A stretch of DNA of 64,000 nt from Cucumis sativus (taxonomy: Eukaryota; Streptophyta; Magnoliopsida; Cucurbitales; Cucurbitaceae): assembly GCF_000004075.3 (NCBI RefSeq), contig NC_026658.2, positions 2,480,001-2,544,000 on the forward strand, given 5' to 3'. Positions within the stretch are counted from its first letter, which is position 1. Every line of letters begins with the position of its first letter. A model generated the notes under the pieces. It saw nothing but the letters and a program-made list of their open reading frames with translations. It had not been told where the DNA came from and searched no databases. This document shows positions 1 to 64,000 of the stretch, piece by piece. Made by a program: the position numbers and the translations under genes.

Positions 1-3000
1 CAAAAAGAAAGTTAGAAGGATAATTGGTTTCGCTTTAAAAACAAACAGAATGATTAAAAAAGTTTGCATTTTTCAGAAGTATGGGACCCCATACCCACTT
101 CATTCCTTTTGCCCTAAACCTTTGACTTTTAATTTTCCTACTAAATTACATACATACATATATACATATACACGATACGTTAATTAATTTAAATAATGTA
201 AAGATGAATATTAGTAGAGAACGTACAATTTTTTAATATACTAAGGAAATACATAATTTTCCATTTTTCGTCTAATAAACACAAAATTTCAAATTCTAGA
301 ATATTTATGAATGGTTTGAAATTAATTGAAAATTTAAGAGACATGGAAATATGGTTTTTTTGAAATGTTAAATGAATAAAGTAAATTATATGATCTAACA
401 TTAAATTTTGTAAATTTTATGTCCAATAATATTGTAAATTAGAAAAAAAATGTTGAAGAAGTGAAAGAATCTATCTAATACAAAATTGGCATAAATATAA
501 AATATAAAAGTTGTATAAATAAATAAAAAAATTTGATTGAACCTAATACATTGTTTTAGTGGGGAATTTCAAATAATAAAGATGTTTTTAATTTCTTTTT
601 ATACAAAAATATGTTGGATGGAAAAAGGGTATAGGTTTTTTATTTTAATAAATATAAAAGATGATTTATGAAGAAAATAGAATTAAAAAAAGGAGAGTAA
701 ATAATAGTATTATTAAAGTTGATGATCTCTATCTTTTTTACATGGTTATTACAGCAAATTAAATAGGTAGTTTAATTTATTGTCATGCAATCAATTTATT
801 ATTGTGATATTATTGATTTGAAACAAACTATATTAATTTTAGTAATTTTGATTTGAATTTTGAAAAATCTAAACTGCATGAAAAGATTTACACAATCACC
901 ATAAAGTGACTTTTTTTCTTCTTCTTCTAATTTTATGAGGGTTTTATTATAATAATTTATTTTCAAGTGGAAGACCAAATTATGAGCATATTTGAAGGCA
1001 AATGAAGTGAGGAAGTGATATAAGTATTGACTATATTGAGAGACATAGATATATATTTTAAATTTGAAATTTTAGATTTTTCAATAATAATAATAAATAA
1101 CAAAACAAAAACAACAATAAATTTTGAGCTCCAACTATTTTCCATAATTGTAAGCTTTAGTTTGAGTAAATTATAAAAAAAATGTTCCTAAATTTTCAAT
1201 TCCTTTTTGGATGAAACTCGTTACAATTTTGTATAAAAAATTCCTTTGAATTTTCAAACATTTCAAAAGTACTAAACTTTCAGAAAATATTAAAACAATA
1301 TGTATCGTATATGTTTAATATTGATCTATTTTAGATAAATAAATGTTAAATAGGTATACAAGAATTAATTTCAACTTCAAAACACAACCAAGCAAAAAAA
1401 AAAAAAAAAACTTGTGGAGAAATTTCAAAATGGTTAAGTAAACATAAGAGTAAAAACAATAAAATTAGGTTTGCAATTAAAGCATATTATGATTAGTGGA
1501 ACCAACTTCTATTAGACTAATTTTAATTGTGGATTACTAAACATAGCCATAAAGTCCTACCATAACAATATGGTCATTTGAGATTAAATTAATTACATAT
1601 TTTTTTTCTTTTTTAATTTTAGATTTAACCTCATAATTCATAATTGATATTTTGAGATGATAATTAATGGTGCTTTATTTTCTAAAATATGTTCAAATTG
1701 AGTAAATAAAATACAACAATTCATTTATACAGAAATGACTATTTTTGTTTCCAAGATGTGTGATTTCACTATGAATTCAATATAATATGTGACTTTGAAA
1801 ATTTAAGTGTTTGGTTTTTTTCACTTTTTGAATTTGATTTAATCACATTCCCATATTTCTTATTGTAAATTTAAAAGATTTATTTTGGTTTAGTATTGTT
1901 ACAAAAAGGGACATTTTTTTTTTATATTCATTAAAAAACCATCCATATAAAATTTTAAAATTTGTTGAGATATAAAATTAAAAGGTTAATATGATAAACT
2001 TGTAAATGCACCAAACTTAAAATGAATATTTTCAAATATAAAAATCAAATTAAACATTTTAGAAGTATATGAACTAAAATTAAACAAAAAAAAACTAAAA
2101 GTACGAGGACTAAAGTAATATTATTAAGTATCGTTTGATAACCATTTTGATTTTTTAAAATTAAGTCTTTAGACATTATTACTTCACTCTTTGCTATCTA
2201 TTTTCATAATTGATTTAAAAAATCAAGTCAAATATAAAAACGGAAGAAAAGTAGCAACTAAAAACTTGTTATTGTTTTTGGAATTTGACAAATAATTCAA
2301 CCATTATACTTGTGAGGAATGCAAGAAAATATGCTAATTTTAAAATAGTTACTAACAATGCCTAAATTATTCTAAAATTTTATTTCGGAGGTTTAATTTT
2401 GACTACAGTCTAAGAGATTAAATTGATTTTTTTTTCTCCAAAAGATTATTGCTTCTTTTTTCTTTAATAAAAAAAATACTTATAGGATAGTAAAACAAAG
2501 CATGTGATTTAAAATTATGTGAAATTTGAAAACTTTTCATTAGGTTTGGTTAATGTTTAAGATATTTAAATAAATCTTGCAAGATTAAGAGGCCCCATAC
2601 AAAATCATTACATATCATCAGCCAAAATATAATGCTTTTTGCCTTCAATATTAATCAAAATTACCAATTCCACATATATGTTTAGGGCTTGGAAAAAAAA
2701 TGTTAAATAGAAAACCAAATGTTTTAGCCTACTTATAAATATCGAAAAAAAGAAGTTATAGACAAGTTACAAAGTTGTATATCATATGTAGAAAATTTTT
2801 GTATACTTCGTTTTCTAATTTTATACGTTTGTTTGGTTATATCCTTTATTCGTTGATTTTTTTTTAAAATGAGTATATTATGAGTATTATTTTCCATAAA
2901 GAAACTGTTGTCTTTGATTGATGTATTATTCTTAAAATATTCTTAATTTGATTACTATAAAACTTAGAAGATATCCCCTCAAAAAATAAAAGTAAAAATA

Positions 3001-3904
3001 AAAGAACTTCCCATTCAAAAAGCTGAATTAAGCATAAAATTTATGTAGTTTTGGTTAATAATAGTTAATTATTCTTATTCTTAAACTTTAGGACTTCTAG
3101 CCATATTATTCCTTTCAACTACCGATTAATTTTGAACTAGATCAATAACGACTTGAAGAAGTTCAAAAAATTGTTTATAACTTTTACGAATCCTAAAGAT
3201 ATGTGATAACATTTTCAATGGTTGAACAACTTTCTTGTTCGAAGTTCTTTTACTCGATCAACAATATGCAAGAACAAAAATTGTATTTAAAATTTTAGTA
3301 CTTTGATGCTTGACATAACTTTTAAAATCCTAAAATCTAATTTACTATTAACTATAGTTAAGTTAATACACTTTGTTCACATAAAAAGGTGAACTAAATC
3401 GTTGGAAGGGAACACCAAGGTCCTCCAAAATCTATGAAGAAAATCAAACTTTATTGTGCTAAAAAGTATTTGAAATAACTTTAAGAATTAATGTTTTCTA
3501 ATGACACTTTTTGTATCCATGCTTTGAAGGGGGCAAAATATTAAGTACTAGAAGTATTTGAAATGGTTTTTTTGAAGATTTTATATGTACCCAAAGTTGA
3601 AAAGTATTACTTACACTAGTGGTGACTCATAGGTTTATTCTAATAAAAACCATAAAAATTTCCCATGGCATTTTGAAAATAAATAAATATTTTTCAACCA
3701 ACTTTTCTTTGGCCTTGATAATGTTTATGGCAATCATGGATACTGCAATTTGAAGGGAAGAAAACAAAAAAGAATATAGAGTGAAATTCATGAAAGGAAT
3801 CCAACCACTGAGGCAAGACTCAAAAACTTTCATCATTCTGCTTTAGAAGATGTAACATACTTTATAATGAGGTTTTGATAGAAATCATGGCTAATAAAAT
3901 AAAG

Positions 3905-3908
<4 letters not shown>
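1..3908. other. AT-rich intergenic DNA
   Basis: No coding exon with a recognisable protein family is visible on either strand. The stretch is very AT-rich with many homopolymer runs. Around 2124-2360 the text (a 'GTTTGATAACCA' type opening followed by T- and A-rich DNA) looks like a dispersed plant repeat, but I could not define its ends. Short open frames here have no family resemblance and biased composition, so they are treated as chance. Confidence 0.6.

Positions 3909-3982
<74 letters not shown>
3909..3982. repeat. (TA)n microsatellite
   Basis: An almost uninterrupted run of about 36 TA units is seen directly. Such runs are highly length-variable in plants and the true length may differ from that shown. 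Confidence 0.95.
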
Positions 3983-3983
<1 letters not shown>

Positions 3984-6020
3984 ACCCAAAGTCTACATTT
4001 TAATCATAAGTTCCATTTCACTTTTTTCATCTTTTTGTTACCTTTTTTCTTCATGCTTTCAGACCTTATAATTTCCTCTCTGGACTATTTCAGGTGAAAT
4101 GGAGGCCAACCCACAAAACCATGGCATGTGGCCTATGAAAATCATCACCTGTCCTCCTTTGCTCATCTTCTCCCTTCCTTCTCTTCTTGTGTGTGGTTTT
4201 TTTTAATATATAGATTGAGGTTTCAATGAGGAAAAGGAAAGATGGTTTATGGATAGAATGAGTAAAAGAAAAACTATGTCATGCTCTTCATTCAACATGC
4301 TGCTCTTTCAGAAGTGACAAATATAACGAAGAATTAAACTTAAACCCCACAATTCGGGGTGACACCTCAAACATCTAAAGGTGATTTTAGAAGGGAATGC
4401 AAATTGGTAACTAAAAAGGATAAGGTATAATATATGAAAGAGTGCTTTGTTTTCCACTGAGAGAACCAAATCTATAAATCTGCCAAAAGTGAAAAAAGAG
4501 TCGAGGAAAAGCCGACTTGAGAAACAACTTTCTTTCGGTGTTCATCTAGCTAAGTTTGGTGTCACAGTAACCAACTTGGGAAAGAGGGAGCAGAACAGGG
4601 AGCATAAACAATGTCACATCATGGCATTGTGTAGTAGATTCAGATTTTGCCATTGCTTTTACAACCAAGTGACATTCTAAAGGAAGATAATTCAGTGAGG
4701 GTAGGTTTTATATTTACTAGCTGATGGAAGTGCAGAAACCAAAAGGGCATCCTTGTGACATGATAGTGTGAAGAACACATTTGAAAGTAAAAGACAACAA
4801 GGGCTACAAAACCAGAAGTTTCGAGTGTTATCAACGAGGAAGTTCTTTTTCTTTCTTTTTTCTAGAGAAACATTTCATTGATAGATAATGTCAGGGAAAT
4901 ACTCCAAAGCACCTAAAGGAAGAAGTTTTACTTGTCAACCATTCTGACTAATTAAAGGATGGAAGAGCCTAGAAAGTAGTCCAGATAATTAGTCATATGT
5001 AAGGCTTTTAGAAAAGGGAAAAAGTATCTTTTTAGGAGTGGCCTGCACATTGGCTTTTGTTAGTTTTGGCTCTAGTGTTTCTACTAACAGTGAGTCTTCA
5101 CAAGGAAATGACAACTACATTTGTTCATACTCTAGCTCTCCAGTGAGAGAGAGAGAGAGAGAACCAAACTAAAAAAAATAACGCATCTTAAGAAGAGAAA
5201 ATTCACCATAATAAAGATTAAACCACCAAGATCAGATAAATTGCAGTCTCGTGCAAAATTGCAGTGAATAAGAACAATTCAGAAACTCAAGAAATTGATT
5301 GCTGCATGCATTATAAATAAAGGAAATATGGTCTCTAGTAACTTTCTATTAATCGATGCTGTTCATAATAATTAAATACTGGATGACGCTTAACAAGCCA
5401 TGTCTAATTGTGAAAAACAAGTCTATCACCTACAGCAAATACTTCTATTCATTCAAACTTTGGCCAAGGTGTAAAAGTGAAAATATTTTGATACTGGTAA
5501 TCACACCTCCAGATCAAATTTAGTCTGAACTCAACCAATCTCACTTATTTAAAAAATATATATATACTCAGGTAATATGCCTCATCTTAGTTCACGATCT
5601 CTTCAGAAAAGAAATATCTGAATCAAATTGCAAAAGGAAAAACAGGAGTCCAGATGGCAAAATTGATGACAAGATATAATGTACTTATGTCTAGATATCA
5701 TGTATATTCTAGTTACTTGAGAGCAAAATATAGAAAAGTTAACATTCATAGATTACTGATCAGTAACTAGCTTGCTGAGTTATTTCTGGAAGTTACGAAA
5801 GCTTAGCAGTGTTCATTTGTCCTCCTACTGCCATCAATATGTTCTGGATGTTATCCTCTTCGGCTTTCTAAAACTCCAAAACTGATTCGAATCCAACTCT
5901 TGGGGATCTTCTGAATAAGTTGACAAACATTTCCCGTTGCCATATCCAAGCAGACAGAAAAACAGCTTCAGTTTTCTAAATGATATCTAAAATAACATTC
6001 AGCTTCCCAGAAAATGCATG
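3983..6020. other. Intergenic, includes probable RFT1 3' UTR
   Basis: No protein family is recognised. The right end, next to the RFT1 stop codon at 6021-6023, probably contains the RFT1 3' untranslated region. A short (GA)n run lies at about 5145-5162. Small open frames here lack family resemblance. Confidence 0.5.
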
Positions 6021-9000
6021 TCAATCTGAATGTTGACGGAAACGAACAATTTTGTTGAAAAAGGATCTCTCACGGCGATAGCTATTAAGAAAAAAAAAAC
6101 AGAAATAAAATTTGTATAAAGGAACCAAAGAGCTAAAACAAAAGAAACTTCAAGTCAATGGTTCAAAAAAAATTACTCACATGATGCATAATGACACAAG
6201 GAAGCAAGCCAAACCAATCGAAAAATGAAGTGAAAATGTTGACCAAAATTTTTGTTGGTCCAAAAATAATCTCTCTGAAATAAGAGTCAGAACCCCTGAC
6301 AATAATAAAAATATCCATCCTGACGGCAGGCAGCTGTTGAAGGAGAATGAAGGGTTCTGTAGAGAGGAAAAAATTAGCATTATTTAACGGGAAAAAAATC
6401 AAAAGAATGTTGTGGTTATAACCAAAGCATACCTTGAAGTAGCCTTTGATGAATATGGCTGAGTATGTTATCCTCAAAATCATATCTTTTATAATAGTTA
6501 AGAAACAGACTACAATAGTTCTACGTCTTCAATTAGTATTTAGTTATTGAGAGTTCATAAACTACTGATGAAATGCAAATCTGCTAAAGAAATATCAGGG
6601 TTTAGGGTTTAGGGTTTAGGGAAAGAGTGGTAAAAGGATACTTATAGAATTAGCAAAAATCAAGCCAACTACTCCAGATGACCGGATCAGCAGAAAATTT
6701 AGCATGACATAGATAAATGAGAATAGAAGCAATGAGTCATTCGATTTCTTGAGCTGGCTCTCATTTGCAACGGCATGTAGGAATGCTTCTGAAGTACCTG
6801 ATGTAAGGTTAATGCAATCTATTAGTCGGGAAATAATAGATATGTTTACATTTAGATGCTTGTAGTTGAATTTCTGCCACCAAAACCTTTTGCAGTTCTC
6901 TTTTTATTTTTTCTTATGTTCCCAAAATAAGATGTTACAGAATTTATTATAGATCAGCAGGTGATAAGCAATAACACAAATTATGCCCACCCAGCCTATT
7001 CATGGACAACAATCGTTCTTTTCTACCCCCCCCACTCACCCCTCAAAAAAAAGGCAAAGAACAAGGATAATGAGATTTCAAAACAGAGTACACCTTTCTC
7101 AATATAAATGAATGAAGTCCCCTGCCTTTCCCATTTTTGTTAACATTTATCAATATGCAGAGGGAAAGGGATCAGATGAAAGAATAAACAAGATTACTAA
7201 CCATTCATAGCCAGCACAATGATATACAGGCAGTAATACCGGAGAGCTGTTGGGGCTTCCCCATCACTCCATTTCTGACCATATAGCAATCTAATGAGTG
7301 CATAAGAATAACTTGGACCAAATGCCATAAATATAAGACCTGCATGAAATCATAAAAATCATTTTAAAGATCAACTTAGAAATGAGAAAATAGCCGAGCT
7401 CGAGTCTCCATGCAACGCAAATTTAAAAAAAATCCAAGGGTAACAGCTGGTGGGAGATTAGAAAACGTTTCATGTGAGATGAAGTTGATTATAGAGTACA
7501 AATTATACATTAATGATGATCAGTATCAACAAAAAAGTAATTCTGAAGGAAATCCTAAATTTTCACTTTTTATTATTTAAAAAATAATCATAGGTATTCG
7601 GACCATTTTGTACGCATCTCCATTGATCCCAATGAAACAAGACCGAATCATGCAATATTTTACGTAGTTACCATAGTCTCAAATCAATTCCAACACAATA
7701 TAATTAATGCCATAACTATTCAACTGAATTTCATATGCTGATTATCATTGTTGAGTACCCTAAAGTAGCTAACAAGGCAACGAACATTTGAAAAGTATAT
7801 TTGGTTGACTTAAATTTTTCAGTAAAACTGTGTCCAAATCAATTATACAGTAATGAAACTTCAACAAGGATGAAAGTCGGGCTTTATGGTATCCAAACTC
7901 GACATTTCTTTATTCGATATCAGAAACTGTGTGAGCTGTCTCACAAAACTAGTTCTTGCGTGGGAACATACTTCAAGTAACAAAAATATCATCAGATTCT
8001 GACTGTACGTACTATGCAAAGAAAAAAAGATTGTGAAAATGAAGGACAGTGGAAAAAATTGTTTATATAAACTACCATAATAGAATTAATTGAGATTGCA
8101 TACCAATCAGCACAACTAACTTGAGTGCTTCTGAAAGGCAGATAGCAAGCTTTCTGGTTTTATCTGGGTATTCTCCTATCAAATAGAAAGGAAGTCAAAA
8201 AATGCAAATGAAATCTTTAATGTCATGAATGATGAAGAAAATTAGAAATCTTCCTTCCTCAATGATGAAATAAGTAAAAGGAAGGACCAAGGATAATTGG
8301 AGAAAAGAAAGAAAGAGTGGGAGGAAGATAAAATAAATAAAAGTTAATGAACAAGTCCAGAGGCCTGGTTTGAGAACGAAGGCGTGTAACATAAACCCAT
8401 CTCCTACAATGTTACACATAGTTGTCCTGATCCAATAAAAATGCGTATATAAAAGAATGAAAGAAATTTCTGCTGCAATTTAAGTGAATCTCTGGTGTAA
8501 TTTTAAGTAAAGGAATAAAGATTAATATATAAACCTGAGGCAGACCTTGCAAATGTTGTGTATGAACTTTCTTCAAATGGAAGAAAAACCAATCGCACCA
8601 CTAAACTTCCTGAGTACAAGTAAATAACTACTATTAGCATGCTTATTAACTTGGGGATAACTATTGCCACAATATTATCAGTAGAAGTAAAAGAAAAACA
8701 ACTTTAAAATGACTATCAGACATTTAGGCAATCGACTGCATGCATTCAGAATGAAACTGTACAATGAGCTAAAAAATGCTTACCCAATTTATCTACCAAT
8801 CCATAAACAGCTTGGTTATATGGTGTATCTAACCACACAAGAACCATCTTTTCGCCTTCTTGAAGAACCAACTTTCTGAAGGATTGTAAAGTAAATAATA
8901 TGCACATGTTTGAAAGCTTCTTATCAAAATCCTTCATGTTTCCCACTCTGCAAAAACAATCCATAAAACTACTTAATTCACAAAGGTAAAGGAAAAGGGG

Positions 9001-12000
9001 AGTCCATGACCTGAAAAAATACTTGCTCAACTGAATTGTAAGGTGACAAGAACAAAAGTTAGTATGAAATTTTAATAACTTTGTGCAAGAAATACAGTCC
9101 CATTGCACATGTCACTGACCATTATTCCAAGTTCAGTAAAAATGATGCAAACTATGTTTTCTTTGCAAAACTAGTTGCATGTGGTTTCAAAATAGTTTTT
9201 CTTGGCGAAAGTTTGTTGAGTCCAAACCAAAAAATAAAATAATAACATAAAATAAAGAAGGAAAAGAAGACATTGTCGTGTATAATCTTCCAAAGCATGC
9301 TTGTAGCTGATAAATAAAAGTATTTCAGCAGAGAATTTCCACCCATAGCTAACCATAATAATTAACTTTAAAGGAAATTAGTCCATGATATGTTAAAATA
9401 AAATGGTAAGTACCTGAAAGGAAAAAGATCTGACCATTTAAATGCACGAAAATTAAGGAAGTAGACCCAATATCCTAAGAATAAGCAAGCACCATATGCA
9501 GATTGTGATAAAGCAAATATAATTCCTTTCTCCTGCCAGTAGCCATTGAATTCAAATTAGTTGCAGCAACTCATACCGAGCAAAAAAGACTAACTATATT
9601 TAAAATAGTGAAATGCAGAACATACAATTTGAAAAAAGATAAAGTAATTGTAACAAATAATAAAGCTGCCTAGCTCAAATGTTGGGTTTTCTAACGGTGA
9701 TTGTCGAGATGTTTGGAGTCCCACATTGGAAAAACCAAGGAGACTTACACTCTTTATAAGAGAGATGAAACCTCATACTATCAAACAGTGATAAAGATGA
9801 AATGGTTAAAAATGAAGAAACGGGGAAGTTATGAAAAGTTAAAATTAAAAATTAATTTGACCCTTGAGCTTTTAATGACGACAAATTTTTGCATGTTGGT
9901 AGTCCAGTACTACTCCAATGTGAATATTGAACATTGAACAACACTGAACCTTGAACCATTTTAAACAACAGGATAACATTATCATTTTTTTAAAACTGAC
10001 AGACAGGAACAATGGTTTTTTACCAAGAACATTGCAGAAATCCTAATTTAATAAATAACGCAGGAGCCTACTGTGAAGTCCCCAGAGCCTGGTTTTATGA
10101 TTTTATCAGTAATAGGCCAGTCTAAACTATTAACACATCTTTACTCTTCGGAGTTGAAATGGTAATCGAACATCGCCCCTTCACCAACTATTAAGCTGGC
10201 TTTCCCCCCTAACAAGAAGTAGAAAGCTTGTATATACTCAGAAAACTTGTTTATCAGCCATCATATATTGTTGTTATGCTCTTACCTTTTGCCATAACTT
10301 GATTCCTAAAGCTATTCCAAACTCTTTACTGGTTCTGTAAGCTCAAAGTTACAAAAAAGGGGGGTAATTTCTGGGAAACAACTAAGGGGCCATCTGGGAC
10401 AAATATTATCTAGGACTAGAATAACCACCAATTTCTATAGTAAATACTATTTAAAAGTTTCTAATTAGACACAGCAAATACTATTTCAAAACTCCCAATT
10501 TATTACAATTTTTACTATTTGCTACCGTTTTTACTATTTTACATTTATCATTTTTTTATTCTTTATTCCAACGTTCACAATTTTCTTATCAAACTAAAAT
10601 AGTCTACACACCAAACACATACTATTATATATTAAACTAAAACAATCTACATCCCAAACACAAACTATAACCTAGGACTATAATAGCTCACTTCTTGTCC
10701 CAAACACCTGCTAAAAGTTTTCTTAAGGCAACTAACTTAGAGCACTACATTGTATTAAAACCACCTACCAGACCCTTTGACTTCCATTGCAACTGACTAA
10801 GAGCCATGCGTCATGTCACAGCTCTAGGACATTTGTCAATGAATACATGACAATCAGATTCAGGATAAGGTAAATTCACACGAGGCCTGCTAGATAGTAC
10901 TGCATAATTTACAATGTTCCAAACAAAAGCCGACCTTTGAGGTCTGAGGACAGGAGTAGAAGAATGTGTAGTCAATAGGGTTGAAATCTTCGGCTTTTCA
11001 GGTTAAATATTAATAACGAAAGTTAAGGGTTTACTAAGTCTTACCATGTTACTCCCCCTCACTAGGAGGATGTACATTGTCATGCAGCGTGAAAATGTAG
11101 CCATAGTTTCAACTAGAAGTCGTAATTTAAGAAGGAGTAAGGTTTGAGAAAGAATGTACAAAGGTTCTGCCAACAACTCCAAAATACATGCACATCCTGC
11201 CATAAAAGAAATAAAAATTAAACAAAGGTGAACGGTATCGTTGGAGGATTAAGTTAGTATTTGAGATTTTACTTAAAACAAAAATCTCCAATACATAATT
11301 AGCGATAAGAATATAGAATCAGTGCTGCAACCTCTCACTTTTAGATGCGTGTTGATACACATATTTCCTAGATTCTATTATTCTGATTCTAAATTAAATG
11401 AAGCAGGTTCATTTCTAAAGTCAAAACCAATCTTGCATCAATTGCTTCATGAGAAAAGATTCCATTGAAGGGAAAAAACACAAGATAGAGCATAAGACTA
11501 TTGGCACGAATATAATACCAATTAATATCTATAAAATAATTATAATGTAATTTATAAAATTAGCTATTTTCCTAACATTTTATTAACATGACACCAGACG
11601 AAGAGTCTCACGACACCATCTTAACATTTCTTATTATAGAATAAAATTAGCTATAATCAACATGAGGAAGACACTCCTAATTGTGATGTTTACAAGAATT
11701 CAGGAGGTATTGGGCACTCCCAAAGCCTACCACTTTGCATTTGGTTTTACCTCTAATTTGCATAATTTATCAACTTATTGTAGATCCTGATAATATATTA
11801 GATGTTTAAACTTCAAATAATTTATCAACAATGCAGTAACATCATATGTCTCGTGATCATGTTGGTCTCACAGTAATAATTCTATTTTTCTACTGTTACT
11901 CAGAAATACTCCCTTCTACCCAAGAATCCTAATATATTAGGTCCTCATATTATCTTATTCTTCTACTGGCTTCATGAATAGTCTGATGTATCTAAAAATA

Positions 12001-13555
12001 CTGAGACCCACATGAAAACAAAAGAAGAGAACTGAGGTGCACTAATCCAGTACTTAGAGCTTGGATGTACAAAAGAAACACGGTTACCATTAATTAAAAT
12101 GGCTTGTGCATATGGATTAGACAAGGGAATGTTTCGCCACCAAAGAACCAGATTACACGCAGCGAGAGTAATAAACAATCCAAGTGGGAAACTTAACCAA
12201 GCTACTTTAAGTAGCCTCCTAGAATTTTCCTCAACAGATGTGCTGTCACTGCATAATACAAGATTAATTCAAGAGTATTAAGTTTTGTAGCTGCAAAATT
12301 AATTCAAGACTATAAATCTATAGCTGGAGTACAATAACAAATAAGTTACAAATCCACATCACAAAAGATAAATGAATCATGAATGTAGTAGTCAACTCTC
12401 CTATTCTCATACTATTTTGAAGCATGTTGAGGAGAACAAAAACAATTTCAAATACAAAGCTCTAGTAATAAGAATAAATACCAAAAAATACATGGATATT
12501 TCATCAAGAAATTCTATTTAATCAAATAGAAAAACCGTAAACTGCAAGGTGCTAAATACAGTGGTTTGGGGAGTGCATAATACAGCACCAATAATTATGA
12601 GAAAAAGCACCTTAGCTCTGCTCGCATGCATGCTCGTCGGAATCCCTCTCGGCTAAGAAACAGAACACATGTAACAAAGAGATGAAATTGTACTGCATAA
12701 ACCTGCATTTTAAGAAAACATTTATCAAATAAGCCACAAAAATCTAGACAATAGTTCGAAATTACAGACACTTCATTGGGGGGTGGGGTGAGGAATCTTC
12801 CAGTAAGAAACTTTAAGGCGTTACACAATAATTGATAAATCCACTTTTTCCTTTTGTTTTAGTTGTGTCTTGACTTCACAATTATCTTCCTCAGGTTCTG
12901 ACTTACATGGTCATCAGAAACATCAAGATTTAATTCTTCAATGTTAAGTTGCATTGCATGAAAAATATCAACAGGATGTGAACAGAATATAAAAGACAAC
13001 TCATCACTGAAGCTACTATTAGAGTTTCAAAGCAAACATACAAATAAAGCTTCTAGTCCAAATTTCTGAAATAAAGTAATTTCAAATGAACAAGAAAGAG
13101 AAGGAGAGAAAGCAAGAACTCAATGAAAGAAACACATCAAAATCCCAACAAATGGAAGAAAAACTCATAAGAACTAGTACCGCATAATCCTCTTCCGTAA
13201 GATGCCTAACGATCCACAAATTGAAAATGAAAGGAATGCCTCTTGACAAGAATTGGGTAGCTGAAACATAATCCAACAGAAAAAACCAAAACAGACGGTT
13301 AAAGCACAAACTAAAGCCCCATTGAAAATGAACGACAAGATTCAACCTTTGATCAACCCCTCGACTCCCAAAGAAACAAAATAAAACGTAAACTAAAAAA
13401 AATCCTTACTTTATACTGAAACAAAAACATCAATTGGAAGAAAGTAAAGATTGAGCTTTGAACTGACCCATTAAGTATCTAAAAGTCCGAGAGAGATTGG
13501 TAGCGTCATTGTCTGTGGCCAATTGAGAATCAGTAGCAGCTTCGGGCTTTGGCAT
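6021..13555 (-). CDS. RFT1: RFT1 homologue, ER lipid-linked oligosaccharide protein
   Basis: RFT1 is a multi-pass ER membrane protein needed for normal N-glycosylation. It was proposed to move Man5GlcNAc2-PP-dolichol across the membrane, though its direct flippase role is disputed. Fourteen exons join in frame to 528 residues: 13468-13555, 13181-13260, 12611-12702, 12088-12248, 11045-11196, 9414-9532, 8784-8947, 8535-8609, 8104-8175, 7202-7339, 6642-6797, 6433-6485, 6181-6356 and 6021-6081. Family-typical stretches include [61 protein letters not shown] and [10 protein letters not shown], with hydrophobic segments throughout and a short basic tail ending FRQHSD. The ATG at 13555 opens an N-terminus of normal length. 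Most introns are long and AT-rich; one carries a MITE and one a short telomere-like repeat. No damage is seen. Confidence 0.95.
6597..6622 (+). repeat. Interstitial telomere-type repeat
   Basis: Slightly more than three units of the plant telomere repeat TTTAGGG sit in the RFT1 intron just downstream (in transcription) of the exon ending at 6642. This is seen directly. It is too short to be a relic of a telomere fusion on its own. Confidence 0.85.
10386..10711. mobile_element. Probable MITE in an RFT1 intron
   Basis: The segment opens with GGGGCCATCTGGGACAA and closes with the approximate inverse (TTGTCCCAAACACCTGC), giving imperfect terminal inverted repeats of about 15-17 bp. Just inside each end is an inverted CTAGGACTA-like motif. 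It is about 326 bp, AT-rich inside and without coding capacity, which fits a non-autonomous DNA transposon (MITE). The superfamily is not settled, because a clean target-site duplication is not obvious; hAT-like is possible. It lies between RFT1 exons ending at 11045 and starting at 9532. Confidence 0.6.
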
Positions 13556-15191
13556 TTGAAATGGAGTGAACTTAATTTATCAAAAATACTTACTTCTGGG
13601 TTGAAATTTCTAAAAGAACGAAGTCTAGAAGTAAAGGGTTGGTCGGAGTGGAACGGGCTGTGAGATTTAGAATTTTGAACCAAAGTCCGATGGTGGCAAT
13701 GGCCAGAGCTTCGTCGAGATACGATGACCGTGAAAAAGACGAGATGATACCAAACCAGTTAGGTTAGTCCGGTTGGTTCGTCAGCAAATGTTTTGACGAA
13801 CCGAACCGCTTGGTTTATTTTATATTATTTATTATTTCATCTTCTAATTATTTGAGGTTCCAATCCAATTATCGGCTAATAGAGCCATGTCAGTGTATCT
13901 AAAAAAGGTTTAAAATGTGAACATAGTGATTGTTTGGTTGGATATATCATAACTTGAGCAGTTAACAACTTAAACTATTTGCATTTAGAGTTAAGAAGTT
14001 CAAAAGGTTTGATGAACAAAAGAAAGAAAATAAGATAAAGTCTATGATAAAAGTATAGAATGTAATTTTGAACAAAATATATATACACTTTTATCAACCT
14101 CGGGTGGGAGAATTTATATGAAATATTGAAGAAGAAAAAAGTGCTGTAAATGATATCTATTTGAGTTGGGCAACACCCAAGTTTGTTGGCTTACCATCTA
14201 CAGAAAGAGATAGATAGAGTAAAACCAATTTCAAAGTCGAACATTGCAAAGGAAGTATCAACTCCTTTGTGAAGACGAACTAAGCTAATGCTTAATGACG
14301 TTTGTGGAATTCTTGTTAACTTCATGGACATGCGTGCAAATTTAGAAAGGATGTAAATAACTTTCTAATTAAATCAAAAGATAGAAAAATTAATGTGCTT
14401 TGCCACAATTTTTTAAAAAATAGAACTTCCATCCAAAATGATAATTGCATCCATTGGAAATATTCTATGCATAATTGCTTCCATTTGAAATAAGAAGTAT
14501 GAATGATTACAATAACTTATAACTTTTAACAACGATAAAACCAAGTATTTATTATTTAACATTCATATTCCTATTTTAATCTCAAACTAAACAATTTACA
14601 TTCTTATCCGATGCGACCTTTTTAATAATATTTTAAAAATAACTCATAAATCAAAACAAAGAAATAAAATTGATTCCTATTTTGTTTATTTTTGGTCACT
14701 TCTTCACATATGGAATACCAAGTGAAGCTTCCAAAACCAAACGAAGTTCTTAAAAGCTTTTGTTTTCGTTCAACGAACAATTATAAGCCAATTTTCCTTT
14801 TCAGCTCTTGATTGATTTTTTTTCAACCGAACACGATAAAAATGGGCAACAATATAGAAGGCTTAATTTTAAAACATATTAAGAACCTAAATTTAATACA
14901 TTTTTGGACTTGCTGAAGCACACAAGTTTTCTTAATCGCATAAACAAACAAATAACAGATACTTCCATCCAAACCTGTGGGAACAAAAATGGTAACCAGA
15001 TATAAAAAAAAATACAATAATTGCAATGAACACAAAAGTTGATACTTGGTTTAGTTTAGAAACATCCTGACAAATCTCAATGTAAATTATGAAGTTCAAA
15101 ACTTTTTAGATTGAAGCAACTTCCACTACATTCCTCAACCAACAGAATGCTCATAATAAAAATACCAAAACAGAAGAAAACAATACCAAAA
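13556..15191. other. RFT1 upstream region and RPL15 3' flank
   Basis: The left part is the presumed RFT1 promoter and 5' leader; the right part next to 15192 is the presumed RPL15 3' untranslated region. No coding exon, RNA gene or clear repeat was recognised between them. Confidence 0.5.
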
Positions 15192-16792
<1,601 letters not shown>

Positions 16793-16828
16793 TGGAAAGA
16801 AACGTCAGGCTGCTGAAGACACACCGGC

Positions 16829-16865
16829 TAGGGTTTGCGTTCGAAACCCTAGTTTATATATAAAT
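16829..16865 (-). promoter_or_regulatory. RPL15 core promoter: TATA box and telo-boxes
   Basis: On the minus strand a TATATAAA element (about 16854-16863) is followed directly by AAACCCTA-type telo-box motifs, one at 16829-16836 and an oppositely oriented one at 16844-16852. Telo-boxes close to the start site are known to mark plant ribosomal-protein promoters. With a TATA box here, transcription would begin near 16830, giving a leader of roughly 40 nt. That start site is inferred. Confidence 0.6.
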
Positions 16866-18783
16866 CATTTGTATCATTGTCTCATCTTCACCATCAGATT
16901 TGGGCTTTCTCTCAAACGGGCTTCAATTGTGGGCCTAAATCACTAAATGGATCGTGAAAAATTAGGAGGAGGTTCCTAATATATTTTCAAATGTAATTGT
17001 TTTTAAAATTAAAGTTTAGAGTTTTTTGGTATTCATTCAAAAGTTAATTTTCAACTCTTTTATAAAAAAAAAGTAAAAAAATTAAAAGTAAAAATGATCC
17101 TATAGAAAATTATATTTTTTTTCTTAAGGGAATCCCAACGATTTTTAGTTGAATCACCTCTCCATACAAATATTTGAGATATTTTTCCTGTAAATTTTTT
17201 TTTTAACATTTGGTTTCTTTTCATTTATTGATGTTCTATTTGTAAAGTGTGATGGTAGCAAAATCTATAATGATAGACTCTCATAAATGAACCTGAGTTT
17301 TATTGTGTAATATTCGTTAATACTTTATACATTGATTAATTGATTCTTATTGTGAATAATAAATTAAATTATAGAAAATTAGGGCATGTTTGGTTGATAA
17401 TTTGGATTCTCTTTTTCGTTTTATCCACTCATTTCAATGTGTCGGTAGTCACTTTGGATATGGTTTCTAAAATTTGTTTTCATATTGTATGATTCAAACC
17501 GAGTCGATTAAATATTTTTATGTTTTTATTGTATCTGGATTTTGAATTTATAATTTTAAAATGCATAATCATATGAAACAAAGATACAAATATTATCTCA
17601 AAATGAAAATTAAAATATGTATTACGTTGTATAAAATTACAAAACAATATTTAAATGCAATATCTAAAATAAAACATGCTCATGAAATAGATAATGATAG
17701 TTTATTTTTTGTGGGCAACTATAGTTAACTTGATGATTTATAAATATACATAGTAGTTTATTTAAACACATTTGAAAGAATTTTCAAGGGAGTTGGTTGT
17801 TGGAGTCGTGAGTTGGTCGTTGGAATTGGTTGTGTAAATTGATCATCGAAGTTTGTGTGTCGGAGATGGTTATCAAAGCCCATAATTACTGGTCATCGAA
17901 ATTGGTCACATTAAGGTGGGGGAGGGAGTTTGCCATTGAAGGTGGCCCATGGAAAGTGAGTGTCAAGGTTGATCATTGAAGATGATTTTCATCAAAGTTT
18001 GTGTGTCAAAGGCAGTTATCAAAGCCCATAATTATTGGTCAACAACACTGGTCAACCTATGGTGGTCGCCAGAGTTTGTCTCGAGACTTCAGAGTTGGTT
18101 GTGTGAAAGTGGTTGTTGAAGTTGATTTTCAAAGTGTGACAACGATAATTATCAATGGTGATCGCCGACCGACAAATGGACTTATTGGAAACATTGGAAG
18201 AAACGAGTGTTGAGTGAGTTATACCAACTCAATTCGACGAACATTTAAAGTTGATGTGCCAAAACAATATACCAACTCAACTCATCGTGAGTAGGTGAAC
18301 CAATCACTCCCTACAAGGGTTGTTACATATCAAGTTCATGAATCTCTTACTATTTTGGTATTTATTTACGATTTCCTTTCATACTTTCAAGCCGTCTAAA
18401 CTCACTCTATGTTATTTTAATACTTTGAAATTTCTTTCTATTCTTTAGAAAACATATTCACTTGCATGATAAGTGTGGATCCTAATATTACCACCATCAA
18501 GAAAGACGATATACAAAAAGTCCTTTACAACAACTATCAACATTATCGGGTAAAAACCTATTCCACAGCTAGAAATCAAAGATACTGAATACGTTGTTGT
18601 TTCCATAGAAATAACAAAGGAGAAAGATTACACAAGAACTTGACATCCCTCCAACTTCCTTACTAAATGAGCACCTTCACTACACAGCCAGACGTAAAAG
18701 TCCCATTTTGACATTGTAAGGATTTGCCCTTCTTCGTTGTGTTCTTTTGTTGGTTGTTCTATCCACAGGCTTTTTCTTCACAA
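16866..18783. other. Intergenic, RPL15 upstream and RPC4 downstream
   Basis: Apart from the degenerate repeat listed separately (about 17790-18180), this is AT-rich DNA. A GGGCATGTTTGG motif near 17390 resembles the end of a common plant MITE type, but I found no matching opposite end. No coding exon is recognised. Confidence 0.5.
17790..18180 (+). repeat. Degenerate GTTGGTCGTTGGA-type minisatellite
   Basis: The stretch is built from loosely repeated GGTCGTTGGAATTGG / GGTCATCGAAATTGG-like words. A longer block, from GTGTGTCGGAGATGG through TATCAAAGCCCATAAT to ACTGGTCA (about 17855-17900), recurs at about 18001-18050. It is GC-richer than its surroundings. The open frame covering part of it has no family resemblance and is probably a by-product of the repeat. 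Confidence 0.6.
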
Positions 18784-21700
18784 TCATCTCAAATTAGTCA
18801 CTGAATTTAAAAGGGAACTAATATCCGGTGTTACAACAACTCGGTTGCCAATGTCTCCGAGATCACAGCACTGTCCCTCTTCAGTGTTGATTGCCACAAC
18901 ATGTTGAAGAAAACTGCAGTTTGATCCAGAAGAAACCTACAACAGCCGCAAAACAGGACCAAATTGTTAAGAAATCTACTTAAAAAATAAACGGAAAACG
19001 TAAACAATAAAAAATTGACATTCACTTGATTTTTAACAGTATATCTGCTAACTTGATTCAAGTGCCTTTTGAGTTTGAGTTTATATAGTGCACTCCTCTA
19101 AACCCTACGGTCTAAATTGGAAATAACATAAATATGAATACAACTTCGATTTTGAGGGCTGGGGTCATCTTTAGACCTCGGTTCACTGATTGCGATAGGT
19201 CACATTTGGGGTGGCACACAACAAATTAAATGCATTCCAAACACAAATAATATCACAATATATGACATCTAAACTACAGGCGGGCAGCAAAAAAAAGAAC
19301 TCAACAATGCTTGATATTGGTTGTAGAAAGTTAACGACTTTACTCACATCGTAAAGAATGTCTCCCAGCCTCAACTTAATAGCTCCACTCTTGTATATCA
19401 GTAGTTTCCCCATACATCCAGCAGACAGTTTCTTCAAATCGTCGAGATCGGACGAGCTCGTGCTGTTTGAAGATCTTGAATTTCCTACTTTCTCCTTTCC
19501 CGTTGCAGTAGACGATTGTTTGGGTAAAGGAAGACGTGCAGGAAGCTGAAAGAAGTACTTAGTACTCTCTGTGTTTTCATCCTGCATCAAAAAACACCAC
19601 CATATTATAAGTTATAACTAGATTCTGCATAAAGAAATACCAATGTATATATGAAATAAGCCACAGTTCCCAATTATTCACCCACCAGCAACCCGAGATC
19701 CAAGGCAGGTATTACAGAGTTCTCATCATACTCTCTATTCATCACATCCTGCCCAAACTCGGCTTCATCAAGTCGTTCTAAATCCAAGAAGAGGCAGGAG
19801 AGTTAGCTGAACTACAGAACAAAGTCAGAACGATCCTCCACTAAGGTCAAAAGTTCATTTCATCATAGATGAGCAATCCCTTATATAATGACTCTTAAAA
19901 GTCTGCTTTTGTTTTCAAGATTTGATTATAAGCTTTTGCGTGATTAAGTATTAGCTCCATAAAATAGTTCTAATGCTTCAAAACCAATTTTGATTGTATA
20001 GATATTCACAGTTCAACGTGTGAAATCAAACATATGAATAAAGACATTGTTTCATAGCAACTTTGAACATGACAAAAGTGATTTTAATTCTTTCAAAATC
20101 ATTCACAAACATGTCTAAGATGCCATTAAGATCATTTTATATCATAAATCACTTATCAGTTTTCACAAACCAAAAGCTAAAGGTGGCCAATGTGACACTT
20201 CTGCTATTCCTCTTTGGGAGAGAATAAAGACATACCAGGGTCTCCAGAGTAAGGCATCCGTAAAGGGAGTGTAGTAGGATAGTAAGAATTTTGGTAATCC
20301 TGAAAAAGTATCATGAGATCAGGAAGTTAATCTTTATGTGTGTGTCAAAAGTGAGAGAGAAAAAGAGATTACCCAAGGTTCTTTGTAATCCCTCTTGGTC
20401 TTGGTTTCCATAGCCGAACTAGAGGATTCAGTAATTCCATCTTTGGTTTTTTTATCAAAATATTTTCCATCTTCGTTAACATCCCTAGCCACTGGCAAGA
20501 CAAACTCCTCATCTTCATCAACTTCAGGCTCAATGTCATTTTTTCTGCTACCGTTTTCTACTTTGGGAACTCCATATGTTCTAATAGAAGATGACGTTGA
20601 TTCAGCGCCAGGACCGAATGCAACTTGCACTGAAGCTGCAGATATGCAAATGAAAATAGAGATCATGTTAAGGCAACAATGGAAACTTCATCTTCCGTTG
20701 CTAAGAACTTGGGATTTTCTTTTCTCGTGATGACAAATTATTTAGTCGTTGGAGGTAGATTTAAAAATCTGAATGCACCTAATAATTATTAGATACGAAT
20801 GTTCAAGGTGCTTTTGCAATTTTTTCCTTCATACATTCAACTCTACAAAATTATTAGCCACATTGTAGCAGCCCACACTCTCTTGTGAATGAAAACAAAC
20901 CCGTTTACATGGATAATCCGTCCAAATTATATTAAGAAACCAATACAGTGCTATTGATATTAATTCAAAATTTTAAAGTAATACTTCATATACATTTTTT
21001 TTCGACCTTGTTCGCTCGTTTTCCGAGATTCTCCTGCAAAGTGGAAAGAAAACCAAATCAGTTCTTACAGTTACATATTAAGGCCAAAGGTTAAGGAGTC
21101 AATTGTTGCCCCTTTGCTGTTTTAACTCTTAACAGGTAGTCTGTACTGTCTAACACTAATGGATGCTCGATGCTTTTTCAAATGAGTAAAGAAAGTGAAA
21201 AATCAAACAATTGTTTCATTACCTAGCCATCATCGGTGGATATAGTTCCACCCATAGGCTATGTTTTCAAACATGTTAACATATTTTAAAGGTGAATTAA
21301 ATCGTATTTGATCAAGGAACATAAATCTACAACACTAAAAATGAAACAAAATTATTTCGTATGAAGATATTGTTGAAAATTGTTCTATTTGTGATGTGTA
21401 CTATTGTAATATTGTTTAAAAAGATATGAAATTTTGCTTTGAACTTAATAAGTCCTTGATAAAATTACTATTCAAGAAAGAAATAATCCATAATAGCGTA
21501 AAGAAAATGCTCAAATATAGCAATAGCAGGCCAAAAAACTCATCTTATTCTAAAAAAAGGGACAAAAAAACTCATCTAGAAAACCAAATAGCTAAAATAA
21601 AGCACAAACATTTCAAAAAATAATCAAACATAGCGAGTTTAACAAAAGATTGAATATCTAGATTTAACATTTGGTTGGTGATAAAAGTCAGAGTTGAGTT

Positions 21701-23260
21701 GGTAATTATTATAGGAAAACTAACACGAATAACGAGTTGAGAAATGTAAGTTACATAAATAACGAGAAAATAATCATCTTTTAATTATTGCAGATTGAAC
21801 CTGTAAACAAAAAAAAAAGCTAAATTATATAGTTACATGCAAAACTAACATTAATAATTTTTTTAAGCAACTAACATTAGTGAAATTGTTTTCTAAAAAT
21901 AAGAACTTATTTTTCAAAAAATAACTACTGTTTGGTCATAACAAGAAATTTTCTATCTGAGCTCCTTTTAATGATTGCAACAAAATATGTGAAGTTCATA
22001 AAGAAAATAAACAATAAATTAATATATATTTGGTGACCGGACAAATTAGGGGGGAGGATAGTACTACTAACATTTTCCAAGTTCATTAAAAGTTTTTTTA
22101 ATTATTAAGGTTTGAGATTAGTTGATCTCCAAGTTTTGTTATTTGAGGTTTGTAAATTATTTTAAATGGTCTATAAATAAAAGTTGGCAAGTTATATATG
22201 ACAATTTTTACTAATTTAATATTTTATTAACATACGATCAATATTCAAATAAAAAAGTATTTGAATATTAACTAACACATACACACCAACTAACATATAA
22301 TTTAGTTATAATATTTAAGCCTTCAAATCATTAGCCCTTTTATTTATCTTCTATAGTTTATATATCTTAGCGATTTTATTTATTTATTTTAGTTAAACAA
22401 GTATCAAATAATTAACGAAAATGAAGAAGAAAAGAGAAGTAAGACGATATTAATGAAATAAGGGAATTTCTTTTTTTAGTTGTGAAATTTTGTAAAGTTC
22501 AAAAAATAAATTTCCATTGTATTTTTGTCCTCATTTTAAAAATTTAAGTGTACTTTTAAGACTTTTTAAAATTGGAAGATTTTTTACTAAAATAATAAAG
22601 TTCACTTTTTTTTTAGGCTAAGACTAACCAAATATTTTAACCTTTAATTTAATTTTTATCAACGAAAAGAAAAGAGAAACCCCAAGCGCTTCTCCAGGAA
22701 GAGAAATAAAGAAGAAAGAACGTTGTCCGGAAAACGATTCATTTCCATAAAAACAATTTCCTCGGGAACCAAACGGAAAAGCAGAAGTAGAAGTAGAAGA
22801 AGAAAATCTTTTCAAATCATCCAAATTCTAACTGATCAGAAAACCAAAAGTCATCTAAACATCAAAACCAAAACACACAAAAGAATTCGAAAAACCATTA
22901 TAACAAGAAGAAGAAGAAGAAGAAGAAGCTTACATTGGCACGGCGTAATAGGTAGCGAGTTTGAGCAACATAACCCTCACCATCTTCATCTTCACTGCAG
23001 CAATTCCCCAAACAAATTAGGATTTTACAAATTCAAAATGTGGAAGAAGATGAGATTCAGAGGAGTACGTTTTCTGAACCGGTGGTGGTGGTGGCCTCTT
23101 GCGCTGTGAGGATTTTGGAGCGAATTTGACCTGCAGAAGGAAAAGGGTTTAGATCTAAATCGAGTTAAAGAAGAAGTTTAGGATATTATTTAGGCGTGAT
23201 TTGAAAAGTTATTTTGATTACTACCTTTCTGCGTGGAGGAGATGGATCGGAATTCTTCAT
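18784..23260 (-). CDS. RPC4: RNA polymerase III subunit RPC4 (Rpc53 family)
   Basis: RPC4 is a peripheral Pol III subunit that pairs with RPC5 and acts in initiation and termination at tRNA and 5S rRNA genes. Nine exons join in frame to 334 residues: 23225-23260, 23069-23130, 22934-22994, 20994-21033, 20373-20635, 20236-20299, 19686-19777, 19348-19581 and 18784-18936. The N-terminus is basic and proline-rich (KRPPPPPVQK), followed by SSVQVAFGPGAES, an acidic low-complexity middle, and the conserved C-terminal Rpc4 domain with KYFFQLPARLPL, GKLLIYKSGAIKLRLGD, HVVAINTEEGQCCDLG and RVVVTPDISSLL. The last part is the clearest family signature. The start at 23260 (MKNSDPSPPRRK) is the first ATG in frame. 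A 1.9-kb intron separates exons 3 and 4. No damage is seen. Confidence 0.93.
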
Positions 23261-24900
23261 GAGCTCGAGGTTGAAGATGATGGTGAAGGGAAACGGGACA
23301 AAAATGGTGAAAAAGAAGAAAAGGGAAAGAATCGAACCCTAGACCAGGCGGAATGAAGAAATGATGAGATACCAACGAAGACGAAATGTTCACTTAATGC
23401 CACACAGCAAATTTAATTATAAATAACTTAACTTTTTAGTTTCTATTTACTTTTGGGTGTTTTGAGTTTCTACTTTTCTTTTTAAATTTACACATTTAAT
23501 CTTTTAACGTATTCAGTGTGAGCATGGAATTAATTTTCACCATTTCTCATTACTATTAAACTTAAATTTGAAAATTTAAGTAATAGTTATTATATATATA
23601 TATAGTGAGTATTTATCAATTAGTCGATTAAGTTTTTTTTGGGTTGGATTTGAGATATGAAATAACCAACTTAAGTGACTTGAATTCCAAAAGTATTTGA
23701 ACCCGACGTGTTTCCATTCTATTATTCTTTTTTTTTTTTTGTTATTATTTGTGTGTTCTTAATCTTAACCATTTTAGCACAATTATTGATAAAATTAAAG
23801 TGAAATATTTTAAACATTTTTTTCAATCAAGATAATGATCTTTTAAGACAACCAAGACCCGTTCTTAATTAGTTGAATTATTTTCAAAAACTAAAAACTA
23901 TATTTGTAGTAAATTGTATAATTAGAAATTAATCTTCAAAATCTTATATCCAAGTGAAAAAGTACAGTACATATTTATTGGACATTAGCTTATGTCCTAC
24001 GAGCTAATAGCATGTCAATTTGAGCATTGTAGATAAAAGTCACTTGGTACTATTTTCAAAATCTAGTTCAACTTTCTCCCCAATACTAAATATCATTAGT
24101 TTAAAAGTACTTAATTAGTCTCATTCATAATGTTCAATGTGTTCCTCTCCGTAAGTTCGCTACTCTTAATTTTTTATGCGATACTTTGCATTGAACGAAT
24201 TAAAGAAAAAACAGATTGAAAATTCAACAATTTATTTAAAATGGGTCGAGAATATAATTTCCTTTTATCAAACTAGAAAAGGTTTAGAAATACAATCAAC
24301 ATTACACAACATGTACATTTCAATTTGATTGCGGAGGCCAACACCCCTTCAAATTTGTCCACCTATTTAAAAGTGGAAATCAATCATGCGTTCAGTCTTT
24401 CTATTTTCTTTAGGCATTCAAAAGGTCGAACCGGCATCCATTCAATTCCATCTTCCCCAATTTATGTAAAAGGAGTTGAACCAATAGATTATTTTGGATT
24501 TTGGACCAAGCCGTAAAGTTATGTAAAAGAAGAGTGTAGGGCCAAAAGAGGATGAAAAATTTAAAACTACTACGCAAGTAATAAGTTCAATTATTTGATT
24601 ATCATGTCCATCACCAATTTCACTGCAGGTTTGGTTAACATCACTTCTCTTTTTGTTCACATAATTTTCAAAACAGGTCTTTAAAACTAATTTCTTCAAA
24701 TTAATCATCTATCAATGCAGATTCTAAAATAATCTATTACCTTCAGTAGTCTATTGTAAAAACATGCCTAAATTGATAAAACTAAAGAGTGATCTTAACC
24801 AAAGTTACTCCTAAACATGTCATTAACCAAATAGCCTGGACTATAATGAACATGACGAAAAATGGATGAGAAAGCAGAATTTTGGTCTATAGAGATGTAA
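23261..24900. other. RPC4 upstream region and intergenic DNA
   Basis: Next to the RPC4 start is its presumed promoter and leader. The remainder is AT-rich with T runs (about 23729-23742) and a short TA run (about 23591-23604). No coding exon or RNA gene is recognised. Confidence 0.5.
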
Positions 24901-27900
24901 CTTCACTGCCAATACGCCATAAAGATAATACAACTCTCCCATGGATAATATCTGTAATTAAAACTACCCTCAAAACACACCACCATACCCTCCTCTAAAA
25001 GTATGAGACAGATTTCCTGTTTGAAACAGAGAATCATAAATCAAGTTCTTCATCAGCAAGAATCCACAACCTCTGTCGCAGACTGCGGAAACCACCCAGT
25101 TGCACGTTTCTAACATCTAATGACGATTAACATGAGAACTCACAATCATGTTAGTTAAGTCATAAAAAAAACTCAGGAAAATCCTAATCCTAATCCCTCC
25201 TACAGACACTATTGCGGAAAACACTTATCTAGGTGAAATAAATAAGCATACGAAACTTTTAAGGATGGAGTTCTCCCTTGATAGATTACTCTCTTTGTTC
25301 TTCACAAAACTGTGACCACCGCAACCAACAGGCAAAAGCGATACTTGAAACAAATGGGCTACAAAGAGCATTCTAAAGGTAATCTATTGTAAGAGGTAAC
25401 TTCGTGTGTCAAGACAATACTAGATAACTCTTTGTCAGAAGGAAAATTGAAACTTTAGGAGAGTAGGAAAAAAGAATTCCCGTCAACTGCAGGACTCGCA
25501 ATAAAAACCTTAATTGTAGAATCGAATGAATATGCTAATGTGCAAAACAAATAGGATAATAATCTAACATAAGTTTTCCCTGACACAAACAAACAACCAA
25601 CTATACATGCTAATTTGGCAAAGAACTTTATGTCACAAGAAAAGCCTGTTAAACATGAAGCCCCAACCGACTCAGGGAAGTCCGATGTTATTGAAGCCAC
25701 AAAAAGCTTTCGTGATTTGAGTAGCATCATTGGTTTCCAGAGATTGTACATGAGACCTTATCATTATTATATATTTATAACCTCTATTTTGTCAATTAAC
25801 AGTAGTCCCCTGTCACTTAAAATTATAAAGTAACATTTTTTTATGCTTCTTCATGATTCAACAATAGCTTACCCAAGGAATGGGCTGAATGTAAGAATGA
25901 AAAAAGCACATAATATATGTTATTCATACATTTGTAGCATAAGGTGACTACAGTTGATGAACAAAATAAATTTTGTATTTAATAATAGCGATCAGGTATA
26001 TCATAAATGTTCCCTGGAAACCAAAGATGGCACTCAAAAACACTCGGAAACACTTGTTCAGTATCTACAATCATACTAAAGAAGTATCCATCATCCATCA
26101 ACTAAACTAATCTCTTCATGAAAGGTGTAGTATCACTCTTTCAACTTCACACAATCATAGACTATAAAATATCAGGCAAAATGAGGAGCTAAATTCTGTA
26201 GGATGGACTCAATTTGAACTTAGTAATCTACTACTACGTGAACCACTGAACTTGCTCAAGTTGTTAGTCTCTGGAACCCTATCACTATCCAATTGAGTCC
26301 GGGTGAATTATTCTGACACAAAATAAATATTGACACCAAAATAAGTTACCTAGCACTTGGGCACAAGCCAACAAATATTTGGCAATCAAATTATAATACA
26401 CAAACTGACTAGCCTGTGATTTAACAAGTCCCGACATCTTTAACCTGCCATAAGAGAACTAGAAAAAGTGATCAGAAGATATTAGAAACGTGAAGAAAGG
26501 ATTAAAGACGCTTAAATGAAGATAATTTTTCCACATACCCCCATGCGTCAAAATTGTAAGGCATGATCCCTTCAAGATGGATTGATGGAAGGCACGAAGT
26601 ATACCATCACCACCACCAATAATACTAAACTAATTTAGAACCCTCAAAACAGAAAGCATATTATGTAGAACAGAAACATGTTAGCCCAAGCAATCAACAT
26701 ACATCTACTAGAAGAAATGTTAAACCAGTTCTTCCATCTACCACACCATTCACATGGAAATAGAGGGCAAGATTACCTGCTGGATCAAATTGATGGAAGG
26801 CATCAACACCATGACAATAAGAGATTACTTAGAACGTCAAAACAGAAAGCAATGATCAATAAACTGTTAGGATAAGTAACAAGTACGCATGATGAAGTAT
26901 CATTACCTAAATCTGTGAAGTAGGTAATAAAGAAAGTAGTAATAATAATAATAATAAAAATAATAATAGAAGAGCAAAAATCAACCAGACATTGTTAGAT
27001 AGCTAATGCATAAGGAACAGAACCAAATCCTTCAATAATATGCTCAAATTTGCTCCTTCAATACAAGGCAATGTGACAAGGACTTCTAGCCTGAATCTCT
27101 GCAAATGTCAAGACAGTACAGCAAGGTTAAAGAGGTGAGTCCCAAACTTCCAACAAAGTCATGGCAAGGGGTAAGTAATCAGCTCCAAGAAACATCAGTC
27201 CTGTCAAATTTTACATGATACCATTGGATGGTTAATAAATGCGAGACCAGTAACAAATATGAATCTCCAAAAAAAAAAAAAAAACATTAAGACAACTGCA
27301 AATTATATCAATGGGAAAGGTGCGTGCACTTTTTCACACCCAATAACAACAACGCGAGGATAGTAGACCAATTGGAGCAGAGAAAATGACACATATAAGC
27401 CACATAATTCTCAATATTCACCAGCATGTTAAAGGAAAACAGATAAAGCAAAGAAAACAGTACGTGCCTAGTGACCCATTTTATCTTGTCTATGCTAAGA
27501 GCAGAAAGTGAAGTAATTGCTCGGATAATCTTCCAAGAGTTTCAGTCATACCCCTTATATATTAGTCTTTTAATTAAGTCTTTATTGTCAAAAAACATAA
27601 AAATTAACCATTTGGGTTGAAAATATTATATAATTATAATTGGATAAAATAATTCGCCCATAAAATAAAATTGAAAGGAAGATTTATATGTTGAAATGCT
27701 TTTTAAGATGAATTGAAAATAAATATTCCAAAAAATCTATTACAATTCTAGATATGCTCCATAATTAAAGATTTTAAAACATACATGCAAAACCTAAGAG
27801 AATGAAAACGATGGCAAAACAATTAAAAGCCCCGTGTTTCAGAATAACTTCTTTTAAATAAATAAAAAATTCAGGTAGACAAATAGAAAATTTTTAAATA

Positions 27901-28286
27901 TATAAAAACCCGATATGTGTTCGCAAACAAAAACAATATTTTATTCCTACAGCAGTATGATCTCTCCACATCCAGGGCTACAGAGATAACTCGATCCTGT
28001 TTGGCTGTTCAAAAATCAGAACTAATCATACTGGAGTGAGACACATGTAAAAATTGATTAGTATAAAAAAAGTTAAGAATTAGAAAAACAGAAGTTAGAA
28101 ATTAAATACAAAAAAAAAAACCCCCAAAACAACGTTAGTTTCGATAAATGATTGATTCTCTTTTTTTAACCAAAAAAGTGGATATGAACCCATTTCATAG
28201 AAGTTCACCCAGGTTTTATAAATAACAATAAAGAGAATTTAAACATACCTCCTCCAAATTCAAACTATGATCAATCACAACTCGAA
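24901..28286 (-). other. SF1 3' region, probably with UTR introns
   Basis: No conserved protein is seen. A good splice donor (GGAG|GTATGT on the minus strand, exon edge at 28249) lies 38 nt past the SF1 stop codon, so the SF1 transcript probably continues through one or more 3' UTR introns into this region. I could not fix the acceptor or the polyadenylation site. The region is somewhat less AT-rich than typical intergenic DNA here. It contains an (AAT)n run at about 26939-26968 and a degenerate direct repeat (about 26575-26665 and 26780-26860). Confidence 0.4.
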
Positions 28287-30620
28287 TCATTTCATATCTG
28301 CCATGAACTTTTCGTACTCAGCATCTGCACCTGATGACGTCTTCTCAGCAGAAGGCATGGGAGGAGGCATTGGAGGATTTGTAGCCCAAGGAGCAGCCCC
28401 GCTGGGCGGTTGAGGCTGATCCGTAGTTGGCGCAGACATGGGCAACGGATGAGTAGAGACCGCACTATAATAAGCCGAATAACCATATGAAGGCGGGTAA
28501 GAAGGTTGAGCACTAGGTGGCATCGAATATAAAGTGTTCCCATATGCCGTAGTTTGTAATGGCTGGCTAGTAGGATTTTCAGATGGCAATCCCGGAGGAA
28601 AACTCTGTTGTGCTTCACCTGAAGTCACAGGTTGAGATGGAGCACCAGGGGGAGCTGTCTGGACCTGAGAATACTGGACGCCGTAAGGAGGCATAGCCTG
28701 ACCCTGAACAGCCGGATAGACGTTAGAACCTGGAGGTGGAGGGGGGTAAGAAGCATACGGAGAAGGAACTGGAGGACCCCATGGAACTGGGGTAGCAGAA
28801 TAACTTGTGGGTGGAGGAACATTCCCAAGAGGACCACCGGGCATAAACTGCTGGGACGGATAGACACCAACAGGCTGGCTTGAAACGGGGTAAGTGGGCA
28901 CAGTCGATGCTGGAGGGCAAGGAGGCACAGTAGGCTGTGGTGGCTTCCCAGCAACTCTAACAGCAATCGTTCGGCCTTCTAGACGATAACCATTCATGCT
29001 GGCAATTGCATTATTAGCCATCTGAATATCAGAATACTTCACAAATCCATAACCTTTGCTCAATCCGGAAACCCTATCCTTAATGACCTTAGCCATCACA
29101 ATATCGCCAAATGTTGAAAATAATCTAATCAAACCATCATCATCAAAAGTAGGAGGCAAATAACCTATATACAAGTTTGTATCGTCATATTCCTTAGCAG
29201 GCTTCACTCCATTCGCACCAACGCTTGCTTGTGGTGTATTGCTAGCGCTAGTTGTATTGTTAGCCCAAGGAGGGTTGGTTCCTGAAGTGCCAGAACCTAT
29301 TGCTAATGTAGGGGTCTGCTTGGTTGCTGATTCGGGAATTGTACCTCCTAACTCTGCCAAGAAATTCTGATATTCATCATCCATCTTTTTCCCAGTTGTC
29401 CCCTTCACTGGACAATCAATTGTTGGATGCCCACCATCACCACATATTTTACAGAGTACATCACTCTTGAATGTGGATGTCCGCGAAGGGCAAGCATATT
29501 GACGATGCCCAGCCTCGCCACACAACCTACAGAATTCTTCATCCCTTATGGTTCCATTCAAGGCAGCAAGTTCCCTAAGTTGCTGCCTCTTATGCTCATT
29601 CAAAACTTCGTCAACAGGCTGCAAAAGCTTCTCTACCATTTCCGCCGCAGCTTCTAGTGATTCCTGCGTTTCAGCCTCAACTAGAACATGCAAATCCTCG
29701 TTCTCTGCAGGATCATGCTTTAAATCCCTCTTCTGTTGCAATCTACCTTCTTTTACAGACCCTTTTCCCCTAATTACAATTTTTGCGCCAGTTTGTTTCT
29801 CCATCCTCTTCTGTGTATTACCTCTAGGACCAATAATCAGCCCAATAAAATTGTAACCTGGGTATTCCTTCATCGGTATATAAAGCTTCTTCTGAAGCTT
29901 CGGAGGCCTATAATCTGCTGGAGGCTTAAAAGCAGGGTTCTTCTTGATTATTTGAGAAATAATCTCTTGTCTCTCTGTGTTCAATTTTTCACGAGCACGA
30001 TACTCCCTAGTATTAATTCTTATTCCCATATTGTCATAAATTGGCTCCGGCGAAGGAGAACGAGCACCTTCAGGCCGATCATCCAACGGCATACCAGATT
30101 GAAGCATTCTACTAATTTCTAAAAGCCTACTATTCAAAGCTTGAATTTCAGGGTCGAACTCAATACCTCCCATAAAATCTGGAAGTTGAATTACAGGTTT
30201 GGGATCATCATCAGCCCAACGAGACTTCCTCTTGCGCGCACCACTCCCAGATTCACCACCACTCTGTTCATTACTCTCAGGCTGCGGGTCCCATCGGCTC
30301 CGACGTCGTCGCCTACTCGTAGTCTCCTCTTCACCACCGGAGAAATCCTTGTCGGTACCACTATGAGTGTTTGTAAATCCATTCTCCGACACCAGCGGCT
30401 TCTGAATAATCTCCACCTTCGGCACATAATTAACACCATCAGCCGGTTGGTTTTCCGCATGCCCATTTCCAGAACTAAACCCCGAGTTTTCACCCTTAAT
30501 TTCTTTTAATAAGGAGTTGGGGTCGCGATCGTGGTCTTCGGGAGTAGAATAATCGGGAGGATAAGGAACAAGGGTTTCAATGGCGGAATTAGGGTTAGGG
30601 TTTGAGTTGATAGAGTCCAT
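28287..30620 (-). CDS. SF1: Splicing factor 1 / branch-point-binding protein
   Basis: SF1 recognises the intron branch point together with U2AF65 in early spliceosome assembly in the nucleus. One uninterrupted exon encodes 777 residues. In order there are: two tryptophan motifs of U2AF-ligand type ([11 protein letters not shown] near 103-113, [11 protein letters not shown] near 129-139); a KH-QUA2 domain (about 245-335, with [20 protein letters not shown]); two CCHC zinc knuckles ([14 protein letters not shown] at 364-377, [14 protein letters not shown] at 390-403); an RRM (about 482-556, NLYIGYLPP and KGYGFVKYS); and a long proline/tyrosine/glutamine-rich tail. The RRM after the zinc knuckles is typical of plant SF1 and absent from animal and yeast proteins. 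I chose the ATG at 30620 because the protein then opens MDSINSN; an in-frame ATG at 30704 would add 28 residues of unlike composition. Confidence 0.95.
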
Positions 30621-32853
30621 GTGGCGTTTCTTTTTCTTCGAAGGGGATGAGGAGATCGATAAGAACAAGAAAGAAATCGTTCCGCTATTTGCAAGAACCC
30701 TCACTGCAATGCTTAAGCGTGCGTTTCGATTCGACGCGGAGTTGGGGTCCGGTATTTATACGGCTTCAAAAGCCCCTGCATATAATAAATACATAATTAA
30801 TAGGAAAATTGCCCAATATTATTGTTTTATAATTACCCAAATATGAGGTAACTTTTATTTTTTTCATCTTAAATTTGTTATTATTCTTGGATAATTTATT
30901 TATCTTAAGTTATAATTATTTATTTATTTTTATATTAAAAAAATTATTTATTCTTATATAAAAAATTTATTTATTTTCGTACTAGAAAATTATTTATCGA
31001 AGTAATTTAACTTCATTTAATTTGTGATTTTTTTTATTACTTTCTTCCGTGTGTATTTTGAGTTGAATCTAATTTCAAATTATCTTTATTTTATTTTTTA
31101 CATTAATTTTTTTATTTTATTTTGTCTCGTATATCAGTGTTGTGATATACTTATATTATATGTATTAGTTGGTTAATATATTACTATGTGATTTTTATTT
31201 TTCAAATTTTATGCAATTAATTAGAGTATTATTAAGTATATAAATGATGTAATTACTCAATGTATCATTATCAAGTATATCAACAATATATTATTAAAAC
31301 ATATCAGTAGAGTGAATCATTATCAAGTATATGATTCAAGTTTACAATAGTGTATCAAGTGTATAAGTAGGACTTCAAACATATCAAGTGCATTTAATCA
31401 ATCAATTGTATAAGTGAATAATACTAATATATATGCAATGTATTAGGTGTATCAAACATATATTAATAATGTTTTATATGTATATCAAAAGGTATCAAGT
31501 GTATCAATAAGTATCGGGTGTATTAGGTGTATCAGACGTGTATAAAGTGTATCAAACGTATATTAGTAACGAAAACATTTGTGACATTTTACCTCTTGAT
31601 ATGTGGACTGGATATCGTTTTTGTCATTTTCACAAATAATAAAGTGTGTGCGCTATAGACTTAATTATTATAAATTATTTTGCCATTTTTGCAAGTGACT
31701 CTAATTAATATTAAATTTGTGTGTTATTTTATTCCTAATTTTTATTTTCTGCAAAAAATTTATGATTCAAAATTAAAATTATGGTTTCTAAATCTTTGTT
31801 ACCTTCGGTTTAATACTGTTTTTCTTTTTAAGTAAGAAATAGTGTCTTTTAAGTATAAAATAAATAAATATTAGGAAAATTGATCTTTAATTAAAACTCA
31901 TTTTTGCCTTAACCTAACAATGAACCAAATAACTCATCTTTTGTTACTTTCCTTATCAAATTCAAACACACTTTAACATTCAAACGTATATTTGTTTTAA
32001 AAAAATAATACAACCTTTATTGAAATCAAAGGTAATTTCTTCTTACTCCCTTTTCCTTTTTCCTCTATGGTTCTCCGAAGACTCTAGATTTAAATTTCAC
32101 CTTATATATTTATACATGAGATGATATAATACTCTTCAGACTTGCAAATAAACTTGAAAATAATTAGATCACACTGCAGCCACTTGGCTTAAAGGGTCAG
32201 TAAACAAGAAAACTTCAACAAGGCATCAAAAGGAGAGAAATGAATTTAATTTTTAGTGAACAGGAATGTATAGAGGCTAGATGAAGTCGTAGTCGTAGTA
32301 TTGACATAATGAATGAAGAAAATTAGGGATCGGTTTCTTAGACTAAAGTTTTCCAAATCTTCATGGAAATTTCTGAATGTTCCTTCTTTACAGCCACCTA
32401 TAGAAGGTAAAGGAAAAGCAATCAAACTCAACCCAAGTTCACTCTGTAGAAAGCCATTTCTTCTTTTAACATGTTCGATTCCATGTATAGAGTACATTAA
32501 GTATAAATAAATGGCTATAACAGAACTTTTGTTATTCGTAATAACTAGTAAGGAATGTTTTTATATGGTACTACTGCAAATATTTTCGTTTATGCTCCTA
32601 CCTATTATCTGAATATACCAAGAAAGATGTATGGTCTAATGAGGCTGCTATGAACTATTGGATGTAAAAACAAGGTAGCATGTTAGAAAGCATAAAAATC
32701 CAACGAACCAACTGATAAATATGGATCGATTTGGTATTCTAAAATTTAAACTTATACTTGGGTTGGTAAGAGAACATTGAGTTTTGTACTGAATTAGATA
32801 TTTTTTCAAATTTCAAATTCACGCACTTACCTTTATTAGCGACTGCTGCTCTC
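30621..32853. other. SF1 upstream region and AT-rich intergenic DNA
   Basis: The left end holds the SF1 promoter and leader. The rest is AT-rich and includes a degenerate tandem repeat (separate entry). The right end, next to the ATG3-like stop at 32854, may be its 3' UTR: a splice-donor-like AAAG|GTAAGT lies just past the stop. No other gene is recognised. Confidence 0.45.
31230..31560 (+). repeat. Degenerate TATCAAGTGTATCA tandem repeat
   Basis: Words such as TATCAAGTGTATCAA, TATTAGGTGTATCA, TATCAAGTATATCA and GTATCGGGTGTATTAG recur at irregular spacing of about 10-30 bp. The copies have drifted strongly. It is seen directly; no coding capacity is visible. Confidence 0.6.
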
Positions 32854-35800
32854 CTAATCAAAGCCAATGTTGCAATCATATTTAATAGTTGGAAATACCG
32901 AAGCAACGAATTCCAAAAATAAAGAAAGGCACCTGCAAAACATATCCTTTCAATTATAACACCCTCTTCTTCACTTTTCTTGTAAGTATCGGTTTGTAAA
33001 ATAAATAAGGTTTGCTTAAGTTGACGACTAGTAAATTTAAACCAAGAAATCAGATATGGTTGAGTAGGGGAAAATGCCAATATATGGTTGTTTAAAGGGA
33101 AAGAGAACGTGAAATTACTTGCTGACTTCAGGTACATTGCCTTGCGACATTCGACATTTGACCATTTTCTTTACTGCAGCTCCATGAATTTTTGGATGTA
33201 CAGATGCATGTTTCCCAGGCAAGTAAGGATGGTCTTCAATATTGACCTGCATATTGAGATTAGATTACAATTTACAATAGTATTCTTTTGTGGAAATACT
33301 AGATATCTAGATTTGCTTTATTGTTTTCTCTTTTTGGGCAATGCCGGGATTGGAAGAGATTTTTCTCCGTTCTAGGAAAAAGGATACCCTAGCTTGATGC
33401 TAAAAAGGAAAGTTATGACAAGGTTTGGATGGAAAAAGGAAAACACTAGGACATGTGGAATTTTAGCTAGGTGGTTGGGCTTTGTTTGGTAAGATCAATC
33501 TTGTCTGATTTATTTGCTCAATTTCTCCCTCTTATGTTAATTGAGGTCCAGTATTGAAAGACTTTCTATGTTATCTTTTCAGGTTATGATTAAATGTTAA
33601 AAAGAAAACGTTCAGGAGCGATTGAGAACTGTCGCCAGCTCTATCTTACTGTTTTGCCGACATGACTCTGCCTGACATCTTCAAAAATTAGTTCTGGTTG
33701 CAAGGGCCTCCCGTCCTGCAAGAATACGTTAACAAAAAGAAAAAGACTGAAAAGATGATGAAGATATGGTATTGTGTACCTAAGGGTAATAATTGTATGG
33801 TATAACATGTAGAAATGTAGCTTGCAATTAACTTACAGATTTAAGAACACGAACAAACATTTCATCAGTTATGCCGAAGTATTTATAATTAGATGGCCAA
33901 ATAATTGAATGCTCTAAAGGTAATCAATCACCTAAAAAATAAATTTCTTTCCAGAACCTTTTCTTCTGTATTTATCATGAAGAAGGATTGTGTCAGGGAC
34001 CTAGTTAGAGTTGTATGGGATTATTAGTATAGTTGGTTGTAGGATTAGTCTAAGGAGCATTGTAGTAATTGGATAGTTTGTTGGGCAGGGCTTTTTAGTT
34101 ATATATAGTAGGAAAAGTGTTGGGGAGAGGAGTGAAAAATTTTGTAGAGAGATTTTCTTGCAAGGGAATTGGGGAGAGTATAGCCATCTCCAAAGGTTAG
34201 GGTTACTTTGTTACCTGGTATTTTAGAATATATTTCATATATTATCATATTTGATAGTTGTTTAACTGTTCTTGAGTTTAACCTTTGTTCTTGAGATAAT
34301 TCTTGTTGGGTGGGATCCTATCAAATTACTGAAAGTATGGCAAAAAAAAATGTGTAAAAGGAATATTGATAGTAAAGGATACTTGTAGTTATATCTAACA
34401 TGGGCTGAATAAATGGCTATCCTCGTTGCACTCTTTCTTTGGGGGTAGATTCTACTAATGGTGAGAGAGTATTGTGAATCCCCGTATCATTTTATATCAA
34501 TGTTAAATAATTTACTCCCCAACTTCAACAAACGTACACTATAAAATTTGCACATTTAACAAGCAATTTCATATTTTACTCTATGTCGGTTCTCTCCAAA
34601 CTAACCAACTTTGGACATGAGACATCAACTTCTTAATTCTGACATATTAATTCAAAACTTCAAAAACTCCGAAGTAATCATAATAAATTCAAATACAAGC
34701 CACCAAACTATCACAACCATTGAATTTCATTAGAACACGGCCAAACGCTGAGACAGATTTAAGTGCAAACCTCGTGATATCCAGTGAGCCAAAAACGGAA
34801 GGTCTGATGATCATTGTCATATCTGGAACGACAGAAGATGGTCAGATAAACATACACCATATAAGCACTTTTTCGTATGAGCCCTCTTACTAATACTATG
34901 CCTATAACAATTGAAGTATAATGTCAAGTAATGTACACAGTTAATTATCAAACGAAGGACCCAAGACATTAAAAATTATCTCACGTGATGCTTATGTCGT
35001 AAGTTCTTAGGCATATGATATCTTCAGAATCATGGACTACACGATGAGTTGATTCCTGCGTTGCCTGCGAATAAATATTTAGATGACAATCTGAGATACC
35101 TAATAAACATACTTGCATATCAATTACTGCATTGCAATTACTAACTTACAGAACATAATTTAATAGATTTTTCCATGTATGGTAATGGTAAATCTTCTTT
35201 TTTATCAACAGCAAAGTACGATGGAATTATCGTAATAGGTTTCATCGTGCCTGGTTTAGGCAATTCTTTTGTTGAAAGCAAGTTATCCTCATCCTTAGAC
35301 TCTGTTTATGGGAGTACAAGATTAAAACAAAATTTAAAAACGTATTTAGGATGGAACAATTAAAAAAAATCAGCATAGATGTGAAATATGTTAAATTTAT
35401 TTAGCAGACCACTTAGGAGCCGAGCATTATCTTCACCATCGCTGCCAACAATCACATATTCTTCTTTATAAGAGAAAGCCCTTCGCAGACAAGGAGCTGA
35501 AAAAGAAGCACAGGATTAGTGGTCACTCTCTATCTAATATTCTCTTTCTTCAGAAAATAACATCTTCAAAATTTACTGTTCTTCTATTTGACAATCTATA
35601 ACTCCAGTCACGTTAAGAAAATAAAAGGTTATTGCTAATTCTAATGAAACAGAACAATAATCTAGCAACCAATAATTAGCTCTTGGCTAGTGAGAATGCA
35701 ACTTACTCAAGTATTTTAATTTTAATAACAACAACGTGGGTGTTCTAAAATCGACAAACAAAATAAACAGAAAACAGTAAGACTGATTTACGTGGTTTTT

Positions 35801-36499
35801 AACCGTGTAATAGCTAAGTTATAAGTAGAAGAAAACTAATTTTATTAGAGATTATTCAACAAAAGAAAGACTCCTCTAGGTGCCATACTATACTTCCTCA
35901 CTTGATGGTAAAGAACGGAAATACTTAGATCCAAGACATTCCAATAATGAGTTTTTGTCAATCCTTGAAGTTTATGAGTACTTAAAGAATTAAAGATTAC
36001 ACAAGATAACTTCATTTTAAAACCAGTTATCGCTGTTCTCAACAGAAATGGCTAAGCATAAGTAAAACCCCAATACAAAACTTCCAATCTTTAAATACGT
36101 CAAGTGCGATTCAAATCCATTAAACTAGAAAATCACCCAGTTTGAACAAAATGGATAACACAGCAAAAAAGATAATCCAAACTGACCATTTCTTAAAATC
36201 AAAAACTGTTTGTCAGATGGTAAATTCGATTTCTGTTTGCTCAAATCCCCAGATTCCCTAAAAACCAAAATGAAAGACAATATTAAAAAATTTCCAAGAA
36301 AGAAAAAACTACAACAAAATTAACAAAATTAGTGTGGAAAACATAAAAGAAACTTAAGAATAAATGAATAATACCAAGACCAAGAATCGGAATTTCCGAC
36401 AAGAAAATTGCCGGCGGTAATGAAATCGGCCTCGGTGAAGACGATGGTTTTTTCTCTGTTTTGAGAGGGCAGGCGAAAAATTCCGAACCAATGAACCAT
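32854..36499 (-). CDS. ATG3: ATG3-like protein lacking the catalytic cysteine
   Basis: ATG3 is the E2-like enzyme that passes ATG8 from ATG7 to phosphatidylethanolamine during autophagy. Nine exons join in frame with standard GT-AG introns to 278 residues: 36375-36499, 36187-36257, 35413-35496, 35150-35301, 34985-35064, 34771-34822, 33650-33715, 33119-33246 and 32854-32932. Clear ATG3 signatures are SWSWESGDLSKQKSNLPSDK, QFLILRN, APCLRRA, LRTYDISITYDN, FWLTGYHEDGRPLQPELIFE and NIEDHPYLPGKHASVHP. Three oddities stand out. The family's HPC active-site motif reads HPK (Lys229, codon 33190-33192), so the thioester cysteine is missing. The usual N-terminal amphipathic helix is replaced by a shorter MVHWFGIFRLPSQ opening. 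The C-terminus stops a few residues early. It cannot conjugate ATG8 by the known mechanism; the open frame across nine exons argues against a long-dead gene. The gene sits where ATG3 lies in the related Arabidopsis block. Confidence 0.88.
33995..34325. mobile_element. Probable solo LTR fossil, Copia-like
   Basis: A block of about 330 bp opens near TGTCAGGGACC and ends near GGGATCCTATCA. It has an LTR-like build: a TATATATAG box in the middle, a GGGGAGAGG stretch after it and a TTGTTACC-rich later part. No internal region and no primer-binding site follow, which fits a solo LTR. Clean target duplications were not found, suggesting considerable age. It lies in the ATG3-like intron between exons ending 34771 and starting 33715. 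Family assignment is by look only. Confidence 0.45.
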
Positions 36500-37876
36500 A
36501 TTTTTTCTGTTTCTCAGGGCTCTGTGTAGCGATTGGGAAACTGGAAATGGCGGGAAAGAGAAAGAAATCAGTTTCTTTTTAGAATTTATTATATTTCACT
36601 CGTACATGTCTATCAATATAAAATCTAATAACTTGTTATATAGTGTAAATACTTTGATTCATTACACAATAATTAAAAATACCAATATATATATAAAAGA
36701 AGAATATTTACAAAAAAGATTGAAAGAATGGTATTGGTTTGACGTGAACGTTGAGTAATTATATAGTATTTGATAGTAGTTTGGGTTTTTGGTGCAAAGA
36801 CGTAAAACACTATTTATATTGAACATGTAGGAGAGGGTAGCAAAGCAATACAAAGCTGGTTGATTCGGTCAATTCATTCTCATTGCACGTAAAAACTCAC
36901 TCATTTGCTCATGCGTTGAAGTTATTAGTGTAATAAATATTTTGCAATCCAACATTGAAATCAGCCATTGAGATTTCTATTATTGAATATTGGGCAAATT
37001 GGAAAAAGTATGGTCATTAGTTGCAAATTTAACATCAAACTTCTAATTGCAAAATTTGAATTATTAAAATTGTATCATCATACTTACTTACGTAATTGTA
37101 AAAATTATAACAACTTTTATAATTTAGGAATTCAGTTTCTAATATCATTGGTTTTTGTTTTCTAAAACTAAAATCCAAATAGTTATCCAACAAGGTTTAG
37201 TGACTAAAGATACTTTTAAAGTTAAAAGTTCAAAACTTCGACTACGTTGTTTCAAGAGTGTGTGTCCGTGTATATATATAATATGATAATCATGAAATGA
37301 AAAGAAAATTGTCAAGAGTGACCAAGTGCATGGCAAAGTTTTGTACTACAACCAAGATGGAGTGTACTGAGTTTATGTCATCTACTATATATATTTGGCA
37401 ATTAGATCTAAGTAGCTTATTTTTAAAAAAAAATCATTTTTGAAACGTTTTTAAATATGGTAAAAAATTAAAACTATTAAGATATTGTAATATTTTGTAA
37501 ATAGTTTTTTTTTTTTTTTTCTATCCATGAGAATTTTTTTCCCTTTTCTATTCTATATTTTCATGATTAAAGCATACTTTTGAGTATATCCACTATATGC
37601 AAGTACATATAGGCAATATTTGAAGCCACATAAGGTAGATTCGAGTATAGCAAACCCAACATAACTTTATCTTACATACACTTATACTTGTACATGTGTA
37701 AGTCATCAAGAGATCATCATAGTTGTCTTTTGTTCCAAGTTCATAAATTGAGATATGCATATTGAAAGTTTAAAAACTATAACATATATGTATGCATTAT
37801 GCATGAGCCAGCAACCAATCCTAATACGAGAAGAATGAATACCTATTTTCATTCCAAACGTCCATACTTCAACACT
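36500..37876. other. Intergenic between ATG3-like gene and oxygenase
   Basis: This contains the ATG3-like promoter and leader on the left and the oxygenase 3' UTR on the right. It is AT-rich, with a T run near 37507-37520. No coding exon or RNA gene is recognised. Confidence 0.5.
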
Positions 37877-38973
37877 TCACTCCAAATCAATTCCAGCAAA
37901 CTCTCTCAGCGGAACTCCAACGATTTTCCTGTAGTTATTTTCCCTATATGCCCTGTATTCTTTAGTAGAAAATGGCTTATAAATTCTTGTATTTCCTTCC
38001 CCAACAACTTCACTTGGGGCATATAACTCCCTATCATCATCCTTAAATATCAAAAAGAAAGCCAAAGAGAATCTCTTCACATCTTGCTTCAAAACAACTC
38101 TATGTTCTGCTGATCTAAGCCTCTCATTACTCCAAGCTTGCAAGAAATCCCCAATGTTCACCAAAAGGGCGTCCTCTAGAGGTCTTACATCCACCCACTC
38201 ATCTCCTTGTTTCCATTTCATTTGAATACCTCCGATCTCGTCTTGGAATATAATCGTCACACAACTAATGTCAGTGTGCTTTCCAAATGCTTCGATTTCT
38301 TCATTGGAGTTTCGAGGTGCGTACCTATTTATTCTTAGGTAGCCATTGCAGTTGCTGAATTCTGATTCGTAGAATTTGTCCTCCAAATTATCTCCCATCG
38401 TCTTTAGTAATAGCTTCATTATTCTTCTTGATAGTTCCATCATTATACTTCCATATTCATCAAGTAGTTTCCTGCAAACAAATTTAACTTGCCGAAGATA
38501 TTTTAAATAGAACGATTCTTAAGCTTTAATCAAATTTGTAATTTTATCATAATAATTAAATCCGGGAGGATTTGAGATTGAAATAGAGTTTAGGATGACC
38601 TGAATTGAGTGACGCGTTGGCCGAAGACTTGTTCCGTAAACCCTAAATCGGAGGCATAATCTGAAAAATTCGGGCCCAAAAACTTGAAGCTCTCAATGTA
38701 AGGAGACAATCTAAATCTAGGAGTGTACCAAGAAGCTCCTACTTTCAATTTCCCTTCCTTTGTCTCTTCCGGCACCGCCGTCAACAGTTCGTCGGTAACG
38801 GCTCTGAGTTTCTGGTACAGCTCCTTCGAAACGCCATGGTTTTTGATGTAGAAATGCCCCCATTCGTTACACGCCTTGTACAGACTCAATCGACTCGATT
38901 CGCTCAGATGCTCGCAAGAATTCATGTCCATTACTAGTAATTCTTCGTGCATCTCAATCGATTCTTTTGACAT
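37877..38973 (-). CDS. 2-oxoglutarate/Fe(II) dioxygenase, gibberellin-oxidase-like
   Basis: Two exons (38600-38973, 37877-38471) join in frame to 322 residues. The protein has the plant 2-ODD fold: an N-terminal DIOX_N part (ACNEWGHFYIKNHGVS, about 34-49) and a C-terminal Fe/2OG domain. The iron ligands are H190 and D192 (GKHTDIS) and H248 (SAEHRVV), and R258-x-S260 (KRFSLAFF) is the 2-oxoglutarate-binding pair, so all catalytic residues are present. The tail and the LGPNFSDYA region fit the 'gibberellin 20-oxidase-like' group of 2-ODDs of similar length. The substrate is not certain: a gibberellin is inferred from the family, and some members act on other small molecules. It lies divergently from the first transporter gene, 1.36 kb apart, so the two could share upstream sequence. 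Confidence 0.85.
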
Positions 38974-40331
38974 TTCTGTAAACCCTAGAATTTTAGGAAT
39001 TAAACTGGCTTGCTATAGTTCGTACTACTACCATTCTGATTCTTGAGATATATAGTGCTGATCTAGGAATATACTACTACACGTGATTTGATTGTGGATT
39101 TCCTTTTTACATTCAATAATTGCGTCAGTGGGAGCTCCACTATTACTGTTGGGTTAAAACTTCGTTTCTTCGTCTCTTAATTTTGCATGAAAGTAACCAT
39201 TCATAAGGTGTTTAGGTATGAACTATGAAGTTATGAAATCCATGCACTTTTTTACGTTCAATCATTGTGGCAATGGGAACTCAATCATTAATGGTGAGTT
39301 TAAATTTTAACACCTAACGATTGCTTCTTCTTTTTTTGTTTCTAATTTTTTTTACAAAAAAGGATATTTAGGTAGGAAGTTATGAATTCCATCCATCTTG
39401 TTTGATACAAAGAGTTTGTAAGCTCTATTGTTAAAATAACTCAATAAATTTCAATAGTTTACAATTTTTCATATTCTATAACTATTTAGTCCTTACTTTT
39501 CCGCTTCTTATCCTAAACACTCATTAAATGTTTAAAAGATAAAAGGTAAAAAAATGTTCATTTTGGTAACAAAATGTTTGCTTTTGGTTTGTATATATTT
39601 TCACCTTCTATTTTGACCGCGGTAACTATATTTTATAAAATATTCACTTTCGTCATAGTATTTTCAAAATTTTTATTTTAGTGTTTCTCTTTTAGTTCGT
39701 TTTGATCCCTTTTAAAATATTTAATTTTGTCTTTATATTATCAATTTCGTTTACTTTCATTTTTTAATTATTTAAAAGTAATTATTTTAATTCCTTCAAA
39801 ACCCAGTAAATTTGAAAATGAAATGATCAAAACAGTTATTTTTTTGAAATACAAGAATAAATGAAAAAGAAATAAAGTTTAAATTATACAAATCAATATG
39901 AACCAAAGTTAAAAGTTAAATGAGTAGCGTATGAGATTCAAGCACCAACACAAATATTAATTGTAATGTCGTAATCAATATTTGGCTTTAATTCTTTTAT
40001 CTTTTTCACCAAAAACAAATTATATATATATAATTTTTTTTATTAGAAAACTTTAAAACGACACACCTTAACCTTACACTTACACGAGTGACCGAAAAAA
40101 TCAAGGCCTGTCACCAAATTTCAACATTCAAATCAACTACATTATTTTTCCAAATAAATGAAATATAATAGTATCTTTCATTGACTAATATATTGATGTT
40201 GTCATGTTGATAATTTGAAAACTACAAGTCAAGAGAGGCTGCTAAAAGCTTATCATGATGATCAACATCTTCTATAAATTCCATATACAGTCCTTAAGAA
40301 GAAGAAACACAGAAGCAATTAAGGTTTAACA
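38974..40331. other. Divergent promoter region, oxygenase and transporter A
   Basis: This separates two divergently transcribed genes and must hold both promoters. A short ATATATATA run lies near 40021-40031. No coding exon is recognised. Confidence 0.5.
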
Positions 40332-42730
40332 ATGGTAGGTAGTGGATTTGTGAAGAAGGGCAGAGAAGGTTATGACTATAAGGGCAGGGTGACTTTATTT
40401 GTGATACTCTCTTGCATGGTTGCTGCCATGGGAGGCCTTATTTTTGGTTATGACATTGGAATTTCAGGTTTCTCTCTATCAATGCTATCTTCTTAAGTGC
40501 ATCTCGAAACAACGTTTATATTTTCTACACTCCATTATACTATTTAATCATAATTTTCTACGTGGAAAGTTATTTCATCTTTGTTTATAATGTTTACTAT
40601 TTCTTATCCAATATCTCTTTTCTTTTAGCCCCAATATTTAGTATTTCTTACTCATACAAAAAATTGTTCGTGCATCGTACACATACTACTATAACTTATA
40701 AACTATATAACAACTTGCTATAATTATCAACATGTATCCCAATTGATTATTTCAAATATGAAATGAACTGTAATATATAAATTCTGTCTAGTAAGTTTTG
40801 AAGACAACAATACATATCTATAGGCTCTTTAGAAGGAAAACACTTCAAATTTGCTAATGGGTATGACATAAACTATGTAGTATTGACCTCATCATAGGTT
40901 CGATTCTCCTAGCGTTATGATATAAAAATCTTAGAAATTTTGATATCTTCACATTTTCACGAGTTGAACATCTAAATGTTTATATTATATCAAAAAAATA
41001 ATCGAATATATAAAATAAACAACAAAATTTCACTAACGTGAAAATAACGTAAAATAAAAAAGTAATTTAGGAGTTTCTTGTGAATGATGAACAATGACGA
41101 AAGTTTGTAACTTGAAGGTGGAGTGACATCGATGGAGCCATTTCTGAAGAAATTTTTCCCAGAAGTGAACAGAAAGATGAAAGAAGACAAACAAATAAGC
41201 AATTACTGCAAATTCGACAGCCAACTCTTGACTTCCTTCACTTCTTCCCTTTACATTGCCGGCCTTCTTTTCACCTTCTTCGCCTCCTCCGTCACCAGGA
41301 CCTTCGGAAGAAAGCCCTCCATTCACATCGGCGGCGCCGCTTTTCTCGCCGGTGCTGCCTTGGGCGGTGCGGCCGCCAATGTCTATATGCTTCTTCTCGG
41401 CCGTATTTTGCTCGGAATCGGCGTTGGCTTTACCAATCAGGTTTCTTTTCTCTTTTTGTACTCGAGCTTTCTTCTTCACTCTTTTCATACAAAAATGATG
41501 AAGTTTCTAAAAATATTTAGGAATATATCGAAATGTCATACTGATGAAATTTCCAAGTTTATATCCAAAACTAAGGGTCAAAATATTTTGAAACTTGAAG
41601 CTACTTTTGCAAGCATTTGGTATAACTTAGCCATATTTTTCTATCAGGCAATTCCTCTGTATCTTTCTGAAATGGCACCGCCAAAATACAGAGGAGCAAT
41701 CAACAATGGCTTCCAACTTTGCGTTGGAATTGGCGTTCTTTCAGCTAATCTCATCAATTACGGAACCGCAAAGCTCAACAATACCTCAGGCTGGCGAATT
41801 TCCTTAGCTTTAGCTGGGCTTCCCGCCTCTCTTTTGACCTTTGGTTCAATTTTCTTACCGGAGACACCCAATAGCTTGATTCAACGCTGCGATGATGAAC
41901 ATCTAACCGCCAAGAAAATGCTGCAGCAGATCCGTGGAACAGATGATGTTGATGCGGAATTCGAAGATCTTGTGAAAGCAAATGCAATATCAAAGACAAT
42001 GAAGAAACCGTTCGTGAAAATTACTCAACCAAAGTATAGGCCTCAACTTGTGATGGCGATAGCGATACAATTCTTTCAACAAGTAACTGGTATCAATGTC
42101 ATTTCATTCTATGCACCGATTCTCTTTAGAACTGTTGGTTTAGATGAAAGTGCTTCATTGTTGTCTGCTGTGGTAACTGGGGTTGTGGGTACAGTAGCGA
42201 CCTTCATTTCAATGCTTATAGTTGATAAATTCGGCCGAAGGGTTTTGTTTACTATTGGGGGTATTCAAATGTTTATCTCACAGATCGTAGTTGGAAGTGT
42301 AATGGCTGCTAAACTAGGGGATCATGGTGGGCTGAGTAAAGGGTATGCTTATTTGGTTCTTGTTTTGATATGTATATATGTTGCTGGTTTTGCTTGGTCT
42401 TGGGGTCCTCTAGGTTGGTTGGTTCCGAGTGAGATTTTTCAGTTGGAGATTAGATCTGCTGGACAGAGTATTACTGTGGCTGCCAATTTTCTGTTTACTT
42501 TTGCCATAGCTCAGAGTTTTCTATCTATGCTTTGTCACTTGAAAAGCGGGACTTTCTTTTTCTTTGGTGGGTGGGTATTGATTATGACTGTCTTTGTGTT
42601 GCTGTTCTTACCGGAGACTAAGAATATTCCTATTGAGCAGATGGATAGAATTTGGATGGAGCATTGGTTTTGGAAGAGAATTGTAGTGGAACCGAGTCGA
42701 GAGATGACCTTCCATGCCGAGGCACATTGA
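40332..42730 (+). CDS. Hexose/H+ symporter, STP family (copy A)
   Basis: Sugar transport proteins import monosaccharides with protons across the plasma membrane. Three exons (40332-40467, 41118-41440, 41648-42730) give 513 residues, normal for the family. Major-facilitator sugar-porter motifs are present: [74 protein letters not shown] and [19 protein letters not shown] and MLCHLKSG each carry a cysteine; these two cysteines form the lid disulfide described for Arabidopsis STP10. About 12 membrane segments are expected. The second intron (207 nt) is open and in frame (see findings). It is a tandem duplicate of the gene at 44088-47938, whose third intron is absent here. It resembles the STP/HEX6 group; which sugar it prefers cannot be read from the sequence. 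Confidence 0.95.
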
Positions 42731-44087
42731 TGTTCTAAGTTGAAAAAAGAAAAAGAAAATACAGAATTAGATAGTTCGGCTCGGTATAGATGAACTAATG
42801 TTTACATACACATAATCAAAATTGGTCCCAATGGAATTTCATTGATATCTTTTTTATCATAAGTTTTATTAAAAGTGATGGTTTTGTCACATTTACTGTT
42901 ACCACCAACATTTGATTCTAAAGCTAATGGGAATAGTGGTGGTAGCGAAATAATAAATTGATAGATTTATAATTTGATATGTTTTACTTTTTTTATTTCG
43001 ATATATTTTTCCTTACTTTGAAATTTTATATTCATTCAAAATTTTTATTACAATTTATGTTTTAAAAAAGACTTTCCATTACTCAGAACATTTTTAAAAA
43101 TAATAAAATAAATTAAAATATTTACAAAAATTTTAGATTATTTAAATATTTTGTAAGATCTACTATTTTTAAAAAAATTTCAAACCTTTTCATCTTTAAA
43201 TTCTTGTAAGAAAATGGTTACTGTTTGTTTGTTTTTTTAAACATTTTCTTAGACGTTTTATTACCAAGAAAACCAATAATTTACATTTTAGTTAATTATA
43301 AAGAATATCAATTAAAAGTGACTTAAAAGGAGAATGGTTCTATTGAAGTAAATTTATATACTTTTGCAACATTATCTCTACGTTTTTAGAATATTAGACA
43401 AACTTGTGGCATAAAATCATAACTTTTATTTGAAATTCTAAAGGATTTACTCGAACACCAAATTTAAAAGTATAAAAGTATTTCCAAACCAAAATTTATA
43501 AAAATGCAAAAACTCTTTTTCCCCTCTACATAAATTCTATCAACAAATTCAAAGAGATAAAATTGAAAAAACTGTTTGGATATCTATTCACTAATAACAC
43601 CCCATGAATTTCCCAAAACAAACCCCATGAATGGATTAGAATAAAGGAAAGAAAAGGGAAAGTAAGCAAAAAAAGTGGCCATAACAATACAAATCAAAAT
43701 AGGAAATAATAGTCTTGATTTTTTTCTTAAAAAAACCAAAATTAAAATGAAAAATGAATGGCCCATAATCTTCATTTGTACTCTTACACAAGCCTTTCCC
43801 CACTTCCTTAGTCAAGCAAGTCTGCCCCTTTCAGTATTATATTCTCTATTCTCTATCTTCTTCTTCTTCTTCTTGTATCTGTCGTCTTCAAGTTAACTGT
43901 CAAAGTTGTGAGAGAGAGCTTGAAGAGAAACTCTTTCTTAATTTGATGTCTTTGTTTTCTCTCTTTAATTTATGGTATAATATATGTAATTATAATTGAG
44001 CTATTAAGGGTGAGATTGCAATTAATTTACTGATTAAAGTTTGAGGGAAGAAGAAGAAGAAGAAAGAAGGGAACTGTTTGAAGAGTT
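42731..44087. other. Intergenic between the two transporter genes
   Basis: Contains the 3' end of copy A and the promoter/leader of copy B. A (TTC)n run at about 43857-43876 and a purine-rich GAAGAA stretch just before the start codon (about 44048-44070) are probably in the promoter and leader of copy B. No other coding exon is recognised. Confidence 0.5.
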
Positions 44088-47000
44088 ATGGCAGTGGGAA
44101 TTGGAATAGAAAGTGAAGGAGGGCAATACAATGGAAAGATGACTTCATTTGTGGTGTTTTCTTGTATGATGGCTGCCATGGGAGGTGTTCTCTTTGGCTA
44201 TGACATTGGAATTTCAGGTACTCTTCTCCATCTCCATCTCCATCTCATTTCATTTATTCTCATTTCCAATCTCCATAGTTTTCTTACTTAAATTACAAGT
44301 TTAATCTTGATAGACAGAATTCAAAAAGTGTTTCTAAAAACTACTTTAATGGATGTATTCTTTGATTTAGTTCATTTTAATTTTTATACTCCTAAAAAAT
44401 TAATTTTGATTTTTATATTGTCAAAATGTTCATGTTGGTTATTAAACTTTTGAACGTTTTGGTTCACTTTTGTTGTTGAATTTTGAAAAGCAACTTTTAT
44501 CTTTTAATTTTTGTTTTGAGAGATAATAAAGATAGAAAAAAGAATATTTCTTGTAAAAAGTTGAAATATCCTTTTCTTTTAATTTTGTAACTAACAATTA
44601 TGATGAATTTAATTTAAAAAATAAATCATTTTAGAAGAAAAATAGTAATACTTATTCAAATAAAAATGAGTTTCTTTTAAAATCTTTAATTCAAACGAAT
44701 CAATAATGATGGATACTCCTTAATTGTTATTTAATAAAAATGTGTTTTAACTAAAATATTTGTTTTTCTTAAATCAATTTTTTTTCTCTTAAATTTAAAA
44801 GCACAATTGATATTTTTTTTTGTCATCATGAAATTTAAAATTGAAAGACAATAATTATGTAAAGCAGTTGGGTTGATTATTTAGGTTATAATAATATGAA
44901 AAGGACTCCAATCACACCATGTGGATATATGTGAAACTATAGAAATGATATGAGGAAAAGTCTTGCGAATATGTGATCACACAAACTTAATCAATGATCC
45001 CATCAAAAAGACTACAAATATTAATTACATTAATTAAGGTTTATTTTTAAAAAATAAACCAAACATATTTACACAATATACCAAAATTACATCAATAAAA
45101 TCTAAAATTTTACTATATATTTTATAAATATTTTCAATTTAAAATAAATCTTCAATTAAATAATTACTTTTCAATCTTCGTTATTGAAATTTAACCCTTT
45201 GTTTCTATATCATGTATTATTTACCATTTTAATCTCCTGATTTTAATATTTTCAATAGCTTTTTTTGTTATTTAATTAGACTTTTGTACTTTTCCACTCC
45301 ATTTAAGATTTATTACAAATGAAAAAAATTAAAATCGAATAAAATTCAAGAACCAAAACAATATTTTTATACTGCTAGTTTGTTTCATACATAAACATTA
45401 ACATTTGAAGTGAAAATTAATAATAATTTCACACTCACAAAACTTAATTATTATTGATGATGATTATAATGAATTAATTATGTTATAGGTGGAGTGACTT
45501 CAATGGAATCATTTTTGAAGAAATTTTTTCCAGAAGTGGATAGAAAAATGAAGGAAGACAAAGATATAAGCAACTATTGCAAATTTGATAGCCAACTCTT
45601 AACATCCTTCACTTCTTCTTTATACCTAGCTGGCCTTATAGCTTCCTTTTTTGCTTCATCTATGACCAAATCTTTAGGACGTAAACCTTCCATTCTCTTC
45701 TCTGGCGTCGTTTTCATTGCCGGGGCCGCCCTCGGTGGCGCTGCCATGAATGTTTACATGCTCATACTTGGCCGCGTCTTGCTCGGAGTTGGCGTCGGCT
45801 TCGCAAATCAGGTACAATTCTCTTTTTTTATCTCTTTCCGAATCCCATTTATCTTTTTAATTTAGTTTTAATATATATACATACGTATTGTCTTACCTCG
45901 AACCACTAACACATTTTTGTTGATGTTTATCAATTAGTAGTTACAAACATCTATCACTCTTACAATTTTAAAAAACTAACACTTTAAATTTTCAACTAAT
46001 GTCCTTAAAATTCTATATTATATTATTTTATGTTGTGAAATTATATATATATATAATTGTTTAATTAAAATTTAGTTCCTAAGCATGAATCAGATCAACA
46101 CTCAATTATTTTATGGTTTGGAAAATCTGTCTTCTTGTGTTGTTGACATTTCTTGTGATTTGATATTGATACTGATTTATTTATTTATTTATATTTAAGA
46201 TCCAAATTGAGACTCATTTATAATTACTTTATTTTATTATTTTTATCATACACATCGGCAAGGATTTTCGTGTCTTGACCAACCATTTGCTTTCATATTA
46301 CTATTGTGAAAAAAAAGTCATTAATTCTAATAATTATATCAATTTAAAATTTAAACTATTACAGATGTATCAATTTAAGTTTTAAATTTGCATGATTGTA
46401 TCAGTTTAAATGTGTTAATTAAATTTTGTTGTAGTGGTCAATCTTGTTCAATTTGTTCAAACATATTTTTGGTTCTCATCTCAAAAAATTAATCGCGATA
46501 GTTAAGCATTTTCTAATGAAATAGTTAACGTGGAAAATCTTACGTGATGTTTCACAATGAGAACATATTTTCACTCTTATTATCAAATCTGTTCCAATCT
46601 ATACATTTGCAGGCAGTGCCATTGTACCTCTCTGAAATGGCACCATCAAACTACAGAGGAGCTATCAACAATGGCTTCCAATTCAGCGTCGGAATCGGAG
46701 CTCTAACCGCCAATTTAATCAACTTCGGCACCCAAAAGATTAAATCCGGCAATGGGTGGCGAATTTCCCTCGCCATGGCAGCTTTCCCCGCTTCAATCTT
46801 AACCCTCGGCGCCTTTTTCCTTCCTGAAACCCCCAACAGTCTCATTCAGCGTGGCAGTTCCCACCAACTGGTCGATGAAATGCTCCAACGAATCCGTGGC
46901 ACCCCTAATGTCCAATCCGAGCTCGCCGACCTAATCAAAGCCAGCGAGATTGCTAAATCCATCGACAGCCCATTCAAGAACATCATGAGAAGAAAATATA

Positions 47001-47938
47001 GACCCCAATTAGTGATGGCCATTGCCATACCCTTCTTCCAACAAGTAACTGGAATCAATGTAATCGCTTTCTATGCCCCTGTTTTGTTTAGAACAATCGG
47101 GTTGGGGGAAAGCGCTGCGTTGTTCTCCGCAATCATGACGGGAGCTGTTGGGCTTGTCACTACGTTCTTATCAATGCTGGTGGTGGACAAATTAGGGCGG
47201 AGGGTTTTGTTCATAGCTGGCGGTTTGCAAATGTTTGTGTCACAGGTAAATTAGTTTAAGCTATTGGATTAATGATGTAGATTATATCATGTTAAATTTA
47301 TCTTTACTCATGAGTTTAAATTAGCCGATAAAATAGGTGATTTAAGCATATTTAATACATGGTGGTTTGCAAATGCTTGTGTCATAAGAGGATATGATAT
47401 TAAATAAGATTTAAATACTATTTGAATGCCTATATATATGTTCACTTTAGTTCCTATAACAATATGCAAATGTTTGTCACAGGTCATTGTTGGTGTGCTA
47501 CTTGCAGCACTGTTGGGAGACCAAGGGACTGTGAGTAAAGGCTATAGTTATTTGCTTTTGGTGTTGATTTGTGTGTATGTGGCTGGATTTGGGTGGTCTT
47601 GGGGGCCATTGGGATGGCTTGTACCAAGTGAGATATTTCCATTGGAGATCAGGTCAGCAGGGCAGAGTATAACAGTGGCAACAAATTTTGTGTTCACATT
47701 CATTATTGCTCAGACATTTTTGGCAATGTTGTGCCATTTGAAAGCAGGTATTTTCTTCTTCTTTGGAGGGTGGGTAGTGGTAATGACTGTGTTTGTGTAT
47801 TATTTTCTGCCTGAGACGAAAAATTTGCCCATTGAGAAGGTGGAGAGAGTGTGGAGAGAGCATTGGTTTTGGAGGAGAGTTGTTGGGGAAGATGATAATG
47901 AGGAGAGGAAGGTGGGGGATTTTCAATCTTCACTTTGA
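44088..47938 (+). CDS. Hexose/H+ symporter, STP family (copy B)
   Basis: Four exons (44088-44217, 45489-45811, 46613-47245, 47483-47938) give 513 residues, the same length as copy A. All sugar-porter motifs are present: [74 protein letters not shown] and [11 protein letters not shown]. The lid cysteines (NYCKFD and MLCHLKAG) are kept. The first two introns are at the same places as in copy A. The third, 237 nt, lies after MFVSQ and carries extra copies of the neighbouring exon sequence. The N-terminus ([16 protein letters not shown]) differs from copy A, and the acidic tail ([19 protein letters not shown]) is also different, so the two proteins have diverged mainly at their ends. Both look functional. 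Confidence 0.95.
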
Positions 47939-49600
47939 GGATTCAATCTCATACACACATGGGGTTGTCATTATGGTTTTTGTTTAAAATTAAGGCACGT
48001 CTAGAGTTCAAAACATTGGATGATGAATGGTCTTCGGCCATTCTATAAAGTTAGATGTATGAGATGTAAATTAAACTTTGTAATTTTGTTATTTATATTA
48101 TAATGGTAGGAAAATGATCAATTAAAGGACTAAATAGTTTTTGGACATGTTAAAAAGGACAATAATTAAGTTCAACTTTACCCATAAAAAAAATTGACAC
48201 TTGACATGTTTTTATTAGACAAATGCTTGAACTACACAAAGATAAGTACAACCCATGCAATACCCAAATTTTTTCATAGAATTTTTTTACTCAAAACCTT
48301 GTTTAGTTGAAAAGTAGTAAGATAATATCTTATTATTTTAAATGAAGTACAAGTTACTTTTCCAAGTTTGATGTCGTTGGGTTGGGTTGGTTTGAGCATT
48401 TTCGATTGCAAAAATTAATGTTTATCTCCATCATTTATGTTGTAATACTTAAAAAAAAAAGAACTTTCAAAACTTTCAAAAGCACCATTGTACTTCATTA
48501 AAGAAAAAGAAAGTTTACAATGGGATATGTGACATACAAACTCTAGTATAAAGAATTTCTATATTAGTTTGATTCGACTGAAAATTTGTTATTATATTTT
48601 ACCAAGGTATTAAACGGTGTGACAAACACCATACTCGTGTGTAAACTTTCTTATCGCATCCTCTTAAACTACAAATTCATCATTGACATACTCAAAGGTC
48701 AAATATGTTTTTCTTTCTAGATTTTTTCTATCGACAGTGTGGATCCTTGACAATCAAAGTATTTCTTTAATCATCTGGAGCATTTGCTTTAACATGTATG
48801 AAAATTATGTTCAATAACATGATATGAAAAAATTATGATGGATGATATTTAAAATAGTGCATGTAGAGTAAAAGATTGAGTAATGGAAACATGAGAATGT
48901 AAAATAAGAACATGGTTGGTAAGTTCCTTAGGCAACAGATAGGCATCAATCTCATTATTGGAAGCATGATCAATTTTTTAATTGGCTTTAACATAGATTT
49001 GACCTTATAGTTTGTATAATTGTGTGATGACGTGTTGTTTCAAAAATATATAATAATTTATCTAGAGTATAGAGTATTCATATATAAAAATAAAAAATAT
49101 AACAAACTACCTAATATATTTGATATACTATCATTAAAAATTAAAAATAGTGATTTGATATATAAATTTAGATTTGGTTTATAATTAAAATTTCCAATAG
49201 AATATATCTATATGCTACCGTTTATTTAGATAAATTTTAGATCTTTTTTAAAATAGAAAAAGTGAACAAACTAAAACAAAACTATTAAAACAAGAATATT
49301 TTCTATTAATCTTTTTCAAATATACCAAAAATATCTTTCAAAATTACAAAAAATAACTATTTATTTGAGGAAGGTGAAATTAGATATCCGAACTCGGCAA
49401 CTGTATTTTGGAAACCTCTAGAAATGGTTAAAGTGATTCCACGTGGCAAAATCGTATTTGTTTAAACTCCACTTTTTCTTTGCCACAACAATCACATCAG
49501 AGCCGTCCGATTAATTATTTAAAGTTTCCTAAGCAAATGAACTTTGAATTTTACTTTATTTTATTAAATATTTAATTTTAAAAGAGTTTTGGCCTTTGAG
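47939..49600. other. Intergenic, transporter B to RhoGAP gene
   Basis: AT-rich DNA with no recognised coding exon. The right end holds a palindromic G-box and the RhoGAP promoter (separate entries). Confidence 0.5.
49439..49447 (+). promoter_or_regulatory. Palindromic G-box (CCACGTGGC)
   Basis: A perfect CACGTG core with C and G flanks, the kind bound by plant bHLH and bZIP factors and often acting as an ABRE. It lies about 200 bp before the inferred first exon of the RhoGAP gene. The site is seen; a role is inferred. Confidence 0.45.
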
Positions 49601-49657
49601 AGACATTCTGTTCTTCAGCTTCTACAGCCTGAGCGCGTATTTGCCTTTTCGTAATCG

Positions 49658-50423
49658 GTGAGTTCTTCTACGATCCTCTTCTCTTCTTCCGGTTTCTCTA
49701 CAACATTCTTGTGCGATTCTAGGGATTTTTTAAAATTTTTTTTGCTTTGTACCCGATCACGACTTCCAGCTATAATTCTTTACAGGTAGAAATTTCATCA
49801 TCTTTGATCAATATAAACAACTGAGATTGGTCATCGTTATTTTTCTTTTCCAGAGCTTGTTAGATTGTCTTGATGTTATGTTTAGTGATTCTGCTACTTT
49901 CTGATTCATTTCTTGTGTTCTCATGTGAGGAAATTTAGCAGAGAATTAGACTTATTGTTGAATTTCTGATGATAATTGGATGATCTCGTCAGGTAGTCAG
50001 TTCTTATAGTTATGATCGAGTAAACGGATTGGTACTTAATTTCTGTTACGGATATGACTGGCTTGTTTGTAATATCAATTTAATCCATCAGTTTTGGCGG
50101 ATGGCTAAATTAGATTTCCCTTAGATTTTTTCTACGAAGGATATTAAACGAAATACAACTGAGATTATTGAGATAACATATGGTCGTGTATAACTAAAAA
50201 TGTGTTGAGTTATAGTCACTTAATTTTAGTCGAGAGATTCTGGTTTCCTTCTCAATTTTAGTTTCTATTGAACTGAATTGAATAGTTGCAAGGGATGGTT
50301 CGTGTGGATATATTCGAAGTCTGGTTGAACTTTTACAGGCTTATTGGACTTAGTACATCATTTGATATTATTACTTGCTAGCTGCAATTATTTTTAACTT
50401 TGATGTGCATTGTTCTGTAACAG
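49658..50423 (+). other. Inferred 5' leader intron of the RhoGAP gene
   Basis: A strong donor (ATCG|GTGAGT, exon edge at 49657) and an acceptor (CTGTAACAG|GC, exon edge at 50424) bracket about 766 nt of U-rich sequence just before the start codon at 50462. Leader introns of this kind are common in plant housekeeping genes. Both splice sites are seen but not proven used. Confidence 0.5.
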
Positions 50424-50461
50424 GCTTAATCAATACATATCTTTAAACTGAGTCTGGTTTC

Positions 50462-52061
50462 ATGGTTGGTTCAATGCCTACTGTTAACTCTTCTCAGTGG
50501 CAAGAGAAGGCTAGTGGTTTTTTTTCTTCGTCAGGTATACTTTTCAGTATATAAATGAAGTTGTTTTTGTTGTTTGCTCTCTTACAGTTCTAATTGTTGT
50601 GTTTGCCATTGAATGATGATAAATTGCAGGTGTGAAGCTGAAAGAAGCTGGACATTCAGCTGGAAATTTTGTTGAGGAAGTTGCTAAGGATGCAAAAGGA
50701 AATGCTGCTGATGTGGCTGAACGGGTTGGTACTTTGTTCAAGAGCCGATGGGCACTCCTCCAACAGCCAGCTACCAGACATGCTGTGCAAGAACGTCTAA
50801 TATCTGCTGCTGCTACTACGGGCACATTCTTCAGAAAAGGTGTATCAGAGACAAAGGACAAGGTTGTTGTGGGGAAAGTTAAAGTTGAAGAGGTAATTTT
50901 GATCAACATTCCTATTTCCGTTTTGTTTTTTGTTCTTTTGTATATTACTTGGCAGATAATTACCTTTCATTTTCAACATTTTTAGGTTGCAAAAAAGACT
51001 GCACAAAAGAGCAAGACAATTTTGACAGATATTGAACGATGGCAGAAGGTAATAGTCCTTCTATACAGTTCTTATCTCTTTATATATTATACCCAACTTC
51101 TAACTCCTCTTTGTTTACAATTATGCAGGGGGTTGCCAGTACTGATGGTAAGTTCCTGAATTTTGTCCATTTAGTTTATATAGTGTCAATGAGTATTCTA
51201 CAGGCTTGAGCTCTCTGCCAAATCTTCTTGCTTGGTTCTACTCTGTATTCTTCTTCTTCTTGTTATTCTTCTTATAACTTTATTATGAACTGTAGTATTT
51301 GGAGTTTCAATTGAGGTAACCGTGCAAAAACAACAGTCAAGCAGGGTTATTCCACATATTTTGGTTAGGTGTGCCGATTATCTCGTCTTGTCAGGTACTG
51401 AATTTCACAATTACATTGCATCCCTATCTATACACATTTATACATGTAACTTTTTGCATGCAACTAAACTTATTTTTAACATCTGCCTTTGCTTACCCTT
51501 TATTTTCATATTTAGGATTAAACTCACCATGGTTGTTCAAATCTGACGGAGATAAAAAGGTTCTTCAGCAGTTGGTGTCTATGTATAATCAAGGTAAAGG
51601 AAGTAGTTTATATGATTAAGTTGTGTCTTTAATGATTTACTTTGAATAACTCCAAAGTGTGTGTTGGATATACATTTTTCAGATCCAAATGCTCCCTTAC
51701 CTGAGGGTACAAATCCAGTTGATGTAGCAGCTCTTGCTAAATGTTACTTGGCAAGTCTTCCTGAACCACTAGTCACTTTTGAGCTTTATAATGAGATCAG
51801 GGGTGCTCGTACAAGCATAAATGCCCTTCGAAACATTTTTAAGAAACTTCCAAACGTGAACTACATGACCTTGGAGTTTACTACTGCCCTACTTCTCCGC
51901 GTAAGCCAAAAAGCACTTCTCAATAAGGCAGGGACTCTCTCTCTCTTTCTCTCTCTCGTTGTGCAAGCATACCTGTTTGTGCAGTCTTGTTTACATAGGT
52001 CCATTTATGAGTTTTTAGTAGTGTATCTCTCTCTCTCACCCATACACATACATACACATAC

Positions 52062-52116
<55 letters not shown>

Positions 52117-54154
52117 TACATACACATACACATACACGCACATACACATGTTCATGCATTCCTGTGAACACTCTTGATTATATAGGAATGTTTTTTAGTT
52201 TATGTTGGCATGTAAGGACATATTATGTGCACTTCAATATGGATGGATACATATAGGTGCATTCGTGTTTATATAGGTCAATTTAAGTGTTACGGTGATC
52301 TCTGCTTTATTATGAACTTCAAACCTAGAAAAAGTTACTTGAAGATTTGTCAGATATGATATTTGTTTCAGCAGAGGATTTCTAGAATTGACTATGATCA
52401 TAAAAGGGATATTTACTATCCTACTCAACATCTAAGCACTACCTAGATTTTAGATAGAAAAGCTTCTGTGCAAGGCTGCAAATTTCATATATTTCACAAA
52501 AATGATGTGAGAGTACTTGTTAGTGGTTGGTATAGATTACTAGGATACTGGTAAGGGGTATCATGAGTAGTTAATAAGTGGTGTCTTGGTTATAAACTTA
52601 TAAATAAGTGGAGTTGAGAACCCTAAGGGAGGGGGATCATTTTGGTGAGAGTGGAACTTTGGTAGAGAGTAGACCTCTCAAAAGGCTTTTATATTGTCCT
52701 TTTTAGTGCTCACTTGTTATTGCAACATTGCAACTTTTTACAATGTAAAATGTGCCTCGACTTCACAATATACGACCTTCAGGAATATAAAATTTTTGGT
52801 GCTAGTCAAGATTTTGTGCTCCAGAACCTTCTTCCACAATTCTTCTTGTGACGAGGATGATATATTGTCATGCATACCCACTAATGTATGGCTTTGATGT
52901 TTGGGGAGTTTTGGGTATTATTTCTGTATTATTCTTCCACTTAGGTGATATGTATGCTTTTAGCTATTCCTAACTTCTTTCTGACTAATTGCTAATTTTC
53001 TGCCCTGGAAATTTAACACCTTTTTTATGTAACTTTTTAAGTCATCTTCCAATGTTCAACATGTTCTTATTTGTGTTGCTAATCTCTTTGTTCTTTCTAT
53101 AGATGGATGCTCGTAGCCTTTCTATGGAGATGACTCCTATAATAATGTGGCAAAATGACAGGCGGCCAGAATTCTATCGGGAATATTGGGATTATCATTC
53201 TAAAAGCTCTTCTGCAAAGTCTTTAAATAATACACCACCTACTTACAGTGCATGGGACATGCTTTCAGGTAACTAGGCCAATAGTCCTTTCTGTTTGATT
53301 GCTTGCTATGTACTTTAATTTAGTGCCACATAATTGGAAATGGATCTCGATTCCTCCCCTTATTGAATGGAAACTTCAATCGGAAGCTTTGGAACAAGAA
53401 CTACAGTGATCAATTAGATTTTTCATTTACTCTATGATAGACAATCTGCAGTGAATCAGAGAACCTACGACCTCTGTATGCCAGTAATTTTACCTAGTAA
53501 AATAAAATATTTATTTTGATTATTGCCTTATATTTCGACGGAAAAAATGTGAAGGATATATTCTATAGTGAAGGTTGGACAAATTTCCATCTTGACCCAG
53601 CATCTTAGGAGTTTCAAGTAGTTTACTGTACATGTGCTTGCTGCTAATTCTTTGGTTGGTGCACTGTTTTAGCACTTTGTGGTTAATTTGAAGCTCTTTT
53701 AGAGAATATGACTGTTTTTTTTAACCAGCACTTTTCATACATAAAGGTTTCTTTGAGCATTCATGCAACGAAACTTTAGGCTGCATCTGTTTATGACATG
53801 AGTAGGGACATTTTGATTCACTTAGCCGTTCTGTTTGTTATTCCTTACCATGTTGTAAAATTGAGAACTCCGCACGTAAATGTTAACAAGGAAAATAGTT
53901 TTAGTTAGTTGAAGTTGTTTGAGTATAGTTGGCATACAAATTTGTCTGCTGGAATTGAATGATGGTCCCCAAGGACAATTCTCATCATTTTTATTTTTTG
54001 GGCTGCAGAAGAGAGTGATGATACGGATGCTTCCTCTCACATTCCTTTAGATGATGGCGTTCCAGTTGACTTCAATGCTGTCGAGGTCGTTCAGTGCCTC
54101 ATAGAACATCATAATGAAATTTTTACTGATGCTAACGAAACAATTTGGAGATAA
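50462..54154 (+). CDS. RhoGAP-domain protein, At5g61530-like
   Basis: Nine coding exons (50462-50534, 50630-50892, 50986-51048, 51130-51148, 51296-51394, 51516-51593, 51683-51927, 53103-53268, 54009-54154) give 383 residues. It resembles the plant protein annotated as a Rho GTPase-activating protein at Arabidopsis At5g61530. The N-terminus (KLKEAGHSAGNFVEEVAKDA) is a probable amphipathic helix region; a RhoGAP-type domain follows (VFGVSIEV, LPEGTNPVDVAALAKCYLAS, LPEPLVTFELYNE, MTLEFTTALLLRVSQ). The tail contains DDGVPVDFNAVEVVQCLIEH. At the arginine-finger position, normally GIFRxSG, this protein reads WLFKSDG, so GAP activity is doubtful. One exon is only 19 nt. The intron after 51927 begins with GC instead of GT, and an alternative GT donor sits 27 nt upstream. 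Which ROP GTPase it might bind is not known. Confidence 0.9.
52043..52148 (+). repeat. (ACACAT)n/(ACAT)n microsatellite in a RhoGAP intron
   Basis: About 105 bp of CATACACATACACA-type repeat, seen directly, in the large intron 51928-53102. A CT run lies just before it (about 52026-52037), near a second CT run at 51937-51957. Confidence 0.95.
52500..52830. mobile_element. Possible LTR-type fossil in a RhoGAP intron
   Basis: This stretch reads like the later part of a plant LTR: a TATAAACTTATAAATAAG box, then GAGTGG and GAGAGTAGACCTCTC stretches and a TTGTTATTGCAACATTGCAAC-like tail. No coding part, primer site or matching second copy is seen. Ends and family are uncertain, and the call rests on look alone. 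Confidence 0.3.
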
Positions 54155-55712
54155 ATCAACAACCCTTTTTCTTGAGGCGCCAAATATTCTTGGGTGGATT
54201 CTGATACAAGTCTATCTCGTAGAGGAAGATTTATATCTGAGAGTTGTTTTCTTAGTTCGATTGACCAGGTAGGTAAATTAAACTCAAAATTTATTCGGAT
54301 GTGAACAATTAGCACAGTGAGAGAAACTACACTGTGATGCACAGAATGGAGCACATTTAGGAATGCTTTAGTCAATCTTTTCAAGTTTTCTTTTGTAATA
54401 ACCTACCAGTATTTGCATGGGTTTCAATTTACTGATTTGAAGATAGATATTTCAGTTGTACATACAACTAGAACTGCTATTATATTAAGTTTGTGAATAA
54501 TAACTATATTTACAATTGAAGAATCAACATTACTTTACTCTTCTTCCGGAATTTTTCTACGCCCCTTGTTCACACTATAAATTTGCTTTCATAAATATTT
54601 GTGTACCACAGTTTAATATCAATGGGTCCCCACCCTGTTTATAAGAGCGTGTTGGCATGGTGTGCAATAAATAGCGGTAGTATGAAAATTGACCTGGTGG
54701 TAAGGAAAATTTTCCCTCTTCTTCGTACTTGGATTTCTGTAATTGATCAATGGAGGAAGCCGCAGTTCAAACTTGTATAGGATTTTTTTGTTTTAAAAAA
54801 TTTCTTTTATATTTATGCGTGTTCAAGCCAGCTTGCACGCACCTCAACTAATTTTACAGGACAATCTGCTACCCTACAACATTTGGATTAAACCCTTGTA
54901 TAGTATATTCATACTGCAAGCTTTTCTGAACCCTTGTATGCAAGCTTTTATTCTAGAAATTTCCTAATGCTTGACATAATATTTCCCTCCGAGTACCAAA
55001 CTTGGTGATTCTTATAAATTAAATTAGACACTGGTCTTATCTAACCGTTTGTATTCTTATTTCCAATAATATTTAACCCTCCATATGAAATAACACATTT
55101 CTTTCTGAAGATCATTTGATAAGGATGATAGACATATTGACATGTTTAGACGTTTAGAAGATAGCAAAAATGGGAGTGATTTCCTTCTTTTCCAGTTCTG
55201 ATATTCTATAACAGAATTTGAGTTTGGACTACTATCGTCCAAGTTTAAGGACCCATTATGATGGGAGATGATGAAGTGATTTTGGGTGTGTTTGAACATT
55301 AACGATCATCAATGGATCCTTCTAAATACGATGACGACTTCTGTGACTACTATTTCGAAGTATGTCCTAGATTAGCTTTGTTTTATATGAATAAGTTGTT
55401 GAACTTCCCATGGTCCTGCTCTCTTTCTCATCCTTAGGACTTGGGCCTAGTCTCTTCGTTGTACTTCATCTCTATGTAGTGTCTATTCATTTTCTTAATG
55501 AAGAAGCAAAAAAACTTCTCAGCTCGTGCTGATTTAGAACCGTTTAGTCCAATGATAGTGAGCAGGAAATAAGAAAAAACAGATCAGCAAAGCCCACCAA
55601 AGCAATATAGCAAACTAATAAATTAAGACGTGAATGCATTGCCTTTTGAGGCAGTGGAGTTTAGATATCAATGTTTCAAGTTACAATCTTTTGCTTTGTC
55701 ATGATTAAATGC
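54155..55712. other. RhoGAP and DUO1 convergent 3' regions
   Basis: Two genes end toward each other here, so both 3' UTRs lie in this stretch. No other coding exon or RNA gene is recognised. Confidence 0.5.
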
Positions 55713-57009
55713 CTAGTTCAATGAAGGAGGAGATCGATCAAAGAAGTCAAATAAATCAGCTGTGAAATCATCAAAGCAATCATCTGGGGTTGTATAGTAA
55801 GGGTTTCCATTCTTAACTTCTAAACTACTTTCTGCTTTGATCTCTTGTTCTTTAGGCATTGAATTGCTCATGAAATGCAGGGAATTGTTTGTTTCCAAAG
55901 TCTCACCTGGTTCGAACACGTCTTGCACATTGCACGGAATGTGGTTTGGTGCTAGTCCATGGCAGTCGGGAAACATTCCGATCTCTTGCGAGGATTGAGC
56001 AAATTGGGAGAAACAGCAATGAGAAAAAGGGTCAAAGGGTGCTACCATGTGTATGGTTGAAGTTCCAAATATTTGATTTTCATTTTCCATTGTAAGCATA
56101 TTTGACTGTACTGATAGCGTCGCCATCTTGTGCATCTCTGAGTTTCCTAATTGGAAAGCATTCTTGAAATGATCTTTCCAGGTCGATGATTGTTCATCCG
56201 GCTGAGACGAGCTGGAGCTAGGAACCTGCAAATACATCAGCCATACTACCAAAAAATCACCAAAATGATAGTCTAATCTTCATTACAGACGAAGGTTGGA
56301 CATCTACAAGAAGTTGTAAGTTGGTAACTATTAACTTAAGAAACCAATTATCTTCCATTTAACTTAAATAGAAAACTATTTTACCTCTAAGACAGGCATT
56401 TCATGGAGTCTTTGAGACTCTAAACTCCTCTGTTTATTTTTCTGAGATTTCTGTGGTGGGGTTTGCAAAATCTTTTCCAATCTCTTCCTTCGTGTGCTCC
56501 AAAAATTCTTCACATCATTATCTGTCCTTCCCTCCAAATACGTTGCGATTTTCGCCCATTTGTTCCCAAATTGTGCCTGTAATTCAATCACCACCCTCTC
56601 TTCATCTGCTGTAAATTTGCATCCTCTGCACAAATATGCATATTCTTTACATCACTACTTATAAAGAGAACCAAAACCTTACAATTAGTACAAGAACAGG
56701 AAACTAAGGGAACAACTGAGAGCACGTTCGAACAATTTTCTCAAGTGTTCATAAACACTATATGTGCTCTTAGGAAGTCAATCCAAATACACTCTAAAAT
56801 TCAAATCTTATTACTTACGTCTTCAAGTTGGGTTGAAGTCGATTAACCCAACGTAGCCGGCAGGATTTTCCAGTCCGGGGAAGAAGACCTTTGGATCGAA
56901 GGGAGCTCCAGTCTCTTGGACCAAACTTATTGACATAGTTGATCAGAATCTCATCTTCTTCAGCCGTCCATGGCCCTTTCTTCATAACAATCCCTTTTTG
57001 TCTTTCCAT
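55713..57009 (-). CDS. DUO1: R2R3-MYB transcription factor DUO1
   Basis: DUO1 is a nuclear MYB factor needed in Arabidopsis for the generative cell to divide and form sperm. Three exons (56819-57009, 56385-56625, 55713-56225) give 314 residues. The R2 repeat (about 10-63) contains KKGPWTAEEDE, GPRDWSSLRSKGLLPRTGKS and CRLRWVNRL; R3 (about 65-115) contains TGCKFTADEERVVIELQAQF, GNKWAKIATYLEGRTDNDVK and NFWSTRRKRL. The extra lysine of TGCKF (Lys67), absent from ordinary R2R3 repeats (typically RGNF), is the known DUO1 hallmark. The tail ends in an acidic, aromatic stretch (DDCFDDFTADLFDFFDRSPP) that may be the activation domain. A near-perfect miR159 target site lies in R2. I chose ATG 57009; the frame runs a little further upstream but without an ATG. 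The gene lies in an otherwise conserved block, so it may have moved in here. Confidence 0.9.
56890..56910 (-). promoter_or_regulatory. miR159-like target site in DUO1 R2 coding sequence
   Basis: On the transcript strand this 21-nt stretch, which encodes W-S-S-L-R-S-K, agrees with the perfect complement of miR159 (from memory, UAGAGCUCCCUUCAAUCCAAA) at all but two bases, and both differences are A-to-G changes that would make G:U wobbles. DUO1 is a reported miR159 target in Arabidopsis, so the site supports the gene call. It is inferred to allow cleavage in cells outside the male germline. Confidence 0.75.
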
Positions 57010-59448
57010 TTCCAAACACAATTTTTCTCTTCTCTTCTCTGCAACTCTCTTCTTCTAAGTGTAGGACAGTGTCATATTGGAAACTTTCTTTTCTTTTTTC
57101 TTATTTTTGCCTCTGCTTCTCTGTGGTTTACTCCATGGAAGTCTTAGAAGGTTAGCCGTTAGATTCTTCATGAGATTTTGACGAGTGGATGAGATGTTAT
57201 TGTGTTTCGTTTCTGTGCGTTGGGGGGAACATTGGATTATGTCTCTTCCCCACTTTACATTAGTAGCGGTTTTGACGGTTAGTGGTAAAGATGCATTTCC
57301 CCGCCCGCTTGAGTTTTGGGTTTCAAATTCGAGTAATTACTCTTGTATCCTTCTCGTGGTTTATTTAATATTACATTCTAATCATGGATTTCTCAGTTTT
57401 ATGTTTGTATTTACATTTTCAAAAACTTAAAAACTCCATTTTTTTCCTTCCATATAATTATAAGTTCCTTTGAATGTTTAATGCTCGTTTAAGTTTAATT
57501 ATCAAATTATTTTCTAGCATTACCTCTAAATCTCAAATAGAAAAGGAATATGATTTTAGTTCTTTAAGTTTTGAAGAATACATCTATTTGGTTTTTAGTT
57601 TTCAAAACGGAATTTTTAAACATGGTAAAGATCTCTCAAATAATTTATTATTATATTTTAAATAATTTTCTCTCTCTAAAATTGTTTATTAAAATTTTGT
57701 TAAAATTTAAATACCTTATAATTATTTTTAAAAAGTTAAGAAAATAACCATTTAAATCTATTTCTAAAAATTTAGGGGCTTTGTCAACTTGAGTAATTTA
57801 GGAGAGACGGATTACTTCGATAAAAAAAACGAATCTATGGATGACCAATTAAAGAAAAACTTTACTGTATTCACATTTTTCATTAAAATATTCACATTAT
57901 CGTTATTCGTATTAATTCTTCCAATAACTTTTCTATAATTACTATCAACTAAACTCTTTTATGGTTAGCGAAGTGTTTCCTACTAAAAAGATATTTTTTA
58001 AAAATCCAAAGACTACTAAAAGTATATTTTAAAACTCATGAATTCAAAACACATATTCTTTTCCCTGCCATTTAAAAAACATTTTTTTTTTATAGAAAAA
58101 TGTGAGTGATAGAGCAAAAAAAATAGATCAACCCTTGGTGAACTAAGAGGATAATCTTCAATCTAGATTTCATTTGAGCAATCATGTTGTGGTTGTCACA
58201 TTACTAACAGATAAAATCACGATGGTTGAAGGTTCAATTTCTACTTTTATCGTGGTTGTATTAAAGAAATTATTACTAATTTTTCACTATGACTATTTAC
58301 ACGGGTTGAACATGTCAACTCGATTTATTTTATCCATCATTTTTCTAATATATAAAGACTACGACAAAAAAATTTCCCCTCACCATTGGAATGTAAATGA
58401 TTAATAACTAAAATTATGCTTTATTGTTATTGTTATTAGTTAATTATTTGGAGACTTGTTTGATAACATTTGAACAAATGTCTCTTGTCCAAACTATTTA
58501 ACTTATTAACTCGTTTTTTTTTTTTTTTTATAATTTGTGTTGTTTTCTAACACCTTGTTACTTTCATTTTCATGATATTTTTGAGCAAAATGGAGACTAG
58601 CTTGATACAAAGCACAATGCTCCTATGACTAACATCAAAGACATTAAGTCTACTTTTCTAATCAATTAGTTCAAATCCTAAGTGGCAAAGTAAAATGTAA
58701 ATTGACCTAATTTTTAAGTTTCTTTTAGGACAAGATGAGATGAAATATTGAGTTATTTAACATGTATATAAACGTCAAGTGATTCATGTTCTTGTTGACT
58801 TTTATTTTTTAATTTCAAACATTATTCAGCCCTTACTTGAGATAAGAAATACATATAAGAATATTAATTTACTAGCAACAGGATCGAATTCAAAAGTGAC
58901 TCGTATAGTGGGTTTATTGTTTATAAGAGTGCATTTTCACAATATACATTGTAATAGCTAGTAACAATGGAGGAAGTGATGAGTTCAATTTCTATAATTC
59001 ATTAAGATTTAGTGGTCACTTGACCTACTAGATGGAGTTAATAAGTCTGAAGTTAGCATATTTATATAACTTATGGGTGAATGTATATTTATGGGGCTCT
59101 TGAAAAATAACAAAAAAAAATTATGATAATAGTAAATTTAAAAGTCGATAACCTATAGTTAGGTTCTGATAATCCTTTGATAGTCTTCTAATTACTGATT
59201 TTGATACTCTTATGAAAATTGTGGATTAGTGTATCTCATATTTGTAATATCACATCACATATTCGCAATATGTAAAAGGTGTGTTATAAGTCTTTCTTTT
59301 TGTTTTTTTTTTTGTTTTTGTAGCAGAGATTGAAACTTGATTGAATACAAATGAAAGAGGACAAAAATTTTGAGTCCACAATTGTAGAGGAGTTTCAACC
59401 TTAATCAACGAGGCACTGAATTTTGTTCGAATCTCCATTCTCCACTAA
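57010..59448. other. DUO1 upstream and asparaginase upstream intergenic
   Basis: This holds two divergent promoters, for DUO1 and for the asparaginase gene. It is AT-rich, with T runs near 58507-58528 and 59300-59318. No other coding exon is recognised. Confidence 0.5.
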
Positions 59449-62400
59449 ATGGAACGTTTTGGCCTTGATTCTAAGGATCGGCTTCGAGCTTCCGCCTTGC
59501 TGCTTATATTGCTTTTCCTGGTACTCAGTAGAAGAACCCATCGCCGTATTTCTCTATTCAATGCCATTTTCAATTTTCTCAGTTTGGTGTTTGAAACGGC
59601 TTAGAATTTTGAAAGAGAATTTGAGAAGCACCCAATTCTTTACTTTAGCGTAATTTTGAACCCCGATTCTTCAATTTTCGTTTCTAGCTGGAATTGATTT
59701 GGGAGTTTTCCCATCTCCGGTGTTCTTTTAAGTTCTCATCCTCTTCCCTAAATTCATGCTTACAGGGTTTCACCTGCTTAGTTTCTTCATTGAAATGTTA
59801 CGTTTCCATTATCTTTGTTGAAGTTTTCATCGATTATTGAGTTATTAGGTGACTGAACGTGTAGCTGGAGAGTCGAGCTTGTACCCTTTGGTCGTAAGCA
59901 CATGGCCCTTTTTGGAGGCTGTTGAAAGGGCATGGAGTGCTGCTAATAATGGCAATTCAGCAGTTGATTCTGTTGTAGAAGGATGTTCTGCCTGTGAAGA
60001 ACTGAGATGTGATGGTACAGGTAGGCACTTTTATTTTATAAAGAAATTGACGTGGGTCTAAATGTAGATATTTGTGCTCAAAATGGAGTTTATTGGCTTA
60101 TCTTTGAATAGATTTGTTGAGCAGTTCACGGGGTGTTTTCTTTACACGGAAAATATATTGGATTTGCCAAAAGTTTTGGATAGAGATGCAATGAGGGTTT
60201 TGAAGTAGAGGTTACTTTCTGCAGTTTATGGTAATGTCCCCTCCTGCAGGAGTGTTTAGCAGGAAAAAAGTATGGATGCACTATGTATTTTATATCACCA
60301 TTTCACCTCAAGATTGTTTTCATGAAAACAATTTTATTGTATTGGTTGGTTCACTTTATTTTCTCTAGTGGACCTGTTAGTAGGATTCAAGCCTGAAGGT
60401 CTCACCATCTGTAAGAGAAAAAAAAAAAACAAATAGATCTTGTTGGGTTCCTGAGAAATTCTTGGATTTCTTTCAGAAGCGGATGATTTTTCATCTACTT
60501 CCCATGTTTCAAGAATGATTATCATGACATTGAGAAATACCCAAAAAGGCATTTAGGAAATAAATATGATTCAATCTCTGCGCGGTTCGTTTCAAGAAAG
60601 GAAGATCCCTAAGAATCAATCCTTCTTTTAGTTGTTGCAATGCTTCAAAATTTTCTCCATAGAAGCACATTTTGCTATTCCGGGTTGGATGCTTTAATAT
60701 ACATCAATTAATATGTGCATATGAAGTCTCTTGTTTAATGTAGTTTGCTATGTACAGTTGGACCAGGTGGAAGCCCGGATGAAAATGGAGAAACAACAAT
60801 TGATGCCATGGTTATGGATGGGGTAGACCTTCTCTCTTGTTTTCTATAATATTCATTTTCTGTTACTCTGTCTTTGTGCATCAGATTAAGGATTTACTTT
60901 ATATTTTAATAAGGATATGCCTAGGTGACGATGGAAGTTGGAGCTGTAGCTGCCATGAGGTATATTAAGGATGGTATAAAAGCTGCAAGGTTAGTGATGA
61001 GACATACTGAACACACTTTACTCGTTGGAGAGAAGGCCTCTGCTTTCTCCATTTCAATGGGTCTTCCTGGACCCACAGATCTCAGCTCGCCGGAGTCAAT
61101 AGAAAAGTGGAATAAATGGAAAGAAAACAATTGCCAACCTAATTTTCGGAAAAATGTTGTGCCTGTCAATAGCTGTGGCCCTTACCACTCTAATGGCCTT
61201 CTGCTAGTTGCTGAAACGACATGTCTAGGAGATGGTCCAAGAAGAGCCGTTGAATTAAGGTCAAATCATTTTGGTCGTCACAGTCACGATACCATATCGA
61301 TGGCAGTAATCGATAAGGTAAGTTGATAAGGGAAATTAATTCTCTTTTGTCATTAAGGTCATCTTTAAGGATTTGTTTCTTGGAATAGTTTGGGCACATT
61401 GCTGTTGGAACATCCACCAATGGGGCCACCTTCAAGATCCCAGGCAGGTAAGTTCTATTAACTGCCGACACTTTACTTTGTCAGTAAAGCTTGGCTCTTA
61501 CTTTATGCAAATTTTAAATCTGTCTTGTATATTCACAAATGAAAAATCTATTTTTGATTTATTTAATCCTTTTTCACCTAATCTCTCTTACATGATTTTC
61601 AAAGGTACTTTGTGAATTTCACTCTTCACTTTGTTGTGCATTTGTCTGTGTTTGCTCTTATAACAAAATTTTCCAATTTTCGGGTTTAATGGTTGAGAAT
61701 TCCTCGGCTGAGCTTACCCAACAAGATCGATTCACTTAGTCTTGAAGTTGAGTAATTATCCTCTCAGATTACAATATTTTAGGCTAAATGTTAGCTTTTT
61801 TTTTGTCATTAGAAAGCTCGAGTAACTAGATGCCATTGAAACTTTTGGAATCACCTCTCTGAAATTTCTTTGCTGCAGGGTGGGTGATGGTCCTATAGCA
61901 GGATCTTCAGCATATGCGGATAGTGATATCGGTGCATGTGGAGCAACTGGGGATGGCGACATCATGATGCGTTTCCTGCCATGGTAAAAACTGAGAATTT
62001 TCCATCTAATAAAATATTTGAAAAAAGGGCTGAATTCTGAAGCTAAGTTATGTTTATATAACCATTTCTATCTATTATATATGTAACTGCTTTCATTGAA
62101 ACTCAATGCACAAGCTTTCAGATGTTTTACTTTTATAAAGGTCTATTTGCTTGTTCAATAATTCTTCAATATTATCCCCACTTCTCACTTTTCCCTCTAT
62201 TTAACTGAATTTCTCATCTGTCGAACTGTCCCCATTTTGTTTGAGTCTCCAAAATATTTCTGCTTGATTACAGCTACCAAGTTGTTGAGAGTATGCGATT
62301 GGGGATGACGCCGAAGGATGCTGCTAAAGATGCCATAGCAAGGATTGCAAGGAAATTCCCTGACTTTGTTGGAGCTATATTTGCTGTTGACAAAAATGGT

Positions 62401-62493
62401 ACTCACGCCGGTGCTTGCCATGGATGGAAATTCCAATACTCAGTTCGAAGCCCAGAAATGCATAGCGCTGAGGTTTTCACTGTACTTCCTTGA
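59449..62493 (+). CDS. Isoaspartyl peptidase/L-asparaginase, Ntn hydrolase
   Basis: This belongs to the N-terminal-nucleophile family (plant-type asparaginase / glycosylasparaginase group, similar to Arabidopsis ASPG3). Seven exons (59449-59520, 59849-60020, 60758-60822, 60925-61317, 61389-61447, 61879-61983, 62274-62493) give 361 residues. The first exon alone encodes a short basic stretch and a hydrophobic segment ([11 protein letters not shown]), so a signal peptide or anchor is likely and the mature enzyme would be secretory or vacuolar. Signatures include [60 protein letters not shown] and [13 protein letters not shown]. Thr226 in HDTIS is the expected autocleavage nucleophile. Family members split into two chains just before it. 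Later motifs ([21 protein letters not shown]) match the family. Whether it prefers isoaspartyl peptides or glycosylated asparagine is not settled by sequence. Confidence 0.92.
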
Positions 62494-64000
62494 AGCTGCA
62501 ATTTTTCTTCTCTTTTGGTATTATGGTGCTTGGGATGAGTCTCATGAATGAAACACATACACTTGAAAGTATGGTTCTGGCTCATAAGCATTAGAGTTGG
62601 AAGTCGATACAAAGACATTACTTCACTGTGGTGACTGCTGATATTGGTGTATGTGACAGCATAATGGGAAGTTGAGCAAAACTGTAGAATAAAATATTGT
62701 TGTTATTTCCAAAACACTCAAGAAAAAGGTATGGCCAACGTTGACTCGTAGGAGTTTGGCCAAAAGCACTTAATTTCTTTCAATTTTTATCGATTTGATA
62801 GAACTCCAAATTCAAACACGTGCTCCCACTTTGGTTTTTTTGTGTGGTGGGGTGATCCATTAAGAAATAGTTGTTTACCATATGGCAACTATTCCAACCA
62901 AAAAAAACAAAAACAAAAACTTAAATTAGAATACATTTTAAGTGTTTAATTTTAAAAAATAAACAGAAAAATTCTAAATGTTACCTCAAGATAAGTATAA
63001 CTGCTTCATAGTTGCCCAACAAATTGACAATAATAAAAATCTTATCAAAAGCTTACAGCAATTGGCTAAAGAAAAGCGAATAGGAAAAATAGAAGTGTTA
63101 ATAGGATGACATATCTACTATTGAAGACCGAGTATGTGCGATAAGTAATAAAGAGGGTAAAGAAACTTTTGGAACTCGAACTATTCCAACCAAAATCTTG
63201 CATTTTATTGAGCTTCATTATTATACACGATCCACAAATCTTTCACTCTATTTTTTTTTGTTTAGTTCATATATATTTTATAATCTATTAAACAAGTGTA
63301 AGCTTCTACTTTCTTTTCTTTTTATTAATGATCGTTGGAAGAACAGCAGAAGAGAGAATTGTAGTGTTAACACAAGTATCTACTAAGATTGGACATTTAA
63401 ATCTTCCTATGGCAGTTTTTAATAGTTTTCATACCTCATATTTGTTATACTAAAAAAAAAGATAGTAACACGAGAAGGAAGAAAGGAAGGAAGGCGTGGA
63501 AAGATTCAATAATGTCAGTAATATCAGAATTTACACAAGTTTTAGTCATACAATGTTGGATTCATCAATCTCAACCCATTCAACAATTTTGTTCATTCCT
63601 CGTAGAAATAAAATTAGCAATTGAATTTTCTGTTTAACTGAATTAATTTATGCCTTTGTTCTTGTGATGGGACATGGCAATTAACGATATGAATTGACCA
63701 CTATATATATATATATATATATCTATAATGCTCTGGGCAACTTCATTGGTTAAATTTTAACGTATTGAACGGGAGTTTTCATCCAGTCAATATGTTTGAA
63801 TGGGTATTCCATTGGCAACGACTTCCAAAGTCTTCTCTCCAAATTCTTCAATGCTCCGTAAACTCAAATTCATGGTCATCAGTAAGCTTCAAACTTCCAC
63901 TCCTGCTCTCCAAATTTCTATAGTTCTTTCAAATGTCTACCCCTTTAGAGTAATGTCTCAAATCCCTTTTCCCTTTTCTTGAATTTTAATTTCCTTTGAT
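62494..64000. other. Asparaginase 3' region and intergenic DNA
   Basis: The left end is the asparaginase 3' UTR. The rest is AT-rich and includes a (TA)n run (about 63702-63722). A short open frame near 63800-63982 has no family resemblance. If a gene begins here it runs off the window and cannot be judged. Confidence 0.45.

Follow-up and report, generated by a model that had tools for sequence, protein, structure and literature searches.

Analysis of a 64,000-nucleotide stretch of Cucumis sativus contig NC_026658.2 (the window) revealed, at positions 36499 to 32854 of the minus strand, a homolog of ATG3 with nine exons comprising 279 codons and a stop codon. ATG3 is the committed E2 in the lipidation of ATG8. 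Also on the minus strand, at 28287 to 30755, a single 822-residue open frame encodes an SF1/BBP splicing factor with SF1-HH, KH, and RRM domains; no close second copy of this neighbor was found among the 55 of 104 candidates scored. Two neighboring sugar transporter-like genes lie on the plus strand at 41111 to 42730 and 45473 to 47938, with the Pfam Sugar_tr result covering the one frame at 46529 to 47254. A simple-sequence run at ∼52000 to 52160 encodes (TY)n in the frame 51646 to 52167, after a RhoGAP domain. Finally, a MYB-like gene is located at 55713 to 57054 on the minus strand, with exon-sized frames at 56818 to 57054 and 56379 to 56651 and a probable 3′ part at 55713 to 56279.

The exon borders of the ATG3 homolog, including those of exon 5 (34985 to 35064), were placed by hand with ATG3 as the guide. 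All eight introns of the resulting model begin with GT and end with AG (16 of 16 splice dinucleotides canonical), and the 280 codons and eight introns contain no internal stop, frame-changing length difference, or splice defect. The joined protein matched Pfam PF03987 (Autophagy_act_C) with an E value of 5.8e-36 and a score of 124.7 bits (cutoff, 24.4) and the ATG3 protein of PDB 3vx8 with an E value of 5.6e-73, and all six distinct PDB sequences that it matched at E values up to 0.001 are named ATG3. The match to ATG3 is far beyond chance. At E values up to 0.001, Pfam returned PF03987 alone and no second domain.

The Genome Also Encodes a Canonical ATG3

A PF03987 profile search of the genome (226,625,048 bases in 88 contigs) yielded five matches at the exon level, of which one belongs to the window gene and C6 and C7 account for two each. 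In keeping with the cucumber origin of the DNA, a cucumber plantacyanin matched at 94% over 65 residues and at 82% over its first 38. C6 carries a canonical ATG3 gene of nine exons (C6:6933614-6928317), which encodes a 315-aa protein with the motif HPCRHG; a genome without canonical ATG3 is ruled out by its presence. The window and canonical genes are equal in exon order and intron phases, with 8 of 8 introns corresponding, and every difference in exon length is a multiple of three. The retention of eight introns excludes a processed pseudogene. The C7 gene is ATG10-like, with the motif LHPCGTSEW, which we take to be of the ATG10 type. As this motif belongs to the C7 gene and the PDB matches of the window protein are all ATG3, the window gene is not ATG10.

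The canonical C6 protein has Asp-Leu at the position of the Asp-Met ATG12-interacting motif of Arabidopsis ATG3. The accessible part of a cucumber proteome paper names ATG3 as Csa_6G104635, by a chromosome 6 identifier only (PMC8034359). Two other sources have no bearing on the window copy: one places an ATG3 within a QTL region of Cucurbita moschata (PMC7100279, accessible in part), and the accessible part of the other contains nothing on plants (PMC10289646).

The Window Copy Is Probably an Ancient Duplicate

The window and canonical ATG3 proteins share identical residues at 141 of 277 aligned positions (51%), and the synonymous sites between them are saturated, with dS values of 1.66 by counting and 2.42 by maximum likelihood. 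The canonical copy is identical to Arabidopsis ATG3 at 241 of 288 residues and the window copy at 140 of 266. We compared the 1,083 window frames that contain 30 or more residues with the 200 kb around canonical ATG3, accepting E values of 1e-4 or better. This gave 14 alignments, six to frames of the ATG3 gene and eight, which include sense or overlapping frames, to frames of the MYB gene (∼56379 to 57054), and no other window frames aligned. Relaxing the threshold to 0.01 added three weak matches of the window to the C6 stretch (E values of 0.003 to 0.010).

The MYB-like gene lies 20 kb from the window ATG3 copy, and its best genomic counterpart lies ∼17 kb from canonical ATG3. Specifically, one MYB exon frame had 93 matches in the genome, of which the best nonself match, beside canonical ATG3, had an E value of 8.6e-30 and the next an E value of 4.9e-13. 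Because the best genomic match of the MYB gene adjoins canonical ATG3, the two loci appear to form an ancient duplicated block, for which ATG3 and MYB are the two supporting gene pairs and in which the orientation of MYB relative to ATG3 is opposite at the two loci. The window ATG3 copy probably descends from an ancient duplication of ATG3, segmental or, more likely, of the whole genome.

The members of the MYB pair are located at 56379 to 57054 (minus strand) of the window and at C6:6950999-6951857. Both presumably resemble the pollen regulator DUO1 (GPRDWSS.RSKGLL.RTGKSCRLRWVN), and their similarity suggests that two DUO1-like genes were kept from the same duplication as the ATG3 pair.

In a three-way count, eight sites were common to the window copy and Arabidopsis and five to the window and canonical copies, numbers that place the duplication neither before nor after the Arabidopsis split. 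A cucurbit-wide tetraploidization is described shortly after the gamma event of 115 to 130 million years ago (PMC8969062, accessible in part), and either the gamma triplication or the cucurbit tetraploidization could be the source of the duplication.

Lysine Replaces the Catalytic Cysteine

Exon 8 of the window copy (33119 to 33246), which reads VNIEDHPYLPGKHASVHPKIHGAAVKKMVKCRMSQGNVPEVS(K), encodes HPKIHG where Arabidopsis ATG3 and the canonical copy have HPCRHG. The catalytic Cys within HPC that marks an ATG3 enzyme is absent, its position being taken by Lys230. The Lys230 codon, at 33192 to 33190, is AAA as compared to TGC in the canonical gene. All three bases differ, which is the minimum for any Cys-to-Lys change (any TGY to AAR). 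These data confirm the first-pass annotation of this DNA, which had reported HPK for HPC at the same coordinates within nine in-frame exons with normal splice sites, and they agree with its argument that the codon, being more than one base change from Cys, could not be explained by a single sequencing error. An assembly or sequencing artifact is in our view extremely improbable; we found nothing in its favor, while the three changes in one codon, the divergence of the gene over its whole length, and the finding that exon 8 DNA has one match in the genome, which is exact, all argue against it.

According to established chemistry, Lys230 would not form an ATG8 thioester, and because the active site has no Cys to carry that thioester, conjugation to phosphatidylethanolamine (PE) should be lost. 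The canonical copy has no equivalent of five cysteines of the window copy (residues 144, 163, 242, 255, and 274). None of them is at the active-site position, and the sequence gives no sign that another Cys would substitute for the one lost. The HP.H frame is retained, as is the Thr equivalent to yeast Thr213, which is found in the KT (residues 210 and 211) that ends exon 7 (33650 to 33715). In yeast ATG3, Thr213 is beside Cys234 in the active site, and the flexible region contains an E1/E2/E3-interacting switch (PMC6689050, accessible in part).

The nature of the substitution raises the idea of a natural isopeptide trap, in which ATG7 would charge Lys230 permanently with ATG8 or ATG12 and the product would sequester the modifier or block E1/E3 sites. 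By analogy, Cys-to-Lys E2 mutants loaded by E1 at high pH form stable isopeptide conjugates, but it is at high pH, 9.8 for UFC1, that such loading is described (PMC11727022 and PMC10937380, both accessible in part). The PDB chain 9e8p, which is named ATG3, has the same HPK, and retention of the Thr213 equivalent is also consistent with a trap; however, ATG7 is recruited in known ATG3 proteins by the flexible region, which is degraded in the window copy, and the W motif is gone. We consider a trap very unlikely. The engineered Cys-to-Lys E2s, UBE2D1, UFC1 C116K, and ATG3 chain 9e8p (which, from its sequence, we read as a laboratory mutant of ATG3), carry the same substitution as the window copy. 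They are, however, laboratory mutants of otherwise intact enzymes, whereas the window copy is natural and has a diverged background.

Docking Elements of ATG3 Are Lost from the Window Copy

ATG3 proteins contain an N-terminal amphipathic helix and a flexible region that binds ATG7 and ATG12, and an Asp-Met ATG12 motif is common to the human and plant proteins (PMC12005411, accessible in part). The LIR of human ATG3 is W-V-D-T (PMC10214526, accessible in part), with which we infer that the plant W-L-A-T (W-x-x-T) may be equated. Exon 3 of the window copy (35410 to 35496) is without the W-L-A-T motif of canonical ATG3; the segment contains no W, and the motif is deleted. Exon 4 (35150 to 35301) corresponds to the flexible region, which is strongly changed. 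The ATG12-binding Asp-Met is missing from this exon, falling in a gap relative to Arabidopsis ATG3, and with a pN of 0.49 and a pS of 0.48 the exon looks unconstrained.

Both ends of the protein are shortened. Exon 1 (36375 to 36499, with the start ATG at 36499) is 12 codons shorter than its canonical counterpart, such that the frame opens 12 codons later; the first residues of the canonical protein form the amphipathic helix. The N terminus that results is hydrophobic, and its helical moment over residues 1 to 11 is lower, 0.25 vs. 0.39. The in-frame sequence upstream of the window ATG has a likeness to a lost helix by eye only: when a decayed start codon and helix-coding bases were sought there, shuffled sequences did as well in 532 of 3,000 cases (201 bases) and 519 of 3,000 cases (60 bases), which is not significant. 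Exon 9 with its stop codon (32854 to 32932) is seven codons shorter than canonical exon 9.

Thus, compared with the ATG3 proteins of PDB 3vx8, 8fkm, and 2dyt, which we take to be those of Arabidopsis, human, and yeast, respectively, the window copy has the same Pfam domain, HP.H frame, and Thr213 equivalent, along with the intron phases of the canonical ATG3 of its own genome, but it differs from ATG3 in its Lys for the catalytic Cys, its later start, and its lack of W-L-A-T and Asp-Met.

The Window Copy Evolved Fast but Not Neutrally

The pairwise dN/dS of the window and canonical copies, which is an average over the two branches, was 0.229 (bootstrap, 0.128 to 0.347, with 972 of 1,000 replicates usable), and the pairwise omega obtained by maximum likelihood was 0.171, with an omega of 1 rejected (2ΔlnL, 71.7). 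By maximum likelihood, omega was 0.107 for the C-terminal half (123 codons) and 0.200 for the N-terminal half from residue 36 (132 codons). Of the checks proposed in the first-pass annotation, that for a second ATG3 found the canonical gene on C6, and that of dN/dS against active ATG3 gave 0.17 to 0.23, well below 1. With Arabidopsis ATG3 as the comparison, 94 changes were unique to the window copy and 8 to the canonical copy (χ2 = 72.5); a further 5 were unique to Arabidopsis, and all three proteins differed at 27 columns. Because most of the protein changes fall on the window branch, the omega of that branch alone would be above the pairwise value, at about 0.3 to 0.4 by arithmetic from the pairwise estimates.

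When the exons were considered individually, pN was 0.12 to 0.16 and pS was 0.66 to 1.08 in exons 2, 6, and 9. Exon 2 (36187 to 36257), which reads ESGDLSKQKSNLPSDKQFLILRN, is the best conserved, matching the canonical copy at 19 of 24 aligned residues; exon 6 (34771 to 34822) reads YDNDHQTFRFWLTGYHE. Among columns identical in the canonical and Arabidopsis proteins, the window copy differs at 41 of 125 in exons 2 and 6 to 9 and at 36 of 73 in exons 3 to 5 (P = 0.024), a grouping chosen post hoc after the exon-wise values and excluding exon 1 (17 of 28); with all nine exons, P = 0.053. Changes were not significantly rarer at the residues that human ATG3 also has (38 of 113 changed vs. 28 of 62 elsewhere, P = 0.14), and near-universal residues have been lost, with YDKYYQTPR becoming YDNDHQTFR.

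In neutral simulations, in which splice-site survival was added as a probability and indels were left out, the proportion of runs that kept both the frame and the splice sites was 26.8% at 0.02 substitutions per site, 13.1% at 0.03, and 2.1% at 0.05, and none of 1,000 runs did so at each of 0.2, 0.4, and 0.8. The frame alone was intact in 6.2% of runs at 0.08 substitutions per site. At the ∼5% level, the neutral span tolerated is ∼0.04 substitutions per site for the frame and splice sites together and 0.08 to 0.1 for the frame alone. Neutrality over the whole history of the window copy is rejected, and the simulation and the maximum likelihood omega together rule out a pseudogene that was neutral throughout.

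The short neutral period that the simulation does permit (13.1% at 0.03 and 2.1% at 0.05, or 6.2% at 0.08 for the frame alone) leads to a different explanation, namely, that a gene subject to selection for much of its history, perhaps by then as a pseudo-E2, has lost its function only recently and is now in decay, although its frame is not yet disrupted. The fast protein evolution (94 vs. 8 unique changes), the lost motifs and human-shared residues, and the N and C termini shorter than those of the canonical protein would all fit such a loss. However, stops, frame changes, and splice defects are absent from all 280 codons and eight introns, and the overall purifying signal is strong (2ΔlnL, 71.7). 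We regard recent loss as the main alternative, less probable than the retained pseudoenzyme considered below.

Discussion

The interpretation that we favor, and to which we would give about an even chance, is that an ancient duplicate of ATG3 has been kept as an E2-fold protein without an ATG8-conjugating function. Such a protein would form no ATG8 thioester and carry out no PE lipidation and would be expected to be soluble and noncatalytic. Its likeliest mechanism would be the binding of a partner via the conserved E2 core rather than via the docking motifs of the flexible region; the partner might be, for example, the N-terminal domain of ATG7, in weak competition with ATG3, or a protein outside the cascade. 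The first-pass annotation had proposed that a former E2 was retained here as a pseudoenzyme, perhaps one that binds ATG8, ATG7, or ATG12–ATG5 and acts as a brake or scaffold. The first part of this proposal is supported, though short of proof, by the loss of the Cys, the intact frame and splicing, a dN/dS well below 1, and the old age of the duplication, with canonical ATG3 still present in the genome. The second part is weakened by the loss of W-x-x-T and Asp-Met, the near-equal pN and pS of exon 4 (0.49 and 0.48), and the start 12 codons later. Since the known ATG8 and ATG12 docking motifs are gone, a role of the E2 core itself would be more likely than a brake or scaffold acting via ATG8 or ATG12–ATG5.

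The loss of elements that dock to the cascade, together with the five new cysteines (144, 163, 242, 255, and 274), would also be compatible with co-option of the E2 fold, in an expressed protein, for a role outside ATG8/ATG12 conjugation, possibly with the use of a new cysteine. We view such co-option as improbable, given that Pfam gave no second domain at E values up to 0.001 and that the new cysteines are all away from the active-site position.

A noncatalytic E2-like protein would have counterparts in the ubiquitin system, whose UEV proteins (such as Mms2/Uev1 and TSG101) are inactive E2 variants. Like these, the window copy is E2-like and without a catalytic Cys, and it is presumed to be noncatalytic; unlike these, it descends from ATG3 and not from a ubiquitin E2, and no ubiquitin E2 (UBC) domain was found in it in Pfam at E values up to 0.001. 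Among the matches listed, we found no inactive ATG3 relative in the open-license literature.

If the window copy is decaying, it would represent a case of slow duplicate loss and would caution against taking it for a second ATG3. If, instead, it has been long retained, it would indicate that a noncatalytic E2 can evolve in the conjugation cascade of autophagy, as in that of ubiquitin, and it would provide a natural test of which parts of ATG3 matter apart from catalysis.
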